Shown in pieces: positions 1-64,000 of a stretch of DNA of 64,000 nucleotides. The stretch comes from Tenacibaculum sp. SZ-18 (lineage in GTDB: Bacteria > Bacteroidota > Bacteroidia > Flavobacteriales > Flavobacteriaceae). A program made the position numbers and the translations under genes. Every line of letters begins with the position of its first letter. Position 1 is the first letter of the stretch. The DNA lies in assembly GCF_002813915.1 (NCBI RefSeq), contig NZ_CP019335.1:2463777-2527776 (forward strand), given 5' to 3'. The notes beneath the pieces are model-generated. The model searched no databases. It was not told where the DNA came from and saw only the letters and a program-made list of their open reading frames with translations.

Positions 1-1459
1 TTAAATCTTCTAATTTAAACTCCTGAATGTTTTCAACAGATTCTTTCGTTGAAGATTGGATAGCTGTAAATTTTATCCCTCCATCCTCAGAACTTTCTAA
101 TCTTTGATCTTGTGTTAATTTACCAAGTGATACTTTTTTCAACTCACCTGATAAAGCTGTTAATGTTTGAGGAGTTTCGAGTTTTCTCTGAGTACAATTT
201 CCAACTAATATCCTTATCGCTTCTCTACAAACTGTGGCATCTTCTATTCCATTGCAGATTAAATCTATTTTACTTACATACTTCTGTTGTATATCATTTT
301 TAGTATGTTTAATAAACTTATTTTTTCCAATAGTATTAATAGATAAATGTACTTTTTTTCCTTTTATTGATATCTCAACGTCTTCCTTATTTATATCTAT
401 TAAATTCAATTCATAACTATGACTATCCTTCTTTTTTGAAGTTTCAATCTCTCTAAAGATCTTAACAATACAATCTCCTTCTAACTTTTGAATAATGGTT
501 TCTTTACTTGAAACCAACTTTTCTATTTTATTATTTATTAAATCTATTCCAGTATTGGTTGTCAATTGCCCGGGAAGAACGGCTTTAAAGCGTTTTTCAG
601 CCAATGGAATAATATCTTGAAGAACTTTTTGTAACTCTCTAGCATTCTCTACACTTTTACAAATAATTTCAAATTTAGATACATAAGATTTAACCACTCC
701 ATTATTAATAACTTTTATAGCCTTTAAGTTTCTCTTCGCTGGAATAATAACCACAAAATCGCTTCCTTTATTTTTAAAGAGCACTCCCCTTTCATTCATA
801 TTTGAAAGATTAAATTCGTAAGATGTTTTTAAAACCGATTTACTAGTAGACTTAGCGTTTATAAATCGAACACTTGCTGGATAGCTATCCAATACTTCTA
901 AACCTTGTTCTACTTTACTCTTTCCCGACTCTACTGTAAAAATATTCTTGGTCAACCAAGCTAAACGATCCTCGTACCCATTTAGAGATAATCTATTTTC
1001 TGTGATTTTTTTTGCTACAGGAATAAGATTTTTTATGTCATCAACAATTTTCCTAGCATTATCTACATTTGAAGCTAATATGTAAAACGCTTTCGTGTAA
1101 CTAACTTTATCACTATTAATTATTGATTTGATCATTTTCTGATTTTGTTTAGCTATCAACTGAACTTTTATTAAGTCCTTAGATGTTTCATAACGAACTG
1201 TATTTATATCAATATCGGCAAAATTAAACTCATAAGTGATCTCTGTAACTTTTCCTTTTGTAGTTGTTTCTGTTTGAGTGAAATTTGCAACACCAGGTAA
1301 ATCCGAGGTAATAGATAAATCAAATGTTGATTTACTCGTTATTACTTTCTCTAACGAATTAGATAATTCTTCTAGTTTTGTATTAAAGGTTTGGCTTTGG
1401 ATTCCTAAAACTTGAAAATAAGTCAGAAAACAAATGGTTAGATTTATTAAAGTTTTCAT
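1..1459 (-). CDS. secreted tandem-repeat protein of unknown function, C-terminus cut off by window edge
   Basis: Open minus-strand frame of 486 codons from an ATG at 1459 running off the left edge. It starts MKTLINLTICFLTYFQVLG, a plausible Sec signal peptide. The rest is built of about three and a half copies of a roughly 130-150-residue unit. Each unit has a variable start (helical, 'KLEELSNSLEKV'-like), then a YEFNF/YEFNL/YELNL strand followed by a D-I-N or N-M-N segment, then a basic strand region, then a 'Y(T/V)SK' segment and a helix ending near IPLAEK/IPVAKK. Copies lie at about residues 24-160, 160-290 and 295-430, and a fourth begins near 430. I do not recognise the family. The repeats suggest a modular extracellular or periplasmic protein. 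No neighbour clarifies its job; the next gene is a small lipoprotein in the same direction. Confidence 0.85.
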   Translation of the reverse strand, partial: MKTLINLTICFLTYFQVLGIQSQTFNTKLEELSNSLEKVITSKSTFDLSITSDLPGVANFTQTETTTKGKVTEITYEFNFADIDINTVRYETSKDLIKVQLIAKQNQKMIKSIINSDKVSYTKAFYILASNVDNARKIVDDIKNLIPVAKKITENRLSLNGYEDRLAWLTKNIFTVESGKSKVEQGLEVLDSYPASVRFINAKSTSKSVLKTSYEFNLSNMNERGVLFKNKGSDFVVIIPAKRNLKAIKVINNGVVKSYVSKFEIICKSVENARELQKVLQDIIPLAEKRFKAVLPGQLTTNTGIDLINNKIEKLVSSKETIIQKLEGDCIVKIFREIETSKKKDSHSYELNLIDINKEDVEISIKGKKVHLSINTIGKNKFIKHTKNDIQQKYVSKIDLICNGIEDATVCREAIRILVGNCTQRKLETPQTLTALSGELKKVSLGKLTQDQRLESSEDGGIKFTAIQSSTKESVENIQEFKLEDL

Positions 1460-1506
1460 AATTTCATTTTAAACTAAGTTAATTATTTTGAGGTATATAT
1501 AAAAAT

Positions 1507-1533
1507 ATAAACCCTGTTCAAGGCAGGGTTTAT
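1507..1533 (-). terminator. intrinsic terminator after the small lipoprotein gene
   Basis: A 10-bp perfect stem (ATAAACCCTG with its complement, arms 1507-1516 and 1524-1533, 7-nt loop) is followed on the minus strand by an AT-rich run with five T's. It lies 25 bp past the stop of the lipoprotein gene and 48 bp before the start of the repeat protein, so it separates the two. Confidence 0.75.
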
Positions 1534-1557
1534 GATTTTTAATTCAAACATAACATA

Positions 1558-1866
1558 TTAGTTACAAGACAATAACGCTTGTAATTCTCTTAATTGATTG
1601 ACTTGTGCTTGTACTTCTGGACAGTTTTCGGCTTCATTAATAAAAGCGGTTAGAGCGTTATTATAAGCAATACAATTTGCAACTGTTTGATTTCCTGCAT
1701 AGGCTACACTTGTATCCGAAACATCAACAGATAATTGCTCTATTCGTGATGCATTACAATTCCCCGATCCCGAATCTAAATTTTCCTCATCTGAATCTGT
1801 CTCACAAGACATAATAAAAAATGAGCTTACTAATAAAAAACTTAAAAAGTAAATAGCTTTTTTCAT
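1558..1866 (-). CDS. small lipoprotein of unknown function
   Basis: 102 residues. A type II signal peptide ends at a lipobox FIMSC with Cys21, followed by acidic residues (ETDSDEEN), the pattern that sends Bacteroidota lipoproteins to the outer membrane. The mature part is short, largely helical, and holds five further Cys (Cys37 and four spread to the C-terminal end), so disulfides are possible. I know no named family for it. Single-gene unit: a terminator follows it, and a 93-bp gap separates it from the DUF4386 gene upstream. Confidence 0.75.
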   Translation of the reverse strand: MKKAIYFLSFLLVSSFFIMSCETDSDEENLDSGSGNCNASRIEQLSVDVSDTSVAYAGNQTVANCIAYNNALTAFINEAENCPEVQAQVNQLRELQALLSCN

Positions 1867-1959
1867 GATTAAAAAGTTTAATGATTAACTACATGTCAAA
1901 ACTATTTTAAATCATCAATGAATAGAATACCTAGTAATAAGTAATTTAAAATCTGTGTT

Positions 1960-2610
1960 TTAATCACTAGAAAACCCTTTAACGATTAACCAAATTGGCA
2001 TTAATAATTGAACAAACGCCATTGGAAGCATTAAATTCATACTTATACCATAACCGAAGATAGAAGACAACATTTCCGTAAACATTAGTACTGAAGCTGT
2101 AATCCCAACAACTGAAATTAACCTAGGAACTAACTTTGTTGCAAACAAGGTGTAATACAATACGAAAACAGGAAAACAAGATGTTAATAATGACATATAA
2201 TGCGTCCACCAGTGTTTTTCCGAAAATACTTTTTGAAGAGCCTCTAAAGTATCTATATTTTTAATTTCGGAAGAAACCTTACTAAATTCTAATAATGAAA
2301 AAACACTTCCATTATCAATAACAATGGCTATAAAATTCAATAATGTAAAAGCAAAATAAAGCCTAGCCAAACTTGTATTATACTTTGTAAATACAGGAAA
2401 TAATAGAACTGCTATACTGATAGAAAGTATTCCACTAAACATATTTAGCAAAGTGGAAGCTATAAGTTGATTTTGATGAGTTACAGTTTCTTTTAAAAAG
2501 TCATCTGAAAATAATGGTGCTTGTAAAATTTGGTAAACAGTTACTCCAGAAACAAAAATTAAAAGGAATAAAACACCAACTATTCTTGGAATTTTAAAGT
2601 TAGAATTCAT
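1960..2610 (-). CDS. DUF4386-family integral membrane protein
   Basis: 216 residues with about six hydrophobic membrane segments (residues about 10-30, 50-72, 82-105, 135-160, 165-185, 190-212). The order and loops match what I know of the DUF4386 family, whose function is unknown. An extracytoplasmic or cytoplasmic stretch at about 105-135 (SLLEFSKVSSEIKNIDTLEALQ region) is the only large soluble part. The gene stands alone; a 14-bp perfect palindrome lies 12 bp upstream of its start and may be an operator. Confidence 0.7.
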   Translation of the reverse strand: MNSNFKIPRIVGVLFLLIFVSGVTVYQILQAPLFSDDFLKETVTHQNQLIASTLLNMFSGILSISIAVLLFPVFTKYNTSLARLYFAFTLLNFIAIVIDNGSVFSLLEFSKVSSEIKNIDTLEALQKVFSEKHWWTHYMSLLTSCFPVFVLYYTLFATKLVPRLISVVGITASVLMFTEMLSSIFGYGISMNLMLPMAFVQLLMPIWLIVKGFSSD

Positions 2611-2621
2611 AGTTGTTCTTT

Positions 2622-2635
2622 TGGTTAATTAACCA
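2622..2635. promoter_or_regulatory. perfect 14-bp palindrome upstream of the DUF4386 gene
   Basis: TGGTTAATTAACCA is its own reverse complement and sits 12 bp upstream of the ATG at 2610, where a repressor or activator could bind. No T-run follows, and the stem has no loop, so it is not a terminator. Its use as an operator is inference from position and symmetry only. Confidence 0.35.
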
Positions 2636-2677
2636 GAAGACGAACTAAAAATCAAAATGTTACAAAAAAAATAAGGT

Positions 2678-4030
2678 TTACGTTTTTCTTTTGTTTAAAG
2701 GAATAGGACGTTCTTGTTTTACTGTTGGAGTTCCATGTAAATCAAAATCACCAGCATCGTAAATTTTAATATCGATGAATTCACCTAATTTAATGTAGTG
2801 TTCTCTCGCATCAACAATTACATCATTATCAACATCAGGAGAATCAAACTCAGTTCTTCCGTAATAGTATTCTCCATCTTTTCTATCAAATAGACAACGG
2901 AATGTTTTTCCAATTTTTTCTTGATTCAACTCCCAAGAAATTTGGCTTTGAACTTCCATGATTTCATTCACTCTGCGGAATTTTACATCAGTAGGAACAT
3001 CATCTTCTAAGACATAAGCTCCGGTATTTTCTTCATGTGAATATTCAAAAGCACCTAAACGTTCAAATCGCATTTCTTCTACCCAATCCTTTAATTCTTG
3101 AAATTGCTCCTCAGTTTCTCCAGGATAACCAACAATTAACGTTGTACGAATTGCCATATTTGGAACGTACTCTCTAAACTTATGAATTAAGTTTGTAGTT
3201 TTTTCATGAGTAGTACCGCGTTTCATCGACTTTAAAATCTCTGTATTGATATGTTGTAAAGGAATATCTAAATAATTACAAACCTTTGACTCATCTCTCA
3301 TAACATCTAACACATCCATTGGAAACCCACTTGGAAATGCGTAATGTAAACGAATCCATTCAATTCCGTCTACTTTAACTAACTCCTTTAATAAATCTGC
3401 TAAAGCTCTTTTCTTGTAGATATCCAGACCATAATACGTTAGATCTTGAGCAATTAACATGATCTCCTTAATACCAGATTCTGCTAATTTGGTAGCTTCG
3501 ATAACCAACTCTTCAATTGGAGTAGATTTGTGTTTACCTCTCATTAACGGAATTGCACAAAACGAACATGGACGATCACATCCCTCAGCAATTTTCAAAT
3601 AGGCATAATGCTGCGGAGTTGTTGTTAAACGCTCGCCAATTAATTCATGCTTATAATCTGCTTCTAAAACCTTTAATAAGTTTGGTAAATCATGAGTTCC
3701 GAAGTATTGATCTACATTAGTAATTTCACTTTCTAAATCTGGCTTATAACGCTCACTTAAACAACCCGTAACAAAAACCTTATCAACTTCACCAGCTTCT
3801 TTCCGTTGTGCATAATGCAAAATGGTATCTACGCTTTCTTCTTTTGCTTTACCAATAAAACCACAAGTATTTATTACCACGATATTACCATCATCCTCTG
3901 GATCTTCATGAACTACATTTTTACCATTGGCTTTTAATTGTCCCATTAACACTTCACTATCGTAAACGTTTTTTGAACAACCTAATGTTACTACATTGAT
4001 TTTATTTTGCTTTGTAGATTTTGTACGCAT
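2678..4030 (-). CDS. rimO: ribosomal protein S12 methylthiotransferase RimO
   Basis: 450 residues, the normal length. RimO is a radical-SAM enzyme that adds a methylthio group to an Asp of ribosomal protein S12. The N-terminal MTTase domain has the three cluster cysteines Cys18, Cys56 and Cys90; the radical-SAM motif CxxxCxxC is Cys151, Cys155 and Cys158 (EGCDRPCSFCAIP); a TRAM domain forms the last 70 residues. The motif context and the 'LGCSKN' start separate it from MiaB. It is a single-gene unit: 47 bp separates its start from the amidase upstream, and a CAAAATTA (TAATTTTG on the minus strand) at 4051-4058 is a possible -7 box. Confidence 0.96.
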   Translation of the reverse strand: MRTKSTKQNKINVVTLGCSKNVYDSEVLMGQLKANGKNVVHEDPEDDGNIVVINTCGFIGKAKEESVDTILHYAQRKEAGEVDKVFVTGCLSERYKPDLESEITNVDQYFGTHDLPNLLKVLEADYKHELIGERLTTTPQHYAYLKIAEGCDRPCSFCAIPLMRGKHKSTPIEELVIEATKLAESGIKEIMLIAQDLTYYGLDIYKKRALADLLKELVKVDGIEWIRLHYAFPSGFPMDVLDVMRDESKVCNYLDIPLQHINTEILKSMKRGTTHEKTTNLIHKFREYVPNMAIRTTLIVGYPGETEEQFQELKDWVEEMRFERLGAFEYSHEENTGAYVLEDDVPTDVKFRRVNEIMEVQSQISWELNQEKIGKTFRCLFDRKDGEYYYGRTEFDSPDVDNDVIVDAREHYIKLGEFIDIKIYDAGDFDLHGTPTVKQERPIPLNKRKT

Positions 4031-4076
4031 CTATCTGAATTTAAGGAGTGCAAAATTATGATTTATTCGTCATAAA

Positions 4077-5708
4077 TTACTCATAGTCTTTAGGTAATTT
4101 TCTTACTTGAGTTAAGTTTTCAAAGGCTAAACCTAATTCCAGTAATGTAAACTCTGTTTTTGGCTTTCCTATGAATGTTAAACTTATCGGTTCACCTGAA
4201 TCTTTATATCCCATTGGAACAGTAAGATTTGGATATTCAGCAACAGCAGAATACGCTGCATGATAATTATTTATAGAAAGAATTGCATCTAAATTTTTCT
4301 CATCAAAATACTTGAAATATGTCAATCCTTCATTCTTTAAGTTTTGCTTTACAACTTCTAATTGAGCAATAGTAGTGGTATCGTTCACAATACCTTCAAA
4401 TAATTGCTGACCATATGGTGCTCTCATAATAGAATCTTTCAAATTATACTCTATTACATTTTGAACTGAAGATACCGGCATTTTTTTACCTTTTAAATAA
4501 CTTGGCAAATCATGTTTCATATCGATATTAAGTAAGGTTAAGAAACCTGACAAACTTGTTTGTTCAGGAGAAATCTCAATAATATTAGCTCCTGCATTTC
4601 TAATTTTTTCAATAGTACTTTTATAGATTGAATCATTTAATAAAGAAGTTAATACTCCAATATTCTTATCTTTTAATTGACTAGTTTTAAAAAGCTGCTG
4701 ATCGTCCTCCAACGCAAATGACTTTTTATCATTTGAATCTTTTCCTAATAAGGCTTTTAATAAAATATAACTATCCATTACATTCTTTGTCATCGGACCA
4801 GGAGTATCCAAAGTACTTGAAATTGGAACAATACCATCTCTACTTAATAAACCAATTGTCGGTTTCAATCCTACTACTGAATTTTGACTAGATGGTGATG
4901 TAATAGAACCAGCTGTTTCTGTTCCAATGGCTGCTATAGCATAATTTGCGGCCGTGGCTACACCACTACCAGAACTTGAACCACCAGTTTCAAAAACTTT
5001 ACGACCGTAAGGGTTTAAAGTTTGTCCACCAACTGCACTGTATCCTAAAGGACAACCTGAACAAAAGTAGTATGCCCATTCACTTAAATTAACTTTCCCT
5101 AAAATTAGCGCTCCATTCTCTTTAAGTTTACTTACAATAAAAGCATCTTCTGGGTTATTATTCGCTAGAACTTCCGCTCCGGCAGTAGTATTCATTCCTG
5201 TTGTATTGATATTATCTTTCAATAAAATAGGCATACCAAATACTGAGGCATTATCAATATTATTTGTTTTTGCAATACTATCTTTTTTTCTTGCATTCTT
5301 AAGTACTTCTGGATTTAAGCTAATAATTGCATTTAAATATTTCGTAGAGTCACTTTCAAATTTTCTAATTCGATATAAATAAAACAAAGAAAGTTTCTCA
5401 TAAGACAACTTTCCACTCCTAATTGAAAATTGTATTGAAGGAATAGATTGCTCAATAATTAAAGGTTTTAATTTTGAATACTCTTCTTCTGTAAACGTTG
5501 ACAATTCCTTTTGAAATGGTTTGAAAACTTCATTCATATCTAAATATTTAGACTGAATCAATTTGTATTTCATCCTCGGATTTTGATGCTCTTGCTGAGT
5601 GATTAATTCAGCTGTTTCATCATAATTTTTAAAATAATTTTTCTCTTTTACTTCTTTATTACAACCTGAAAGTATTATAGCAATAAGTATAATTGTAACT
5701 TTATTCAC
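4077..5708 (-). CDS. amidase-signature lipoprotein
   Basis: 543 residues. A lipobox (IILSGC, Cys16) makes it an envelope lipoprotein. The amidase-signature domain covers about 95-540: catalytic Lys164 in ILLKDN, the GGSSSGS loop at 242-248 giving the cis-Ser, and the nucleophile region GTETAGSIT with Ser268. The Ser-cisSer-Lys triad is therefore intact. The family hydrolyses amides (peptide, indole or glutamine-like); substrate unknown. Related envelope amidases of Flavobacteriia are often just called amidases. Divergent from the LytTR regulator at 5835. Confidence 0.9.
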   Translation of the reverse strand: MNKVTIILIAIILSGCNKEVKEKNYFKNYDETAELITQQEHQNPRMKYKLIQSKYLDMNEVFKPFQKELSTFTEEEYSKLKPLIIEQSIPSIQFSIRSGKLSYEKLSLFYLYRIRKFESDSTKYLNAIISLNPEVLKNARKKDSIAKTNNIDNASVFGMPILLKDNINTTGMNTTAGAEVLANNNPEDAFIVSKLKENGALILGKVNLSEWAYYFCSGCPLGYSAVGGQTLNPYGRKVFETGGSSSGSGVATAANYAIAAIGTETAGSITSPSSQNSVVGLKPTIGLLSRDGIVPISSTLDTPGPMTKNVMDSYILLKALLGKDSNDKKSFALEDDQQLFKTSQLKDKNIGVLTSLLNDSIYKSTIEKIRNAGANIIEISPEQTSLSGFLTLLNIDMKHDLPSYLKGKKMPVSSVQNVIEYNLKDSIMRAPYGQQLFEGIVNDTTTIAQLEVVKQNLKNEGLTYFKYFDEKNLDAILSINNYHAAYSAVAEYPNLTVPMGYKDSGEPISLTFIGKPKTEFTLLELGLAFENLTQVRKLPKDYE

Positions 5709-5793
5709 GATAAGTAGATTTATTTGATTCCTTGATTATCAAAGATAAAGATTATTAAAAAGACACAAGCACAAGTGAATTGAATTATTCATC

Positions 5794-5801
5794 TATATTT
5801 G
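5794..5801 (+). promoter_or_regulatory. Bacteroidota -7 box upstream of the LytTR gene
   Basis: TATATTTG matches the TAnnTTTG consensus of the Bacteroidota housekeeping sigma factor exactly and ends 33 bp before the ATG at 5835. I see no TTG at the usual -33 spacing, so the upstream element is weak or absent. Confidence 0.5.
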
Positions 5802-5834
5802 TTGACATCCTATTGAAAACTGTTTAAAAAAGAA

Positions 5835-6611
5835 ATGAACACATTAAATCCATCTATAAAACACCATACTTTTGTGGGAATTTTCATAGCTCTTTGGATT
5901 TTTATTTTTACATATTATATACGTCCTTTTGATGGAAAAAACTTTAGTTTCTTTTGGTGGGAATTTTTAGGCATCGGTTTTGCCATTATAGCATTTATGA
6001 GTTATTTTATCGTAAGCATGATACAAGATTCTATTTATAAAAAAATAGATTTATGGAATATTTACCTAGAAATATTATCAATCCTCATTTTTCATTTATT
6101 GAATTTCTTTCTGAGTTACATGTATTACAAAAGTCCATTTTTAAATGGAATTTGGAATTTAAATGAATATGCTTCTGGCATTTTGAAATCCGCTATTATT
6201 TTTACTCCTGTAATCATTTTCGGAAGAAGTTTAACACTTAGATTTTCACCACAAATTGAAACAAAGAATCTCGAAAAATCAGATAATGAAAATATCGATG
6301 TTGATATTATTATTAAAGGAGAATATAAACTAGACATTTTAAAAATTAAAAAGTCAGAACTTGTGTGTGTTTCTAAATCTCAAAATTACGTTGAAGTTTA
6401 TTTTACAGAAAACAACCATTTGAACTCAAAACTAATTAGATCCTCTTTAAAGAAAATTCATGATGAATTCAGTTTTCTAGTTCAAGTTCATCGCTCTCAT
6501 CTTATAAACCCAACTCATTTTAAGTCCTGGAAAAATAATAATACTCTTTCACTTACTCAAATTGAAATACCTGTTTCAAAAACTTATAAAGAGAACATTG
6601 GTTTGCTATAA
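5835..6611 (+). CDS. membrane-anchored LytTR transcription regulator
   Basis: 258 residues. Four membrane segments lie in the N-terminal half (about 12-30, 40-64, 75-98, 115-135); a LytTR DNA-binding domain covers about 160-257, with the usual 'QNYVEVYF' and 'VHRSHLINP' motifs. It has no receiver domain, so it is a one-component regulator that could read a membrane signal directly. It is followed 122 bp later by a serine hydrolase on the same strand, a possible target. It is divergent from the amidase gene. Confidence 0.85.
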   Translation: MNTLNPSIKHHTFVGIFIALWIFIFTYYIRPFDGKNFSFFWWEFLGIGFAIIAFMSYFIVSMIQDSIYKKIDLWNIYLEILSILIFHLLNFFLSYMYYKSPFLNGIWNLNEYASGILKSAIIFTPVIIFGRSLTLRFSPQIETKNLEKSDNENIDVDIIIKGEYKLDILKIKKSELVCVSKSQNYVEVYFTENNHLNSKLIRSSLKKIHDEFSFLVQVHRSHLINPTHFKSWKNNNTLSLTQIEIPVSKTYKENIGLL

Positions 6612-6733
6612 ATTCGCACCTAAAACTAATAGTTTCGCAACTAATTGTTCGTAAAACCAAGAGTCTTATGGTTGTAATAATAAATTTACTCAAAAAATTA
6701 TCATTAAAAACAACCTAAAAATTGCAAGACTAT

Positions 6734-8122
6734 ATGCGAACTATTTTTACCCTTACATTTCTTTTTATTCTTATTCTTTCTAACGCTCAAACCAACTCAG
6801 AAATATCAGAAAAAACGATTAATGAAATAACCGAGTTTATTCAAAATAAAAAAGATTTTTATAACTCACCAAGTATTGCTGTTGCCATTACTGATGAAAC
6901 AAAAACCATATATTTGAAACATTTTGGTGACGCCAAAAAAGGAGATAAATACTTAATTGGCTCTAATTCTAAATCATTCACTGCATTACTAATATTAAAG
7001 TTGCAGGAAGAGGGAAAACTAAATATTCATGATCCCGTCATAAAATACTTACCTTGGTTTAAGTTTAAGAATAAAGTAATTTCAGATCAAATAACCATTG
7101 AAGATTTACTACGTCATACATCTGGACTTTCAACTGAATTGGGAAGAACCTTTAAAACCGACCCAACTTTTAATTATATTGATTTTTATACTTCGAAAAT
7201 AAAAAGTATCGATCTAGAGGATATCTCTGAAAGACGATACAACTATTCTAATGCTAATTACAGAATTCTTGCATATATTATAGAGGAAGTGACTAATCGC
7301 ACATTTAAAGATTGTTTAAACTCTTATATAACCACGCCCTTAGGATTAGTAAATACATCAGCAGATATAAAAACTAAACTAATTAACAGCTATCAATACT
7401 TTTTATATTATCCAATAATTCCATTTGAAACAAATTTACACCCTGACGAAGCCGCTTCAGGATTAATTTCAAGCTCCATAGACAACATGGCAACTTACCT
7501 ACGTCATATTATGAATGCTTATAACAATCATCCAAATACTAAATTATCCAATCATTTAGTAAAACAGTTATTTACCAAGAATGAGAGGAGTAAGTCAAAT
7601 TACGGATTAGGTTGGAAAATAAATAACGATTCAACAGGGCTCTATCATGGTGGTACAAACAAAAGTTTTGAATCTCATATGTACATTTTACCTTCATTAA
7701 AAAAAGCAATTGTAGTATTAATAAATTCAAATCAAGCTCCGGATGTTGAAATTATCAATGGAATCTACGGAATATTAAGTGGAAAAGGATACTATGATAA
7801 ATCGTCATTTGCTTACTACAGACATTTTCCTATTCTTGTTTTACTGCTATGTATTTGCTTTATTTCTCAATTCATAAAATGGCAAAAAAGAAATTTCCAT
7901 ATTTCACTGACTAAAAAGATTCTACCAAATCTTCTACTTCTTATTGGTGTAGTAATTGGATCTTGTATTTTTATTTATATTCCAAAACTTAATGGTGTTT
8001 CCTTAAAAACAGCAACAGAATTTGACCCTACTAGTGGATATAGTATTGTTTTAACTTCATTGTTGATAATCACTAACTCCATTTTAATTTATATTAATGC
8101 GAATCTTATACTAAAGAAGTAA
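6734..8122 (+). CDS. serine beta-lactamase-like hydrolase with C-terminal membrane segments
   Basis: 462 residues from the ATG at 6734; an in-frame TTG at 6722 is less likely, as the ATG begins a clean signal peptide (to SNAQ, about residue 19). The class C beta-lactamase/DD-peptidase fold is shown by S77-x-x-K80, the YSN motif at 171-173 and HGG at 305-307. After the catalytic domain three hydrophobic segments follow (about 358-376, 392-415, 430-455), so it is tethered to the membrane. Members hydrolyse D-amino peptides, esters or lactams; substrate unknown. Likely functionally linked to the LytTR regulator just upstream. Confidence 0.88.
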   Translation: MRTIFTLTFLFILILSNAQTNSEISEKTINEITEFIQNKKDFYNSPSIAVAITDETKTIYLKHFGDAKKGDKYLIGSNSKSFTALLILKLQEEGKLNIHDPVIKYLPWFKFKNKVISDQITIEDLLRHTSGLSTELGRTFKTDPTFNYIDFYTSKIKSIDLEDISERRYNYSNANYRILAYIIEEVTNRTFKDCLNSYITTPLGLVNTSADIKTKLINSYQYFLYYPIIPFETNLHPDEAASGLISSSIDNMATYLRHIMNAYNNHPNTKLSNHLVKQLFTKNERSKSNYGLGWKINNDSTGLYHGGTNKSFESHMYILPSLKKAIVVLINSNQAPDVEIINGIYGILSGKGYYDKSSFAYYRHFPILVLLLCICFISQFIKWQKRNFHISLTKKILPNLLLLIGVVIGSCIFIYIPKLNGVSLKTATEFDPTSGYSIVLTSLLIITNSILIYINANLILKK

Positions 8123-8130
8123 AAACATAA

Positions 8131-8156
8131 AAAAGCTCCTTTAAAAAGGAGCTTTT
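8131..8156. terminator. bidirectional terminator between serine hydrolase and ftsY
   Basis: Stem AAAAGCTCCT (8131-8140) pairs with AGGAGCTTTT (8147-8156), loop of 6 nt. A/T flanks on both sides let it work for the plus-strand hydrolase gene and for ftsY, whose stop is at 8179 on the other strand. Confidence 0.85.
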
Positions 8157-8178
8157 ATTCTATCAAAATTAGTTCCTT

Positions 8179-9132
8179 TTATTTAAAGAAACTATCTACG
8201 AATTCATATTTGTTAAAAACCTGTAAGTCATCGATTCCTTCTCCAACACCAATATATTTTACTGGAATTTGAAACTGATCAGAAATACCAATAACAACTC
8301 CACCTTTTGCGGTTCCATCTAATTTCGTTACCGCTAAAGAAGTAACTTCAGTAGCTTTTGTAAACTGTTTTGCTTGCTCAAAAGCATTCTGTCCAGTAGA
8401 ACCATCTAAAACTAACAATACATCGTGGGGAGCATCTCCGACAACTTTTTGCATTACTCTTTTAATTTTAGAAAGCTCGTTCATCAAATTGACCTTATTG
8501 TGTAAACGGCCTGCAGTATCAATGATGATGACATCTGCATCTTGATTCACTCCAGATTGCAAAGTATCAAACGCAACCGATGCTGGATCTGAACCCATTT
8601 CTTGACGAATAATTGGAACGTCAACTCTATCAGCCCAAACTTGAAGCTGATCAATTGCCGCTGCCCTAAAAGTATCTGCCGCTCCTAATACTACTTTTAA
8701 ACCTCTCTTTTTGAATTGAGATGCCAATTTTCCAATTGTAGTAGTTTTTCCAACTCCATTTACTCCAACAACCATTAAAACATATGGCTTTTTATTCTCA
8801 GGAATGGTAAACTCAGTTTCATTACCAACGTTTGTTTCTGATAATAAACCCGCGATTTCATCACGAAGAATCTGATTCAACTCTTCCGTTCCTAGATATT
8901 TGTCACGTGCGACACGTTCTTCAATTCTATCGATAATTTTCAATGTCGTATCTACTCCAACGTCAGATGATACTAAAACCTCTTCCAAATTATCTAAAAC
9001 ATCATCATCTACTTTAGATTTCCCTGCGACTGCTTTAGATAGTTTTGAGAAAAAACTTTCCTTAGACTTTTCTAATCCTTTATCTAATGTCTCTTTTTTC
9101 TCTTTGGAAAATATTTTTTTAAAAAAACTCAT
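8179..9132 (-). CDS. ftsY: signal recognition particle receptor FtsY
   Basis: 317 residues. FtsY is the membrane receptor for the SRP (Ffh) and a GTPase in cotranslational membrane protein targeting. The lysine-rich amphipathic N-terminus and a short N domain (about 30-110) precede the G domain: P-loop GVNGVGKT at 123-130, DTFRAAAIDQL, DTAGR and TKLDGTAKGG are all present. The acidic A domain seen in E. coli is missing, as usual in this phylum. A terminator upstream (9262-9293) separates it from the ribosomal protein operon; CAAAATTA at 9235-9242 is a possible -7 box of its own. Confidence 0.97.
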   Translation of the reverse strand: MSFFKKIFSKEKKETLDKGLEKSKESFFSKLSKAVAGKSKVDDDVLDNLEEVLVSSDVGVDTTLKIIDRIEERVARDKYLGTEELNQILRDEIAGLLSETNVGNETEFTIPENKKPYVLMVVGVNGVGKTTTIGKLASQFKKRGLKVVLGAADTFRAAAIDQLQVWADRVDVPIIRQEMGSDPASVAFDTLQSGVNQDADVIIIDTAGRLHNKVNLMNELSKIKRVMQKVVGDAPHDVLLVLDGSTGQNAFEQAKQFTKATEVTSLAVTKLDGTAKGGVVIGISDQFQIPVKYIGVGEGIDDLQVFNKYEFVDSFFK

Positions 9133-9261
9133 AATAAGCGATTAATATCTGATTAGTTAGTTGTTAAAAATCATACCATCTCAGCGTTGACAGCCAAAAT
9201 GTCATTAAGAAATAGAATGAATAACATTAACAACCAAAATTACAGTATTTTCACGTATAAA

Positions 9262-9293
9262 AAAAGCTACTTTCATGAATGAAAGTAGCTTTT
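9262..9293 (-). terminator. terminator of the rpmB-rpmG-DUF4295 operon
   Basis: A 15-bp stem (9262-9276 with 9279-9293) carries A's on one side and, on the minus strand, a run of seven T's. It lies 21 bp after the stop of the DUF4295 gene and before ftsY. Confidence 0.85.
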
Positions 9294-9313
9294 CTTTAAA
9301 CTGTATACAAGAA

Positions 9314-9466
9314 TTACTTTTTTGCCAAAAAGTCGTTTACTTGCGTAGGATCCATAATAGCTTCAACGAATGTGTAAGCACCAGACTTTGGAGACTTTAC
9401 CATTTTGATAGCTTTAGTTAATCTTTTAGAACCTGTTTGTAACGTTGCTACTGATTTTTTTGCCAT
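9314..9466 (-). CDS. DUF4295 protein, ribosome-associated neighbour of L33
   Basis: 50 residues, starting MAKKSVATLQTGSKRLTKAI and ending in VNDFLAKK. Very basic. This is the short DUF4295 protein that in Bacteroidota is nearly always encoded just after L28 and L33, and is thought to be tied to the ribosome; function unproven. Start ATG at 9466 lies 10 bp after the rpmG stop, which supports cotranslation, and a terminator follows. Confidence 0.92.
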   Translation of the reverse strand: MAKKSVATLQTGSKRLTKAIKMVKSPKSGAYTFVEAIMDPTQVNDFLAKK

Positions 9467-9476
9467 GACCTACCTA

Positions 9477-9659
9477 TTATTTAATTTCTTTATGAACTGT
9501 CATCTTCTTCAAGATTGGATTAAATTTCTTTAATTCCATTCTATCTGGAGTATTCTTCTTATTCTTAGTTGTAATGTAACGAGAAGTTCCTGGTTGACCA
9601 GATGCCTTGTGCTCAGTACACTCTAAAATAACCTGAACTCTATTTCCTTTTTTTGCCAT
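9477..9659 (-). CDS. rpmG: 50S ribosomal protein L33
   Basis: 60 residues, full length. Typical L33: [12 protein letters not shown] start, [23 protein letters not shown] middle. It lacks the four zinc-binding cysteines (a C-minus form), with a single Cys in ILECTEH. Second gene of the rpmB-rpmG-DUF4295 operon, 26 bp after rpmB. Confidence 0.97.
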
Positions 9660-9685
9660 CTCTGTATAACTTTATCTAGTAGTAA

Positions 9686-9925
9686 TTACTTTGTTAAGAA
9701 ACCTTTTTCTCTTGCTTCTTTGATTACAGCTGTAATTCCTTTCTTGTTAATATTTTTTAATGCAGAAGCAGATACTTTTAATGTAATCCAATTATCCTCT
9801 TCTGGAATATAAAAACGCTTTGTCATTAAATTAGCGTTGAATTTTCTTTTTGTTCTATTTAAAGCGTGAGATACATTGTTACCTACCATCGCTTTTTTTC
9901 CTGTTAATTCACAAACTCTAGACAT
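9686..9925 (-). CDS. rpmB: 50S ribosomal protein L28
   Basis: 79 residues, the family's normal length, with the hallmark start [21 protein letters not shown] and the NRTKRKF basic patch. First gene of the operon; a good promoter lies 39-71 bp upstream. Confidence 0.97.
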
Positions 9926-9963
9926 CTTCTTGACAGTTTTTGGTGTTATTTCTAAACGAGGTG

Positions 9964-9996
9964 CAAATATACGTATTTTTAACTAAAACAAACAAA
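9964..9996 (-). promoter_or_regulatory. promoter of the rpmB operon
   Basis: On the minus strand a TTTG (9993-9996) is followed after 21 bp by TATATTTG (9964-9971). This matches the Bacteroidota -33/-7 pair in sequence and spacing and lies 38 bp upstream of the rpmB start. Confidence 0.75.
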
Positions 9997-10007
9997 ATAT
10001 ATTTACG

Positions 10008-11255
10008 TTAATTTTTCATATTCATTCTCAAAATCAACTCTAAAGCTTTATTAACAGTTTTATTAATGACTTTTTCTCTTGGATTACCAAAATTGTACTC
10101 GTGTACCTCTGCCCCATTTTCATCAGCAATACCAATATATACCAAACCAACATCTTTATCATTATGATCGGTAGTTGGCCCTGCATTTCCCGTAATAGAT
10201 ATTGCTAAATCAGTATGCACTTTTTTTCTAGCATTAATTGCCATTAACTCGGCAACTTCTTTACTGACAACAGTATTTTCCTTTATTAAAGACATTGGCA
10301 CATCTAGTAATTGTTCTTTCATTTGAGAATTATAAACGACAAAGCCTCCTTTAAAATACGCCGAAGAACCTGGAACTGAAACTAAGGTTGAAGCAATTTT
10401 TCCTCCAGTCATGCTTTCTGCTGTACAAATTGTTAGCTCTTTTGATTTTAAAATTTTCCCTACTTGACTCTCTATAGAACCTTCATCTTCGTACCCTACG
10501 AAAATATCATCTACCAATGCTGATAATTTAATTACTTTATCAGATAAAGCTTCCTTTAAATCCTCTAAATTATCTCCTTTAGCACTTAACCTTAGCCTTA
10601 CTCTTCCAAAAGAAGGCAAGTAAGCTAGTTTTATATTCTTAGGTAAACTATTTTCAAAATCCTCAATTCTACTTGCTATAACACTTTCTCCCTGTCCGTA
10701 GGTAAGTATTGTTTTGTGTAGAATGTAAGGTAAATCAAACTCTTCTTGTAATTTTGGTAATACTTCATAAGTCATTAAACCTCTCATTTCGTAAGGTACA
10801 CCTGGGAGAGAAACAAAAACAGTATTATTTTCATTGAACCACATGCCAGGAGCGGTTCCTAAATGATTCATTAATAAAGTAGCTTTTGAGGGTAATTCCG
10901 CCTGATATTTTTGAACTTCGTTAAATGGGTGATTAAACTTCTTAAATAGAAACTTAATATTATCGATAACCTCAGGATACGTTATCACCTTTTCATCTTT
11001 AAAGTATTCAGCTATTGTTTTTTTGGTAATATCGTCTTTCGTTGGACCTAATCCTCCTGTAATTATTACAACATCAGCTCTATTTTCAGCCTCCTTTAAT
11101 GCGTTTAATATATGTTGTCTTTCATCTTGAATCGATGTGATTTGATACACCGATACACCTATCTTATTTAATTCCTTACCAATCCATTGCGAATTCGTAT
11201 CTACAATCTGACCAATTAGAATTTCATCTCCAATGGTTATAATTTCTGCATTCAT
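10008..11255 (-). CDS. cinA: CinA family nicotinamide-nucleotide amidohydrolase / molybdopterin-binding protein
   Basis: 415 residues, the usual two-domain form. Residues 1-170 are the MoCF/CinA N-terminal domain (IGDEILIGQ, GGLGPTKDD); about 250-412 are the CinA C-terminal amidohydrolase domain (TAESMTGGKIAS, GNAGP). The C-terminal domain deamidates NMN to recycle pyridine nucleotides. Its start is 7 bp after the stop of the third small membrane paralog, so it ends a likely operon FAH-hydrolase - three membrane proteins - cinA. Confidence 0.95.
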   Translation of the reverse strand: MNAEIITIGDEILIGQIVDTNSQWIGKELNKIGVSVYQITSIQDERQHILNALKEAENRADVVIITGGLGPTKDDITKKTIAEYFKDEKVITYPEVIDNIKFLFKKFNHPFNEVQKYQAELPSKATLLMNHLGTAPGMWFNENNTVFVSLPGVPYEMRGLMTYEVLPKLQEEFDLPYILHKTILTYGQGESVIASRIEDFENSLPKNIKLAYLPSFGRVRLRLSAKGDNLEDLKEALSDKVIKLSALVDDIFVGYEDEGSIESQVGKILKSKELTICTAESMTGGKIASTLVSVPGSSAYFKGGFVVYNSQMKEQLLDVPMSLIKENTVVSKEVAELMAINARKKVHTDLAISITGNAGPTTDHNDKDVGLVYIGIADENGAEVHEYNFGNPREKVINKTVNKALELILRMNMKN

Positions 11256-11262
11256 AAACTTA

Positions 11263-11589
11263 CTACTCCTTGTTTCCTATTTGATTAATAACATTGTCTA
11301 ACTGAGGTTTTTCCTTTTCCCATTTTTTTTGCAAAAACATAAATAATAAGTAGGAACTTAGACCACCAGAAGGGAGTTCTATTAATGCCAAACTCAATCT
11401 ATCTGTAGTTTCCATCCAGTTCGATTCCATTGCTATTAAAATAGCTGCCAAAATAATTCCAAAAACAAATACTCCTGAATAGTAAGAAACAATTCCTAAA
11501 ACTGTAATTCCCCATTTACTCTTTTCATATTCTCCGGCCAACTCATAAAATTTCTTTCCTATTATTACTAAAATAATTATTCCGATCAT
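11263..11589 (-). CDS. small membrane protein, third of a paralogous triplet
   Basis: 108 residues with three or four hydrophobic segments (about 1-12, 28-52, 70-90). It shares with its two upstream neighbours an N-terminal pattern: helix, aromatic pair, L-A/S-x-x-Y-x-(R/K)(S/N), then a second membrane helix with L-G and Y. The end is a charged tail KKWEKEKPQLDNVINQIGNKE, very like the tail of the first copy (12241 start). Function unknown. Spaced 10 bp from the second copy and 7 bp from cinA. Confidence 0.75.
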   Translation of the reverse strand: MIGIIILVIIGKKFYELAGEYEKSKWGITVLGIVSYYSGVFVFGIILAAILIAMESNWMETTDRLSLALIELPSGGLSSYLLFMFLQKKWEKEKPQLDNVINQIGNKE

Positions 11590-11599
11590 ACGTGATTTT

Positions 11600-11908
11600 T
11601 TAATTTATTCCTTTTCCGTTAATGTCATTCTCTCTTTTAATCTTACTTTCCGTTACTTTATATGAAATTCCTGTAACAAATATTGCTAAAGGAATAGAAA
11701 AGCAACTTATAATAGTCGGGTTAGAATAAGGGAATTTTAAACCTATATTTAGAAATATCATCATAAAAACTGTGCCCGCATAATATGTTACTAAAAAAAC
11801 GACTACTCCAATAATCAAGTATAGAATTGGGTTTCTCTTATATTTCTGTGAAAGTTTAAGAAATTGATATCCTGTAAATATTACTCCTAATACAATTATT
11901 AAATCCAT
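11600..11908 (-). CDS. small membrane protein, second of a paralogous triplet
   Basis: 102 residues, three or four membrane helices. The QFLKLSQKYKRNP segment lines up with FYELAGEYEKSK and YYNLANKYNRSR of its neighbours, followed by a long hydrophobic stretch. Its C-terminal tail (KIKRENDINGKGIN) is more divergent than in the other two. Function unknown; 6 bp from the gene upstream, so cotranscribed. Confidence 0.72.
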   Translation of the reverse strand: MDLIIVLGVIFTGYQFLKLSQKYKRNPILYLIIGVVVFLVTYYAGTVFMMIFLNIGLKFPYSNPTIISCFSIPLAIFVTGISYKVTESKIKRENDINGKGIN

Positions 11909-11914
11909 TTATTC

Positions 11915-12241
11915 TTATTCTTTTCCTATTTCATCTATAGCTTTATTAGCATCAACATTCACTTTTTTCAACCATTTTTTCTCCAACCAAAAATGAACCA
12001 GAATTACTACTAATACACCTATTAAAAAAGACAATAATCGATGTGTTGACCTACCAATATTATTTGATATGACACCAAGAAATGTGTAGGTCAATGCGTT
12101 CAGGAAAACAACTACAATGTAAATTCCTAAACCCAACAACATATATCCTATTCTACTTCTGTTATATTTATTAGCTAAATTATAATAAGACCATGCTATA
12201 GTAATAAGAATAATAATTAATAAAACAGAAGTTAGATTCAT
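11915..12241 (-). CDS. small membrane protein, first of a paralogous triplet
   Basis: 108 residues with three or four membrane helices (about 3-18, 30-52, 66-85). Motif YYNLANKYNRSRIGY followed by a second helix, then tail EKKWLKK...AIDEIGKE. Its start overlaps the stop of the FAH-family gene by ATGA, a translational-coupling arrangement. Function unknown. Confidence 0.75.
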   Translation of the reverse strand: MNLTSVLLIIILITIAWSYYNLANKYNRSRIGYMLLGLGIYIVVVFLNALTYTFLGVISNNIGRSTHRLLSFLIGVLVVILVHFWLEKKWLKKVNVDANKAIDEIGKE

Positions 12242-12846
12242 TTTACTTTTATTTCGAATGCCTTTTTACCTTCAATAACTCCAGTTAACAAATCATTTTC
12301 TACGACTTTTCCGACACCTGCAGGTGTACCTGTAAAAATTATATCTCCTTTTTTTAAGGTGAAAAACTGAGATACATAACTCACCAATTCATCCACTTTC
12401 CAAAGCATAGCTTTTGTATTGCCATCTTGAACTACTTCTCCATTTTTATGTAATTGAAAAGACAAATTTTCTAAATCAAACTCCTTCTTAGGATAAAACT
12501 CGCCGATAATAGCACTACCGTCAAAAGCTTTCGCTTTTTCCCAGGGCAATCCTTTAGCTTTACATTCTGCTTGAACATCACGAGCAGTAAAATCAATTCC
12601 TAAACCTATGGCGTCATAATATTTATGAGCAAATTTGGTTGAAATATGCTTTCCTACTTTATTAATTTTGACCAAAACCTCTACTTCATAGTGAACATCA
12701 TTAGAAAATGGTGGTATAAAAAATGGATTTCTTTTTGGTAAGATTGCAGAATCAGGTTTCATGAAAACAACCGGATTACTTGGTCTTTCATTTGCTAATT
12801 CTTCTATATGTTTTGCGTAATTACGCCCGATACAAATTATTTTCAT
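12238..12846 (-). CDS. fumarylacetoacetate hydrolase (FAH) family protein
   Basis: 202 residues, the compact form of the FAH fold with the single catalytic domain. Key metal-binding pattern VHYEVEVLVKI (E-x-E) and the later Asp in LGIDFTARD, plus the GTPAGVG loop near 185, are present. Members are acylpyruvases, oxaloacetate decarboxylases or isomerase/decarboxylases of aromatic degradation; the short form most resembles acylpyruvase/oxaloacetate decarboxylase (FAHD1-like). Substrate is inference. Followed with ATGA overlap by the membrane triplet. Confidence 0.9.
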   Translation of the reverse strand: MKIICIGRNYAKHIEELANERPSNPVVFMKPDSAILPKRNPFFIPPFSNDVHYEVEVLVKINKVGKHISTKFAHKYYDAIGLGIDFTARDVQAECKAKGLPWEKAKAFDGSAIIGEFYPKKEFDLENLSFQLHKNGEVVQDGNTKAMLWKVDELVSYVSQFFTLKKGDIIFTGTPAGVGKVVENDLLTGVIEGKKAFEIKVK

Positions 12847-12884
12847 GTTGATTATATCTTTGAATAAATCAAATATCTTACTAT

Positions 12885-13754
12885 TTATTCTCCCGACTCA
12901 GGAAATACAATTGCTCTATTATCAGAAACAATTATTTGATGTTGTAAATGAGATTTTACAGCTTTTGCTAGGACTAACCTTTCAATATCTGCCCCAATTC
13001 CTTTCAATGTTTTTGGTGTACTTTCGTGTGAAATCCTTTCAACATCTTGCTCGATTATTGGACCTTCGTCTAAATCGACAGTCGCATAATGTGCTGTTGC
13101 TCCAATTAACTTTACTCCTCTCTCATAAGCTCTTTGATACGGATTTGCTCCTTGAAATGCTGGTAAAAACGAATGATGAATATTAATAATTTTTTGAGGA
13201 TACTTATTTATAAAATCTTCAGAAAGGATTTGCATGTAACGAGCCATTACAATTAAATCAATATTATATTTAGTTAATAATTCTACAACCTGAGCTTCTT
13301 GTTCTTTCTTTGTTTCCTTTGTTATTGGTAAATGATAATAAGGAATATCGAACATGTTAGCGATGGATTTCAACTTATCATGATTACTAATTATTAAACT
13401 TATATTACAATCAATAGTTCCTTCTCTTTGTCTTTCCAACAAATCATATAAGCAATGACTCGTGTGCGAAACCATAATCGCCACATTTTGTTTTTCTTTT
13501 TCGTAATGAACCGACCAAGTACAACTTAGAGAATCGGCTAAATTTAAAAACTCAGTTTCTAAATCGTTTTTAGTAATATTAGCATCTTCTGCATCTAAAC
13601 GAATACGCATATAATAACGATCTGCAATGGCGTTTACATATTGCTGACAACTTAAAATGTTAAAGCCTTGTTCATAGAAAAACGTTGTAAACTTGGCAAC
13701 TAAACCTTTCTGATCAGGGCATTTAATTAAAAAAGTAACTACTTGTGATTGCAT
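12885..13754 (-). CDS. purU: formyltetrahydrofolate deformylase
   Basis: 289 residues, normal length. N-terminal ACT domain (about 6-85) and C-terminal formyltransferase-fold domain with the catalytic region NIHHSFLPAFQGANPY (about 190-205) and a downstream TVDLDEGPII with the catalytic Asp. The enzyme splits 10-formyl-THF to formate and THF, balancing one-carbon pools and feeding PurT. It lies between menB and the FAH gene, 38 bp before the FAH start. Confidence 0.95.
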   Translation of the reverse strand: MQSQVVTFLIKCPDQKGLVAKFTTFFYEQGFNILSCQQYVNAIADRYYMRIRLDAEDANITKNDLETEFLNLADSLSCTWSVHYEKEKQNVAIMVSHTSHCLYDLLERQREGTIDCNISLIISNHDKLKSIANMFDIPYYHLPITKETKKEQEAQVVELLTKYNIDLIVMARYMQILSEDFINKYPQKIINIHHSFLPAFQGANPYQRAYERGVKLIGATAHYATVDLDEGPIIEQDVERISHESTPKTLKGIGADIERLVLAKAVKSHLQHQIIVSDNRAIVFPESGE

Positions 13755-13802
13755 TAGAATTTTTGGGTGGTTATTACTTTACTTAGCAAAAAGGAAACCT
13801 CT

Positions 13803-14642
13803 CTATGGAATCCATTTTTTATCAAAATTTGGTTTTCTCTTTTCTAAGAAAGCATCTCTTCCTTCTTTAGCTTCATCAGTCATGTAAGCCAAACGAGTTG
13901 CCTCTCCAGCAAAAACTTGCTGTCCAACCATTCCATCATCTGTTAAGTTCATGGCAAACTTCAACATTTTTATAGAAGTTGGAGATTTTGCTAAAATTTC
14001 TTGTGCCCATTGAAAAGCTGTATCCTCTAACTCGTCATGAGGAATAACGGCATTTACCATTCCCATTTCATACGCTTCTTGAGCAGAATAATTTCTACCT
14101 AAGAAAAATATTTCTCTTGCTTTTTTCTGTCCAACCATTTTTGCCAAATAAGCAGAACCATATCCTCCATCAAATGAAGTTACATCGGCATCTGTTTGTT
14201 TAAAAATAGCGTTTTCTTTACTCGCTAAAGTTAAATCGCAAGTCACGTGTAGACTGTGACCTCCACCAACTGCCCAACCTGGAACCACAGCAATTACTGC
14301 CTTTGGCATAAAACGAATTAAACGTTGAACTTCTAAAATATTTAGTCTGTGATAACCATCTTGACCGACATAACCTTGATGTCCTCTAGCTTTTTGATCT
14401 CCACCTGAGCAAAAGCTCCAAATTCCATCTTTAGTTGATGGACCTTCCGCAGACAATAAAACTACTCCAATCGAGGTATCTTCATGTGCATCTTGAAATG
14501 CATCCAATAATTCACTAGTCGTGTGAGGACGAAATGCATTCCTAACGTTTGGCCTGTTAAAAGCTATTCTAGCTACACCTTGTGACTTCTTGTACGTAAT
14601 GTCTGTATACTCTTTTGCAGTTTTCCAGTCTATGTTCATCAT
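13803..14642 (-). CDS. menB: 1,4-dihydroxy-2-naphthoyl-CoA synthase
   Basis: 279 residues of the crotonase fold. MenB closes the naphthoate ring from o-succinylbenzoyl-CoA in menaquinone synthesis. CoA/oxyanion loop WSFCSGGDQKARG (about 75-87) and GGGHSLHVTCDLTLAS with the catalytic loop TDADVTSFDGGYGSA are present. Two start codons are possible (14642 or 14639, MMNIDW). menD lies 1.8 kb upstream on the same strand, with an opposite-strand gene between. Confidence 0.96.
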   Translation of the reverse strand: MMNIDWKTAKEYTDITYKKSQGVARIAFNRPNVRNAFRPHTTSELLDAFQDAHEDTSIGVVLLSAEGPSTKDGIWSFCSGGDQKARGHQGYVGQDGYHRLNILEVQRLIRFMPKAVIAVVPGWAVGGGHSLHVTCDLTLASKENAIFKQTDADVTSFDGGYGSAYLAKMVGQKKAREIFFLGRNYSAQEAYEMGMVNAVIPHDELEDTAFQWAQEILAKSPTSIKMLKFAMNLTDDGMVGQQVFAGEATRLAYMTDEAKEGRDAFLEKRKPNFDKKWIP

Positions 14643-14735
14643 AATTTGAAAAAAATATCGTTATTTAGAAAAAACAAAAATACTATATTATACCTTAGCA
14701 TTATTATAAGGTATACCCCAAACATAAAATTATCG

Positions 14736-16007
14736 ATGAGAAATTTAATTTTAGCGACCTTTTTACTTTTAAGTTCAGTTGCGTTTGCTCAAAAAATATA
14801 TAATAAGAAAGTAAGCTCTGTTCAATTTAATGCAGACCGTGACATTAAATTATATTTACCTGAGGGACATGAAACTGACACTATTAGAAAATATCCTGTT
14901 GCCATAGTTTTGAATAACGATTACTTATTCGATATTTATTTAGGAAATTCTAAAATTTATGCAGCAGCAGATTTAACTCCAAAACAAATTGTTGTTGGAT
15001 TAGATGTAGACTTTAGGAGAAATAAAGATGTTTCAACAGTTGGAAAAAGTGGAGGATTAACAGATCAGAGTAAAAAGTTTTACAACTATATTAAGGAGGA
15101 ACTTATTCCTTATTTAGAAGCGAATTACAAAACATCTCCTTATTTAACAATTGTTGGAGATGGAGAAGCTGCAAATTTCTTACTTCATTTCTTAAAAGAA
15201 AAAAAACCAATCTTCAATGCATATGTGTGTATATCACCTATGCTTACGAATCAAAGTATACGTTTATTAACTACTTATAATTTAAAACGATTGGATGAAT
15301 TAGATAATCAGTTTTACTTATACATGAGTTCTAACGCCTTTGAAAAGGAGGAGCGAAAAGATTATTTTGAACAAGCTAAGAAAGGTTTAGAATCACTTGC
15401 GATAAAAAATTTGCATTTAGCTTTTAAAGACTATAAAGACGTTCCAAATAAACCTGCGGCAATTGTAAAAGCTCCAACGGATATTTTTAGTACTATTTTC
15501 GAACTGTATCCAAGAATTTCTAAAAAAGAGTATGACGAAAAGATTAAAGACCTCGATCCACTCGAAGCTATTAAATATTTAGAATCGAAATACATTGAAA
15601 TTGAATATTTATACGGAACAAATTTGAATGTTCGTTTTCAAGATATTTACGCCATTGAAGGAATTGTAATTGATCGTCAAGATGGAGATTACCTAAGAGT
15701 TCTTGGGGATTTTGTTATGATTAAGCATCCTGAATCTCACTTAGGTGAATATTACGTAGGAATGTATCATGAATTAGGTAAAAATTATGAACAAGCATTA
15801 TTCTATTATAAAGAGGCTTATGGAAAAATGGAGCTTTCAGATTCTAACACTGAACTTTTTTATGAGAACATTATTCGAATCGAAAATGCAATTCAAAATG
15901 AACCTAAAGAACAGCCTTTAGATGAACTTCCTTTTGAAGACGAAGAAAACAATGATGAGAATCCTGAAGAGGATGAAGAAGAAAAAGAGGGCAAATACAA
16001 AAGCTAG
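14736..16007 (+). CDS. secreted esterase-fold (alpha/beta hydrolase) protein, probable pseudo-enzyme
   Basis: 423 residues from the ATG at 14736, which begins a clear signal peptide MRNLILATFLLLSSVAFAQ; an in-frame TTG further upstream would put 30 basic residues before it and would begin next to menB. Residues about 20-270 resemble the esterase D / enterochelin-esterase fold. At the nucleophile elbow, where GHSxGG is expected, it reads VGDGEAAN, so the catalytic Ser appears lost. Residues 300-400 look like a TPR-type helical part (HELGKNYEQALFYYKEA), and the last 30 residues are extremely acidic. Most likely a binding or scaffolding protein; function unknown. Converges with the CvfB-like gene, 2 bp apart. 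Confidence 0.78.
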   Translation: MRNLILATFLLLSSVAFAQKIYNKKVSSVQFNADRDIKLYLPEGHETDTIRKYPVAIVLNNDYLFDIYLGNSKIYAAADLTPKQIVVGLDVDFRRNKDVSTVGKSGGLTDQSKKFYNYIKEELIPYLEANYKTSPYLTIVGDGEAANFLLHFLKEKKPIFNAYVCISPMLTNQSIRLLTTYNLKRLDELDNQFYLYMSSNAFEKEERKDYFEQAKKGLESLAIKNLHLAFKDYKDVPNKPAAIVKAPTDIFSTIFELYPRISKKEYDEKIKDLDPLEAIKYLESKYIEIEYLYGTNLNVRFQDIYAIEGIVIDRQDGDYLRVLGDFVMIKHPESHLGEYYVGMYHELGKNYEQALFYYKEAYGKMELSDSNTELFYENIIRIENAIQNEPKEQPLDELPFEDEENNDENPEEDEEEKEGKYKS

Positions 16008-16009
16008 TA

Positions 16010-16423
16010 TTATTTAACTAGCTCTATTCTATCTGATTTAAGAATTATTTTCTTCTTTTTGTATAAAGTACCAATAGCTCTTTTAAATGCTTTTTTACTT
16101 AATTGTAAGTGAAATTTAATAGATTCAGGAGAGCTTTTGTCTGTTAATAACAAAAAACCTTTTTCATTCAATTTTTGGAGAACCTTATCCACATCTTCAT
16201 CAATAACGTTTCTAAAACCTTGTGGCCTCAAAGAAACATCAATTTTTTCATCTTCTCTAATTTTCTTAATAAATCCATCAATTCGCATACCTTCTTCTAA
16301 TTCCGTAAAAACCTCATTAGCATAAAGTAAACCCTCATAAGTTTCTTCAATTAAAACAGTATACCCAAGAGCTGTTTGAACTCCAATAATTAACTCTACT
16401 TTATCTCCCTCTTTAAATTGCAT
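16010..16423 (-). CDS. half-length CvfB-like S1/winged-helix RNA-binding protein
   Basis: 137 residues. Residues 1-62 form an S1-type RNA-binding domain (GYTVLIEETYEGLLYANEVF, then KIREDEKIDVSLRP); residues 70-137 look like the CvfB winged helix (LSKKAFKRAIGTLYKKKKI). Full CvfB proteins are about 280 residues with further S1 domains before this part, so this is the C-terminal half alone. Its ATG starts 3 bp after menD stops, so it is cotranscribed with menD. Role in RNA binding is inference from the domain. Confidence 0.8.
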   Translation of the reverse strand: MQFKEGDKVELIIGVQTALGYTVLIEETYEGLLYANEVFTELEEGMRIDGFIKKIREDEKIDVSLRPQGFRNVIDEDVDKVLQKLNEKGFLLLTDKSSPESIKFHLQLSKKAFKRAIGTLYKKKKIILKSDRIELVK

Positions 16424-16426
16424 TTG

Positions 16427-18079
16427 TTATAAACTTTTAAAATATGCTGTTAAAATTTGATCGTTAATTTCTGATGGTGTGAAAACCTCTAAAATTTTTG
16501 GTTTCTCACTATCGTTATAAAATTGCACTAAATTATAATTTAGTTCATTGAGTGAATTTGCATGAAGATAATCAAAACCAAACATCTTGGCTAAATAATT
16601 TGCCGTTAATTGATGTGGCGTTTCAAAATATTGAAGCGCATTTGTAGATTTAGGCCCTGGAATGATTTTGAAAATTCCACCACCTGAATTATTAATTATG
16701 ATTATCCTGAAGTTATTTGGGATATAAGAATTCCAAAGTGCATTACTATCGTAAAAAAAACTCAAATCACCAGTCAATAAGGTTGTTGACTCTTCTACCG
16801 AGCAAGCAGCTCCAATCGCAGTGGATGTACTACCATCAATTCCACTTGTTCCTCTGTTACAAAAAACACTGTAACTCGAATTTATATCGAATAACTGAAG
16901 ATAACGAATCAAAGAACTATTACTAACTTGAATTTGAGAGCCTTCAGGAATTTTATTCAAAACAGATTCAACCACTTTTAAATCTGAATATTCAGCAGTT
17001 GCCAAAAAGTCCTTATGCTTTATATTTCTTGACCTTTTTTCGGACAACCAATACTCCTTATAATTTGAGGCTGTTTTCTCTACTTGTTTCATAAAGTTTT
17101 CAAAAAAACGTACTGGGTTTTCCTGAATAAACTCTGATAGACAGAAATAAGTATTCATTTCTTTTATCCCATCAATATGCCAATGATGACTTGGTTGATA
17201 CTTTCTTAAAAATTGTTTGATTCTTTTCGAAACAATCATTCCCCCAAAAGTTACTAATAATTCTGGCTGTAATTCTTTAAAATCTGATTCATCTAATTTC
17301 GAAATCAGTTTATCAATAGAATTAATCGTTTTTCCGTAATCAAGATTAGAAGTTGTTTCAGTCATTACTAAAACAGATGGATCTTCATTCAGTTTATCTA
17401 TGAGCTTTTGAGTTTTCTCACATTTACGATGTACTCCAACTAAAACTAACTTTCTTTTTGTATTATTCCAAATTTTCGAAAGAGATCTAAAATCAATTTT
17501 CTTTCTATTTTCTTGAATATATTCTTCACTAAATTGGAAAGAGTCCATTTCATCAACAGTCTCATAAATCGGCTCATTAAAAGGAACGTTGATATGTACT
17601 GGTCCAGAATTATGAATACAAGTTTCTAAAGCCTTAACAACCTCCTTTTTATTTGTTATTAGTTCTTTCTCGTCCTCAACTAAATTTGCTGAATACAAAA
17701 TATGATTCTCAAATACATTTTCTTGGCGTATTGTTTGACCATCGCCAATATCGATTAAGTATTTTGGCCTATCTGCTGAAATAACTAGCAATGGTATTTT
17801 ACTATAAAAAGCTTCTGCTATTGCTGGATAATAGTTCAATAATGCAGAACCTGAAGTACAAATAATAGCTACTGGTTTTTTGGTTTGTTGTGCAATTCCT
17901 AAAGCAAAAAATGCCGCTGCTCTTTCATCAACTATACTAAAAGTCTCAATTTGATTTACATTAGAAAAACCGATGGTTAAAGGCGCGTTTCTAGAACCTG
18001 GAGAAATCACAACCTTATCAATATTATAATACTGACAAGCAGAAATGACTAATTGTGCAAGTTGTTTTTTTGGATACAT
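16427..18079 (-). CDS. menD: 2-succinyl-5-enolpyruvyl-6-hydroxy-3-cyclohexene-1-carboxylate synthase
   Basis: 550 residues, normal length. MenD is the TPP-dependent enzyme adding 2-oxoglutarate-derived succinic semialdehyde to isochorismate, the first committed menaquinone step. N-terminal TPP domain with SPGSRNAPLT at 25-34 and the catalytic Glu region; C-terminal TPP-binding stretch NRGTSGIDGSTSTAIGAA and GDLSFFYDSNAL. First gene of a two-gene unit with the CvfB-like gene. A possible -7 box (CAAAAATA, minus-strand TATTTTTG) lies at 18087-18094, 7 bp from the start, so a very short leader is possible. Confidence 0.97.
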   Translation of the reverse strand: MYPKKQLAQLVISACQYYNIDKVVISPGSRNAPLTIGFSNVNQIETFSIVDERAAAFFALGIAQQTKKPVAIICTSGSALLNYYPAIAEAFYSKIPLLVISADRPKYLIDIGDGQTIRQENVFENHILYSANLVEDEKELITNKKEVVKALETCIHNSGPVHINVPFNEPIYETVDEMDSFQFSEEYIQENRKKIDFRSLSKIWNNTKRKLVLVGVHRKCEKTQKLIDKLNEDPSVLVMTETTSNLDYGKTINSIDKLISKLDESDFKELQPELLVTFGGMIVSKRIKQFLRKYQPSHHWHIDGIKEMNTYFCLSEFIQENPVRFFENFMKQVEKTASNYKEYWLSEKRSRNIKHKDFLATAEYSDLKVVESVLNKIPEGSQIQVSNSSLIRYLQLFDINSSYSVFCNRGTSGIDGSTSTAIGAACSVEESTTLLTGDLSFFYDSNALWNSYIPNNFRIIIINNSGGGIFKIIPGPKSTNALQYFETPHQLTANYLAKMFGFDYLHANSLNELNYNLVQFYNDSEKPKILEVFTPSEINDQILTAYFKSL

Positions 18080-18100
18080 CAGTCTGCAAAAATATCACTA

Positions 18101-18130
18101 AAAAAGAAAATCCACACTATACGTGTGGAC
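18101..18130 (-). terminator. terminator after the transaldolase-family gene
   Basis: Stem TCCACAC/GTGTGGA (18111-18117 with 18123-18129) followed on the minus strand by TTTTCTTTTTT. It lies 28 bp beyond the fsa stop and just before menD. Confidence 0.75.
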
Positions 18131-18157
18131 TTCTTACATATTTGTATTGATTATATT

Positions 18158-18811
18158 TTAATTTCCTTTTTTATAATCAGCTAAAAACTTCTCTAAACCT
18201 ATATCAGTTAATGGGTGCTTCAATAAACCAGTGATCGCAGATAAAGGGCCTGTCATTACATCGGCTCCAATTTTAGCGCAATCAATTACGTGCATTGTGT
18301 GACGTACAGAGGCTGCTAAAATTTCAGTTTCGAACATGTAGTTATCATAGATATGACGAATCTCAGAAATTAAATTTAAGCCATCTGTTGAAATATCATC
18401 TAAACGACCAATAAATGGAGAAACATAAGTTGCACCAGCCTTTGCTGCTAATAAAGCTTGACCAGCTGAAAACACTAAGGTTACATTCGTTTTAATTCCT
18501 TTGTCAGAAAAGTACTTACAGGCTTTAACACCATCGCCAATCATTGGTAATTTCACAACAATTTGAGGATGTAAAGCTGCTAATTCTTCTCCTTCTTTCA
18601 CCATTCCTTCAAAATCAGTAGAAATTACTTCTGCCGAAACATCTCCATCAACTATTTCGCAAATTGCCTTATAATGATTTTTAATGTTGTCTTCTCCTGT
18701 AATTCCTTCTTTTGCCATTAAAGATGGATTTGTAGTTACTCCGTCTAAAATTCCTAAAGCTTGTGCTTCACGAATCTGATCTAAATTGGCTGTATCAATA
18801 AAAAACTTCAT
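18158..18811 (-). CDS. fsa: transaldolase family protein / fructose-6-phosphate aldolase
   Basis: 217 residues, the short MipB/TalC subfamily. Schiff-base Lys in [20 protein letters not shown] (about residue 86) and the start [13 protein letters not shown] with Asp6 are clear. The short subfamily contains both transaldolases and fructose-6-phosphate aldolases, which differ at one active-site residue; I cannot decide which from sequence alone. It acts in the pentose phosphate pathway or aldol cleavage of F6P. Single-gene unit with its own terminator. Confidence 0.93.
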
Positions 18812-19173
18812 CTAATTTTTGTTTTACTGTTGTGTTATTTTGCAAAACTAGTGTTTTATAACTAGTTTATATTTGAGCTTATAAAAAAAATGTTTGAAAT
18901 TTTTCATGAATAAATTCGAAAGACGTTTAAAAGAATTCTAAAAATACTAAAAACGTTTAAGAAACTATAATATCAAAAGTCTAGAAAACTATTTTTTAAA
19001 AACTACAGGAAAACTTTTTAGTTGTTAACTATGGAGTCCTGAGGAGGAAAACGAAATATCAAATCTCTATATCCAAACCTCATCACTCTATTCAAACGCA
19101 GGAATTACTTAATAGTACGGATGTAAATTAAACCGATAGAAAAACCTACTTTTACATTTTTAACTATTGTACT
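18812..19173. other. 362-bp divergent intergenic region
   Basis: Lies between the divergent fsa and HAD phosphatase genes. CAAAACTA at 18843-18850 (TAGTTTTG on the minus strand) is a possible -7 box for fsa; a near-consensus TACTTTTA about 25 bp before 19174 may serve the HAD gene. No reading frame or RNA structure of note is seen in the middle. Confidence 0.5.
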
Positions 19174-19983
19174 ATGACACTTTCAAATGTAAAACTTGTA
19201 ATTACTGATATGGATGGAACGCTCTTAAATTCCAATCATGAAGTGAGTGATCAATTTTTCAATTTATTTAGTAAGTTAAAAGAAAATAATATTCTTTTTT
19301 GTGCTGCAAGTGGAAGACCATTATATGGAATTCTAGATAAATTATCTCCTATAAAAAATGATATTCTTATTGTTGCTGAAAATGGAGGGTTAGTACTTAA
19401 GAATGATGAAGTTTTACTATCTACGGAAATTCAAAAGGAAAATGTAAAAAAGATTAATGAAACTTTGAATACAATAGAGAACGTAAACGCAGTTTATTGC
19501 ACAAAAGACAAAGCTTACACAACTAATCCATCAGGAAAGTTACTTGAACTTTTATCGGAATACTATAAAAATCACGAAGTCGTAGATTCTCCCGAGAGCA
19601 TAACTGCTCCAATTTATAAAATTGCTTTGTTTCATGAAATCAGTTCTGAAAAATATTTATATCCGCACTTACATCATTTAGAAAGTGAGTTTAAAGTTAA
19701 AGTAAGCGCCAATCATTGGGTTGATATTTCAGAAAACAATGCCAATAAAGGTTATGCTGTAGAGCTTATTCAAAACATATATAATATTTCTCCAGAAGAA
19801 ACAATGGTATTTGGCGATTATAATAATGACATTGAAATGCTAAAAAAAGCACATTTTAGTTATGCCATGGAAAACGCCCATCCCTTAGTAAAGGAGACCG
19901 CAAATTACTCAACTCGAAGTAATGATAATTTTGGAGTTGAGAAAATCCTTGAGTTATTAATAAAGGAAAAAGAAAGTTCTTAA
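19174..19983 (+). CDS. Cof-type HAD phosphatase
   Basis: 269 residues. HAD motif I DMDGTLLNSNHE (about 12-23), motif II AASGRP, motif III Lys in the region before 200, and motif IV FGDYNNDIEML (about 213-223) are complete, and the C2B cap lies between (about 85-185). Such enzymes remove phosphate from sugar phosphates, FMN or PLP. Substrate cannot be read from sequence. Converges with the SDR gene, 6 bp apart. Confidence 0.92.
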   Translation: MTLSNVKLVITDMDGTLLNSNHEVSDQFFNLFSKLKENNILFCAASGRPLYGILDKLSPIKNDILIVAENGGLVLKNDEVLLSTEIQKENVKKINETLNTIENVNAVYCTKDKAYTTNPSGKLLELLSEYYKNHEVVDSPESITAPIYKIALFHEISSEKYLYPHLHHLESEFKVKVSANHWVDISENNANKGYAVELIQNIYNISPEETMVFGDYNNDIEMLKKAHFSYAMENAHPLVKETANYSTRSNDNFGVEKILELLIKEKESS

Positions 19984-19989
19984 GAAAAA

Positions 19990-20793
19990 TTACAATTTGT
20001 AATGATTCATAATCAATCTTTCATAAACTCTATCTGGTAATACTCTTTTTAGAACAACAGAAAAGCGCTCCATGAATGCACCAACTTTGTAGTGCAATTT
20101 AGGCTTTTTAGTATTGATTATTTTAAGAACTAACTTCGCAATTACAATCGGATTCATTCCGTCGTCAACATAATCATCCGATACTTGTAAATTTTTACTG
20201 TAAGATTCCTTATACGCAGAATCTTCAAAAACTGGCGTGTAATATCTCCCGGTAGATATACTTGTAGCAAAACTTCCTGGAGCAATACTGGTTACATTAA
20301 CTCCAAAACTTTTCACTTCCATACTTAACGACTCTGTTAGTAATTCAAAAGCACCTTTACTGGCCGAATATGCACTTCTATATGGTAAACCTGAATAAGC
20401 AGCAAGTGAAGTTATATTAATAATTAAGCCACTTTTTTGATTTCTCATATGAGGTATAACCTTCTTCATAACATCTATCGGTCCAAAAAAATTTGTATTA
20501 AAACCTTCTTTTAACTCACTCATTGGAATATCTTCCATGGCTCCCATTAAACCCCTTCCTGCATTATTTATCAGTACATCAATACGACCTTCTTTATTGA
20601 TAACTTTGGTAACAGCTCTATCGATTGACTCTACGTCTAATACGTCTAGGGCGATCATAGTAAAATCAACACCTATTACTTTATCAGGATTTCGACTTGT
20701 ACCATAAACAATGTAATTATTTGAATATAAATGTTCTGCAATTGCTTTTCCAATACCAGAAGAAGCTCCGGTAATCACTATTACTTTAGACAT
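19990..20793 (-). CDS. short-chain dehydrogenase/reductase (SDR)
   Basis: 267 residues, classical SDR. Cofactor motif TGASSGIG at 7-14, NNAG at about 86-89, catalytic Ser in INITSLAAY and YSASK (Tyr/Lys) near 151-155. No substrate-specific mark recognised; it resembles the general 'SDR family oxidoreductases' of Flavobacteriia that act on keto or hydroxy compounds with NAD(P). Single-gene unit. Confidence 0.92.
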   Translation of the reverse strand: MSKVIVITGASSGIGKAIAEHLYSNNYIVYGTSRNPDKVIGVDFTMIALDVLDVESIDRAVTKVINKEGRIDVLINNAGRGLMGAMEDIPMSELKEGFNTNFFGPIDVMKKVIPHMRNQKSGLIINITSLAAYSGLPYRSAYSASKGAFELLTESLSMEVKSFGVNVTSIAPGSFATSISTGRYYTPVFEDSAYKESYSKNLQVSDDYVDDGMNPIVIAKLVLKIINTKKPKLHYKVGAFMERFSVVLKRVLPDRVYERLIMNHYKL

Positions 20794-21011
20794 TTTTAGA
20801 TTGATTTATCAGGTTGATTACTTTGGATGAATTTCCATATAATTGAATGGTTTAGTTCAAAACTCAAAAACCGATCAAATATCAGAGTCAAAAGTCTATA
20901 AACAAAGCATTTTTTCCAAATTTTTTAGTTAAAGATTTTGAGGTCATTTAAAAATAAGCTAATTTCGAGACTTGTAAACATAATTTATTCTACCCCAAAA
21001 TATAGAAAATC

Positions 21012-22406
21012 ATGAAAAGATTGTTTCTGTTAGCTGTAAGTTTATTAGTATTGACGGCCTGTGGTGATAAGCCTAAACCGAAAGATTATGCGGTAATTTC
21101 TGGTGAAGCCCAAAATTTTAGAAAACGAAACATAACGTTAATAGGTTATAATTTTGAAAAGAAAATAAAGTTTGATAGAAAAACGAAAACTTTTTCTGAT
21201 ACACTTAGAGATATAACACCTGGTCATTACATTTTAAAATTCAATAAAAGACCTGTGAATGTCTATTTATCATCAATTGAAGATTTAAAGGTTATGGTTG
21301 ATGCAAAAAAAAGGACAGAAGATCCAATTTTCGAAGGACCAAACAAAAACATCAACATTTATCTAACAGAAAGATATAAAAAACATGGTCTAATTTTAGG
21401 TAACGCGAATAAGTTATTCTCTTTAGAAGAAGCAGAGTTCTTAAGTAAAATGGATGAGTATAAATCTAGTTTAGAAGATTTAGCAGATGCATCGCAATTA
21501 CCAGCTGATTATTTAGAGAAAGAAAAAAGGAATATAAATTACGAATTTGTTAGAAATATAAATAATTACCAGCCATACCATAGACTATTGTATGGTGACG
21601 AAGAGTTTGTTGTATCGGAAACGTTTCCTAAAGACATAATGGAGGATATAGACTTTAACAATCCAGCGGATTTTTTACATTCTGTATCATACAGAAAACT
21701 ACTGAAAGAATATTTAGATAAGATAGCAAATAAGAGGAAACCAAAAGATGGAGATTTTGATTTAACGTATCTACAAACTGTACATACTGAAGTAGTAGAT
21801 ACTTTAATTAAAAATGATTTGATACATTCGGCTGCTAAAAAACAAATCACAACTACTACAAACCTTAAAGAGTATTATAAAAAGTACATGGGATACTCAA
21901 CTAACAAGGAAAACAAAGCTGAGATTAAAAGTTTATATGATAAATTGAAATTAACTGCACAAGGTCAACCTTCACCTAAATTTACTGATTTAGAAAATTA
22001 CACTGGTGGTAAAACTTCATTAGATGACTTAATTGGTAAAGGTAAATATGTTTACATAGATGTTTGGGCGACATGGTGCGGATTCTGTAAAAAAGAGATC
22101 CCACTTTTAAAAAGACTAGAACAAAAATATCATGATAAAAACATTGAGTTCGTTAGTATCAGTGTGGATAAAGCTAGTTTAAAGGAAAAATGGAGACAAA
22201 CGATTATTGATAGAGAGATGACAGGAGTTCAATTATTTGCAGGTAAATCAGAAACGGAACTGCAATTTACCAAAGACTATTTGATTAAAGGATTACCAAG
22301 GTTTATTTTAATTGATCCTGATGGAAATATAGTCAATGCAAATGCTCCAAGACCAAGCGAAGGAGATGCTCTTCAAAATATTTTTGATGAACTATTGGAC
22401 ATTTAA
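21012..22406 (+). CDS. TlpA-like thioredoxin-domain lipoprotein
   Basis: 464 residues. Lipobox LLVLTAC (Cys17). N-terminal part (about 25-110) is a beta-rich DUF4369-like region, the middle (110-310) is helical, and the last 145 residues are a TlpA/ResA thioredoxin domain with the redox motif WCGFC near 355-359 (WATWCGFCKKEIPLL). It should reduce or exchange disulfides in the envelope, for example during cytochrome c maturation. No cyt c gene is near, so partner unknown. A strong terminator follows. Confidence 0.9.
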   Translation: MKRLFLLAVSLLVLTACGDKPKPKDYAVISGEAQNFRKRNITLIGYNFEKKIKFDRKTKTFSDTLRDITPGHYILKFNKRPVNVYLSSIEDLKVMVDAKKRTEDPIFEGPNKNINIYLTERYKKHGLILGNANKLFSLEEAEFLSKMDEYKSSLEDLADASQLPADYLEKEKRNINYEFVRNINNYQPYHRLLYGDEEFVVSETFPKDIMEDIDFNNPADFLHSVSYRKLLKEYLDKIANKRKPKDGDFDLTYLQTVHTEVVDTLIKNDLIHSAAKKQITTTTNLKEYYKKYMGYSTNKENKAEIKSLYDKLKLTAQGQPSPKFTDLENYTGGKTSLDDLIGKGKYVYIDVWATWCGFCKKEIPLLKRLEQKYHDKNIEFVSISVDKASLKEKWRQTIIDREMTGVQLFAGKSETELQFTKDYLIKGLPRFILIDPDGNIVNANAPRPSEGDALQNIFDELLDI

Positions 22407-22424
22407 AAGAAAATTAAGAAATAT

Positions 22425-22458
22425 AAAAAAAGCTCAGTTTGTAAACTGAGCTTTTTTT
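22425..22458. terminator. bidirectional terminator after the TlpA-like gene
   Basis: A near-perfect palindrome: seven A's then GCTCAGTTT, a 2-nt centre, then AAACTGAGC and seven T's. Serves the TlpA gene on plus and the AIM24-like gene (stop 22483) on minus. Confidence 0.9.
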
Positions 22459-22482
22459 AATTTGTGAAATAGTATTTAATTT

Positions 22483-23292
22483 CTAAAATCTATTATCTCC
22501 ATCCAATAAATCTCCTAAACCGCCTAAAATACTTCCTTCACCTTTACTTTTACCTCCACTCGGTATTGAAGATAAAACTCTTCCTGCTAATCGGCTAAAC
22601 GGTAATGATTGAATGAATACAGTTCCTGGTCCTTGAAGTTTTGCAAAGAACAATCCTTCACCTCCAAAGATGGTATTCTTTATTCCACCTACAAACTCGA
22701 TATCATAATCTATATCTTGAGTAAATCCAACAATACAACCCGTATCTACTTTTAAAATCTCACCAGGTTTTAAAACTTTTTTTGCCATAGTTCCACCAGC
22801 ATGGATAAAACCTAATCCATCACCTTCCATCTTTTGCATAATAAAACCTTCTCCACCGAACAGACCTCTTCCGAGTTTTCGTGAAAACTCAATCCCAATA
22901 GAAACTCCTTTTGCCGCGCATAAAAAAGCATCTTTTTGACAAATAAACTTTCCTCCAAACTCTGTTAAATCAATAGGTATAATTTTACCAGGATAAGGAG
23001 AAGCAAAAGAAACTTGCTTTTTTCCATATCCTACATTAGTAAATACAGTCATGAATAAGCTTTCACCAGTTAAAATTCTTTTACCAGCGGAAAATATCTT
23101 TCCTAACAAACCTTTTTCCTGATTTGATCCATCCCCAAAAATAGTATTCATCTGTACATCTGGCTCCATCATCATAAAACTCCCACTTTCTGCTACTACG
23201 CCTTCCTGAGGGTCCAACTCAATTTCTACATATTGCATCTCCTCACCGTAAATTCGATAGTCAATTTCGTTTGCTCTTTGTTCTAGAAACAT
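22483..23292 (-). CDS. TIGR00266/AIM24 family protein
   Basis: 269 residues. Glycine-rich beta protein with the family pattern: EIELDPQEGVVAESGSFMMM near 25-44, GGEGFIMQKMEGDG and FAKLQGPGTVFIQSLPFSRLA later. Similar to the AIM24 fold, a trimeric beta-barrel of unknown function in bacteria. Length normal. 43 bp downstream of the DUF4442 gene, so the two may be cotranscribed. Confidence 0.88.
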   Translation of the reverse strand: MFLEQRANEIDYRIYGEEMQYVEIELDPQEGVVAESGSFMMMEPDVQMNTIFGDGSNQEKGLLGKIFSAGKRILTGESLFMTVFTNVGYGKKQVSFASPYPGKIIPIDLTEFGGKFICQKDAFLCAAKGVSIGIEFSRKLGRGLFGGEGFIMQKMEGDGLGFIHAGGTMAKKVLKPGEILKVDTGCIVGFTQDIDYDIEFVGGIKNTIFGGEGLFFAKLQGPGTVFIQSLPFSRLAGRVLSSIPSGGKSKGEGSILGGLGDLLDGDNRF

Positions 23293-23335
23293 AATTTTAG
23301 TTTTTATTTCATTAGACTAAAGTTCTTGCTATTTG

Positions 23336-23791
23336 TTACGTTTTAACTTTCAAACTCCATTCAAATTGAAACTTTGAAACTGAAATTCCATCTTCATTAA
23401 TCCCTTCTGAAGTTAATAGTACCGTCTGTCCCTCCCCAGTTTTAATAGCATCTTCAATTGCTCTATCAATTTCTTCTCCTTGATTACATTCAAAATGAAT
23501 CTTACCTGTTGCCTTTTTAGTAAAAGTTGCGTCCATATTTGTAACAAGCATCGAGATTTTCCTTCCTGAAACATCTATTGACTGCATCACTAGAATTCCT
23601 GTTGCAAATTCAGCAGCCATTCCCTGCACTGCCCAAAACATTGAATTAAATGGATTCTGATTAATCCAACGATGTTTTACTTTTACAACTGTTTGCTTTC
23701 TTGAAATTGACTTCACACGAATTCCTGTAAAAAAAGCGGATGGTAACTTAAATAATAAAAAGAAGTTAATTTTTGAGGGTGTAAATTTCAT
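23336..23791 (-). CDS. DUF4442 hotdog-fold thioesterase-like protein
   Basis: 151 residues. The NPFNSMFWAVQGMAAEFATG helix near 46-65 is the central hotdog helix of the DUF4442 family, related to acyl-CoA thioesterases. The substrate is unknown. Start at 23791, with a 166-bp divergent region to the DUF4870 gene. Confidence 0.82.
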   Translation of the reverse strand: MKFTPSKINFFLLFKLPSAFFTGIRVKSISRKQTVVKVKHRWINQNPFNSMFWAVQGMAAEFATGILVMQSIDVSGRKISMLVTNMDATFTKKATGKIHFECNQGEEIDRAIEDAIKTGEGQTVLLTSEGINEDGISVSKFQFEWSLKVKT

Positions 23792-23894
23792 AAAATCCAG
23801 TATTTATGGGCAATTTAAAGTTTTTATTAAGGGGAAACAACAAATTATTAAGGATTCTTTTTTGTTAAAATTTGTTAAATTTTAGTACTATGTA

Positions 23895-23926
23895 TTGCAT
23901 AATACCTTTTTTTAAACATATATTTG
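23895..23926 (+). promoter_or_regulatory. promoter of the DUF4870-PadR-PspC operon
   Basis: TTG at 23895-23897, 21-bp spacer, then TATATTTG at 23919-23926, which fits both Bacteroidota promoter elements and their spacing. It lies 31 bp upstream of the first ATG at 23958. Confidence 0.75.
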
Positions 23927-23957
23927 CATAGTCAAGTATTATATAAATCATTATACT

Positions 23958-24392
23958 ATGAGAAATAATAACGAAAATACCAACGCATTCTTAATACATA
24001 TTTCCTCTTTCGCAGGATACTTCTTCCCTTTCGGAAGTATTATCACTCCTTTAATATTATGGCAAACACAAAAAGATAGAAGCTCTTTTTTAGACGAACA
24101 TGGAAAAGAAGCCGTAAACTTTAATGTAAGTTTCTCTCTTTACATCTTCATATTGAGTGCATCATTTGTATCATTTTTCTTTGGAGATATATTTAGAGTA
24201 CTTAACAGAATCGACCATTTAGACTTCGGACATAGTGTTTCTTTTAGTGGCGACTTATTCGGCTTCTTTGGAATTGCATCTTTGGTAGGCGTTGTAACCT
24301 TGATTAAAATTGCTTTAATCATAATTGCATCAATGAAAGCCAACAACGGAGAACATTATAAATATCCGTTTACAATAAAATTTATTAAATAA
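23958..24392 (+). CDS. DUF4870 membrane protein
   Basis: 144 residues. Three or four membrane helices with the typical DUF4870 start (ISSFAGYFFPFGSIITPLILW) and the 'FLDEHGKEAVNFNVSFSLY' motif. Function unknown; the family is often found with PadR and PspC genes, as here. First gene of the operon, 13 bp before padR. Confidence 0.88.
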   Translation: MRNNNENTNAFLIHISSFAGYFFPFGSIITPLILWQTQKDRSSFLDEHGKEAVNFNVSFSLYIFILSASFVSFFFGDIFRVLNRIDHLDFGHSVSFSGDLFGFFGIASLVGVVTLIKIALIIIASMKANNGEHYKYPFTIKFIK

Positions 24393-24405
24393 AAAACCAC
24401 ACTGA

Positions 24406-24750
24406 ATGAAGATAGAAAATACAAAAGCTCAAATGCGTAAAGGCGTTTTAGAGTATTGTATCTTGTCAATACTACAAAAGGGCGATGCATACACTTCTGA
24501 AATCCTTAACACATTAAAAAGCGCAGAGATGATTGTGGTTGAAGGTACCATATATCCATTATTAACCCGCTTAAAAAATGCAGGCTTACTATCATATAGA
24601 TGGGAAGAATCGACCTCAGGACCACCACGTAAATATTACGTAATCACAGAAAATGGAACCATGTTTTTAAAAGAATTAGACAAAACTTGGAATAATTTAG
24701 TAAATGCAGTAAATCAAGTAACAAGTACAAAATCAACATCAAATGAATAA
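24406..24750 (+). CDS. PadR family transcriptional regulator
   Basis: 114 residues, short PadR form: winged helix with ILSILQKGDAYTSEILNTL, EGTIYPLLTRLKNAGLL and GPPRKYY motifs. It probably represses its own operon. Its end overlaps the PspC gene by 8 bp, so the two are translationally coupled. The linked PspC product may be a direct partner in envelope stress response, as inferred for similar operons. Confidence 0.92.
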   Translation: MKIENTKAQMRKGVLEYCILSILQKGDAYTSEILNTLKSAEMIVVEGTIYPLLTRLKNAGLLSYRWEESTSGPPRKYYVITENGTMFLKELDKTWNNLVNAVNQVTSTKSTSNE

Positions 24751-26758
24751 GACAATAAATATAAATTTAGGCGGATTTTTCTTCCATATAGATGAAAACG
24801 CGTATCAAAAGTTAAAACGATACTTAGACGCCATCGCTCGTTCATTAAGTGATGACCCACAAGGAAAAAATGAAATCATTTCAGATATCGAAGCTCGTAT
24901 TAGTGAGTTACTTTCTGAAAGAATAACAGACGCTCGTCAAGTTGTAAATGAAGGTGATATTGATGAAATTATTACCATCATGGGACAACCAGAAGATTAC
25001 ACAGAGGCAGAAGAAACATATAGTGACGACTCAAGCTATAATTACGGTAAAAGATCTAAATCTTCGAATAAGAAGTTATTCAGAGATCGCGAAGACAAAT
25101 TTTTAGGTGGTGTTGCTTCAGGATTAGCTCACTACACTAATATTGATACTATTTGGGTTCGATTGTTCTTCATTTTAACTGCGGTAACAACTGGTTTTGG
25201 ATTTTTAATCTATATTATATTATGGGTATTATTACCTGAGGCTAAAACAACGGCGGAGAAACTACAGATGGAAGGTGAGGATGTGAATATCGGAAACATT
25301 GAAAAAAAAATTCGTAACGAGTTTGAATATCTCTCCACAAAGTTAAAAGACGGGGCTAGTGAAATAACCGAAAAAATCTCTAGTGCAGATTATGAAAAAT
25401 TGCGTAACCAAACTAAATCTGGCTTTCAAGATTTTATAGATACTGTAGGTAAAATACTATCAGCGCTTTTTAAGGTCTTTGGAAAGTTTATGGGAATTTT
25501 ACTTGTATTTATTGCAGGTATAGTGTTGATATCACTGATCTTTGCAATGTTTTCCATCAGTAGTTTAGAAATACTCGGGTTTGATGGAGACTTTATTCAC
25601 TACCCTCCGTTGTTTTATGATTCTGTTCTACCGAATTGGTTATTAACACTATTTGGAATGTTGTTAGTTGCTGTTCCAATTTTAGCACTATTAATTCTAG
25701 GGTTACGTATACTATCTCCTAATTTAAAAAGAGTATCTACAACAACATCTTTGTCATTATTTGGAATTTGGCTTGTTTCATTATTCTTCATAGGATTTTC
25801 AGGGATTGAATTTGCAACCTCAAAAGCGCAACGTGCCGTTAAAGTTAGTAAGAAATCGATTTTATTTAATCCAGAAGAACCTCTTAAAATCGGAGTAAAA
25901 AATGATGATGAAATATATTATCAGCACAATCTGCGTAGAAGAGATAACTCGATAGAAGTTTACATAGACGATAAAAAAGCAAAATACTCAAATGATATTA
26001 AAATAGATGTTGCTAAAAGTGATAGTAACGAAGCTTTTATAGAAATCAAAAAAGAATCAGAAGGAAGGAAACGTAAAGATGCATTAAATAACGCTGAGAA
26101 AATAAAATATAAGTTCAACTTACATAAGAATAAAATTATATTCGATGCCTTTTTTTTAAGCGAATTTAAAAATATCTGGAAAGACGAAGAAGTTTATTTA
26201 ACTCTTTACATACCAGAAGGAACAATAATATATTTTGAAAATTCTTCTAAGAGATTTTTATATAATATAGAAAATACGGAAGACATTTATGATAGAAACA
26301 TGGCGAATCATCATTTTAAAATGACATCCAAAGGTTTCGAATGTATAGATTGTGAGAACAATAAAGAATCAGAAGATGAACGAAAAGCTAATTCTGATTG
26401 GAACTATGATAATACTAACGATAACAACAATAACAATGATAACAATTCTGATGTATCTTTCTTATTTGATAGTACAATTAATAACTTAAAAGCAGAGTTT
26501 ATCATCTCTAAACAAACTACAAAAACAGAATTAGAAAAACTTATTAAATGGTTTAAGAAAAGAAAAAATATTGACATAACTATCGTTAAATCAAGTTTTA
26601 AAAATAAAAGGATTGAAAAAATACTTTTAGACATTGATTGCAACGATGGCTACAAAGGTAAACTCAAAATTTCTAATAATACACTAGAAGGCATACCTAC
26701 CGGATTTAGAAGATTATATGATGAAGAGGACAAAACTCTTGCTTTTAAAATCTGGTAA
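24743..26758 (+). CDS. PspC domain envelope-stress protein
   Basis: 671 residues. Residues 1-90 resemble the N-terminal helical domain seen in DUF1700-like proteins (ISDIEARISELLSER); PspC domain at 111-167 (LFRDREDKFLGGVASGLAHY, then a membrane helix); further hydrophobic segments at about 235-265, 295-325 and 335-355; a C-terminal soluble region of about 300 residues contains an Asn/Asp low-complexity stretch (about 550-570). The protein probably senses membrane or envelope stress. Overlaps padR by 8 bp; the next gene is 40 bp downstream. Confidence 0.88.
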   Translation: MNKTININLGGFFFHIDENAYQKLKRYLDAIARSLSDDPQGKNEIISDIEARISELLSERITDARQVVNEGDIDEIITIMGQPEDYTEAEETYSDDSSYNYGKRSKSSNKKLFRDREDKFLGGVASGLAHYTNIDTIWVRLFFILTAVTTGFGFLIYIILWVLLPEAKTTAEKLQMEGEDVNIGNIEKKIRNEFEYLSTKLKDGASEITEKISSADYEKLRNQTKSGFQDFIDTVGKILSALFKVFGKFMGILLVFIAGIVLISLIFAMFSISSLEILGFDGDFIHYPPLFYDSVLPNWLLTLFGMLLVAVPILALLILGLRILSPNLKRVSTTTSLSLFGIWLVSLFFIGFSGIEFATSKAQRAVKVSKKSILFNPEEPLKIGVKNDDEIYYQHNLRRRDNSIEVYIDDKKAKYSNDIKIDVAKSDSNEAFIEIKKESEGRKRKDALNNAEKIKYKFNLHKNKIIFDAFFLSEFKNIWKDEEVYLTLYIPEGTIIYFENSSKRFLYNIENTEDIYDRNMANHHFKMTSKGFECIDCENNKESEDERKANSDWNYDNTNDNNNNNDNNSDVSFLFDSTINNLKAEFIISKQTTKTELEKLIKWFKKRKNIDITIVKSSFKNKRIEKILLDIDCNDGYKGKLKISNNTLEGIPTGFRRLYDEEDKTLAFKIW

Positions 26759-26798
26759 TAACAAAAATGAAAACTAATTGAAAGCAAATTGAAAAACT

Positions 26799-27329
26799 AT
26801 GAAACCACTTACCGACTTCTTTTTTGAAGGAAACCTATTTTGGAAAATTGTACTATTATTATGGTCTTTACTTACGTCTCTATTTACTAACGCACAAATT
26901 AGCGAAAGCTCAGAGCTCTATAAAACTTTAAAAAATAACGACAGTATAATGTTTGAAAGAACATTTAATCGTTGTGAATTGGATAAATTAGACAAAATTA
27001 TTAACGATGATTTTGAATTTTATCATGATGTTGCTGGCGAAGAATCAAGAGAAAAATTTATCTTATCTCTAAAAAATAACATTTGTTCTAATCCAAATAA
27101 AAAACCAATTCGTAAGTTAGTTGACGAATCTTTAGAAGTTTTTCCTTTAAAGAATAATGGAAAATTATATGCCGCAATTCAAAAAGGTAAACATTTATTT
27201 TTCATAAAAGAAAATGGAAAATTATCACCAACTGGTTCTGCTTTATTCACCCACTTATGGATTAAAAAAAATAACTCATGGAAGTTGAAACGAGTTTTAA
27301 GCTACAATCATCTTCCGCTACAAAATTAG
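26799..27329 (+). CDS. NTF2-like (DUF4440) secreted protein
   Basis: 176 residues. A hydrophobic segment (residues 12-32, ending in TNAQ) is a signal peptide with an unusually long N-region. The mature part has the DUF4440/NTF2 pattern: CELDKLDKIINDDFEFYHDVAGEESREKFI, then an edge strand ending HLWIKKNNSWKLKRVLSY. NTF2-like folds bind or convert small molecules; role unknown. Might share transcription with PspC. A perfect terminator follows 43 bp downstream. Confidence 0.78.
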   Translation: MKPLTDFFFEGNLFWKIVLLLWSLLTSLFTNAQISESSELYKTLKNNDSIMFERTFNRCELDKLDKIINDDFEFYHDVAGEESREKFILSLKNNICSNPNKKPIRKLVDESLEVFPLKNNGKLYAAIQKGKHLFFIKENGKLSPTGSALFTHLWIKKNNSWKLKRVLSYNHLPLQN

Positions 27330-27372
27330 TTTACTAGTTAACAAACTTCTAGACTAATACTTGGTTTACTTA

Positions 27373-27401
27373 GCCAAAGCTCCTTGAGCTTTGGCTTTTT
27401 T
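27373..27401 (+). terminator. intrinsic terminator after the NTF2-like gene
   Basis: Perfect 10-bp GC-containing stem (GCCAAAGCTC, arms 27373-27382 and 27386-27395) with a 3-nt loop and seven T's after it. It ends the DUF4870-PadR-PspC-NTF2 transcription unit. Confidence 0.92.
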
Positions 27402-27447
27402 TATTCTATTCATTTTAATTAAATTGAGTGACAAAAATCCAATTCAC

Positions 27448-28509
27448 ATGTATACCAAAAAAGTTTTTAGAGCAAAAGACATGTTAAAGTGGACTCGATT
27501 TGAAACACTTTTTTTCTTCATTTTTATTATGATAATTGTAGGTTTATACTATTTTTTCAATATCACTTGGTTCAAAATTCCTTGGACTCCACTTGCCTTA
27601 ATCGGCACCGCTGTTTCTTTCGTAATCGGTTTTCAAAACAATTCAGCATATGGAAGAATATGGGAAGCAAGAAAAATATGGGGTGGGATTGTTAATACAT
27701 CAAGAACTTTTGGTATGTTCGTTCAAGACATGGTTGATACTAAACATTCCAAAAGTAAATCATCCGAAGAAGACATTCAAAACGATATAAAAACACTCAC
27801 TTATCGACATATTGCTTGGATGACAGCTTTACGACATTCCATGAGAACACGAAAAAGTTGGGAAACTGTACTCGATGAAAAATCCAACAAGGAGTGGACA
27901 CAAATTGTAGCTCCGCCAGAATGGAATTCTACTCTAGAAAATGATTTAAAACCTTATTTAAATAAAGAAGACTTAGCCTATACCTTATCTAAAAACAATA
28001 AACAAACTGCCTTATTGTATTTACAATCTCATCATTTAAAAAACCTGAAAGATCAAGGGAAGATATGGGAGTTTTCTTTTTTAGAATTAGAAAATGTATT
28101 AGAAGAGCTATTTACGCTACAAGGAAAATCTGAAAGAATTAAAAACTTCCCTTATCCTCGTCATTTCGCCACTCTTAATCATTATTTCATGTGGTTATTC
28201 GTTTTATTATTACCAATAGCACTAGTTCCTCAGTTTTCTGAAATCGGCGAAGAAATCAGTAAAACATTACCTTCTATCGGAAAATTATTTATGTGGCTTT
28301 CAGTTCCCTTCTATGTAATTGTTGCATGGATTTTTCATACAATGGAAAGGATCGGTCGAACTGGAGAAAATCCATTTGAAGGTTCTGCAAACGATGTTCC
28401 TATTTCGACTATTGCAAGAGGAATTGAAATTGATTTAAGACAGAATTTAGGAGAAAAAGATGATGAAATACCCAATCAATTTCCAATTATTCATAATACA
28501 CAAATGTAA
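27448..28509 (+). CDS. bestrophin-family anion channel
   Basis: 353 residues from the ATG at 27448; an upstream in-frame TTG would start inside the terminator and is rejected. Four-helix bestrophin (UPF0187) pattern: two helices near 25-70, the motif GFQNNSAYGRIWEARKIWGGIVNTSR (about 70-95), helices near 245-290, and a conserved end. Bacterial bestrophins form pentameric ion channels in the inner membrane. 30 bp before the dipeptidase gene, possibly cotranscribed. Confidence 0.9.
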   Translation: MYTKKVFRAKDMLKWTRFETLFFFIFIMIIVGLYYFFNITWFKIPWTPLALIGTAVSFVIGFQNNSAYGRIWEARKIWGGIVNTSRTFGMFVQDMVDTKHSKSKSSEEDIQNDIKTLTYRHIAWMTALRHSMRTRKSWETVLDEKSNKEWTQIVAPPEWNSTLENDLKPYLNKEDLAYTLSKNNKQTALLYLQSHHLKNLKDQGKIWEFSFLELENVLEELFTLQGKSERIKNFPYPRHFATLNHYFMWLFVLLLPIALVPQFSEIGEEISKTLPSIGKLFMWLSVPFYVIVAWIFHTMERIGRTGENPFEGSANDVPISTIARGIEIDLRQNLGEKDDEIPNQFPIIHNTQM

Positions 28510-28539
28510 TATCCAATCCATTTCTTTATTTTTACAGTC

Positions 28540-29211
28540 ATGAAGAAATGGATGTTTTCAATTATCACCTTTGCCTTTTCACTATTTGTAAGTTCACAAG
28601 AATTACCCAAAGGTTTTTCTTATGTAAAAGATTTTGCACCTACAATACAAATGGAACTAAGATATTGTACCCACAACAACTTTATGGGAGTTCCTGTTGA
28701 CGGATATGAAGAACCTATTTTGATAACCTCTACTAAAACAGCTAAAGCCTTAGCTAAGATTCAAGAACTATTATTAAAGAAAGGATTGAGTTTAAAAGTA
28801 TTTGACGGTTATCGTCCTCAAACTGCTGTTAATCATTTTGTCCGATGGGCCAGAATTCCGAATGACACACTTACTAAAAAACAATACTACCCTGGCTTAA
28901 ATAAACGAAACCTTTTTAAACTAGGTTACATTGCTACCAAATCTGGTCATTCAAGAGGAAGTTCTGTAGATTTAACTATCGTACATATTGCTACAGATAC
29001 GGAATTAGATATGGGAAGCCCTTACGACTTCTTCGGAACAATTTCACACGCACAATATAAAAATCTGACAAAAGAGCAAAAAGCCAATCGATATTTACTT
29101 AGAAAAGTAATGATGGCAAATGGTTTCAGACCTTATAAAAATGAATGGTGGCATTTTACACTGAATAATGAACCATTTCCTAAAACCTACTTTGATTTTC
29201 CTGTTAAGTAA
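28540..29211 (+). CDS. D-alanyl-D-alanine dipeptidase (VanX/DdpX-like, peptidase M15)
   Basis: 223 residues with a signal peptide (to SSQ). Zn-binding motif SGHSRGSSVD (HxxxxxxD, near 141-148) and EWWHF (catalytic Glu and third Zn ligand, near 206-210) are intact, and 'VFDGYRPQ' with the Arg is present. It cleaves D-Ala-D-Ala, as part of murein turnover and nutrient recovery. No VanH/VanA or dpp genes lie near, so it is not a vancomycin-resistance cluster. Follows bestrophin by 30 bp. Confidence 0.92.
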   Translation: MKKWMFSIITFAFSLFVSSQELPKGFSYVKDFAPTIQMELRYCTHNNFMGVPVDGYEEPILITSTKTAKALAKIQELLLKKGLSLKVFDGYRPQTAVNHFVRWARIPNDTLTKKQYYPGLNKRNLFKLGYIATKSGHSRGSSVDLTIVHIATDTELDMGSPYDFFGTISHAQYKNLTKEQKANRYLLRKVMMANGFRPYKNEWWHFTLNNEPFPKTYFDFPVK

Positions 29212-29251
29212 GAATTAACATTTTATATCGACATAAAAATTTAAACGGCAC

Positions 29252-29259
29252 TATATTTG
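29252..29259 (+). promoter_or_regulatory. Bacteroidota -7 box upstream of the secreted unknown gene
   Basis: TATATTTG, exact TAnnTTTG consensus, ends 14 bp before the start at 29274. No TTG is visible at the usual distance upstream. Confidence 0.45.
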
Positions 29260-29273
29260 TTCTAGTAAGATTT

Positions 29274-29945
29274 ATGATGAAGTACCTTTTTAAAATATTA
29301 TTGATAAGCTTTCTTTATTCTAGTATGAATGGAATTAGTCAAGTGGATAATTCTTCTGGAGGATCTATTAAAGGTAAAACGATTGGAACTTTTAAAGCTC
29401 CTGCAAAAGAGATTAAGAAACCTAAATCTCTAAATTTCGGTAATGACAATGGTTTTAAAACTGCCAATAAAGATTTAGAAAAAAAACAAAAACAAAAGAA
29501 AGCAGAAGAAGATTTAAAAAATAAAGGAATACTTACCAAAGCAAAAGTAGCTGAAGAACGATACTTGAAAAACTTCCGTAAAATAAATGGGATGTACGAT
29601 TATCCAGTTATTGACCAAGACCTCGGTAGTATTAGTACAGATTCTAAAAGTGTGAATATTATATGTAGAGATTTCCAATATCCTGATGGAGATAGAGTAA
29701 CCATTTACGTAAATGATATTCCTGTTGTAACAAACCTAACACTAAAACAACGCTATCAATCGTTCAATATACCTTTAGAAGAAGGAGTTAATCGCATAAA
29801 AATAGTAGCTTTAAATCAAGGCACTTCTGGTCCAAACACAGCAGCTTTTAAAGTATACAATGATGCAGGAATGCTCCTTTCCTCAAATGAATGGAATTTA
29901 GCTACAGGAGCTAAAGCCACACTTATTGTAGCCAAGAATAAATAA
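29274..29945 (+). CDS. secreted protein of unknown function
   Basis: 223 residues. Signal peptide to about residue 23 (SSMNGISQ). Residues 25-100 are a charged, Lys/Glu-rich, probably disordered or helical region (KKQKQKKAEEDLKNKG). Residues 110-223 are beta-rich with repeated 'VNIICRDFQYPDGDRVTIYVNDIPV' and 'GVNRIKIVALNQGTSGPNTAAFKV', which resembles an Ig-like or all-beta binding domain. Start could also be 29277 (MMKYLF). I do not recognise a family; found just before pdhA but not functionally linked by anything seen. Confidence 0.75.
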   Translation: MMKYLFKILLISFLYSSMNGISQVDNSSGGSIKGKTIGTFKAPAKEIKKPKSLNFGNDNGFKTANKDLEKKQKQKKAEEDLKNKGILTKAKVAEERYLKNFRKINGMYDYPVIDQDLGSISTDSKSVNIICRDFQYPDGDRVTIYVNDIPVVTNLTLKQRYQSFNIPLEEGVNRIKIVALNQGTSGPNTAAFKVYNDAGMLLSSNEWNLATGAKATLIVAKNK

Positions 29946-30006
29946 CTTCACGCAAACGTTTGAGATAAATCATAGATAATGCGTTTTTTATTCTATAAAA
30001 AACCGT

Positions 30007-30014
30007 TATTTTTG
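30007..30014 (+). promoter_or_regulatory. possible -7 box upstream of pdhA
   Basis: TATTTTTG fits TAnnTTTG and ends 43 bp before the pdhA ATG. The upstream -33 element is not convincing. Confidence 0.4.
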
Positions 30015-30057
30015 TTGCTGCATTTTTAGTAAGCAAAAAAACAAACAACAATTCAGA

Positions 30058-31047
30058 ATGAAAAAAGTCACTAAAGAAACTTATATCAACTGGTATAGAG
30101 ATATGCTTTTTTGGAGAAAGTTTGAAGACAAACTTGCCGCAGTTTATATACAACAAAAAGTAAGAGGTTTCTTGCATTTATATAACGGTCAAGAAGCAGT
30201 ATTAGCAGGTGCCTTACATGCTATGGATCTTACAAAAGACAAGATGATTACAGCTTATCGTAATCATGTACAGCCTATCGGAATGGGTGTAGATCCGAAA
30301 AGAGTTATGGCAGAATTGTATGGAAAAGCAACAGGAACTTCTCAAGGTCTTGGAGGTTCTATGCACATCTTCTCAAAAGAATTTCGTTTTTACGGAGGTC
30401 ATGGAATTGTAGGTGGTCAGATTCCCTTAGGAGCAGGAATTGCTTTTGGTGATAAATACCATAATAGTGATGCAGTTACTTTATGTTACTTTGGTGATGG
30501 TGCAGCTCGTCAAGGTTCTTTACACGAAACTTTTAACATGGCAATGAACTGGAAATTACCTGTCATTTTTATTTGTGAAAATAACGGTTATGCAATGGGA
30601 ACTTCTGTTGAAAGAACTGCAAATCATGAAGATATTTGGAAATTAGGTTTAGGGTATGAAATGCCATGTGGACCTGTAGATGGAATGAATCCAGTAAAAG
30701 TTGCTGAGGCTGTTGATGAAGCAATTCAAAGAGCAAGAAAAGGTGACGGTCCAACTTTCTTAGAAATGAAAACTTACCGATACAGAGGACATTCAATGTC
30801 TGATGCACAACATTACCGTACGAAAGAAGAAGTTGAGGAATACAAAAAAATAGATCCAATTACTCAAGTATTAAATATTATTAAGGATAAAAAATACGCG
30901 TCTGATGAGGAAATTGATACTATTAATAAAGAAGTAAAAGCCATGGTGAAAGAATGTGAGAAATTTGCGGAAGATTCTCCATTTCCAGAATTAAATGTTC
31001 TTCACGACGTTGTTTACGAACAAAAAGATTATCCTTTTATCAAATAA
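30058..31047 (+). CDS. pdhA: pyruvate dehydrogenase E1 component, alpha subunit
   Basis: 329 residues, normal length for the alpha chain. TPP motif starts GDGAARQG (about 142-149) and ends ENNGYAMGT (about 172-180). In the complex it forms an alpha2-beta2 E1 decarboxylating pyruvate and acetylating the lipoyl group. The beta subunit gene is not in this window, so E1 is encoded in two places, a known arrangement in this group. pdhC follows 23 bp later. Confidence 0.95.
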   Translation: MKKVTKETYINWYRDMLFWRKFEDKLAAVYIQQKVRGFLHLYNGQEAVLAGALHAMDLTKDKMITAYRNHVQPIGMGVDPKRVMAELYGKATGTSQGLGGSMHIFSKEFRFYGGHGIVGGQIPLGAGIAFGDKYHNSDAVTLCYFGDGAARQGSLHETFNMAMNWKLPVIFICENNGYAMGTSVERTANHEDIWKLGLGYEMPCGPVDGMNPVKVAEAVDEAIQRARKGDGPTFLEMKTYRYRGHSMSDAQHYRTKEEVEEYKKIDPITQVLNIIKDKKYASDEEIDTINKEVKAMVKECEKFAEDSPFPELNVLHDVVYEQKDYPFIK

Positions 31048-31070
31048 ATAACCACGAAAACTAAGTAAAA

Positions 31071-32717
31071 ATGGCAACAGTAATTAATATGCCTCGCTTA
31101 AGCGACACGATGGAAGAAGGAGTAGTAGCTTCTTGGTTAAAAAAGGTTGGTGATAAAGTTGAGGAAGGAGATATTTTAGCTGAAATTGAAACTGATAAAG
31201 CTACAATGGAATTCGAATCTTTTCATGAAGGAACTTTATTACATATCGGTGTAAATGAAGGTGAAGGGGCTCCTGTAGATACTTTATTAGCTATTATTGG
31301 TGATGAAGGCGAAGATTTTTCGGCACTATTAAATCAAAGTTCTTCTGAAGCATCAAAAAGTGAAGAGTCTAAAGAAGAATCAAAAAAAGAAAAAAATACT
31401 TCAAGTAACACTTCTATTTCTATTCCGGATGGAGTTCAAGTTGTAACAATGCCTAGACTTAGTGATACTATGGCTGAAGGTACTGTAGCTTCTTGGTTAA
31501 AAAGTGTTGGAGACAAAGTTGAGGAAGGAGATATTTTAGCTGAAATTGAAACTGATAAAGCTACAATGGAGTTCGAATCTTTTTACGAGGGAACTCTTTT
31601 ATATATTGGAATTAACGAAGGAGAAAGTGCACCAGTTGATAGTTTATTAGCTATTATTGGAGCTGAAGGAACTGATGTTTCTGCTGTAATTGAAGCTCAA
31701 AAAAACGGTGGTTTAACTACAACAACTCCCAGTGAAGAAAAAACAACAGAATCAAAGCCTACTGAAAAAGCTACTCCTGCTGCTCAAGAAACTGTAACAA
31801 ACACTACTACTTCTAATTCTGGAGGAAGAATTTTTGCTTCACCTTTAGCTAAGAAAATTGCTAAAGACAAAGGTATTAATTTAGCAGATGTTAAGGGTTC
31901 TGGTGAGAATGGAAGAATCGTTAAGAAAGACGTAGAAAACTATACTCCAGCTGCGAAAATGGAAGCTTCTGCTCCTGTTTCTCAAAGTACAAGTGCACCA
32001 ACTACTGCTCTAACTAATTTTGCTGTTGCAGGAGAAGAGAGAACTGAAGATGTTAAAAATTCTCAAATGCGTAAAGCAATCGCAAGAAGTTTAGGTAATT
32101 CTAAATTCTCTGCGCCCCACTTCTACTTAAACATTGAAGTAGACATGGATAATGCAATTGCTTCTCGTAAAACTATCAATGCTATACCTGATGTTAAAGT
32201 TTCTTTTAACGATATGGTTGTGAAAGCTTGTGCAATGGCATTAAGAAAGCATCCACAAGTAAATACTTCTTGGACAGATAATACTACTAAATACCATAGT
32301 CATATTCATGTTGGTGTTGCTGTAGCTGTTGATGAAGGATTAGTTGTCCCTGTAGTTAAACATACTGATGCTATGACCTTAACTCAAATTGGAGCATCTG
32401 TTAAAGATTTAGCTGGTAAAGCAAGAAGTAAGAAAATTAAACCAGACGAAATGCAAGGAAGTACTTTTACAGTTTCTAACCTTGGAATGTTTGGAATTGA
32501 AAGTTTTACTTCAATTATAAACCAACCAAATTCAGCAATTTTATCTGTTGGTGCTATTGTTCAAAAACCTGTAGTTAAAGACGGACAAATTGTTGTTGGA
32601 AACACAATGATGTTAACATTAGCTTGTGACCACAGAACTGTTGATGGTGCTGTTGGAGCTCAGTTCTTACAAACATTAAAAACGTTTATCGAAAACCCAG
32701 TTACCATGTTAGTGTAA
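31071..32717 (+). CDS. pdhC: dihydrolipoamide acetyltransferase (PDH E2) with two lipoyl domains
   Basis: 548 residues. Two lipoyl domains at 2-76 and 122-196 with lipoyl lysines K43 and K163 (both in ETDKATMEFES), Ala/Ser/Glu/Thr-rich linkers, a peripheral subunit-binding domain near 254-290 (FASPLAKKIAKDKGINL), and the acyltransferase domain 325-548 with the DHRTVDGA catalytic His near 517. The two lipoyl domains are unusually alike at DNA level (56 nt identical, 360 bp apart). Cotranscribed with pdhA; strong terminator follows. Confidence 0.95.
   Translation: MATVINMPRLSDTMEEGVVASWLKKVGDKVEEGDILAEIETDKATMEFESFHEGTLLHIGVNEGEGAPVDTLLAIIGDEGEDFSALLNQSSSEASKSEESKEESKKEKNTSSNTSISIPDGVQVVTMPRLSDTMAEGTVASWLKSVGDKVEEGDILAEIETDKATMEFESFYEGTLLYIGINEGESAPVDSLLAIIGAEGTDVSAVIEAQKNGGLTTTTPSEEKTTESKPTEKATPAAQETVTNTTTSNSGGRIFASPLAKKIAKDKGINLADVKGSGENGRIVKKDVENYTPAAKMEASAPVSQSTSAPTTALTNFAVAGEERTEDVKNSQMRKAIARSLGNSKFSAPHFYLNIEVDMDNAIASRKTINAIPDVKVSFNDMVVKACAMALRKHPQVNTSWTDNTTKYHSHIHVGVAVAVDEGLVVPVVKHTDAMTLTQIGASVKDLAGKARSKKIKPDEMQGSTFTVSNLGMFGIESFTSIINQPNSAILSVGAIVQKPVVKDGQIVVGNTMMLTLACDHRTVDGAVGAQFLQTLKTFIENPVTMLV
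31155..31210 (+). repeat. direct repeat, copy 1, in lipoyl domain 1 of pdhC
   Basis: 56 nt, identical to 31515-31570. It codes for the segment around the lipoyl Lys (K43). Confidence 0.8.
31515..31570 (+). repeat. direct repeat, copy 2, in lipoyl domain 2 of pdhC
   Basis: 56 nt, identical to 31155-31210, exactly 360 bp downstream, in frame. It codes for the segment around K163. Confidence 0.8.
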
Positions 32718-32733
32718 CTTGATTCAATATTTT

Positions 32734-32767
32734 AAAAAAACTCGGAGTGAGAACTCCGAGTTTTTTT
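32734..32767. terminator. bidirectional terminator between pdhC and the DUF5916 gene
   Basis: Stem of 15 bp (seven A's plus CTCGGAGT, arms 32734-32748 and 32753-32767) with a GAGA loop. Serves both convergent transcripts. Confidence 0.92.
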
Positions 32768-32780
32768 ATTTCCATCCATA

Positions 32781-34934
32781 TCAAAAATCAAATCGATAAT
32801 TCATTTTAAAAGCAACTCCCCAATTTGTTCTATTAAAGTTTTTATCAAAATTATTAGTCACTACGAAATAGACATAGCTTAAAGGCTTGTATTCCCATTG
32901 TAATCGACTATTCACATTAAAGTTATTTCGTTGATTGTTGTATTGAACATATGTTGTCCAGTTCAATCTATTATTAAAAAATATTTGCCCCGTAAACCTA
33001 CTTAAGTGAAATATTTCTTTTCCTAATTCATTCAAATCAATAGAATTCAAATCATGGGATAATTCCAAATTAGCAAAAGGCAATAATTGATAATTAACAT
33101 ATAATCCTCCAGAAATCTTTTCACCTTCATAAAACCTTCCTTTTTGAAAATTTACACGATAACGTAATTGTTGATTATTTGCAGAGTTATACCCAACTTT
33201 TACATTCCAATTTTGATATCTTTTCAGTAATAAGGCCTTACCATTTCCCAATACATCAAATCCATATTTTAAATCAATATCATCATAATTAAGCGCATAA
33301 TAAACTGCAGATAAATCTTTAAAGAAAACAGCAGAATTTAAAAAATGACTCATTTGATTTACACTTCCATCATCATCAAAATAAGTATTATTACTATAAT
33401 TCAAATATCGAATTGAATTCAATTTTCTCGAACTATTATAAAACTTTGTATACTGTAAATAACTTGAACTTTGATAATAACCTTCTCTAACTACAACATC
33501 ATTAACCGCATCATAGGTAAATAATCTTGGAGTAAAACCAACATCTGTAATATAATTTTCTTCTACTTTTTTAACGGAAAAGCCTCCTTGTAAACCACGA
33601 TCGTTATAGTCTATTCCAAGATTTAAGAATTTATTACTTCCTGAACTTTCTGGATTAAAACTCATTGCGGTATTCGCTAAACCAATCCATTTGTTATTTC
33701 CAGATTTAAAATTTAAGTTTACACCAGCAACTCTATTATAATTATCAATAAAACTAAAACCATCTGTTTCTTGTCTATTAATCATAAACGCAGTAGTAGT
33801 AAGCTGTTTCGTTAACTGCTGCTCTCCAACTACAACGGAATAATTTTGAGCGTTCATATTTTCATTTTTGTTGGTTTGAACATTCATTACTCCTATTCTA
33901 GTTTTTTGAGCTACATTCCCCGATAGTTTTAAGCCGAATTGAATTTCATTCTCCGTTCCAATTTTTCTTGAATAAAACGGATTTACATCAGACGTTCCTA
34001 AGTTTGCAAATAAATCTGCATTTTCTAAAAAGAAATTTCTTCGTTCTGGAAAGAAAATAGAAAAGCGAGACAAATTAGTTACCTGTTGATCGACATCTAT
34101 CTGAGAAAAATCAGGATTAATTGTCGCATCCAACTTTAAGGAAGAAGACAAATTGTATTGAACATCTAAACTCGGCCTAAAAGTAGTTTCATCATTACTA
34201 TCTACATTCTGATAATTTAAAGTAACCGAAGGTGAGACTGCAAACTTAGATTGAACAGTTTCTGGAATTTTCTCTAAATTAAAACTTCTAGTAAATCGTA
34301 AATCAAATGTTGGATAATTTCTGCTTAAATCAGTAAGTATCGTCCATGAGTTATTTTTAATATCTCTTACATAAAATTGCATACCAAAGGTGGTATTTTC
34401 TTTGTCAAAATTTAATGCTTTAAACGGAATAGCAATTTCATACACCTTATTATTACCAACAACTGTTGTTTTTGTCTTCCAAACGGCATTCCAACTAAAA
34501 TTTAAGCCGTATCCCATCTCATTTCGTTCTACTAAAGCATCAACTTGTGTTCCGTACGTATTTACAGCGAATAAGTTTCCATTTTGTTGTTGATGCTGAG
34601 TATCTAAAACCATTACAAAAGCGTCACTTATACCAATTGAAACATCTCTTTTTAAGGAACTCACTTGTTGTTTCGCTGTTGTATCGTGATAAACTGCACC
34701 TACAAATAGGTATTCCCCATTATGAAAAATCTTAACCTCTGTTTGATTTTCAGCCAATCCTTCATCCGTTGGTAATAGATTATGAAAATTTGTATGAATA
34801 GGAATTGACTTCCAAACCAATTCGTTTAAACTCCCATCAATTTCAATGTTTACATCTCTAAAATGTATCCATGAATCTTGAGAATAAGTGACAACATTTA
34901 ATAACGAAAACAAGATTAATAGGATATTCTTCAT
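32781..34934 (-). CDS. DUF5916 outer-membrane-type protein
   Basis: 717 residues from the ATG at 34934, which starts a clear signal peptide (MKNILLILFSLLNVVTYSQ); a start at 34949 would overlap the upstream gene. N-terminal carbohydrate-binding family 9-like domain (about 20-205), then DUF5916, a long region of alternating amphipathic strands with many Asn and Tyr, as in an outer membrane beta-barrel, ending in the aromatic residue F. Function not known. 1 bp separates it from the upstream NTF2-like gene (TAG-C-ATG), so the two are coupled. Confidence 0.85.
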   Translation of the reverse strand: MKNILLILFSLLNVVTYSQDSWIHFRDVNIEIDGSLNELVWKSIPIHTNFHNLLPTDEGLAENQTEVKIFHNGEYLFVGAVYHDTTAKQQVSSLKRDVSIGISDAFVMVLDTQHQQQNGNLFAVNTYGTQVDALVERNEMGYGLNFSWNAVWKTKTTVVGNNKVYEIAIPFKALNFDKENTTFGMQFYVRDIKNNSWTILTDLSRNYPTFDLRFTRSFNLEKIPETVQSKFAVSPSVTLNYQNVDSNDETTFRPSLDVQYNLSSSLKLDATINPDFSQIDVDQQVTNLSRFSIFFPERRNFFLENADLFANLGTSDVNPFYSRKIGTENEIQFGLKLSGNVAQKTRIGVMNVQTNKNENMNAQNYSVVVGEQQLTKQLTTTAFMINRQETDGFSFIDNYNRVAGVNLNFKSGNNKWIGLANTAMSFNPESSGSNKFLNLGIDYNDRGLQGGFSVKKVEENYITDVGFTPRLFTYDAVNDVVVREGYYQSSSYLQYTKFYNSSRKLNSIRYLNYSNNTYFDDDGSVNQMSHFLNSAVFFKDLSAVYYALNYDDIDLKYGFDVLGNGKALLLKRYQNWNVKVGYNSANNQQLRYRVNFQKGRFYEGEKISGGLYVNYQLLPFANLELSHDLNSIDLNELGKEIFHLSRFTGQIFFNNRLNWTTYVQYNNQRNNFNVNSRLQWEYKPLSYVYFVVTNNFDKNFNRTNWGVAFKMNYRFDF

Positions 34935-34935
34935 G

Positions 34936-35361
34936 CTACTTATTCTCATCTACTCTTGTTGCCGTTTTACTAATAATACTCCATTTTTCACCTTTCTTTT
35001 TCAATAAGAATAAATCAATGTAAACCCATTTTCTGTCTGAACCTGCGATTTCAACCTTTGCTGTAGCTATATCTTTAATGATATCTACTGCTAAAACTCG
35101 CCCTTGTCTACCATTGAACTCACCTTCTTTTTTACCCTTAAAAAAATCAGCATATTCATCAGGCGAATATCGTTTGAAACCATTTTTTGTAGTTAAATAA
35201 AGTGTCGCATCAATCGTGAATGCATTTTTAAGTTGTTCCTTCCAATTATAAGAACTACCATCAATATAATTTTGTAATGTTAGTTTTACCTGATCTATCT
35301 CAGATTGTCCTAATAAAATTTGAGCAAAAAATAACGTGCATAACAATACGGTCTGTTTCAT
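34936..35361 (-). CDS. NTF2-like secreted protein (lumazine-binding-like family)
   Basis: 141 residues; signal peptide to LLGQ (about residue 19). The mature part fits the NTF2-like 'putative lumazine-binding' family: VKLTLQNYIDGSSYNWKEQLKNAFTIDATLYL, then DEYADFFKG and a C-terminal beta strand KWSIISKTA. These bind small ligands; enzymatic role uncertain. It precedes the DUF5916 gene with a 1-bp gap. Confidence 0.82.
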   Translation of the reverse strand: MKQTVLLCTLFFAQILLGQSEIDQVKLTLQNYIDGSSYNWKEQLKNAFTIDATLYLTTKNGFKRYSPDEYADFFKGKKEGEFNGRQGRVLAVDIIKDIATAKVEIAGSDRKWVYIDLFLLKKKGEKWSIISKTATRVDENK

Positions 35362-35455
35362 GAATTTTGAATTTAAATTTTATTCAAAACTCATAAAACT
35401 AGTATGTATCAAAATGATAATTTATAATTCAGGTGTCCTAAATTATAAAACTGGA

Positions 35456-36496
35456 CTATAAAAATTGCTTTTGAAATTGTGAAGGAGTTTGACCAACTTC
35501 TTTTTTAAATGTTGCGTAAAAATTTGATTTAGAAGAGAATCCAGATTCAAAACCAATTGCTTCTAATGTAAATTCTTGATTTTCCTTTAACATTCTCTTT
35601 GCTTCTTCAATTCGATATGAATTCATGTAAGCGGCAAAACTTTTACCCAAATTATCGTTTAATAATTGTGATAATTTATGAGGAGTTATATCAATTTCTT
35701 TAGCTATATCAGATATTTTAATACTTGTATTCTTATATAAATCGTTCTTTTCGATAAGTTTCTTTAATTCTATTAATAAACTATCCGCTTCTGAAGCAGC
35801 TATTTTCTTTTCTGCATATTTCTCAGGAATATCTTCAAAAATATCTTCTCTTTTTTTCTTTGATAAAAAGAAAATTAACAAAGCGTAAAAAACAATTGAA
35901 AATGTTATTGTTCCAATAAAATATAAGTAAAATAACCCAACAATATAGGCTGTAAAAATTAACAGATTCGATATAAAAACTCCAATCAACCAAAGGTCAA
36001 AAGTAGTAGCTTTTTTTGCAATTAACTTTGGAAACACATCTTTTAAAACATATGCTGATAGTAACAAATATATTCCCCAAACTGCATAAATGAAATACAC
36101 AAAAAACGTATTCCAAAAAGAACCATTTGTTTGGTATGGAAAAACAACTCCAACTCCAATAATAAATACAGAGAGAATTATAAAGGCTGCTTTCCAATTT
36201 TTAGGAAAAACTTTGGTTTGCTCCAGTGACGAGCGTAAATAATAATACAAACTAGCTCCTATTAAAAAACAGGCTGATAAACCAATTTGTATTAATGCTA
36301 TATTCCTTTCTTCTCTAGGTGTAAATATGACATAGAGAGATTTACCAATTCTCATACTAAGAAACAGAACTAAAAGTCCAAATAATAAGTTTTGAACTCT
36401 TCCTTTTCTATTAAAGAATAAAAAATAAAGAGCTACCAAGAAACCATTAAAAACTCCTAAAGCACAAATAAAAAATAGTATAGGATTGTCAGACAT
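35456..36496 (-). CDS. membrane-anchored AraC-family regulator
   Basis: 346 residues. Six to seven membrane helices fill residues 5-215; an AraC helix-turn-helix pair lies at about 250-345 (DITPHKLSQLLNDNLGKSFAAYMN, FESGFSSKSNFYATFKKEVGQTPSQF). This layout makes a one-component membrane sensor-regulator. Target genes unknown; possibly the genes just downstream on the same strand. Confidence 0.9.
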   Translation of the reverse strand: MSDNPILFFICALGVFNGFLVALYFLFFNRKGRVQNLLFGLLVLFLSMRIGKSLYVIFTPREERNIALIQIGLSACFLIGASLYYYLRSSLEQTKVFPKNWKAAFIILSVFIIGVGVVFPYQTNGSFWNTFFVYFIYAVWGIYLLLSAYVLKDVFPKLIAKKATTFDLWLIGVFISNLLIFTAYIVGLFYLYFIGTITFSIVFYALLIFFLSKKKREDIFEDIPEKYAEKKIAASEADSLLIELKKLIEKNDLYKNTSIKISDIAKEIDITPHKLSQLLNDNLGKSFAAYMNSYRIEEAKRMLKENQEFTLEAIGFESGFSSKSNFYATFKKEVGQTPSQFQKQFL

Positions 36497-36874
36497 GTAG
36501 CAATAAAATTTCGACTAAAATAAAAAATGATTAAAACAAAGTCATTTGATTTGATTGATTTTTATCGGACCAACATTAATCTAGAGATGGGATAATTCAA
36601 TTTTTAAAATACTAATTTATCTTCAACTTGAATTGTATAGCTTATTCAATAAAATTATTCTATCCTCCTATTCTGGTTCCGAATCAAGAATCATCTGAAT
36701 AACCTCCATTGCAATCATTAATCTGACTTCATGAAAATCGTGTATTTTAAATATGAAGACCTTTAAAACAGCAGTAAAAAAAGAAGATTGAATTGCTTAT
36801 CTTGATAGATTATAAGATCAAATTTTTCAACAAAAATCTACATTTAATTGAGTTGTACTAATTAAAAATTAAAT
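36497..36874. other. 378-bp intergenic region between the AraC regulator and aroC
   Basis: No complete gene seen. A start-less minus-strand frame of 42 codons at 36668-36796 reads ...KIHDFHEVRLMIAMEV... and ends SEPE; it looks more protein-like than random sequence, so it may be a gene remnant. Nothing else was found. Confidence 0.4.
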
Positions 36875-37936
36875 TTAGGCCTTCCTAGTTCTATTTAACA
36901 ATAAAAAATCAGCTAAAACTAAAGCCGTTAAAGCTTCAACAATGGGTACTGCTCGCGGAACTACACAAGGATCATGACGACCTTTACCTGTAATTTCAGT
37001 AGCTTCACCTTCTGAATTAATTGTATCTTGATTTTGCATAATAGTCGCTACAGGCTTAAAAGCAACTCTGAAATAAATATCCATTCCGTTAGAAACTCCA
37101 CCTTGAATTCCCCCAGATAAATTAGAACGTGTAGTTCCATCTGGATTAAAGATATCATTATGTTCCGATCCTTTCATTTTTGCGCCACAAAATCCACTTC
37201 CAAATTCAAATCCTTTTACAGCATTTATAGAAAGCATCGCCTTACCTAACTCGGCATGTAACTTATGAAAAATTGGTTCACCTAAACCTACTGGTACATT
37301 TTGTACAACACAAGTTATAGTTCCTCCAATAGTATCTCCGGCCTTTCTGATTTCTTTAATTTTAGTTATCATTTCTTTCGCTGTTCTTTCATCAGGACAA
37401 CGAACAATATTACTTTCCGTTTTGGAAAAATCCAAATCTTGATATGGTTTGTTCATAAAGATTTCACCGACAGACGAAGTAAAAGCGTTAATGCTAATTT
37501 GGCTTAAAAACTGTTTTGCTAAAGCACCGGCTACAACCCAATTTGCTGTCTCTCTAGCCGAAGTTCTGCCTCCTCCTCTATAATCACGAATACCATATTT
37601 TTTATCATATGTATAATCCGCATGTGAAGGGCGATATACATTTGTATTGTGATTGTAATCTTTACTTTTTTGATTGGTGTTTTTTATAACAAATCCTATT
37701 GGTTGCCCCGTAGATTTTCCTTCAAAAACACCTGATAAAAACTCAACTGTATCTGGTTCTTTTCGTTGTGTAACAATTTTTGACTGCCCAGGTTTACGTC
37801 GATCTAATTCTTTCTGAACAGCCTCAAAATCGATTTCAATACCAGCAGGAAAACCGTCAATTACGCCACCAATTGCCACTCCGTGTGATTCTCCAAAAGA
37901 AGTTAATCTTAGTAAATTTCCGAAAGAATTAAACAT
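36875..37936 (-). CDS. aroC: chorismate synthase
   Basis: 353 residues, normal length. Makes chorismate from EPSP using reduced FMN. All signatures are here: LTSFGESHG at about 9-17 with the catalytic His, [23 protein letters not shown] (about 102-124), SNGMDI (FMN region) and GRHDPC near the end. It supplies chorismate for aromatic amino acids and for the menaquinone genes menD and menB in this window. Single-gene unit. Confidence 0.97.
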
Positions 37937-38181
37937 AAACTCAGCTTTTAAAATTTAAAAGAAACGAAGGTAAGTATTTACTAGAAAATTAAAGTCTTTT
38001 CATTTTAGAAAATACCACTATTCTTCAAGAAAAATAAATTCAGTTTAAAAACAGGAAGTATCTCATAAAATTCAATTGAATATTTAAAAACTTAGGATTT
38101 GACTATTAACTATTTAGAGTACAGTCTCAAAAAAAGTTTCAAAAAAAACTGTTTTTCTTTTCGTCAATTCAAAAAGGTTCC

Positions 38182-38189
38182 TATCTTTG
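38182..38189 (+). promoter_or_regulatory. -7 box of the tRNA-Ser promoter
   Basis: TATCTTTG, exact TAnnTTTG, 30 bp upstream of the tRNA 5' end. The -33 element is weak (TTTTCG about 20 bp upstream). Confidence 0.65.
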
Positions 38190-38219
38190 CATCCGCAAAC
38201 GAGAAATCGTGAGCAGACT

Positions 38220-38304
38220 GGTGAAATGGCAGAGTGGTCGAATGCGGTGGTCTTGAAAACCATTGACTGTAACAGGTCCGGGGGTTCGAATCCCTCTTTC
38301 ACCG
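38220..38304 (+). tRNA. tRNA-Ser(UGA)
   Basis: 85-nt cloverleaf. Acceptor GGTGAAA pairs with TTTCACC, discriminator G; anticodon TGA at 38254-38256; a long variable arm typical of serine tRNA; T-loop GGTTCGAATCC. CCA is not encoded. A strong terminator follows. Confidence 0.95.
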
Positions 38305-38306
38305 CG

Positions 38307-38334
38307 AAAAGCTTCAAGTTTCCTTGAAGCTTTT
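38307..38334 (+). terminator. terminator of tRNA-Ser
   Basis: 12-bp perfect stem (AAAAGCTTCAAG, arms 38307-38318 and 38323-38334), 4-nt loop, T-run at its end. Confidence 0.88.
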
Positions 38335-38352
38335 TTGTTTTATACTATTACT

Positions 38353-38634
38353 GTGAAAAAGTATTTCCTTACCCTTACTCCACTTTCAATAATTGTTGTT
38401 GCGATTATTACTATTTTACTTTTAGACATTCCAAAATTCAATCTTTATGTCTATTATCATCAACATCTCGTTACATTTTTAAATATAATATTCATTATAG
38501 TAACAACCATAAATTTGATCATCGCTTTGAAAAATAAGCTATATACTAAATTCGCCTTAAATCTTGTTGCATTTTTAGTTTCACTTTTACTTCCTATACT
38601 ATTACTTTTAGGAATACTGTGGCAAATTCATTAA
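38353..38634 (+). CDS. small hydrophobic membrane protein, unknown
   Basis: 93 residues from a GTG at 38353 (VKKYFLTLTPLSI); the same frame extends back through the tRNA but that part cannot be coding. About three membrane helices (residues 5-25, 38-60, 68-90). No recognised family. The gene after it (38669) is another small membrane protein, and the frame's Ile/Leu/Lys composition is normal for this genome. Confidence 0.5.
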   Translation: MKKYFLTLTPLSIIVVAIITILLLDIPKFNLYVYYHQHLVTFLNIIFIIVTTINLIIALKNKLYTKFALNLVAFLVSLLLPILLLLGILWQIH

Positions 38635-38668
38635 TTTTATTTGACATATTTTTGATTGACAAGAATTA

Positions 38669-38986
38669 ATGAACACTTTAATGAAAAAATCCAGTAAAGC
38701 CTCTATTATTTTTTTCAGTATAACCATTTTTCTTGGCATAATCATGCAAATTGATTTATACATCGGCTTTATGAAAGCTACAGGAAAAACAAAAGCTCTA
38801 TATGGATTAAAACATTTAAATCATTCTATTCTACCTTATGCCATCGCTTCATTTGTTTTGGCTTTGATTTTTGCTTTGACTTCCTTATTTCTGAAAGAAA
38901 AATTGAAAAACCTAATTACTCCAATCATACAAATGATTATTGGTTTTTCAACTTTAAAACTACCTTTCTGGTTATGGCTCTCCTAA
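38669..38986 (+). CDS. small membrane protein, unknown
   Basis: 105 residues (or 101 from the Met at 38681, MKKSSKASI). Three membrane helices: about 12-32, 50-72 and 80-102. Motif LYGLKHLNHSILPYAIASFVLAL between helices. No recognised family. Part of a run of small membrane proteins after tRNA-Ser. Confidence 0.6.
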   Translation: MNTLMKKSSKASIIFFSITIFLGIIMQIDLYIGFMKATGKTKALYGLKHLNHSILPYAIASFVLALIFALTSLFLKEKLKNLITPIIQMIIGFSTLKLPFWLWLS

Positions 38987-39110
38987 CACAATCAACCTTT
39001 TCTACTACCTACTGACTGCCCAATTATATCATATCCTACTTGCGTATTCAGTTTTAAAAAGATTATGTTTACACGCTTAATTTTCTTAGTTTTACAACCA
39101 AAAAATTATT

Positions 39111-39254
39111 ATGAACGGAAAACATTTCTTCCGCAATTTTTTAATGTTGCTATTATTAGCATCATTACTGCTTACTTTTACAATCAGTCACTCTTTTATT
39201 TATTTAGCTTCGGCTTGTGTAATTGCCATAGCAATCACTTATATAAACGATTAA
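39111..39254 (+). CDS. tiny membrane protein (47 aa), unknown
   Basis: MNGKHFFRNFLMLLLLASLLL..., one long or two short membrane helices, ends YIND. Too short to place in a family; a different frame over the same DNA (39065-39271) is less plausible because it lacks a consistent hydrophobic pattern. Followed by another 52-aa membrane protein 19 bp later. Confidence 0.45.
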   Translation: MNGKHFFRNFLMLLLLASLLLTFTISHSFIYLASACVIAIAITYIND

Positions 39255-39273
39255 CCAACAACCTTCCATAAAA

Positions 39274-39432
39274 ATGAATCACTATGTTTACTTATACGGT
39301 TTTTTAACCGCTATAATAATTGATATTTGCATCAAATACTTTATAACCGAGCACTACCAGAAACTGGCTAAAAACACTTCTAAAATCATTATGATCTTAA
39401 CGGTTGTTTTATATGCCGCTTTTATTTCTTGA
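39274..39432 (+). CDS. tiny membrane protein (52 aa), unknown
   Basis: Begins MNHYVYLYGFLTAIIIDICIK and ends TVVLYAAFIS: one membrane helix at each end and a short charged segment between (EHYQKLAKNTSK). Unknown. Coding is inferred from the ATG, hydrophobic pattern and tight spacing to neighbours; the stop lies 35 bp before the POT transporter start. Confidence 0.5.
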   Translation: MNHYVYLYGFLTAIIIDICIKYFITEHYQKLAKNTSKIIMILTVVLYAAFIS

Positions 39433-39467
39433 CTAGAATATTAAACCAAAGAATAACCCTAATTAAA

Positions 39468-40685
39468 ATGCAAAAAATCCAAGACCAAAAACACTCAAAA
39501 GAGACTTTTCTATATGTTTTAATGAACACATTAGAAAGAGCATCTTTCTACGGACTTCGAGCTTTACTAGTATTGTACATGATAGGAGAAACGTTAAAAA
39601 TGGAGCACAATAAAGCTTTAGAGGTTTATGGTATATTTTTTACGTCTATTTTATTTTCAAAAATTCTTGGTGCTCTATTAGGAGATTTAGTTATTGGAAA
39701 TAAAAAAGCTATTATTGCAGGCGCTCTCTTGCAAGCTTTAGGAGCATTTTGTCTTTATAATTCTTCAATCAATAGTTTATATATTGCTATATTTTTAGTA
39801 AGTCTTGGTTCTGGATTTTTCACCACAAACTTACATTCGAATTTCGGAAAACTTTATGTAGAAAAACTTCAATTATCTGATGCTGGATTTACTATTATGT
39901 ATTTATCAGCCAACTTAGGTTCCTTTTTCGGAATACTTTTACTAGGCTCTTTTGGCGAAAATTATGGATACAACAACGGTTTTTTGGTAATTGGTTTCTT
40001 AACTCTTTTATCAATTGTACCAATTTTGTTTATTAAAGAAGGTTCAAACCCCCATAATCTTAATATAAATCAAATCTCATTTAAAAGACGTTTAAAGGTA
40101 ATTTTATTGACATTTAGTATTATTGGATTATTTTGGTCTTTATACCAACTATCTTCGTCTCGAAATTCAGAGTTAATATTTCAATTCCGCGAAATTTCTG
40201 CACTGAATATCTCCAGCTATCTATGGAATTCATTGAGCGCAATGTTCATACTTCCAATTAGTATTGTTGCAATATTAGTATGGACTTTCTTTTATATCAA
40301 ACAAACGTACAAGTTAACTTTTGGTCTTTTATTCGCCTTTATATCGTTAGGATTACTGTACTTAATCCCAGAAATTCCTAAAGAAACACATGTCTATATC
40401 TATATCTCCTCTTTACTATTATTCTGCTTCTCAGAAATACTCATTGCTCCAGTAGTTCAAACCACATTAGTAAAATATGGGAATCCAAAGTACTTAGCTA
40501 TTTTAATGAGTTTTATTAGCGTACCTGTTAGACTATTTTCGTTATTAGTAATCCCTTTTGAAGAAGAATTAACAGGTTCAACGGATGTAAGTTTCAATGT
40601 TAGTTTTATTGGAATTGCTATAATAACTCTTAGCCTTATCTCTTATAGTCTATTGATAAATAAAAAGACTAAAAAAAGTCATTAG
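39468..40685 (+). CDS. POT-family proton-coupled oligopeptide transporter
   Basis: 405 residues from the ATG at 39468; an upstream in-frame TTG would overlap the preceding small gene. Major facilitator fold with about 12 helices; the POT signature ERASFYGLRALLVLYM (near 22-37) with E22-R23-x-x-F-Y-G motif is clear. It imports di- and tripeptides. 35 bp after the tiny 52-aa gene. Confidence 0.88.
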   Translation: MQKIQDQKHSKETFLYVLMNTLERASFYGLRALLVLYMIGETLKMEHNKALEVYGIFFTSILFSKILGALLGDLVIGNKKAIIAGALLQALGAFCLYNSSINSLYIAIFLVSLGSGFFTTNLHSNFGKLYVEKLQLSDAGFTIMYLSANLGSFFGILLLGSFGENYGYNNGFLVIGFLTLLSIVPILFIKEGSNPHNLNINQISFKRRLKVILLTFSIIGLFWSLYQLSSSRNSELIFQFREISALNISSYLWNSLSAMFILPISIVAILVWTFFYIKQTYKLTFGLLFAFISLGLLYLIPEIPKETHVYIYISSLLLFCFSEILIAPVVQTTLVKYGNPKYLAILMSFISVPVRLFSLLVIPFEEELTGSTDVSFNVSFIGIAIITLSLISYSLLINKKTKKSH

Positions 40686-40919
40686 AACATATAATACAAA
40701 AATACTTTGTTGTTCAGCGGTTAATATAACACTAGTATAATTGATAATAAAAGCTAATAAGTACAAAAAACTGAAGCTTGCAACTTCAAATAATAGTTAG
40801 ATTTATGATATTTTTCATGTAACTAGGGAAATCAAAATCACAGAACTCACTCATTTTCAATTATTTTACTATTTTTACGAATATAGTTTGTAAATGTCGT
40901 TTAATTATCTCCAATTAAG

Positions 40920-42017
40920 ATGGGCAAAATAATCTCTATTTGTAATCAAAAAGGAGGCGTTGGTAAAACTACTACCTGCGTTAATCTATCTGCTGCTTTA
41001 GGAATTCTTGAAAAGAAAGTTCTTGTGATTGATACTGATCCTTTAGCAAATGCTTCAACATCTTTTGGATTCTCTTCTAAAAAATTGAACAATCCATCTT
41101 TACAACACATGGACCTCACTTCGGTTATTAGAAATAATATTATATTAACAAAATCTCCTAATGTTGACTTGCTTCCTTTTATAGAAGATTTAAACCTTTT
41201 TAAACGTACATCAGAAGTTTCAAAATTCAATAAAGCAATACAATCAATTCACAAATCCTATGACTTTGTAATTATAGATTGTGTTCCTTTTTTCAAAGCA
41301 AAGAATTTAGACATTTTAACCTGTTCGAATTCGGTTATTATTCCTGTACAATGCGATTACTATGCTTTGGAAGGATTGCATAAATTTTTAAAGACCATTC
41401 GTTTCACTAAAAAAAACTTAAATCCAGACTTACACATAGAAGGTTTTTTGTTGACCATGTATAACAAGCGATTAAAACTCTCTAATCAGGTAGCGCATTA
41501 CATGCGTGAGTATTTCAATGATTTAGTCTTTGATAGTATTATTATGAGAAGTTCCAAAATTACGCAAGCCCCAGGTTATGGACAAAGTGTTTTAGAATTT
41601 GATATCAATAGTGACGGAGCGCAGTGCTACCTGCTTTTAGCTAGTGAAATTATATCGAAGGAATCTGTTAAGTTAGAAACCCCAATGATTCCAGAAGAGA
41701 AAGAAAGCATGTTTAATAACAAGCAACTTTCTAAAACTACTCATGACGAAGTCACGGATGACTCTATCTTTCAAAAGGTATTACAAGCTACAACTTCGAT
41801 AGAAGAAAAATTCAATACTTTGCCTAAAAACTTTGACTCCTTAATTAATAGACAAAAGGCATACGTAAAAAATAAACTAGGAACTTGTTATAAAAATCAC
41901 CTAGGAAAAGTTTGGGTGTACAAAATAAATAAGAGCAAATTATTCAAAAAGAAATTTTTACATATTTACTTTAAAAATGATAGTGTTTCGCACTACAGCA
42001 CCAAATGGTTTAGTTAA
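40920..42017 (+). CDS. orphan ParA-family ATPase with C-terminal extension
   Basis: 365 residues. ParA/Soj domain at 1-255: Walker A KGGVGKTT (11-18), IDTDPLANAS (38-47), and Walker B VIIDCVPF with Asp120, where the usual P-P following Cys is V-P. A C-terminal part of about 110 residues (from about 255), with an acidic/helical linker and a basic aromatic end, has no match I know. No ParB gene is near. It may position DNA or protein cargo, but role is unproven. The end overlaps the convergent Ppx/GppA gene by 4 bp. Confidence 0.85.
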   Translation: MGKIISICNQKGGVGKTTTCVNLSAALGILEKKVLVIDTDPLANASTSFGFSSKKLNNPSLQHMDLTSVIRNNIILTKSPNVDLLPFIEDLNLFKRTSEVSKFNKAIQSIHKSYDFVIIDCVPFFKAKNLDILTCSNSVIIPVQCDYYALEGLHKFLKTIRFTKKNLNPDLHIEGFLLTMYNKRLKLSNQVAHYMREYFNDLVFDSIIMRSSKITQAPGYGQSVLEFDINSDGAQCYLLLASEIISKESVKLETPMIPEEKESMFNNKQLSKTTHDEVTDDSIFQKVLQATTSIEEKFNTLPKNFDSLINRQKAYVKNKLGTCYKNHLGKVWVYKINKSKLFKKKFLHIYFKNDSVSHYSTKWFS

Positions 42018-42907
42018 ATGATGTTATAATATAAACTTTTAACAATTCCATCGGATAATCCTATTTTTGGAACATAAATCCTTCTTGCTCCACTCCACTT
42101 CATTGCAGATAAATATATTTTCGTCGCAGGAACGATTACATCAGCTCTATCTGGGTTTAAACTTAGCTCAGATATACGTTCTTCATAAGTCATCTTTTTC
42201 AAGAACTCTAATTGCGCATTTAAATACACATAAGAAATTGGACGACCTAAATCCAAGCCAGACATTTTAAATATTTTGTTAATATTTCCTCCAGAACCAA
42301 TTAAAGATACTCTTTTGTAATCTTTGGTGTTTTTTGAAATCCATTCTTGAACTTTAGAAAATATCTTTTTATTCTTTTCTTTAGAATTATTAATTAAACG
42401 AACCGTTCCGATTTTAAACGATTTTGATTTGATTAATTTCCCTCTTGAAAATAAAGTAAACTCCGTACTACCTCCGCCAACATCAACATACAAGTAAGTC
42501 TCATCAGAATTAATTAAATACTTTAAGTCTGTCGAAGAAATGATAGAAGCTTCCTTCGCTCCATTTATAATATCTATCTCAATACCAGATTCATCGTAAA
42601 TCTTACTTACTATACTTTCTCCATTTTCAGCTTCGCGCATGGCAGAAGTAGCGCACGCTTTGTATCGCTCTACACCATGAACATTCATTAGCAAACTGAA
42701 AGCCTTCATAGCATCAACCATTCTATTTATATTATTCTCAGAAATTTCTCCAGAAACAAATGCGTCTGCTCCCAAACGAATTGGAACTCGTACCAAAGAA
42801 GACTTTTTAAATTTAGTCTCCTTTCCCTTTTCTTCAATTACATTTGCTATTAAAAGTCGTACTGCATTCGAACCTATGTCAATGGCTCCATATTTTTTTA
42901 TTTCCAA
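42014..42907 (-). CDS. exopolyphosphatase/GppA-family phosphatase
   Basis: 297 residues, the short form. ASKHA-fold motifs: GAIDIGSNAVRLL (7-19) and VDVGGGSTEF (about 132-141). Members hydrolyse polyphosphate or pppGpp; the short form is common in Bacteroidota. Which of the two it uses is not clear from sequence. 13 bp after the SixA-like gene, likely cotranscribed. Confidence 0.92.
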   Translation of the reverse strand: MEIKKYGAIDIGSNAVRLLIANVIEEKGKETKFKKSSLVRVPIRLGADAFVSGEISENNINRMVDAMKAFSLLMNVHGVERYKACATSAMREAENGESIVSKIYDESGIEIDIINGAKEASIISSTDLKYLINSDETYLYVDVGGGSTEFTLFSRGKLIKSKSFKIGTVRLINNSKEKNKKIFSKVQEWISKNTKDYKRVSLIGSGGNINKIFKMSGLDLGRPISYVYLNAQLEFLKKMTYEERISELSLNPDRADVIVPATKIYLSAMKWSGARRIYVPKIGLSDGIVKSLYYNII

Positions 42908-42920
42908 AAGAAACTAATTT

Positions 42921-43409
42921 TTATTTATGGTGTTTGGGAAACTCAACTAAAACTGTTGTTCCCTTTTTAATATCTTTCCAGTGTTTCTCTTTAAATTTTA
43001 TGCCTACTACACCACAAGTAGATACATGAGCAATAGGTTGGCTTCCAAATTTATTTACAAAAGTATTTATCCCGTGATCGTGACTGAAAATTATTGCACT
43101 ATCAAAATTATCATCTAAAGCTTTCACTGTTTTTACCAAATAACCATCACTAAAACTATACAACTGCTTACTAATTTTAAGATTTGCCATAGGATATCCA
43201 AAGTTTTCGCAAAATATAATCCCAGTATGTAATGCTCTATTAGCACTACTGGATATAAAAACATCAGGACGAGTAATATTCTTTGCCAAATATTTTGATA
43301 TCAAATGTGCGTCGTTTATACCTCTTTCTTTAAGAGGACGATCATGATCTTTAACACTAACATACTTCCATGAAGATTTAGCGTGACGAACTATATAAAT
43401 GGTTTTCAT
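42921..43409 (-). CDS. SixA-type histidine phosphatase
   Basis: 162 residues. Phosphoglycerate-mutase/SixA fold: RHAKSSW (catalytic His8 region), an Arg in SSSANRAL, and the second His in FSHDHG (about 108-113). SixA family removes phosphate from phosphohistidine or other compounds. Upstream of Ppx/GppA by 13 bp; the target is unknown. Confidence 0.88.
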   Translation of the reverse strand: MKTIYIVRHAKSSWKYVSVKDHDRPLKERGINDAHLISKYLAKNITRPDVFISSSANRALHTGIIFCENFGYPMANLKISKQLYSFSDGYLVKTVKALDDNFDSAIIFSHDHGINTFVNKFGSQPIAHVSTCGVVGIKFKEKHWKDIKKGTTVLVEFPKHHK

Positions 43410-43439
43410 TCAATATAAAAAAGATTCTCAAATATAGCA

Positions 43440-44087
43440 CTAAGGAGCTAATCGTTCAAGCTTCCATAAAAAATCTTTTAACAAAGTATATCGAATTCTA
43501 TCGTGTAATCGATTTGGTCTGCCCTGCCAAAACTCAATACTTACAGGTTTTACAATAAAACCTCCCCAGTGTTTTGGTCTCGGAATATCTTTACCTTTAA
43601 ACTGATTTTCAAACTTCCGCAAAGAATCTAAAAGCACTTGTTTATTCTCTACTACCTCACTTTGATTTGAAGCCCAAGCACCTAGTTTACTTCCATCTGG
43701 TCGAGATTCAAAATATCCATCTGACAAATTCTCGGTGATTTTTTCAGCTTTTCCTTTAATGATGATTTGACGCTCTAACCCAGCCCAAAAAAAAGACAAA
43801 CAAACGCTGCTATTTGCTAGAATGGCCTTTCCTTTTTCAGAGTTGTAATTCGTGTAAAAAATAAATCCTTCATGTGTATACTTTTTTAGTAGCACAACTC
43901 TAGTTTTCGGGAATCCATCAAAACCTATTGAAGAAATACTCATTGCATTGGCTTCATCAACCGTATCCGAATCATCTGCCTGCAAAAACCAATCACTAAA
44001 TAGCTCTATTGGGTTTTCAGGACAGTTCTGCTCTAACAGTTCCCCTTTTTCGTATGACTTTCTAAAATCACTTAAATCTTGCGACAT
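43440..44087 (-). CDS. pdxH: pyridoxamine 5'-phosphate oxidase
   Basis: 215 residues from the ATG at 44087 (MSQDLSDFRKSYEKGEL), the usual start; a longer frame starting at 44150 adds an unlikely 21-residue extension. FMN-binding motifs RVVLLKKYTHEGFIFYTNY and SLSFFWAGLERQI; C-terminal PdxH end with EFWQGRPNRLHDR. It forms pyridoxal phosphate from PNP or PMP. Divergent from the AraC/GyrI regulator. Confidence 0.95.
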   Translation of the reverse strand: MSQDLSDFRKSYEKGELLEQNCPENPIELFSDWFLQADDSDTVDEANAMSISSIGFDGFPKTRVVLLKKYTHEGFIFYTNYNSEKGKAILANSSVCLSFFWAGLERQIIIKGKAEKITENLSDGYFESRPDGSKLGAWASNQSEVVENKQVLLDSLRKFENQFKGKDIPRPKHWGGFIVKPVSIEFWQGRPNRLHDRIRYTLLKDFLWKLERLAP

Positions 44088-44145
44088 ATGTACAAATTTT
44101 GTTCTGTAAAAATACAATTTATATACGATTTCGTTTTTAATCTGA

Positions 44146-44153
44146 TACATTTG
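44146..44153 (+). promoter_or_regulatory. -7 box just before the AraC/GyrI gene
   Basis: TACATTTG, exact TAnnTTTG, ends 5 bp before the ATG at 44159. If used, the message would be leaderless or nearly so. Confidence 0.45.
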
Positions 44154-44158
44154 TTACC

Positions 44159-45082
44159 ATGGAAATTAATAAAAAGAACAACCACTTATCGGTAAGAATG
44201 CATAACGCGATTCAATATATTGAAGAACACAATGACACCAAACTTTTATTAGAAGATGTAGCACAAAAGGCATTTCTTTCTCCTTATCATTTTCACAGAA
44301 TCTTTAAAACCATTACAGGAGAAACCTTTAATAATTTTGTTAGTAGGAAAAGGATAGAAAAAGCTGCTAACTTTCTCTTGCACACTGAAGATAAAAGTAT
44401 ATCAGAAATTACCGATTTAACCGGTTTCTCAAGTCTTTCATTATTTTCCAGAACATTTAAAAAGTTTTACGGGATAAATCCAACTGAATTTAAAGACAAA
44501 CGAAATAGTAGATTTAGCAAGATTAGTAAAACAAAAAGCAAGAATGGGAAAGTAAATACAGAGCTCGAGGAATACATTTACAACATGAAAAAATTTGTAA
44601 AATATATTGACGAAAAAGCTGCTAATTTAGAGGTGATTAAAATAAATGATATCTCTGTAGCCTACGTACCGCATATTGGTGCATTCGATAATGTTGGAAT
44701 TGCTTTTGAAAAATTACTAAAATGGGCTTACCCGAGAGGTTTAATGAATGAGCAACCTAAAATAATGTCCATTTATCACGATAGTCCAAAAGTAACAAAG
44801 GAAGCTAAATTAAAAATGAGCGCCTGTATTGGTTTAGAAAAAGCTACCATTGATACTTCCGAAATAAATACAAGAACTATTACAGGAGGAAAATATGTGA
44901 GTGCAGAATTTTCATTAGGCTTACATGAGTTCAAAAAAACATACGAAGCCTTATTTGTTTGGGTTTTTGATAAAGGATTTAAACTTGATGATACACGAGA
45001 TCCTTTTGATGAATATCACAATAACTTTAATGAGCATCCGCAAAAATTATGTAATGTCACTATTTATATTCCTGTTCAATAA
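44159..45082 (+). CDS. AraC-family regulator with GyrI-like effector-binding domain
   Basis: 307 residues. AraC helix-turn-helix pair at 10-110 (VAQKAFLSPYHFHRIFKTITGETFNNFV; TGFSSLSLFSRTFKKFYGINPTEFKD) followed by a linker and a GyrI-like small-molecule-binding domain at about 155-305. Rob/SoxS-like regulators with this domain bind hydrophobic compounds. It sits 92 bp upstream of a TonB-dependent receptor on the same strand, a likely target. Confidence 0.92.
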   Translation: MEINKKNNHLSVRMHNAIQYIEEHNDTKLLLEDVAQKAFLSPYHFHRIFKTITGETFNNFVSRKRIEKAANFLLHTEDKSISEITDLTGFSSLSLFSRTFKKFYGINPTEFKDKRNSRFSKISKTKSKNGKVNTELEEYIYNMKKFVKYIDEKAANLEVIKINDISVAYVPHIGAFDNVGIAFEKLLKWAYPRGLMNEQPKIMSIYHDSPKVTKEAKLKMSACIGLEKATIDTSEINTRTITGGKYVSAEFSLGLHEFKKTYEALFVWVFDKGFKLDDTRDPFDEYHNNFNEHPQKLCNVTIYIPVQ

Positions 45083-45174
45083 ACAATTCGTCTTAATTTT
45101 TTCACAGTTCGGTATCTCTTTTTATGATAAGGTAGAGATCTGATTCATTTTTGTTGCATAAAACAACAATTAAA

Positions 45175-47334
45175 ATGAAACCACTTATTTCTTTATTAGT
45201 ATTGATTAGTACTTTTTACTCGTTTTCTCAACACAGCATTTCTGGAAAAGTAATTGACTCAAAAGGAAATCCTATTGAGGGAGCAAATGCTTATCTTGAA
45301 GGAACTTATGATGGAACTTCTTCTGATAAGAACGGAAACTTTTCTTTTACTACAACAGAAGAAAACATGCAAACTTTAGTAATTTCTTTTGTTTCATTTG
45401 AAACCTTCATAAAAACTGATACAGTTGAAAACTTGAGAAACATTTCAGTAAAACTTAAAGAAGATGTAAACACATTAGACGCCGTAGTTATTAACGCTGG
45501 AACTTTTGACGCAGGTGAAAAAGCCAGAGCTGTGGCATTAAAACCCATGGATATTGTAACTACAGCAAGTGCGTTAGGGGATGTTATTGGGGCATTTCAA
45601 ACATTACCAGGAACCTCGGCTAATGATGAAGACGGAAGATTATTTGTTCGTGGTGGAGACGCTGAAGAAACACAAATTTTCATTGATGGAATCCGTGTAT
45701 TTAATCCATTTATACCAACGGGAAATAATATTCCAACAAGAGGTCGATTTTCTCCTTTTCTTTTTAAAGGAATATCATTTTCTACAGGTGGATATTCTGC
45801 AGAATTCGGACAAGCACTTTCTGGTGTTTTAGCCTTAAACACGATCGATCAACCAACACAAGAAAAAACTGATATTCAATTTATGACTGTTGGTGTTGGA
45901 GTTGGAAACACTCAAATTTGGGATAAGAATTCATTCAGTATTAACACTTCTTATATAAATTTAGCTCCATATCAATATGCATTTCCAGATAGAAACCAAT
46001 GGAACGAACCTTACGAAGGAGCAAGTGGAGAAATGGTTTATAGATACCAACCAAACGAAGATGGGTTATTAAAACTATATGGTGCTTTTAGTTACAGCAA
46101 TTTCGATTTAATTCAAGAAAACATAAACTTTGACAATGGATTCAGGTTTGGTTTACAAAACACTAATCTATATTTCAACGGGTCTTACAAACAAAGACTT
46201 GGAAATGGATGGAAAGTTTCTGGAGGAATTGGTTATACAAATGACTCTTCTGATATCAACTTAGAAAGCGATAATGTGAACAATGCAGAAAATTCTGCTC
46301 ATTTTAAAATGAAAGCTCAAAAAAGATATTCAAGTAGATTAAAGTTTAATTTTGGTGCAGAATATTTTATTACTGACTTTAATGAAGATTTCATTCAAAG
46401 CTCAACTTCAGATAGTTTTAACCTGAATTTTGACAATAATATTTTTGGTGTATTTACAGAAGCAGACATTTTCTTTTCAAAAGAATTAGCTACCAAAATT
46501 GGAGTTCGACTAGAAAACAATGAATTCTCTAATGAATTTACATTTTCTCCAAGAATTTCATTAGCATACAAAGCCGGGAAAAATGATCAATTCTCGTTAG
46601 CTTATGGAGAATTTTATCAAAACCCGAGAAACGAATACTTAAAATTTGCTGACAATTTAACATCTGAAAAAGCAACTCATTATATCGCCAACTATCAATA
46701 TATAAAAGATCGTCAACAATTTAGAATTGAAAGTTATTATAAAAAATATAATAATCTGGTTAAATTTGATAGTGAGATTGCTACAGCCGTTTCCAACTTT
46801 ACAAATACTGGTGACGGATACGCGAAAGGAATTGATTTGTTTTGGAGAGATGGAAAAACCATAAAAAGCTTAGATTATTGGGTTTCTTATTCATATTTAG
46901 ATACCGAACGTGACTTCAGAAATTACCCAACTGATGCGACTCCAAATTTCGCTTCAAAACACAACTTATCGGTTGTTGGGAAATACTGGGTAGATTCTTG
47001 GAAAACTCAATTAGGAATTTCTTATCGTTTCGCTACAGGTAGAACTTACACCAATCCTAATTCAACAGGGTTTCTTAATCAGAAAACTAAAAACTATAAT
47101 TCTGTAAGTATAAATGCAGCTTACTTAATTAGTCAACAAAAAATATTGTATTTCTCAGTGAACAATGTTTTAGCAACTCAAAACGTTTTTGGTTATGATT
47201 ATAAAAACACGCCGAATACTAATGGAGTTTCCGAAAGACAAGCATTACGACCAAATGCAGATCAATTCTTTTTCGTAGGATTTTTCTGGTCGATTAGTGA
47301 TGATAATAAAAGTAATCAGTTAGATAATCTATAG
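45175..47334 (+). CDS. TonB-dependent outer membrane receptor
   Basis: 719 residues from the ATG at 45175 (signal peptide to FSFSQ, residue 19). Carboxypeptidase-like regulatory domain at 20-105 (ISGKVIDSKGNPIEGANAYLEGTYDGTSSDKNGNFSF), plug domain at about 110-230 (DVIGAFQTLPGTSANDEDGRLFVRGG), then a beta-barrel. It lacks a SusD partner in this window, so probably takes up siderophores or other small ligands rather than glycans. Ligand unknown. Confidence 0.93.
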   Translation: MKPLISLLVLISTFYSFSQHSISGKVIDSKGNPIEGANAYLEGTYDGTSSDKNGNFSFTTTEENMQTLVISFVSFETFIKTDTVENLRNISVKLKEDVNTLDAVVINAGTFDAGEKARAVALKPMDIVTTASALGDVIGAFQTLPGTSANDEDGRLFVRGGDAEETQIFIDGIRVFNPFIPTGNNIPTRGRFSPFLFKGISFSTGGYSAEFGQALSGVLALNTIDQPTQEKTDIQFMTVGVGVGNTQIWDKNSFSINTSYINLAPYQYAFPDRNQWNEPYEGASGEMVYRYQPNEDGLLKLYGAFSYSNFDLIQENINFDNGFRFGLQNTNLYFNGSYKQRLGNGWKVSGGIGYTNDSSDINLESDNVNNAENSAHFKMKAQKRYSSRLKFNFGAEYFITDFNEDFIQSSTSDSFNLNFDNNIFGVFTEADIFFSKELATKIGVRLENNEFSNEFTFSPRISLAYKAGKNDQFSLAYGEFYQNPRNEYLKFADNLTSEKATHYIANYQYIKDRQQFRIESYYKKYNNLVKFDSEIATAVSNFTNTGDGYAKGIDLFWRDGKTIKSLDYWVSYSYLDTERDFRNYPTDATPNFASKHNLSVVGKYWVDSWKTQLGISYRFATGRTYTNPNSTGFLNQKTKNYNSVSINAAYLISQQKILYFSVNNVLATQNVFGYDYKNTPNTNGVSERQALRPNADQFFFVGFFWSISDDNKSNQLDNL

Positions 47335-47454
47335 AAACAAAATTTAATTGATACTTTCAACAACAATTCAGTTATGAAAAACGACAATTCGGTAAGAATT
47401 TTGAGGTTATCAGTTGAAAACAATAGATATTTGAACATATAAAAATTAAAAATT

Positions 47455-47877
47455 ATGCAACGAATCATTTTATTAGCAAGCCTATTTCTTTTCAGTTTTA
47501 TACAAAAAGTTACTGCGCAAGAAACACACACCATTACTGTTGAGTTTAACGGAATGGAATCTGATAAAGGAAACTTATACGTAGCACTTTATGACAAAGA
47601 GAAAGATTTCTTGAAAAAATCAATCAAAGGAGAAATTGTAAAAATAACAGACAAAAAAGCTACTGCTGTATTTAAAAACATTCCTGAAGGAGAATATGCC
47701 ATTTCTGCTTTTCATGATGAAAACGATAATAAAAAAATGGACACTAAAATATTTGGAATCCCTAAAGAACCAATTGGAATGTCTAACGATGCAAAAGGAT
47801 TTATGGGACCTCCAAAATATAAAGATGCAAAATTTGCCGTAAAAGGAGATGTGTCTCTGAAAATTAAAATGAACTAA
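47455..47877 (+). CDS. DUF2141 secreted protein
   Basis: 140 residues; signal peptide to VTAQ (about residue 22). DUF2141 pattern: VEFNGMESDKGNLYVALYDKEKDFL and the end of the domain EYAISAFHDENDNKKMDTKIFGIPKEPIGMSNDA. Periplasmic or outer-membrane, function unknown; frequently close to TonB receptors. 120 bp after the receptor, 18 bp before the TPR-like gene. Confidence 0.88.
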   Translation: MQRIILLASLFLFSFIQKVTAQETHTITVEFNGMESDKGNLYVALYDKEKDFLKKSIKGEIVKITDKKATAVFKNIPEGEYAISAFHDENDNKKMDTKIFGIPKEPIGMSNDAKGFMGPPKYKDAKFAVKGDVSLKIKMN

Positions 47878-47895
47878 ACAACTAAAGATAAAATC

Positions 47896-48519
47896 ATGAA
47901 AAAAATAGCCTTACTAATAATAGTTTTAATATCTACCAATATTGTTGCCCAATCCAAATATGAAAAAGGAATGACAAAAGCTTTTGAATTATGGGGACAA
48001 CAAAAAACCAATGAAGCTTGTCAGTTATTTGAAAGAATTACAAAAGCTGAACCTGAAAACTGGTTACCGCCTTATTACGTTGCAACATTAGAAATTTTAG
48101 GAAGTTTCGGTATTAAAGACGAAGCTAAACTGAATAGTAAGCTAACCAAAGCTCAAGAGTTTTTGGACTTAGCTAAAAGTTTATCACCAAACAACCCTGA
48201 AATAATGATAAATCAAGCGTTATTGAATACGGCTTACATAGCATTTGATGGGCAAAAATACGGGATGACATTATCAGGAAAGAATTCTATGATTTATACA
48301 GAAGCTCTTAAAATAGCACCGAAAAACCCGCGAGTTGTTTTAGGAAAAGCAGAATGGGACATGGGAGCCGCTAAATATTTCAATCAACCTATAGAACCTT
48401 TTTGTAAAGATGTAAAAAAATCTATCGAGTTATTTGAAATTGAAGAGCTACCGAAATTCTATCCGAAATACGGAAAAGACAGAGCCAAAGAAGTTTTAAA
48501 ACAATGTAAAAAGAGTTAA
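47896..48519 (+). CDS. secreted TPR-like protein
   Basis: 207 residues; signal peptide to IVAQ (19). Helical repeat pattern, with KAFELWGQQKTNEACQLFERITKAEPENWLPPYY and later NPRVVLGKAEWDMGAAKY units. Such proteins often act as scaffolds. Function unknown; last gene of the TonB receptor unit, followed by a strong terminator. Confidence 0.78.
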   Translation: MKKIALLIIVLISTNIVAQSKYEKGMTKAFELWGQQKTNEACQLFERITKAEPENWLPPYYVATLEILGSFGIKDEAKLNSKLTKAQEFLDLAKSLSPNNPEIMINQALLNTAYIAFDGQKYGMTLSGKNSMIYTEALKIAPKNPRVVLGKAEWDMGAAKYFNQPIEPFCKDVKKSIELFEIEELPKFYPKYGKDRAKEVLKQCKKS

Positions 48520-48520
48520 T

Positions 48521-48552
48521 AAAAAATCCCGCTAAATTTAGCGGGATTTTTT
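48521..48552. terminator. bidirectional terminator
   Basis: Complete 32-nt palindrome: six A's, TCCCGCT, AAATTT, AGCGGGA, six T's. Ends the TonB receptor unit on plus and the DUF389 gene on minus. Confidence 0.92.
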
Positions 48553-48556
48553 ATTT

Positions 48557-49987
48557 CTATTTTTTTAAATATAAAGTATCTAACTTCATTTCATTCTGAA
48601 GCCACTTATGCAACTCAGCTTGCTTTTTCTTAATATATGATTCTTTCAATTTACTATTCCAAACGACTTTTGCCTCAGGAATTGTATCTACTTTGATAAA
48701 ATCTTTTGTTGCTAACACTTTAGAAAAACGAATTTCTTTCAAATCATTAAATCGAATTTTAGCATCACGCGCAATTACACTAAACGGAATATTGCTTTTA
48801 TCTGTTTTCTCAATAGTAGAATTTAAGTTTGAAATTTGAGATTTTAAATCTTTAATCTCTTTATGTAAACCACTAATAATTGAATTCTTTTCATCTAAAT
48901 CAGAAAACGCTCTAGTTAATGACTTTGAAATGTCATCTGCACTTCTAGATTCATTAGCATTTACAATCAACTTATAATCTTTTAACTTTTCATATTCTTT
49001 TAATTCGTTCTCTAAATCAGAAACTGTTGCCTCTGGAACTTTTCCATTGAAGAAAAGAACAAATTGCTTTTCCTCTTTATTTATTTTTTCTTTTTGAAAC
49101 CAAAGTTTGTCATTTACATCAATCTCATTCTTAATATAGTCATTTACATCTCTATTAAACCTACTTTGTTCCAATACATTTAAAAAAGTCCACACAGCAG
49201 GAACCATTGCTACCAAACCAAAGAAAGTAGCTAACTGAGCAATTCTCTTTCTTTTTTTAGAATTTACATAACGAATCATCGTAAATCCTAAAACTTTTAA
49301 AACTAAAAACGTGGATAAAGCAATAAAGGTTGTATTAATTATAAACAAATACATTGCTCCTAGGAAAAAATTAATATTTCCTACTGCTAATCCATAACCC
49401 GCCGTACACAAAGGCGGCATTAATGCTGTTGCAATTGCTACACCAAAAATAACAGAGGCAATTGTTCCTTTTTTCGTACGAGCAACAATTAATGCTAAAC
49501 CTCCAAATATTGCAACCAATACATCAAGTATGTTAGGCTGAGTTCTTGCTTCTAATTCAGGTGTCAATTCTGTTAATGGTGATAATAAAAAATACAAGTA
49601 GGCTGTTGCAACACTTAAAAAAACCATCACCAACAAGTTAACAAATGAGCTTTTTAAGGTATCAATATCATTTATCGCAAGAGACATCCCTATTCCTAAA
49701 ATAGGTCCCATAAGAGGAGAAATTAACATGGCTCCAATAACTACAGCTGTCGAACTAACATTTAATCCAATAGATGCTATAAAAACTGCAAATATTAAAA
49801 TCCATGCTGTCGCCCCTTTAAATGGAATATCATTTTTTATCGCCTCTATTGTAGCTTCCTGATCAGTATCATCTCTAAAGTCTAAAAGCTCGTTCATGAA
49901 GCTTTTAATGCTTTCCCATAAGCCTTTCGCTCCTTCTTTTACAGCTTCTTTAGATTTATCAATTTCTTCCTTTTTAATTTCTTCCAT
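48557..49987 (-). CDS. DUF389 (TIGR00341) membrane protein
   Basis: 476 residues from the ATG at 49987 (MEEIKKEEIDKSK); a start 14 residues upstream (50029) is possible but gives a poor N-terminus. DUF389 domain covers about 55-230 with conserved SSTAVVIGAMLISPLMGPILGIGMSLAI; 7 or 8 membrane segments; the C-terminal 180 residues are soluble, with coiled-coil (EIKDLKSQISNLNSTIEK). Family function unknown. Confidence 0.88.
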   Translation of the reverse strand: MEEIKKEEIDKSKEAVKEGAKGLWESIKSFMNELLDFRDDTDQEATIEAIKNDIPFKGATAWILIFAVFIASIGLNVSSTAVVIGAMLISPLMGPILGIGMSLAINDIDTLKSSFVNLLVMVFLSVATAYLYFLLSPLTELTPELEARTQPNILDVLVAIFGGLALIVARTKKGTIASVIFGVAIATALMPPLCTAGYGLAVGNINFFLGAMYLFIINTTFIALSTFLVLKVLGFTMIRYVNSKKRKRIAQLATFFGLVAMVPAVWTFLNVLEQSRFNRDVNDYIKNEIDVNDKLWFQKEKINKEEKQFVLFFNGKVPEATVSDLENELKEYEKLKDYKLIVNANESRSADDISKSLTRAFSDLDEKNSIISGLHKEIKDLKSQISNLNSTIEKTDKSNIPFSVIARDAKIRFNDLKEIRFSKVLATKDFIKVDTIPEAKVVWNSKLKESYIKKKQAELHKWLQNEMKLDTLYLKK

Positions 49988-50156
49988 GTAATAAATTCTC
50001 TTTTGATACGAAATATACGAAAAGATCACTAAAATCGTTCATCTATAGATTCCGACCATTAATCTAAGGTCCACTTCGGATAATATAATTAAAATTGAAT
50101 CAGTGGTAATTTTTTATATTTTCCGACCGGTATTAATATAAGAGTAAGTAATAAAA

Positions 50157-50558
50157 ATGAAGAGATTAAACATTTTGTTTATAGATGATGATGAAGTAGA
50201 ACGAATGAAATTTTCAAGAGTTTGTAGCAGAAGTAACTACAAACCAACAGTTATTGAAGCCATAAATGGTGAGGATGCTCTTTCTAAATTAGAAAACCCC
50301 TCTTCTGATATCATTTTTTTAGACTTAAATATGCCTAAAATGAATGGTATTGAGTTTTTAAAGATACTTAAAGCAGATAAAAACTTACGAATCATACCAA
50401 CTATTATACTATCGAGTTCGGATAATTATAACGATTTAAAAACATGTTACGAGTTAGGGATTGCAGGATACATAATTAAACCCTTACGTTTAGAAGATTA
50501 CACAAGAAATATCACTACCATGTTAGACTATTGGACAAATAATGAATTATTGAATTAA
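50157..50558 (+). CDS. single-domain response regulator
   Basis: 133 residues, receiver domain only. Acidic pair DDDE (10-13), phosphoacceptor Asp57 in DIIFLDLNMP, Thr/Ser at ILSSS, and Lys in GYIIKPL. It has no output domain, so it must act through protein partners. A PAS histidine kinase follows 133 bp later and is the likely partner. Confidence 0.92.
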   Translation: MKRLNILFIDDDEVERMKFSRVCSRSNYKPTVIEAINGEDALSKLENPSSDIIFLDLNMPKMNGIEFLKILKADKNLRIIPTIILSSSDNYNDLKTCYELGIAGYIIKPLRLEDYTRNITTMLDYWTNNELLN

Positions 50559-50691
50559 TAACCTTAACCTAATTTTACACTAACCTTTTTTCTATTACTT
50601 TTACAAAGAACCCCGAACTATGACACAGAGAGTAAATTTTCTACACTAAAATTGAACAGACGTACACTCTGATAACTTAGATTTATATACT

Positions 50692-51894
50692 GTGATTACT
50701 AATAACATCGAAGCATTACAACAAGCGTTAAAACAAGAAAAAAAAGCACGAATTAATGCTGAAAAGATTCTAGAAGAAAAAAACTTAGAACTTCAAGAAG
50801 CTAATCAGAACGTAATTAAAGTAATCAACGAAAAAGATATTCAACTCAAAAGTTTATTTAAAACAATTGTCGATCCGTATATCCTAATGGATTTATACGG
50901 TAATGTTGTTAAAATGAACGATGCTGCTGCCGATTTTTTCGGTTATAGTATAGAAGAAAAAGTGTTCAATATCACCTCAACTCTATACCCTGAAGATTTA
51001 GATTATGCAATGATATGCTATTATGAACTACTTGAAAAAGGAGTTTATAAAAATTTTAAAGCTAGAGTTTATAACAAAAATAAAGAAGTTCGCTGGATCG
51101 AAATAAATTCAAGTATTGTATATGATGCAAACGGAGAAGCCACTTTTGCTCAGGGAGTTGTAAGAGATATTACAGAAAGACTAAACGATCAAAAAGAAAG
51201 AGAACAGCTTTTAAAAAACTTAAAAAAAAGTAATCAGGAATTAAATGACTTTGCTCACGTTGTTTCCCACGATTTAAAAGCTCCTTTGAGAAGTTTAAAC
51301 GCATTGGTTAGCTGGCTAAAAGAAGATTGCTTAGAGCTCACTTACAACGAAGAGATAAAGAATAATTTTGATTTACTTTTAAAAAAAATTGATAAGATGG
51401 ATCATCTTATCAATGGAATTTTGAAATACGCAAGTATTGATAAAATTCAACATCCTAGAAAAGATATCGATTTGCAAGAAATTGTCGAGGCAATTATAGA
51501 AACTATTCATGTTCCAAAATATGTAAACATAGTTATTCCTAAAAGACTTCCTATTGTAGAAGGAGATAAATTTAGACTTCATCAATTATTTCAGAACCTA
51601 ATCAGTAATGCGGTAAAGTATGCTAAAGATAGCGATGGATTAGTAAATATTACCTACAATACAAAACAAGATCATTGGGAATTCCAAATTAGTGATAATG
51701 GTAAAGGTATTCCCGAAAAATATCATAAAAAAGTATTTGGAATATTCGAAACACTTGAAGATCACCAAAACTCAACTGGTATTGGATTATCTATAGTTAA
51801 GAAAATAATTGATTTATTTGAAGGTACCATTTGGGTTACCTCAATTGAAGGTGAAGGAGCTACTTTTCATTTTACTTTACCTTTATCAAAATAA
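50692..51894 (+). CDS. PAS-domain sensor histidine kinase
   Basis: 400 residues from a GTG. N-terminal coiled coil (about 5-50), PAS domain with PAC end (55-165), HisKA (about 178-245, phosphoacceptor His in FAHVVSHDLKAPLRSL), HATPase (285-400; N-box NLISNAVKYA, G-box DNGKGIP, ST-GIGLSIV). No membrane segment, so cytoplasmic. A phytochrome-like light or redox sensor relation is not supported since no GAF/PHY domain is seen. Paired with the response regulator at 50157. Confidence 0.92.
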   Translation: MITNNIEALQQALKQEKKARINAEKILEEKNLELQEANQNVIKVINEKDIQLKSLFKTIVDPYILMDLYGNVVKMNDAAADFFGYSIEEKVFNITSTLYPEDLDYAMICYYELLEKGVYKNFKARVYNKNKEVRWIEINSSIVYDANGEATFAQGVVRDITERLNDQKEREQLLKNLKKSNQELNDFAHVVSHDLKAPLRSLNALVSWLKEDCLELTYNEEIKNNFDLLLKKIDKMDHLINGILKYASIDKIQHPRKDIDLQEIVEAIIETIHVPKYVNIVIPKRLPIVEGDKFRLHQLFQNLISNAVKYAKDSDGLVNITYNTKQDHWEFQISDNGKGIPEKYHKKVFGIFETLEDHQNSTGIGLSIVKKIIDLFEGTIWVTSIEGEGATFHFTLPLSK

Positions 51895-52051
51895 GATTTT
51901 AATTCAGTAAAAATCTAGAAGTTTTCAAATAATAACTATTCAAAAAGCTTGATAAAAAATAAAAAACATCTATAACTAAAAAAACGCCCAACCCACATTT
52001 TCTGTCTGCCAAACGTCTTTATTTTCCCTAATTATATTTTTTTTTGAAAAG

Positions 52052-52134
52052 TGGGGAGAGCAGGATTCGAACCTGCGAAGTCGAAAGACAACGGAGTTAC
52101 AGTCCGTCCCATTTGGCCGCTCTGGAATCTCCCC
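52052..52134 (-). tRNA. tRNA-Tyr(GUA)
   Basis: 83-nt cloverleaf, minus strand. Acceptor GGGGAGA/TCTCCCC with discriminator A; anticodon GTA at 52098-52100; long variable arm; T-loop GGTTCGAATCC. CCA is not encoded. Follows tRNA-Lys after 44 bp. Confidence 0.95.
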
Positions 52135-52146
52135 GATTTTTTCAAA

Positions 52147-52170
52147 TAAAAAGCCTCTCAAGCGAGAAGC
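52147..52170 (-). terminator. possible terminator between tRNA-Lys and tRNA-Tyr
   Basis: Minus-strand stem GCTTCTC/GAGAGGC (7 bp, one T-G pair) with a 4-nt loop followed by TTTTTATTTG. If active it would cut off part of tRNA-Tyr transcription; it may instead be a processing hairpin. Confidence 0.45.
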
Positions 52171-52178
52171 TCTTATTG

Positions 52179-52251
52179 TGACCGGGCTGGGGCTCGAACC
52201 CAGGACCCTCTCCTTAAAAGGGAGATGCTCTACCAACTGAGCTACCCGGTC
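52179..52251 (-). tRNA. tRNA-Lys(UUU)
   Basis: 73-nt cloverleaf, minus strand. Acceptor GACCGGG/CCCGGTC with discriminator A; anticodon TTT at 52216-52218; T-loop GGTTCGAGCCC. First of a two-tRNA unit with a very good promoter. Confidence 0.95.
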
Positions 52252-52265
52252 TTGTTTTGCGAGTG

Positions 52266-52297
52266 CAAATATAGAAAGTTTACACAGTTTCGCCAAA
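52266..52297 (-). promoter_or_regulatory. promoter of the tRNA-Lys/tRNA-Tyr unit
   Basis: On the minus strand TTTG (52294-52297), 20-bp spacer, TATATTTG (52266-52273): the full Bacteroidota consensus with ideal spacing, 14 bp upstream of the tRNA-Lys 5' end. Confidence 0.85.
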
Positions 52298-52367
52298 TAA
52301 AATTACCATAATTTTTAAATTATTTCTTAAATTAAAAATACTCTAATGATTATCAGTTAATTAAATT

Positions 52368-53129
52368 TTACTCTTTTAAATACGCTTCTCTTACTTTTTT
52401 GAATAAATTAGAAGAATACACAAAATCAACAACTGCTTTATTATCGGTTTTGAATATTTCTTTACTACTTCCCTCCCATGCTTTCACTCCATTTTTCAAG
52501 AAAACAATCTTATCTCCTATCTCCATCACAGAATTCATATCATGTGTATTAATTACAGTAGTCATCTTATATTCCTCTGTAATCTCTTTAATTAAGTTAT
52601 CTATTAAAATTGATGTACTTGGATCTAAACCAGAATTTGGCTCATCGCAAAAAAGATACTTCGGATTCATTACAATTGCTCTTGCAATTGCCACCCTTTT
52701 CTGCATTCCACCCGATAATTCAGCAGGGAGTTTTTTATTAGAATTTTCAAGGTTTACTCTTTTCAATACAAAATTAGCTCTATCAAGCATTTCTTCTTTT
52801 GACTGTATGGTAAACATCTTTAATGGAAACGTTACATTCTCTTCTACATTTAAGGAATCAAACAAAGCACTACCTTGAAATACCATACCTAACTCTTGTC
52901 TAAAATCACGCTTCTCCTCAATAGTCATTTCTTTATTGATCTTCCCATTATATACAATTGTACCTTTCTCTGGTTCGTGTAATCCCAACAAACTCTTCAA
53001 AAAAACAGTTTTTCCAGCTCCGCTTTGCCCTATAATCAAACTTGTTTTTCCTTCTTCAAATGATGTAGAAATCCCGTTTAAAACATGAGCTTCTCCAAAA
53101 CTTTTATATATTTCATTTACCTGAATCAT
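52368..53129 (-). CDS. mlaF: MlaF-like ABC transporter ATP-binding protein
   Basis: 253 residues. Walker A GQSGAGKT (about 34-41), signature LSGGMQKRVAIARAI, Walker B KYLFCDEPNSGLDP, H-loop in INTHDMNS. Energises retrograde or anterograde phospholipid transport with the MlaE permease. Directly follows the permease gene (1-bp gap). MlaD-type substrate-binding gene is not in the window. Confidence 0.93.
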   Translation of the reverse strand: MIQVNEIYKSFGEAHVLNGISTSFEEGKTSLIIGQSGAGKTVFLKSLLGLHEPEKGTIVYNGKINKEMTIEEKRDFRQELGMVFQGSALFDSLNVEENVTFPLKMFTIQSKEEMLDRANFVLKRVNLENSNKKLPAELSGGMQKRVAIARAIVMNPKYLFCDEPNSGLDPSTSILIDNLIKEITEEYKMTTVINTHDMNSVMEIGDKIVFLKNGVKAWEGSSKEIFKTDNKAVVDFVYSSNLFKKVREAYLKE

Positions 53130-53130
53130 A

Positions 53131-53871
53131 CTACGTTAATAACATTTGAGTTAAGAAATAATTAGCGATTACAATAACAACTATTGTCCATACAACCGAT
53201 TGTGTACTAGCTTTACCAACTCCCAAAGAACCTCCCCTTACATAGTACCCATGATAAGAAGGTACAGTGGCAATGATAAAGGCAAAAACCACAGTTTTTA
53301 CAAGTGCATAAAATACTAAGTAAGCATCAAAATCAAACTGAATACCGTAAATGTAATCGGCCTCAAAAAACATACCTGTTGCTAGCCCTGCGACCCAACC
53401 TCCAAAGATTCCTAAAAACATTCCCAGAATAATTAAGAATGGATAAAATAATACTGTTGCTATAATTTTCGGAAGAACTAAATAATTCAAAGAATTAACT
53501 CCCATAATTTCCAAGGCATCAATTTGCTCTGTAACTCTCATACTCCCAATACTAGAAGTTATATAAGAACCTACTTTTCCTGCTAAAATAATTGAACAAA
53601 AAGTTGGTGCAAACTCAAGTATAATAGATCTTTTAGTAGCAAAACCAATCAACATTTTAGGAATTAAAGGATCACTAATATTCAGTGCTGTTTGGAGTGC
53701 AATAACGCCACCAATAAAAAATGATATGAACGCAATTATTCCAATAGATTTTAAACCTAATTGCTCAATCTCACGAAATAGTGCTTCCCAAAAAACTCGA
53801 AACTTTTGTGGTGTTTTAAAAACCTGACCAAGCATCGCAAAGTATTTTCCAACATGCTCGATATAATTCAT
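53131..53871 (-). CDS. mlaE: MlaE-family lipid ABC transporter permease
   Basis: 246 residues, five to six membrane helices. MlaE family marks: FFIGGVIALQTA, the conserved 'LAGKVGSYITSSIGSMRVTEQIDALEIMGVN' loop, then LPKIIATVLFYPFL. It forms a phospholipid transporter with MlaF in the inner membrane, keeping outer membrane asymmetry. First gene of the pair. Confidence 0.93.
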   Translation of the reverse strand: MNYIEHVGKYFAMLGQVFKTPQKFRVFWEALFREIEQLGLKSIGIIAFISFFIGGVIALQTALNISDPLIPKMLIGFATKRSIILEFAPTFCSIILAGKVGSYITSSIGSMRVTEQIDALEIMGVNSLNYLVLPKIIATVLFYPFLIILGMFLGIFGGWVAGLATGMFFEADYIYGIQFDFDAYLVFYALVKTVVFAFIIATVPSYHGYYVRGGSLGVGKASTQSVVWTIVVIVIANYFLTQMLLT

Positions 53872-53988
53872 CTGCCTTCTTTTTGTTTTGCTAAAGTACT
53901 AAAAGAATATGTACTTCTTTATATAGATTTTCAAGATTAAAATATCATTAACATCCCATAATTTAACTTTTGATTGTATCGTTTTACT

Positions 53989-53996
53989 TAATTTTG
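53989..53996 (+). promoter_or_regulatory. possible -7 box of the PafA gene
   Basis: TAATTTTG fits TAnnTTTG and ends 18 bp before the ATG at 54015. A TTTG lies 16 bp upstream (53969-53972), a little closer than usual. Confidence 0.5.
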
Positions 53997-54014
53997 AAGA
54001 TTCAATACTTTTTT

Positions 54015-55667
54015 ATGAAAATTCAAAATAAACTATTACTGTATTTTTTTACAGTCTCTCTTTTTAATTGTGTTTCTAAGGAAAAAGAAACTACAACAAG
54101 AACATCTACTCCGAAATTAGTTATTGGTATTGTTGTAGATCAAATGCGTTATGACTATTTACAGCGATTTAATTCAAAATACGGCGAGGGTGGTTTCAAG
54201 AGATTATTAAATCAAGGGTTCTCATTAGAAAATGCACATTACAACTACATTCCAACTTACACCGCTGTTGGACATGCTTCTATTTTCACAGGCACAACAC
54301 CTGATAATCACGGTATAATAGGTAATTACTGGTACGATAAATATTTAAAAAAATCCATTTACTGTGTTGATGACGATAGACATACCACAGTTGGAAATGA
54401 TGGTAAAGGAGGAAAAAAGTCTCCATATAGAATGTTTACCACTACTATTTCAGATCAGTTGAAACTTGCTCAAAACATGAAAGGTAAGACTATTGGTATC
54501 GGTATAAAAGATCGTTCTGCTATTTTACCAGCTGGCCATACAGCCGATGCTGCCTATTGGTTTGACGGAGGTAGTGTAGGACATTGGATTAGCTCTTCAT
54601 TTTATATGAATAATTTACCTAACTGGGTTAACAAGTTTAATTCATTAGGTAAGGCCGATGAATATTTAAGTAAGCCCTGGAATACACTTTATGACATTTC
54701 AACTTATACAGAAAGTATTGCTGATGATAATAATTTTGAAGAGACTTTTAAAGGTGAAGAAAAACCTGTTTTCCCGCATGATATTCCTAGTTTGAGAGAT
54801 AAAAACAACAATTATAGTATTATAAAAGCTATTCCTGCTGGAAATTCTATAACTACAGATTTTGCAATTGCTGCCATTGAAGGAGAAAAATTAGGACAAA
54901 ATGATTATACTGACTTTTTAACTTTAAGCTACTCTTCCACAGATTATGTTGGACACCAATTCGGAGTAGATTCAAAAGAAATTCAAGACACTTATTTAAG
55001 GTTGGATAAAGACTTAGAACGTTTGTTTACTTTTTTAGATACAAATGTTGGTAAAAATAATTATACTATATTCTTAACAGCTGATCATGCTGCTGTACAA
55101 GTTCCAGCATATTTAAATTCTGTAAAGATTCCAGCGAATTATTTGGCTGGAAAAAAACTAACAAATTTTATTAAAACAAAGACAAAAGAAAAATTTAATA
55201 ATGACAACTTAATTGAAAATGTTTCTAACTTTCAAGTATTCTTAAATAAAGAAGAAATCAAAAAAGCAAGACTGTCTGCAAATGGAGTTTCAAATTATAT
55301 CGTTGAAGAAGTCATTAATTTCGATGGAATTTATAAAGCTGTTACAGCGAAAGCAATGCAAGAAAACTATTTTGAATATGGAATTATGAGTTCTTTACAA
55401 AAAGGATATAATCAAAAACTCTCGGGAGATGTTTTATTAATTCCTAATCCCTCAACTATTATCTATCCGAAAAAAGGGTCAACACATGGTTCTGGATATT
55501 CATATGATACACACATCCCAATAATTTTCTATGGTAATGGAATTAAGTTTGGCAAAACTGCTAAGAAATATGAAATCATTGATATTGCTCCTACAATTGC
55601 AACAATGTTAAAAGTTGAATTTCCGAATGGTTCAACTGGAAAAGTTATAGAGGAAGCTTTAAAATAA
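54015..55667 (+). CDS. pafA: PafA-type alkaline phosphatase lipoprotein
   Basis: 550 residues from the ATG at 54015; the in-frame upstream Met is not at a signal peptide start. Lipobox FFTVSLFNC with Cys19. Zn-binding Asp42 in VVDQMRYDYL, nucleophile Thr in PTYT (80-83) before GHASIFTGTTPDNHG, and the PafA-specific KDR triplet (IKDRSAILPAGH) that separates it from other alkaline phosphatase superfamily members. Hydrolyses phosphomonoesters outside the cell to recover phosphate. A terminator follows. Confidence 0.92.
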   Translation: MKIQNKLLLYFFTVSLFNCVSKEKETTTRTSTPKLVIGIVVDQMRYDYLQRFNSKYGEGGFKRLLNQGFSLENAHYNYIPTYTAVGHASIFTGTTPDNHGIIGNYWYDKYLKKSIYCVDDDRHTTVGNDGKGGKKSPYRMFTTTISDQLKLAQNMKGKTIGIGIKDRSAILPAGHTADAAYWFDGGSVGHWISSSFYMNNLPNWVNKFNSLGKADEYLSKPWNTLYDISTYTESIADDNNFEETFKGEEKPVFPHDIPSLRDKNNNYSIIKAIPAGNSITTDFAIAAIEGEKLGQNDYTDFLTLSYSSTDYVGHQFGVDSKEIQDTYLRLDKDLERLFTFLDTNVGKNNYTIFLTADHAAVQVPAYLNSVKIPANYLAGKKLTNFIKTKTKEKFNNDNLIENVSNFQVFLNKEEIKKARLSANGVSNYIVEEVINFDGIYKAVTAKAMQENYFEYGIMSSLQKGYNQKLSGDVLLIPNPSTIIYPKKGSTHGSGYSYDTHIPIIFYGNGIKFGKTAKKYEIIDIAPTIATMLKVEFPNGSTGKVIEEALK

Positions 55668-56183
55668 ATTAAGACCAATATAAATATAATAAAGAGCGCT
55701 TAATGTGCTCTTTTTATATTCAGTATGACTTATTCTTACCTCTTAGGGCCACTAACATTTTTTTACAACATTTACCTGAATTTTGATTTCTTTTATTTCT
55801 GATACATTAGTGTTTTCTATTTTTTATTTATTTAATGGACTAAACTTGTTAATCTATTGACATTCAATCACTTTGAAAGCACTTTCTTTTAAAAGCTTTT
55901 AATGTAAGTAAAACTTTCATTGAATTTAGATTGTTCAAGTTCCATTATAAATTTATCTTATTAGATAATACTATAGCTGTCATAATAGTTACATCATAAA
56001 CTAACAACAGAAGAAAAATAATAATTTGGTAGATTATATAACTTAAAATTTTAATGGATTCTTACCAATTGTAAACTGCAGTATCCCGAGCTTAAGTCAT
56101 TGATATTTTTACGGTATTAAAAAAAGATAAAAAGAGTTAGATAGATAAATCAAGAAACAAAAAAAGACTGCTTTATGCAGTCT
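55668..56183. other. 516-bp intergenic region after pafA
   Basis: Holds the pafA terminator at 55691-55713 and, near its right end, the terminator of the Lys-rich protein gene. No reading frame with coding character was found in between. Confidence 0.5.
55691..55713 (+). terminator. terminator of pafA
   Basis: Nine-bp stem with one G-T pair (AAAGAGCGC, arms 55691-55699 and 55705-55713), 5-nt loop, followed by more T's. 23 bp after the pafA stop. Confidence 0.82.
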
Positions 56184-56185
56184 TT
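56163..56185 (-). terminator. terminator of the Lys-rich protein gene
   Basis: Stem AAAGACTGC/GCAGTCTTT (9 bp), 5-nt loop, then on the minus strand TTTTTTTGTTTC. It begins right at the stop codon of the gene. Confidence 0.8.
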
Positions 56186-56546
56186 AATTTTTATTTTGTT
56201 TTTTGGTATCACAAGGTTTTTTTGCAGTTTTGAAACACTTTTTAGATTCCAAAGTTCTCTTACTTCTAAATCTCAAACGTTTCTTTTGTTTCATCAGTTT
56301 TTCAACTTTCTTAACTGATGCTATTTTTTTATTTGTAGCTTTCTTTTTAGTTTTATTTTTTGACGAACCTGAAATTACAACTGTATTAGATGGGGCTGAA
56401 ATGCTGTTCATATCATCTAATTCTATTTCATCGTCTTTGTACTCTATTTTGTTTCCTTCCTTAGCTATTACTTTTTGAGCAACTATATCTTGGATACAAA
56501 AGTATAAAATTAAAAAGGATGCTATTATTTTAATTCTAGCATTCAT
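56184..56546 (-). CDS. secreted Lys-rich basic protein of unknown function
   Basis: 120 residues. Signal peptide to VAQ (24). After a short acidic stretch (YKDDEIELDD) the last 65 residues are very basic (about one-third Lys/Arg) with KKKATNKK and RSKRTLESKK runs and two Cys. Could bind nucleic acid, LPS or acidic glycans, but that is guesswork. No recognised family; flanked by long non-coding stretches on both sides. Confidence 0.6.
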   Translation of the reverse strand: MNARIKIIASFLILYFCIQDIVAQKVIAKEGNKIEYKDDEIELDDMNSISAPSNTVVISGSSKNKTKKKATNKKIASVKKVEKLMKQKKRLRFRSKRTLESKKCFKTAKKPCDTKKQNKN

Positions 56547-56830
56547 AATTAGGGGATTTTGACAAATGTCTCACTAATATAAGAATTTTTTCCGTTAATT
56601 CCTACTAAACTTCGCTCAATAGCAAAGTATTGTCGACGAATGGAGTCTCCTAATCTTCATAAAAAATCGCTAAACGTTAATTCTCCCTTTCTATGCGATG
56701 TATCTTTTTCCTTCTTTTTCTCAATCTTAAAACCTTATCTTTTGAATTACTATTCTTCAAATATTTTCTTTATGCTTTCTGTAAAACTGATTCGTTTTTT
56801 TCGTTAGTGACAGAAGAAACAACTTTTTTA

Positions 56831-57052
56831 TTATTTTAAAAGTTTTTTATTCCTAACTGTCATTGCATAATGTACTTCTTGCAACAAATATGACTTAGCA
56901 TTAATCGCTTGGACACTTTTCTCTTCTTTTTTCGATAAAACTTTCTGTAGTATAGCATTTACACACACGAAAATGATGATAAATAACAAAATTACTATTT
57001 GAATTTTAGATTTCTTGCTACTCGATTTTAATTGATTACAATGTAAAATTAT
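56831..57052 (-). pseudogene. possible remnant of a small membrane protein gene
   Basis: Open minus-strand frame of 73 codons ending at 56831, with no ATG or GTG before its hydrophobic helix. It encodes a basic stretch (KSSSKKSK), one clear membrane helix (IVILLFIIIFVCVNAIL) and a charged helical tail (SKKEEKSVQAINAKSYLLQEVHYAM). The pattern is protein-like, but the start is missing. It could be a decayed gene or one with a rare start (ATT/ATA, or TTG inside the helix). Confidence 0.3.
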
Positions 57053-57160
57053 TCAGAATACTAATTGTATAAGCCTAAAAATCCTTGAGCTACAAACTTG
57101 CTTCAATTATTGGATAAACATTCCATTCATCAAACAAAAATCAAGTTCTATGCACTCCGA

Positions 57161-57196
57161 ATAACAAAAGCCCACAATAATGTGAGCTTTTGTTAT
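57161..57196 (-). terminator. terminator-like hairpin after ctlX
   Basis: Long stem: ATAACAAAAGC pairs with GCTTTTGTTAT, and inside it CACA pairs with TGTG, with one mismatch between. Minus-strand tail is TTTTGTTATT. It lies 18 bp after the ctlX stop. Confidence 0.6.
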
Positions 57197-57213
57197 GAAT
57201 ATTTATTTTTGTA

Positions 57214-58152
57214 TTAAATTTTTCTAGGAAGAAAAACCTCTGCCATCATACAGCGAGCACTTCCACCACCGCATCCTTCAATGATATCTAAAGAACTAGA
57301 AATAATCCTACAATGGTTTTCAATTTTATTAATTTGATCTTTAGTTAAGCAATCGTAAGCCGCTTGGCTCATTACCAAAAAGCGTTCATCACTTGCTCCT
57401 CTAACCTGCAACATATTACCAGCAAAATTATTCACTTGTGCTTCTGTAATATCAATCACTTCTTTTCCATCATCTTTTAAATTCTTGACAACATTTTTTC
57501 GTTCTTTTTTATCATCTATTGAAGCTAAACAGATAACTGCAAAAGTTTCCGCTAAACACATCATTACATTTGTATGATATATAGCCTTTCGCTCTCTGTT
57601 AACTGTTTGATAAGCTGTAAATACAACTGGAGTATATTCAAAATCTTCGCAGAACTCGATAAACAAAGCTTCATCTGCTCTAGGAGACAACGCACAATAT
57701 GCTTTTCTATTAACTCTATCTAATAGCAAGCTTCCAGTTCCTTCTAAAAATACATTTTCCTCTTCTCCCGAAGTATAATCGATAACACCATCTATAATAA
57801 ATCCCTGTTCCTCAAGTATATCTAAAATATCTTCTCTTCTTTCTAATCTTCTATTTTCAGCAAACATTGGGTATAATCCAACCGTTCCATTTTCATGGAA
57901 AGAAATCCAGTTATTAGGAAAAATAGAATCTGGAGTATCTGTTTCAGTTGTATCAGACACCACAATTACATTCACTCCAAAACCTCTTAATTTTTCAACA
58001 TAATTATCAAATTCTTCTTGTGCTTTTGCATTTACAGTTGCAGGTAAAACATTCTCCAAAACTTTTTGATAATAATTATTTACAGCTGTTTGTTCATTCA
58101 TCCTAAAACCGACAGGACGAATCATCAATATCGTATTCGTTGTTTGTTTCAT
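57214..58152 (-). CDS. ctlX: citrulline utilisation hydrolase CtlX-like (amidinotransferase superfamily)
   Basis: 312 residues, guanidino-modifying fold. Catalytic residues in order: Asp in SIFPNNW, His in YHTNVMM, Cys in EGCGGGSARCM near the C-terminus. This pattern fits the CtlX family, which hydrolyses citrulline to ornithine in Bacteroidota and relatives. Arginine/ornithine genes are not adjacent, so substrate is inferred from family only. A possible -7 box CAAAAGTA (minus TACTTTTG) lies at 58158-58165, 5 bp upstream of the start. Confidence 0.85.
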   Translation of the reverse strand: MKQTTNTILMIRPVGFRMNEQTAVNNYYQKVLENVLPATVNAKAQEEFDNYVEKLRGFGVNVIVVSDTTETDTPDSIFPNNWISFHENGTVGLYPMFAENRRLERREDILDILEEQGFIIDGVIDYTSGEEENVFLEGTGSLLLDRVNRKAYCALSPRADEALFIEFCEDFEYTPVVFTAYQTVNRERKAIYHTNVMMCLAETFAVICLASIDDKKERKNVVKNLKDDGKEVIDITEAQVNNFAGNMLQVRGASDERFLVMSQAAYDCLTKDQINKIENHCRIISSSLDIIEGCGGGSARCMMAEVFLPRKI

Positions 58153-58306
58153 ATTGACAAAAGTACTTATTTTGATGAGTAATTAAATGTAAAAAACACA
58201 AAAAACATTGCTTCATAATAGATCGATTAATTCAACTTAAAATCGAAGTTGCTATATGTTTTTTTCTCTTAAAAGTTATATTAGTGGCTGAATGACATTA
58301 CCATTA

Positions 58307-58336
58307 TTTGTAGCTGGAGCTAAAAGAGTATCTTTG
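58307..58336 (+). promoter_or_regulatory. promoter of the gene at 58356
   Basis: TTTG (58307-58310), 18-bp spacer, TATCTTTG (58329-58336). Good match to the Bacteroidota consensus, 19 bp upstream of the ATG. Confidence 0.65.
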
Positions 58337-58355
58337 AGATGATATATTAAGAAAT

Positions 58356-58715
58356 ATGACTGCAAGAGAATTAGAAGGAGAATTTTCAATTATCGGTTCA
58401 AATCAAAATGAAAGTGATATTAATTATCGCGGAGTTCTAACTTTAGAATTGGATAAAAACGACAGATTTATAGCAAAATGGTTGATTCAACATGAACAAG
58501 AACAAATTGGCACAGGATTCTTTAAAGATAATATTTTAGTTATCAACTTTCAATATCTAGGAGAAAACGGCGAAGTATTTCATGGAGTAGTAGTTTACCG
58601 ATGTTTAACAAAAGATATTCTTGATGGATTTTGGTCTGAGGAACATGGTGATCCCAAATTTCTAGGAACAGAACGCTGTTTCAGAATTAAAAAAGATGTA
58701 ACTCTGACTCACTAA
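58356..58715 (+). CDS. conserved-looking small beta protein, unknown
   Basis: 119 residues, no signal peptide or membrane helix. Alternating strands with the pattern 'GVLTLELDKNDRFIAKWLIQHEQEQIGTGFFKDNILVINFQYL' then 'GVVVYRCLTKDILDGFWSEEHGD' resemble an avidin- or lipocalin-like barrel in hydrophobic spacing. No family recognised. It has its own promoter and converges with the ThiF-like gene, 1 bp apart. Confidence 0.7.
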   Translation: MTARELEGEFSIIGSNQNESDINYRGVLTLELDKNDRFIAKWLIQHEQEQIGTGFFKDNILVINFQYLGENGEVFHGVVVYRCLTKDILDGFWSEEHGDPKFLGTERCFRIKKDVTLTH

Positions 58716-58716
58716 A

Positions 58717-59769
58717 TTAAGACAAGCCTCCTTTTAAATTTATCAATTCATACGAGACTGGCTGTTCTTCTAAAAATTCAATAGCAAATTTACTTCTAAT
58801 TCCTGATTTACAATAAACAACTAATGGTTTATCATTTAAAATTTCTGTAAAACGTTCTGATATTTGACCTAAAGGAATGTGTTGTCCTCCGATATGATGT
58901 TGTGACCTTTCCCAATCTTCACGAACATCTAATAAGTTGTACTTTTCTAATTTTTGTTGTAATTCTTGAAAAGTTATTTCAGTTTTAGCTGAAGTAATTC
59001 CACAGAAAAAATCATAATTCGCCTCTAAGTTTTGAATATCTGCATTCGAAGTTCTATTAAAATTCAAAATCATCTGACGCATTGAAAGCACATCAAAAAT
59101 CATTAATTTATTAGCTAATACTTCTCCTACTCCACAAATAATCTTAATTACCTCATTGGCTTGTAAACTTCCTATAATTCCAGGTAAAACTCCAACAACT
59201 CCTATTTCAGAACAATTAGGAATAGATCCAGGATTTGGTGGTGTTGGATATATGCAACGGTAAGTAGCACTTTGTTTATAGTTAAAAACACTTACTTGAC
59301 CTTCAAACTTAAAAATTGATCCGTAAACGAGTGGCTTATTTACTAAAACAGCAGCATCATTTGATAAATACCTTGTTTGAAAATTATCACTCCCGTCAAC
59401 AATAATATCGTATTTTTCAAATAATGCTACTGCATTATCTTTTGAAAGTTTTTCGTTGTAAACATCAAATTGAATAAAAGGATTTAATCTTGATAACCTC
59501 TTTACAGCCGTCTCCGCCTTGGACACGCCAACATCATCAATAGTATAAAGTATTTGACGTTGCAGATTACTTTGATCGACAACATCATCATCAATAATTC
59601 CAATATTTCCCACACCTGCAGCCGTTAAATACTGTAAAATTGGACAACCTAAACCACCTGCTCCGATAACCAAAACTTTAGATTTCTTCAATTTTAATTG
59701 TCCAGTTTCTCCTATTTTATCCAGAATAAGATGACGATTATATTGTATTTGCTCCTCTTTATTTAGCAT
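58717..59769 (-). CDS. HesA/MoeB/ThiF adenylyltransferase fused to a rhodanese domain
   Basis: 350 residues. E1-like adenylyltransferase domain at 1-245 (nucleotide loop GAGGLGCP at 36-43, DDDVVDQSNLQRQ, and GSDNFQTRYL), then a rhodanese domain at about 260-350 with active-site Cys in VYCKSGIRS. The rhodanese Cys would carry the persulfide. It should adenylate and thiolate ThiS (or MoaD); its place at the end of the thi cluster favours ThiS. Its start overlaps the stop of the alpha/beta hydrolase by 1 bp. Confidence 0.92.
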   Translation of the reverse strand: MLNKEEQIQYNRHLILDKIGETGQLKLKKSKVLVIGAGGLGCPILQYLTAAGVGNIGIIDDDVVDQSNLQRQILYTIDDVGVSKAETAVKRLSRLNPFIQFDVYNEKLSKDNAVALFEKYDIIVDGSDNFQTRYLSNDAAVLVNKPLVYGSIFKFEGQVSVFNYKQSATYRCIYPTPPNPGSIPNCSEIGVVGVLPGIIGSLQANEVIKIICGVGEVLANKLMIFDVLSMRQMILNFNRTSNADIQNLEANYDFFCGITSAKTEITFQELQQKLEKYNLLDVREDWERSQHHIGGQHIPLGQISERFTEILNDKPLVVYCKSGIRSKFAIEFLEEQPVSYELINLKGGLS

Positions 59770-60659
59770 TATTCTTTTAAACTTTTAATAATTTGATTCA
59801 AAGCTATTTTTGCTTCAGGTAAAATTGGTAATAACGGAAAAATGTGGGGCATTTTTGCGCCATCCATCAACTGAACCTCCACCCCTTCTTTCTTCATTTT
59901 ATTAGCACCAATTTTAGCATCTGGATACATAATATCATACTCTCCTATGTAAATATCTGTTTTTGGAAACCCATCAAAACTTCCATATATCGGAGAGATT
60001 ATTTCATCTTTTAAATCAAAATTTCCTGCTGCTATTTTTTTTGCAGACAAAACACCTTTTAGTCCTAGCATTGGATCTTTTGGTTCAATTGCATTTATAT
60101 CCTTGTTAGTCAAACTTGCATCGAAAACTGGCGTAATTAAAATTAACTTACCTGGTATTTCCTTTTTCTTTTGAATGAGACGTTGTGTAAGAGACATTAT
60201 AAGATTTCCTCCAACAGAATCGCCAATAAGAACTATATCCTTTGACAAAGCTGCAGTTTGAATAGCAAACTCAAATACAGCATCTATATTATCACAGATC
60301 TGTTTTATTGTGTATTCTGGTGCCTTAGGATAATCTAATAACCAAACATTCTTACCTGAATATTTAACTATTTTCTCTACAGCTTTCCAATGATGTTCAG
60401 CAGGTCCAGAAATAAAAGCTCCACCATGAATAAAAATCACTAATTCCTTAGCAGTTTCACCCTTATTTTCAATTTTATAAATTTTAGTTTCTTCAATATC
60501 CAACTCACCTACATTGAACTTTTTATAGAAACTTTTTGGTAGCTTTTTTCTATCAGTTTTTCTCAGCTTCTTATAATTAATAGGAGATTCAGAGAATATT
60601 TTTTTTATTCCCATAGCTCTTAAAATAAAAAATGTAAGCTTTCTTAACATTGAAATCAA
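59769..60659 (-). CDS. alpha/beta hydrolase of the HSL family, inserted in the thi operon
   Basis: 296 residues. Oxyanion motif HGGAF at about 76-80, nucleophile elbow GDSVGGN (about 148-154), Asp in GEYDIMYPDA, and His in KMPHIFPLLPI complete a triad. Acts on an ester or acetylated substrate; which one is unknown. It lies 2 bp after thiH and overlaps the ThiF gene, so it is fully in the operon. A link to thiamine (for example cleaving a thiamine ester) is speculation. Confidence 0.88.
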   Translation of the reverse strand: MISMLRKLTFFILRAMGIKKIFSESPINYKKLRKTDRKKLPKSFYKKFNVGELDIEETKIYKIENKGETAKELVIFIHGGAFISGPAEHHWKAVEKIVKYSGKNVWLLDYPKAPEYTIKQICDNIDAVFEFAIQTAALSKDIVLIGDSVGGNLIMSLTQRLIQKKKEIPGKLILITPVFDASLTNKDINAIEPKDPMLGLKGVLSAKKIAAGNFDLKDEIISPIYGSFDGFPKTDIYIGEYDIMYPDAKIGANKMKKEGVEVQLMDGAKMPHIFPLLPILPEAKIALNQIIKSLKE

Positions 60660-60661
60660 AT

Positions 60662-61780
60662 TTAATTAAAATGTTCCCAATCCTTCCAAACTACTTCTAA
60701 ACCTTGATTTTTTAACATTTCAGCTACTTCCTCTGTAGTTCGTTCATCTGAAATTTCAAACTGTTCTAAAGACTGAGGTTCCACAGCATAACCACCTGGA
60801 TTAGTCTTAGACTCTGCGCTAATTGATGTAATTCCCAGGTGTACAATGTGATTTCTAAAAATTTCACTTTCTCTTGTTGAAATAGACAATTCTACATCTT
60901 CATCAAACATTCGGTAAGCACAAATTAATTGGACTAAATCTGAATCAGTCATTTCTACCTTCGGCTCTAAACCACCAGAATGTGGGCGTAGTCTTGGAAA
61001 AGATATTGAGTACTTTGTTTTCCAATATGTCTTTTGTAGATATTTTAAATGTAATGCTGTAAAAAAACTATCAGCTCTCCAATCTTCCAGCCCAAACAAA
61101 GCTCCTAATCCGATTTTATGAACTCCCGCTTTTCCCAATCTGTCAGGAGTTTCCAAGCGATAATCAAAGTTTGACTTTTTACCTTTAGGATGGTGTTTTT
61201 TATATTCTTCTTTATGATAAGTCTCTTGATACACTAAAACAGCATACAATCCATTCTCTTTTAATAATTCATACTCATTTTGATCTAAAGGTTGAACCTC
61301 AATAGTAATGTTTGCAAAATGTGATTTAATCAACTGAATAGCATTTTTAATATAATCAACACCAACTGTTCTATTTGCCTCTCCAGTAACTAATAGAATA
61401 TGATCATAACCCTTATTTTTTAGAAACTCAACTTCCTTTAAAATTTCAGTATCCGTTAGGGTTCTTCTTGGAATTTTATTAGTAAAACTAAAACCACAAT
61501 AGGTACAAATATTTTGACATTCGTTACTTAAATACATTGGAGCATACATTTGAATGGTATTACCAAACCTCTTCTTAGTAACTTGATTACTAATCTGAGC
61601 CATTTCTTCCAAATACGGTTTTGCCGCTGGAGAAATTAGTGCTTTAAAATCTTCAAAAGTTCGCTTCTCTGAAGCTATTGCTCGCTTGACGTCTAGAGTT
61701 GTTTTGGACAAAATACTTTGTAAAACCTCGTCCCAATTATACCGCTCAAATATATTTTTGAAGCTACTATTTGTCAACAT
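60662..61780 (-). CDS. thiH: 2-iminoacetate synthase ThiH
   Basis: 372 residues, normal length. Radical-SAM motif CxxxCxxC at Cys88, Cys92, Cys95 (ECQNICTYCGF); the VYQETYHKEEYKKHHPKGKK and SFPRLRPHSGG segments fit ThiH. Cleaves tyrosine to dehydroglycine, which ThiG uses. After thiG with a 114-bp gap that holds a palindromic repeat. Confidence 0.95.
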   Translation of the reverse strand: MLTNSSFKNIFERYNWDEVLQSILSKTTLDVKRAIASEKRTFEDFKALISPAAKPYLEEMAQISNQVTKKRFGNTIQMYAPMYLSNECQNICTYCGFSFTNKIPRRTLTDTEILKEVEFLKNKGYDHILLVTGEANRTVGVDYIKNAIQLIKSHFANITIEVQPLDQNEYELLKENGLYAVLVYQETYHKEEYKKHHPKGKKSNFDYRLETPDRLGKAGVHKIGLGALFGLEDWRADSFFTALHLKYLQKTYWKTKYSISFPRLRPHSGGLEPKVEMTDSDLVQLICAYRMFDEDVELSISTRESEIFRNHIVHLGITSISAESKTNPGGYAVEPQSLEQFEISDERTTEEVAEMLKNQGLEVVWKDWEHFN

Positions 61781-61799
61781 ATGTTATTATTTTAAATGT

Positions 61800-61888
61800 G
61801 TCATTGCGAATAAAGTGAAGCAATCTATTAATTTCAAAGATTACTTCGTCTTGTATAAAAATTATTCTAAGACAAGTCTCGTAATGAC
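61800..61888. repeat. degenerate palindromic intergenic repeat
   Basis: Nested inverted repeats between thiG and thiH: outer arms GTCATTGCGA (61800-61809) and TCGTAATGAC (61879-61888), inner arms GAAGCAATCT (61817-61826) and AGATTACTTC (61838-61847), each with one mismatch. The words 'TCATTGCGA...GAAGCAATC...' are those of a dispersed intergenic repeat I know from many Bacteroidota and other genomes. Inference: a decayed copy of that repeat. Confidence 0.65.
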
Positions 61889-61894
61889 GACATC

Positions 61895-62659
61895 CTAATT
61901 TAAAAATGAAGTTAATGGACTACTTGCTTCAGCATTTCTCTTTATAGGAGCTAATTTCGCTTCATAAGCAATTCTACCTGCTTCCACTGCCATTTTAAAA
62001 GCTTTCGCCATTGCTATTGGATTTTGTGAAACAGCAATGGCAGTATTAACCAAAACTGCATCCGCACCTAACTCAATAGCATGTGCGGCATGAGATGGAG
62101 CACCGATTCCTGCATCTACAATAACTGGGACATTTGATTGTTCGATAATAATTTCTAAAAACTCTAATGTTTTTAAACCTTTATTACTTCCAATTGGAGC
62201 TCCTAACGGCATTACACATTGCGTTCCTACTTCTTCTAGTCTTTTGCACAACACTGGATCTGCATGAATATATGGCATTACAACAAATCCTTTTTTCACT
62301 AATTCCTCCGCTGCTTTCAGTGTTTCAATGGGATCAGGCAATAAGTACTTTGGATCAGGGTGGATTTCTAATTTTACCCAATTTGTTTCTAGTGCTTGTC
62401 TTGAAAGTTCGGCTGCAAAAACTGCTTCTTTTGCATTTCTAACCCCAGAAGTATTTGGGAGTAAATTGATTCGATCATGATTTAAATGTGTTAATATATC
62501 ATCATCTTCATTTTCTACATCTACTCTTTTTAAAGCAACAGTTACTAATTCACTTTCGCTTTCCAATATTGCATCTCGCATTAATTCAGAAGAACTAAAC
62601 TTTCCTGTTCCTGTAAATAAGCGTGATGAAAATGTTTTGTCTGCTATTTTTAAACTCAT
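61895..62659 (-). CDS. thiG: thiazole synthase
   Basis: 254 residues, normal length. TIM-barrel thiazole synthase with the Schiff-base Lys near 43 in [22 protein letters not shown] and [51 protein letters not shown] are typical. Makes thiazole phosphate from DXP, dehydroglycine and ThiS thiocarboxylate. 10 bp after thiE. Confidence 0.97.
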
Positions 62660-62669
62660 TTTATTCGTT

Positions 62670-63278
62670 TTAACTAGCTATTAATTCTTTAATTTCTTCC
62701 ACTGGTTTATTCGATAAAATTCCAGAAATCGCAATTCCATTGACACCAGTTTTATATAATTCTTGAAAATCATTCTTCGTTATTCCTCCAATTGCATAAA
62801 CCGGTAATTCAATTCCTTCCTTTCGTAATTGAGAAATAATCTGTTGATATCCTTCTAACCCTAAAATTGGACTTAATTTTTTCTTTGTGTTTGTAAATCT
62901 AAAAGGACCTAAACCAATATAGTTTACCTTTTGAGTAGCTAAGAACCTACAATCTTCAATTGTGTTTGCGGTTCCGCCAATTATGGTTTCTTCACTTAAA
63001 ATAGCTCTAGCATCCAAAGGTTTCATATCTTCTTTTCCAATATGTAGTCCAAAAGAATTGACTGTTTTAGCTACTTCAACATTATCATTTATTATAAGTT
63101 GTGCATTATTCGAATCACATATTCTTTTTGCATCAACGGCTGTTTCGAGAAATATTTCTTGTTCTATATCTTTCATTCGTAATTGAACAAGCTTTACTCC
63201 AGATTCAAGTACATTTTTAATATTCTCTAAATGTTCTTTAGGAGAATTTCCTTGAGATATATAATAGATATTATCCAT
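62670..63278 (-). CDS. thiE: thiamine phosphate synthase
   Basis: 202 residues. TIM-barrel; [11 protein letters not shown] at 34-44, [22 protein letters not shown] (phosphate loop) and YAIGGI fit ThiE. Joins HMP-PP with the thiazole phosphate. The start overlaps the thiD stop by 8 bp. Flavobacteria often carry two thiE genes; only this one is in the window. Confidence 0.92.
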
Positions 63279-64000
63279 GATAACCTAATAATATTTTATT
63301 TGAACTCAATACTTTTTCCACATAACGTTTTCCTTTAAAACAGGATTTCATCAAAGGATATTTTAACGTAATATAACTTGCAATTGCTGAAGATAATACA
63401 CAACCACTTCCATGTTTTTCATGATACTTTCCTTTCTTTGGATTGAATGAAAATTCTTTACCTTCTTTCGAAAACAAAAAGTCAACTCCCAATCTTTCTT
63501 CGTTATGTCCGCCTTTTAAGAAAACATTCGTTTTAGTCTGTATGTGGGATAATGTTTCTTCAACTGTTTTATTTGGATACAAACTTTGTATTTCCTTATA
63601 ATTTGGTGTCAATAAATAAATTTTAGAAAGTACCTCTTCGAAATCTTCTTCTGTAAAATCTTTGTGAAAAGTAAATCCTGAAGAAGTGTTTAAAACTGGA
63701 TCTAAAATGATTTTTGCAGCTGGATTGAATTGCACCAAAAAATCAATAATCTCAGATAAAATCTTCCAGTTTTCCACAATTCCAATTTTTACAACATCAA
63801 TTTTGAACTTTGTAAATAAAACTTCAATCTGTTTTTTTATAATGGATTTCGAAATCCAATGACAATCTTTAAACTCAATATCGTTTTGGATGGTATTGGC
63901 TGTACAAACTGCCAATCCATAACATTTTAAAGCCTCAAAGGTTTTTATGTCTGCCGTAAGACCCGCTCCATTTGATGGATCAAATCCTGCAATTGTTAAT
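63271..64000 (-). CDS. thiD: hydroxymethylpyrimidine (phosphate) kinase, N-terminus cut off
   Basis: 243 codons of an open frame that continues off the right edge; a Met at 63915 is internal. The first visible residues LTIAGFDPSNGAGLTADIKTFEAL are the ThiD ribokinase-fold start, so only a few residues are missing. The catalytic loop HGSGCVLSSAIASY (about 190) has the conserved GSGC. Phosphorylates HMP to HMP-PP. Confidence 0.93.
   Translation of the reverse strand, partial: LTIAGFDPSNGAGLTADIKTFEALKCYGLAVCTANTIQNDIEFKDCHWISKSIIKKQIEVLFTKFKIDVVKIGIVENWKILSEIIDFLVQFNPAAKIILDPVLNTSSGFTFHKDFTEEDFEEVLSKIYLLTPNYKEIQSLYPNKTVEETLSHIQTKTNVFLKGGHNEERLGVDFLFSKEGKEFSFNPKKGKYHEKHGSGCVLSSAIASYITLKYPLMKSCFKGKRYVEKVLSSNKILLGYHG

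Follow-up and report, generated by a model that had tools for sequence, protein, structure and literature searches.

Domains of the PH superfold, among them PH, PTB and RanBD domains and the N-terminal domain of TFIIH p62/Tfb1, are known mostly as intracellular modules. The sequence KXn(K/R)XR in the β1-β2 hairpin is a phosphoinositide-binding motif. In Xu et al. (2010; PMC2817789), PH topology consists of seven strands followed by a C-terminal helix, the order that is also found in our models of the units described below; the same paper locates the PHb domain (PF08000) of the membrane families inside the cell and describes C5 rings.

The window analysed here is a stretch of 64,000 nucleotides from the marine flavobacterium Tenacibaculum sp. 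SZ-18, whose 4.02-Mb genome is a single contig. At the left edge of the window lies a gene that belongs to a real protein family, which is unnamed in the libraries searched and has an unusual architecture. The protein is made of a signal peptide and exactly four units, each about 125–140 residues long. Structural models give fairly good support to the view that each unit is a PH-like domain, and thus of a known fold class. Like described members of the superfold, the units are predicted to contain seven main strands and a C-terminal helix, and their best structural matches reach Z 6–8 over about 90–110 residues. Unlike those members, they are only 6–14% identical to the matches of Z 6 or more, and the window protein is bacterial, has a signal peptide, carries four units in tandem and lacks the phosphoinositide motif. 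A PH-like fold in bacteria would be shared with PHb, whereas the export signal and the tandem domains set the family apart from it. What appears to be new is the exported four-domain arrangement, the predicted fold itself being of a known class. A literature search found no description of an exported tandem PH family.

Gene and protein layout

The gene is encoded on the minus strand. Its open reading frame begins with an ATG at window base 1459 and leaves the left window edge at base 2, with 486 residues inside the window. A preliminary description of this stretch had suggested obtaining the DNA to the left, and when this was done the reading frame closed at 552 amino acids, with the stop 200 bases left of the window (L002:7801–9459, minus). 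The same description had proposed a secreted protein of about 3.5 units and well over 486 residues. The tandem repetition stands, with the count revised to exactly four in the full protein; the protein is indeed longer than the visible part, by only 66 residues, which makes “well over” too strong. The unit boundaries, which had been drawn by eye, are close to those found here. Secretion agrees with the signal peptide, which is visible by eye and is matched by similar-looking N-termini in the relatives. No second copy of the gene was found in this genome at E values up to 10.

1391..1459, minus strand: signal peptide (about residues 1–23), without a lipobox by eye; from the translation, with the N-termini of relatives alike by eye
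989..1390, minus strand: unit 1, predicted PH-like domain (residues 24–157); from the repeat alignment and unit profile, the equivalent region being modelled in a relative
569..988, minus strand: unit 2, predicted PH-like domain (residues 158–297); from the repeat alignment and unit profile, and modelled alone (pLDDT 96)
176..568, minus strand: unit 3, predicted PH-like domain (residues 298–428); from the repeat alignment and unit profile, with the lowest identity between relatives
2..175, minus strand: first 58 residues (429–486) of unit 4; residues 487–552 lie left of the window

The repeated units and searches for known families

The four units resemble each other far more than shuffled sequences do. 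Smith-Waterman scores over the six unit pairs range from 94 to 148, compared to shuffle means of 32–37 and maxima of 54–64, and none of 500 shuffles matched the real score for any of the six pairs (the cuts used in this test are one residue off the final boundaries). Comparison of position-specific unit profiles with hhalign, which covered three of the six pairs, gave probabilities of 99.6 (U1-U4), 99.8 (U3-U2) and 99.6 (U1-U3). BLASTP of the window protein against itself returned only the trivial full-length match. A profile of the unit, trained on 132 units from 33 relatives, recognises four units in the window protein, with domain E values of 4e-32 to 4e-41; 6 of the 39 proteins scanned in all, the window protein among them, were absent from its training set. 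The repetition reported in the preliminary description is thus real, since all six pairs beat every shuffle.

Pfam and NCBIfam gave no match to the window protein at E values up to 10. The earlier statement that no family could be recognised therefore holds, and the units align significantly with each other while matching no named repeat family. Among 33 relatives scanned against Pfam at E values up to 1, 62 families appeared; the best 25 of these 62 were each present in at most two members, with a best E of 0.0015. NCBIfam scans of the same 33 relatives gave 11 families, each in one member (best E 0.0093). The PHb profile (bPH_1, PF08000) did not match the window protein, and hhalign against PF08000 gave a probability of 0.25%, which is a weak test because the PF08000 alignment contains only three proteins. 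Bacterial PH families beyond PF08000 were compared through the Pfam scans alone. The unit profile described above is a ready-made tool for this family, which is unnamed in both Pfam and NCBIfam.

Sequence searches against solved structures returned scattered weak matches that share no theme (Pex3, Lon, heparan sulfate sulfotransferase, interleukin-3 and others; best E 0.0019), which we attribute to chance.

Predicted fold of the units

AlphaFold2 produced confident models both of a full-length relative (L009; 33 alignment rows, pLDDT 91, pTM 0.80) and of unit 2 of the window protein alone (135 alignment rows, pLDDT 96, pTM 0.89; model m7b8b3341558e). DSSP assigns to the unit 2 model a leading helix, a three-residue strand, seven main strands and a long C-terminal helix. 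The L009 model has the same order of strands and helices, except that DSSP breaks the last strand of units 1, 2 and 4 and places a three-residue strand before units 2–4; the model ends with the helix of unit 4.

Plain Foldseek searches with the two models gave nothing at E of 0.001 or below, and the rows returned include many unrelated folds. VIA-align gave lists that are a second look at Foldseek's top 1000. The PH domain 6f8e heads the list for the L009 model (Z 8.1, rmsd 3.9 over 106 residues); chains of TFIIH, PLC-gamma, JAK2 and Dok7 come next, and clearly unrelated folds appear at Z 3.7 and lower. The top match of the unit 2 model is the PTB domain of CCM2 (Z 7.5, rmsd 3.5 over 101 residues), and all 50 matches listed for this model are PH-superfold chains by title, which we read as PH, PTB, RanBD, FACT, TFIIH and pICln structures. 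Z values of 7–8 are middling on the scale of this tool and often occur with models that lack a clear match. Because of this, the fold assignment is drawn from the topology together with the uniformity of the matches. An RseB-like fold, which reached a Foldseek E of about 0.01, had a VIA-align Z of 2.8 and is not favoured.

Relatives and unit number

A single pattern-based scan of named genomes yielded 38 related loci, all of them titled Bacteroidota. Flavobacteriaceae genera with relatives include Tenacibaculum, Tamlana, Winogradskyella, Psychroserpens, Algibacter, Zobellia, Flagellimonas and others, and further relatives occur in Cyclobacteriaceae and Flammeovirgaceae assemblies, in Larkinella and in Bacteroidales assemblies. 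Ranked by best tblastn segment, an uncultured Tenacibaculum has the closest named relative (75% identical), followed by T. soleae (47%) and T. holothuriorum (45%). With the window protein included, 35 of the 39 proteins have four units (one of these, L030, is cut by a contig end) and four have five. The five-unit proteins (L042, L043, L045 and L046) are Bacteroidales proteins of 700 residues. In these proteins, unit four is the one that scores lowest against the unit profile.

The spread of the family is patchy. The relatives draw gave a real match in 1 of 58 other genomes (G041), after a spurious one was set aside: this match, at G012/L005 (E 9.5e-4), scored -3.5 bits with the unit profile, less than its best shuffle. 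The order draw gave a match in 4 of 394 other genomes, where three candidates per genome were scored among the matches listed and some may have been missed. The phylum draw gave four-unit proteins in 2 of 394 other genomes and weak single matches in three more. Two matches of the phylum draw, in G718 and G712, lie in frames that are presumably glutathione-peroxidase-like. The match at G797/L067 (E 0.0034) contains one internal stop. No relatives were found on viral contigs, plasmids or phages at the thresholds used, and the best E in a PHROGs search was 0.025.

Age and conservation of the units

In a tree built with 66 units of 16 proteins, the units group mostly by their position in the protein. 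The position labels need 9 changes on this tree, where the least possible is 8 and the mean for shuffled labels is 41.5, which bears out the preliminary view of an old and modular protein. Unit 1 forms one group, with support of 90/85, and does so in 93% of the bootstrap trees. The other three positions do not form single groups, coming together in 42%, 0% and 2% of the bootstrap trees for units 2, 3 and 4; the rows outside their groups are from Larkinella (L039), L032, L035 and L036, and the five-unit proteins map uncleanly onto the four positions. Since the units group mostly by position, the duplications that produced them look old. They appear to predate the split of most of the lineages sampled.

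Over 29 distinct relatives, pairwise identity averages 0.40, 0.38, 0.30 and 0.39 in units 1, 2, 3 and 4, and these relatives are at least 80% identical at 87 of the 552 positions. Some of this conservation may be there for the sake of the fold. If the fold is as predicted, the nearly fixed number of domains would make the family a system for studying evolution by unit duplication.

Export and location

The N-terminal signal peptide appears by eye to lack a lipobox. Pfam and NCBIfam hold models of the type IX secretion system (T9SS) C-terminal sorting domain, and neither library detected such a domain in the window protein. A signal peptide without a lipobox, together with the lack of a detected sorting domain, makes a soluble periplasmic location likely.

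Neighbouring genes

Genes for small proteins that resemble outer-membrane barrels (gene cluster 1) are found at 11 of the 39 loci. In every case they lie next to the gene on its upstream side and share its strand, with gaps of 33–111 bases, and they occur nowhere else in the stretches examined. These 11 loci share parts of a wider synteny and may represent one ancestral arrangement. One of the three cluster 1 members scanned matched a barrel model, under the cut-off (E 0.0019). Other barrel-like genes adjoin the gene at L012, L023 and L027; the first two match a barrel model over the Pfam cut-off, the third under it. In addition, lipoprotein-like genes (gene cluster 3) adjoin the gene at 8 of the 39 loci, and one of the two members scanned matched DUF6252, also under the cut-off (E 4e-5). 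The neighbours scanned were hand-picked from the flanks of 11 of the 39 loci, as a selection without statistical control. Cluster 1 is absent from 28 of the 39 loci, including that of the window, where cluster 3 neighbours are absent as well.

At the window's own locus the following features lie upstream of the gene.

1506..1534, both strands: terminator-like hairpin flanked by T runs; candidate for a bidirectional terminator, by consensus match only
1558–1866, minus strand: 102-aa predicted lipoprotein gene, directly upstream; without a Pfam match at E 0.01
1960–2610, minus strand: DUF4386 membrane protein gene (E 1.3e-32), between rimO and the lipoprotein gene

The hairpin separates the gene from the lipoprotein gene; between window bases 1400 and 2000 two terminator-like matches were found, where shuffles gave a mean of 0.1. 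The promoter scan of this locus was of the sigma-70 type. The 102-aa lipoprotein gene is also found beside the L009 relative.

Further out, the identities of the neighbours at the window locus, L009, L010 and L011 are what we take to be rimO and a gene for a peptidase of the M14 type. These two enclose the gene in the window's genome and at L009. At L010 it directly follows rimO, and the peptidase was not seen in the stretch; at L011 the peptidase is between rimO and the gene. Among same-genus genomes in which no copy of the gene was found, 6 of 20 have the peptidase within 1.5 kb downstream of rimO. These differing arrangements mean that the neighbourhood is variable, and the slot between rimO and the peptidase is compatible with gain and with loss of the gene alike.

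Possible function

The signal peptide, the absent lipid-binding motif and the neighbouring genes together point, with modest confidence, to a protein of the envelope whose ligands are proteins or peptides. The explanation that we put first, tentatively and at somewhat below an even chance, is that PH-like domains form an exported rod with such ligands, probably in the periplasm. The gene product would be a Sec-exported soluble protein, most likely periplasmic, with its four PH-like domains arranged as a rod and short helix-loop-helix linkers between them. By analogy with PTB, RanBD and TFIIH p62-type domains, the units could bind proteins or peptides, and at the outer membrane the rod might then serve as a multivalent clamp or scaffold. 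The models, the VIA-align matches, the presence of four units in 35 of 39 proteins, the lack of a detected sorting domain and the barrel and lipoprotein neighbours count for this explanation. The Foldseek E values, the middling Z, the under-cut-off matches and hand-picked choice of the neighbours, the absence of cluster 1 from most loci, the shared synteny of the others and the hairpin upstream count against it.

A more specific version is possible and more doubtful: that the four exported PH-superfold domains of this undescribed Bacteroidota family work in the periplasm as a multivalent clamp on outer-membrane proteins or lipoproteins. If true, this would be a use of the PH fold outside the cytoplasm of which the literature search found no description. 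An exported bacterial protein made of PH-like domains only, if confirmed, would also offer a simple system for the role of the fold there.

It is unlikely that the protein is a mere spacer, that is, a rod whose length matters and whose units have no specific ligand. The nearly fixed domain number would suit such a role, but the conservation of 87 positions and the tendency of units to keep their positions in the tree are both more than a spacer needs.

Domains of the same fold and location could instead bind envelope lipids or glycolipids and serve as a carrier or tether, as the probable export of the protein would allow. This we consider improbable. The motif KXn(K/R)XR in the β1-β2 hairpin, the one region to which the motif test applies, occurs in none of 135 units, with 1.45 expected in shuffles, which is an absence and not a depletion. 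Moreover, the mean net charge of the β1-β2 loop region is -0.83, with only 2 of 135 units at +2 or more, and the net charge per unit varies widely among relatives (from -14 to +7 in unit 1).

Finally, the chance is slight that the units have another small β-α fold and are PH-like only in prediction: the Foldseek E never reaches 0.001 and Z values of 7–8 are often seen where a model has no clear match, but seven main strands and then a long helix are seen in the unit model and, apart from the split strands, in the L009 model, and the listed unit matches are uniformly PH-superfold by title.

A single-unit protein

One of the three weak single matches of the phylum draw, in another Bacteroidota genome, is a real-looking protein outside the four- and five-unit set, with a signal peptide by eye and one unit (L051:1396–1863, 155 aa). 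It scores 20.4 bits against the unit profile, where its best shuffle scores 6.3. It differs from the window protein in having one unit only and was seen in a single genome. It also weakly resembles Pfam PH_35 (E 0.0077, below the cut-off).
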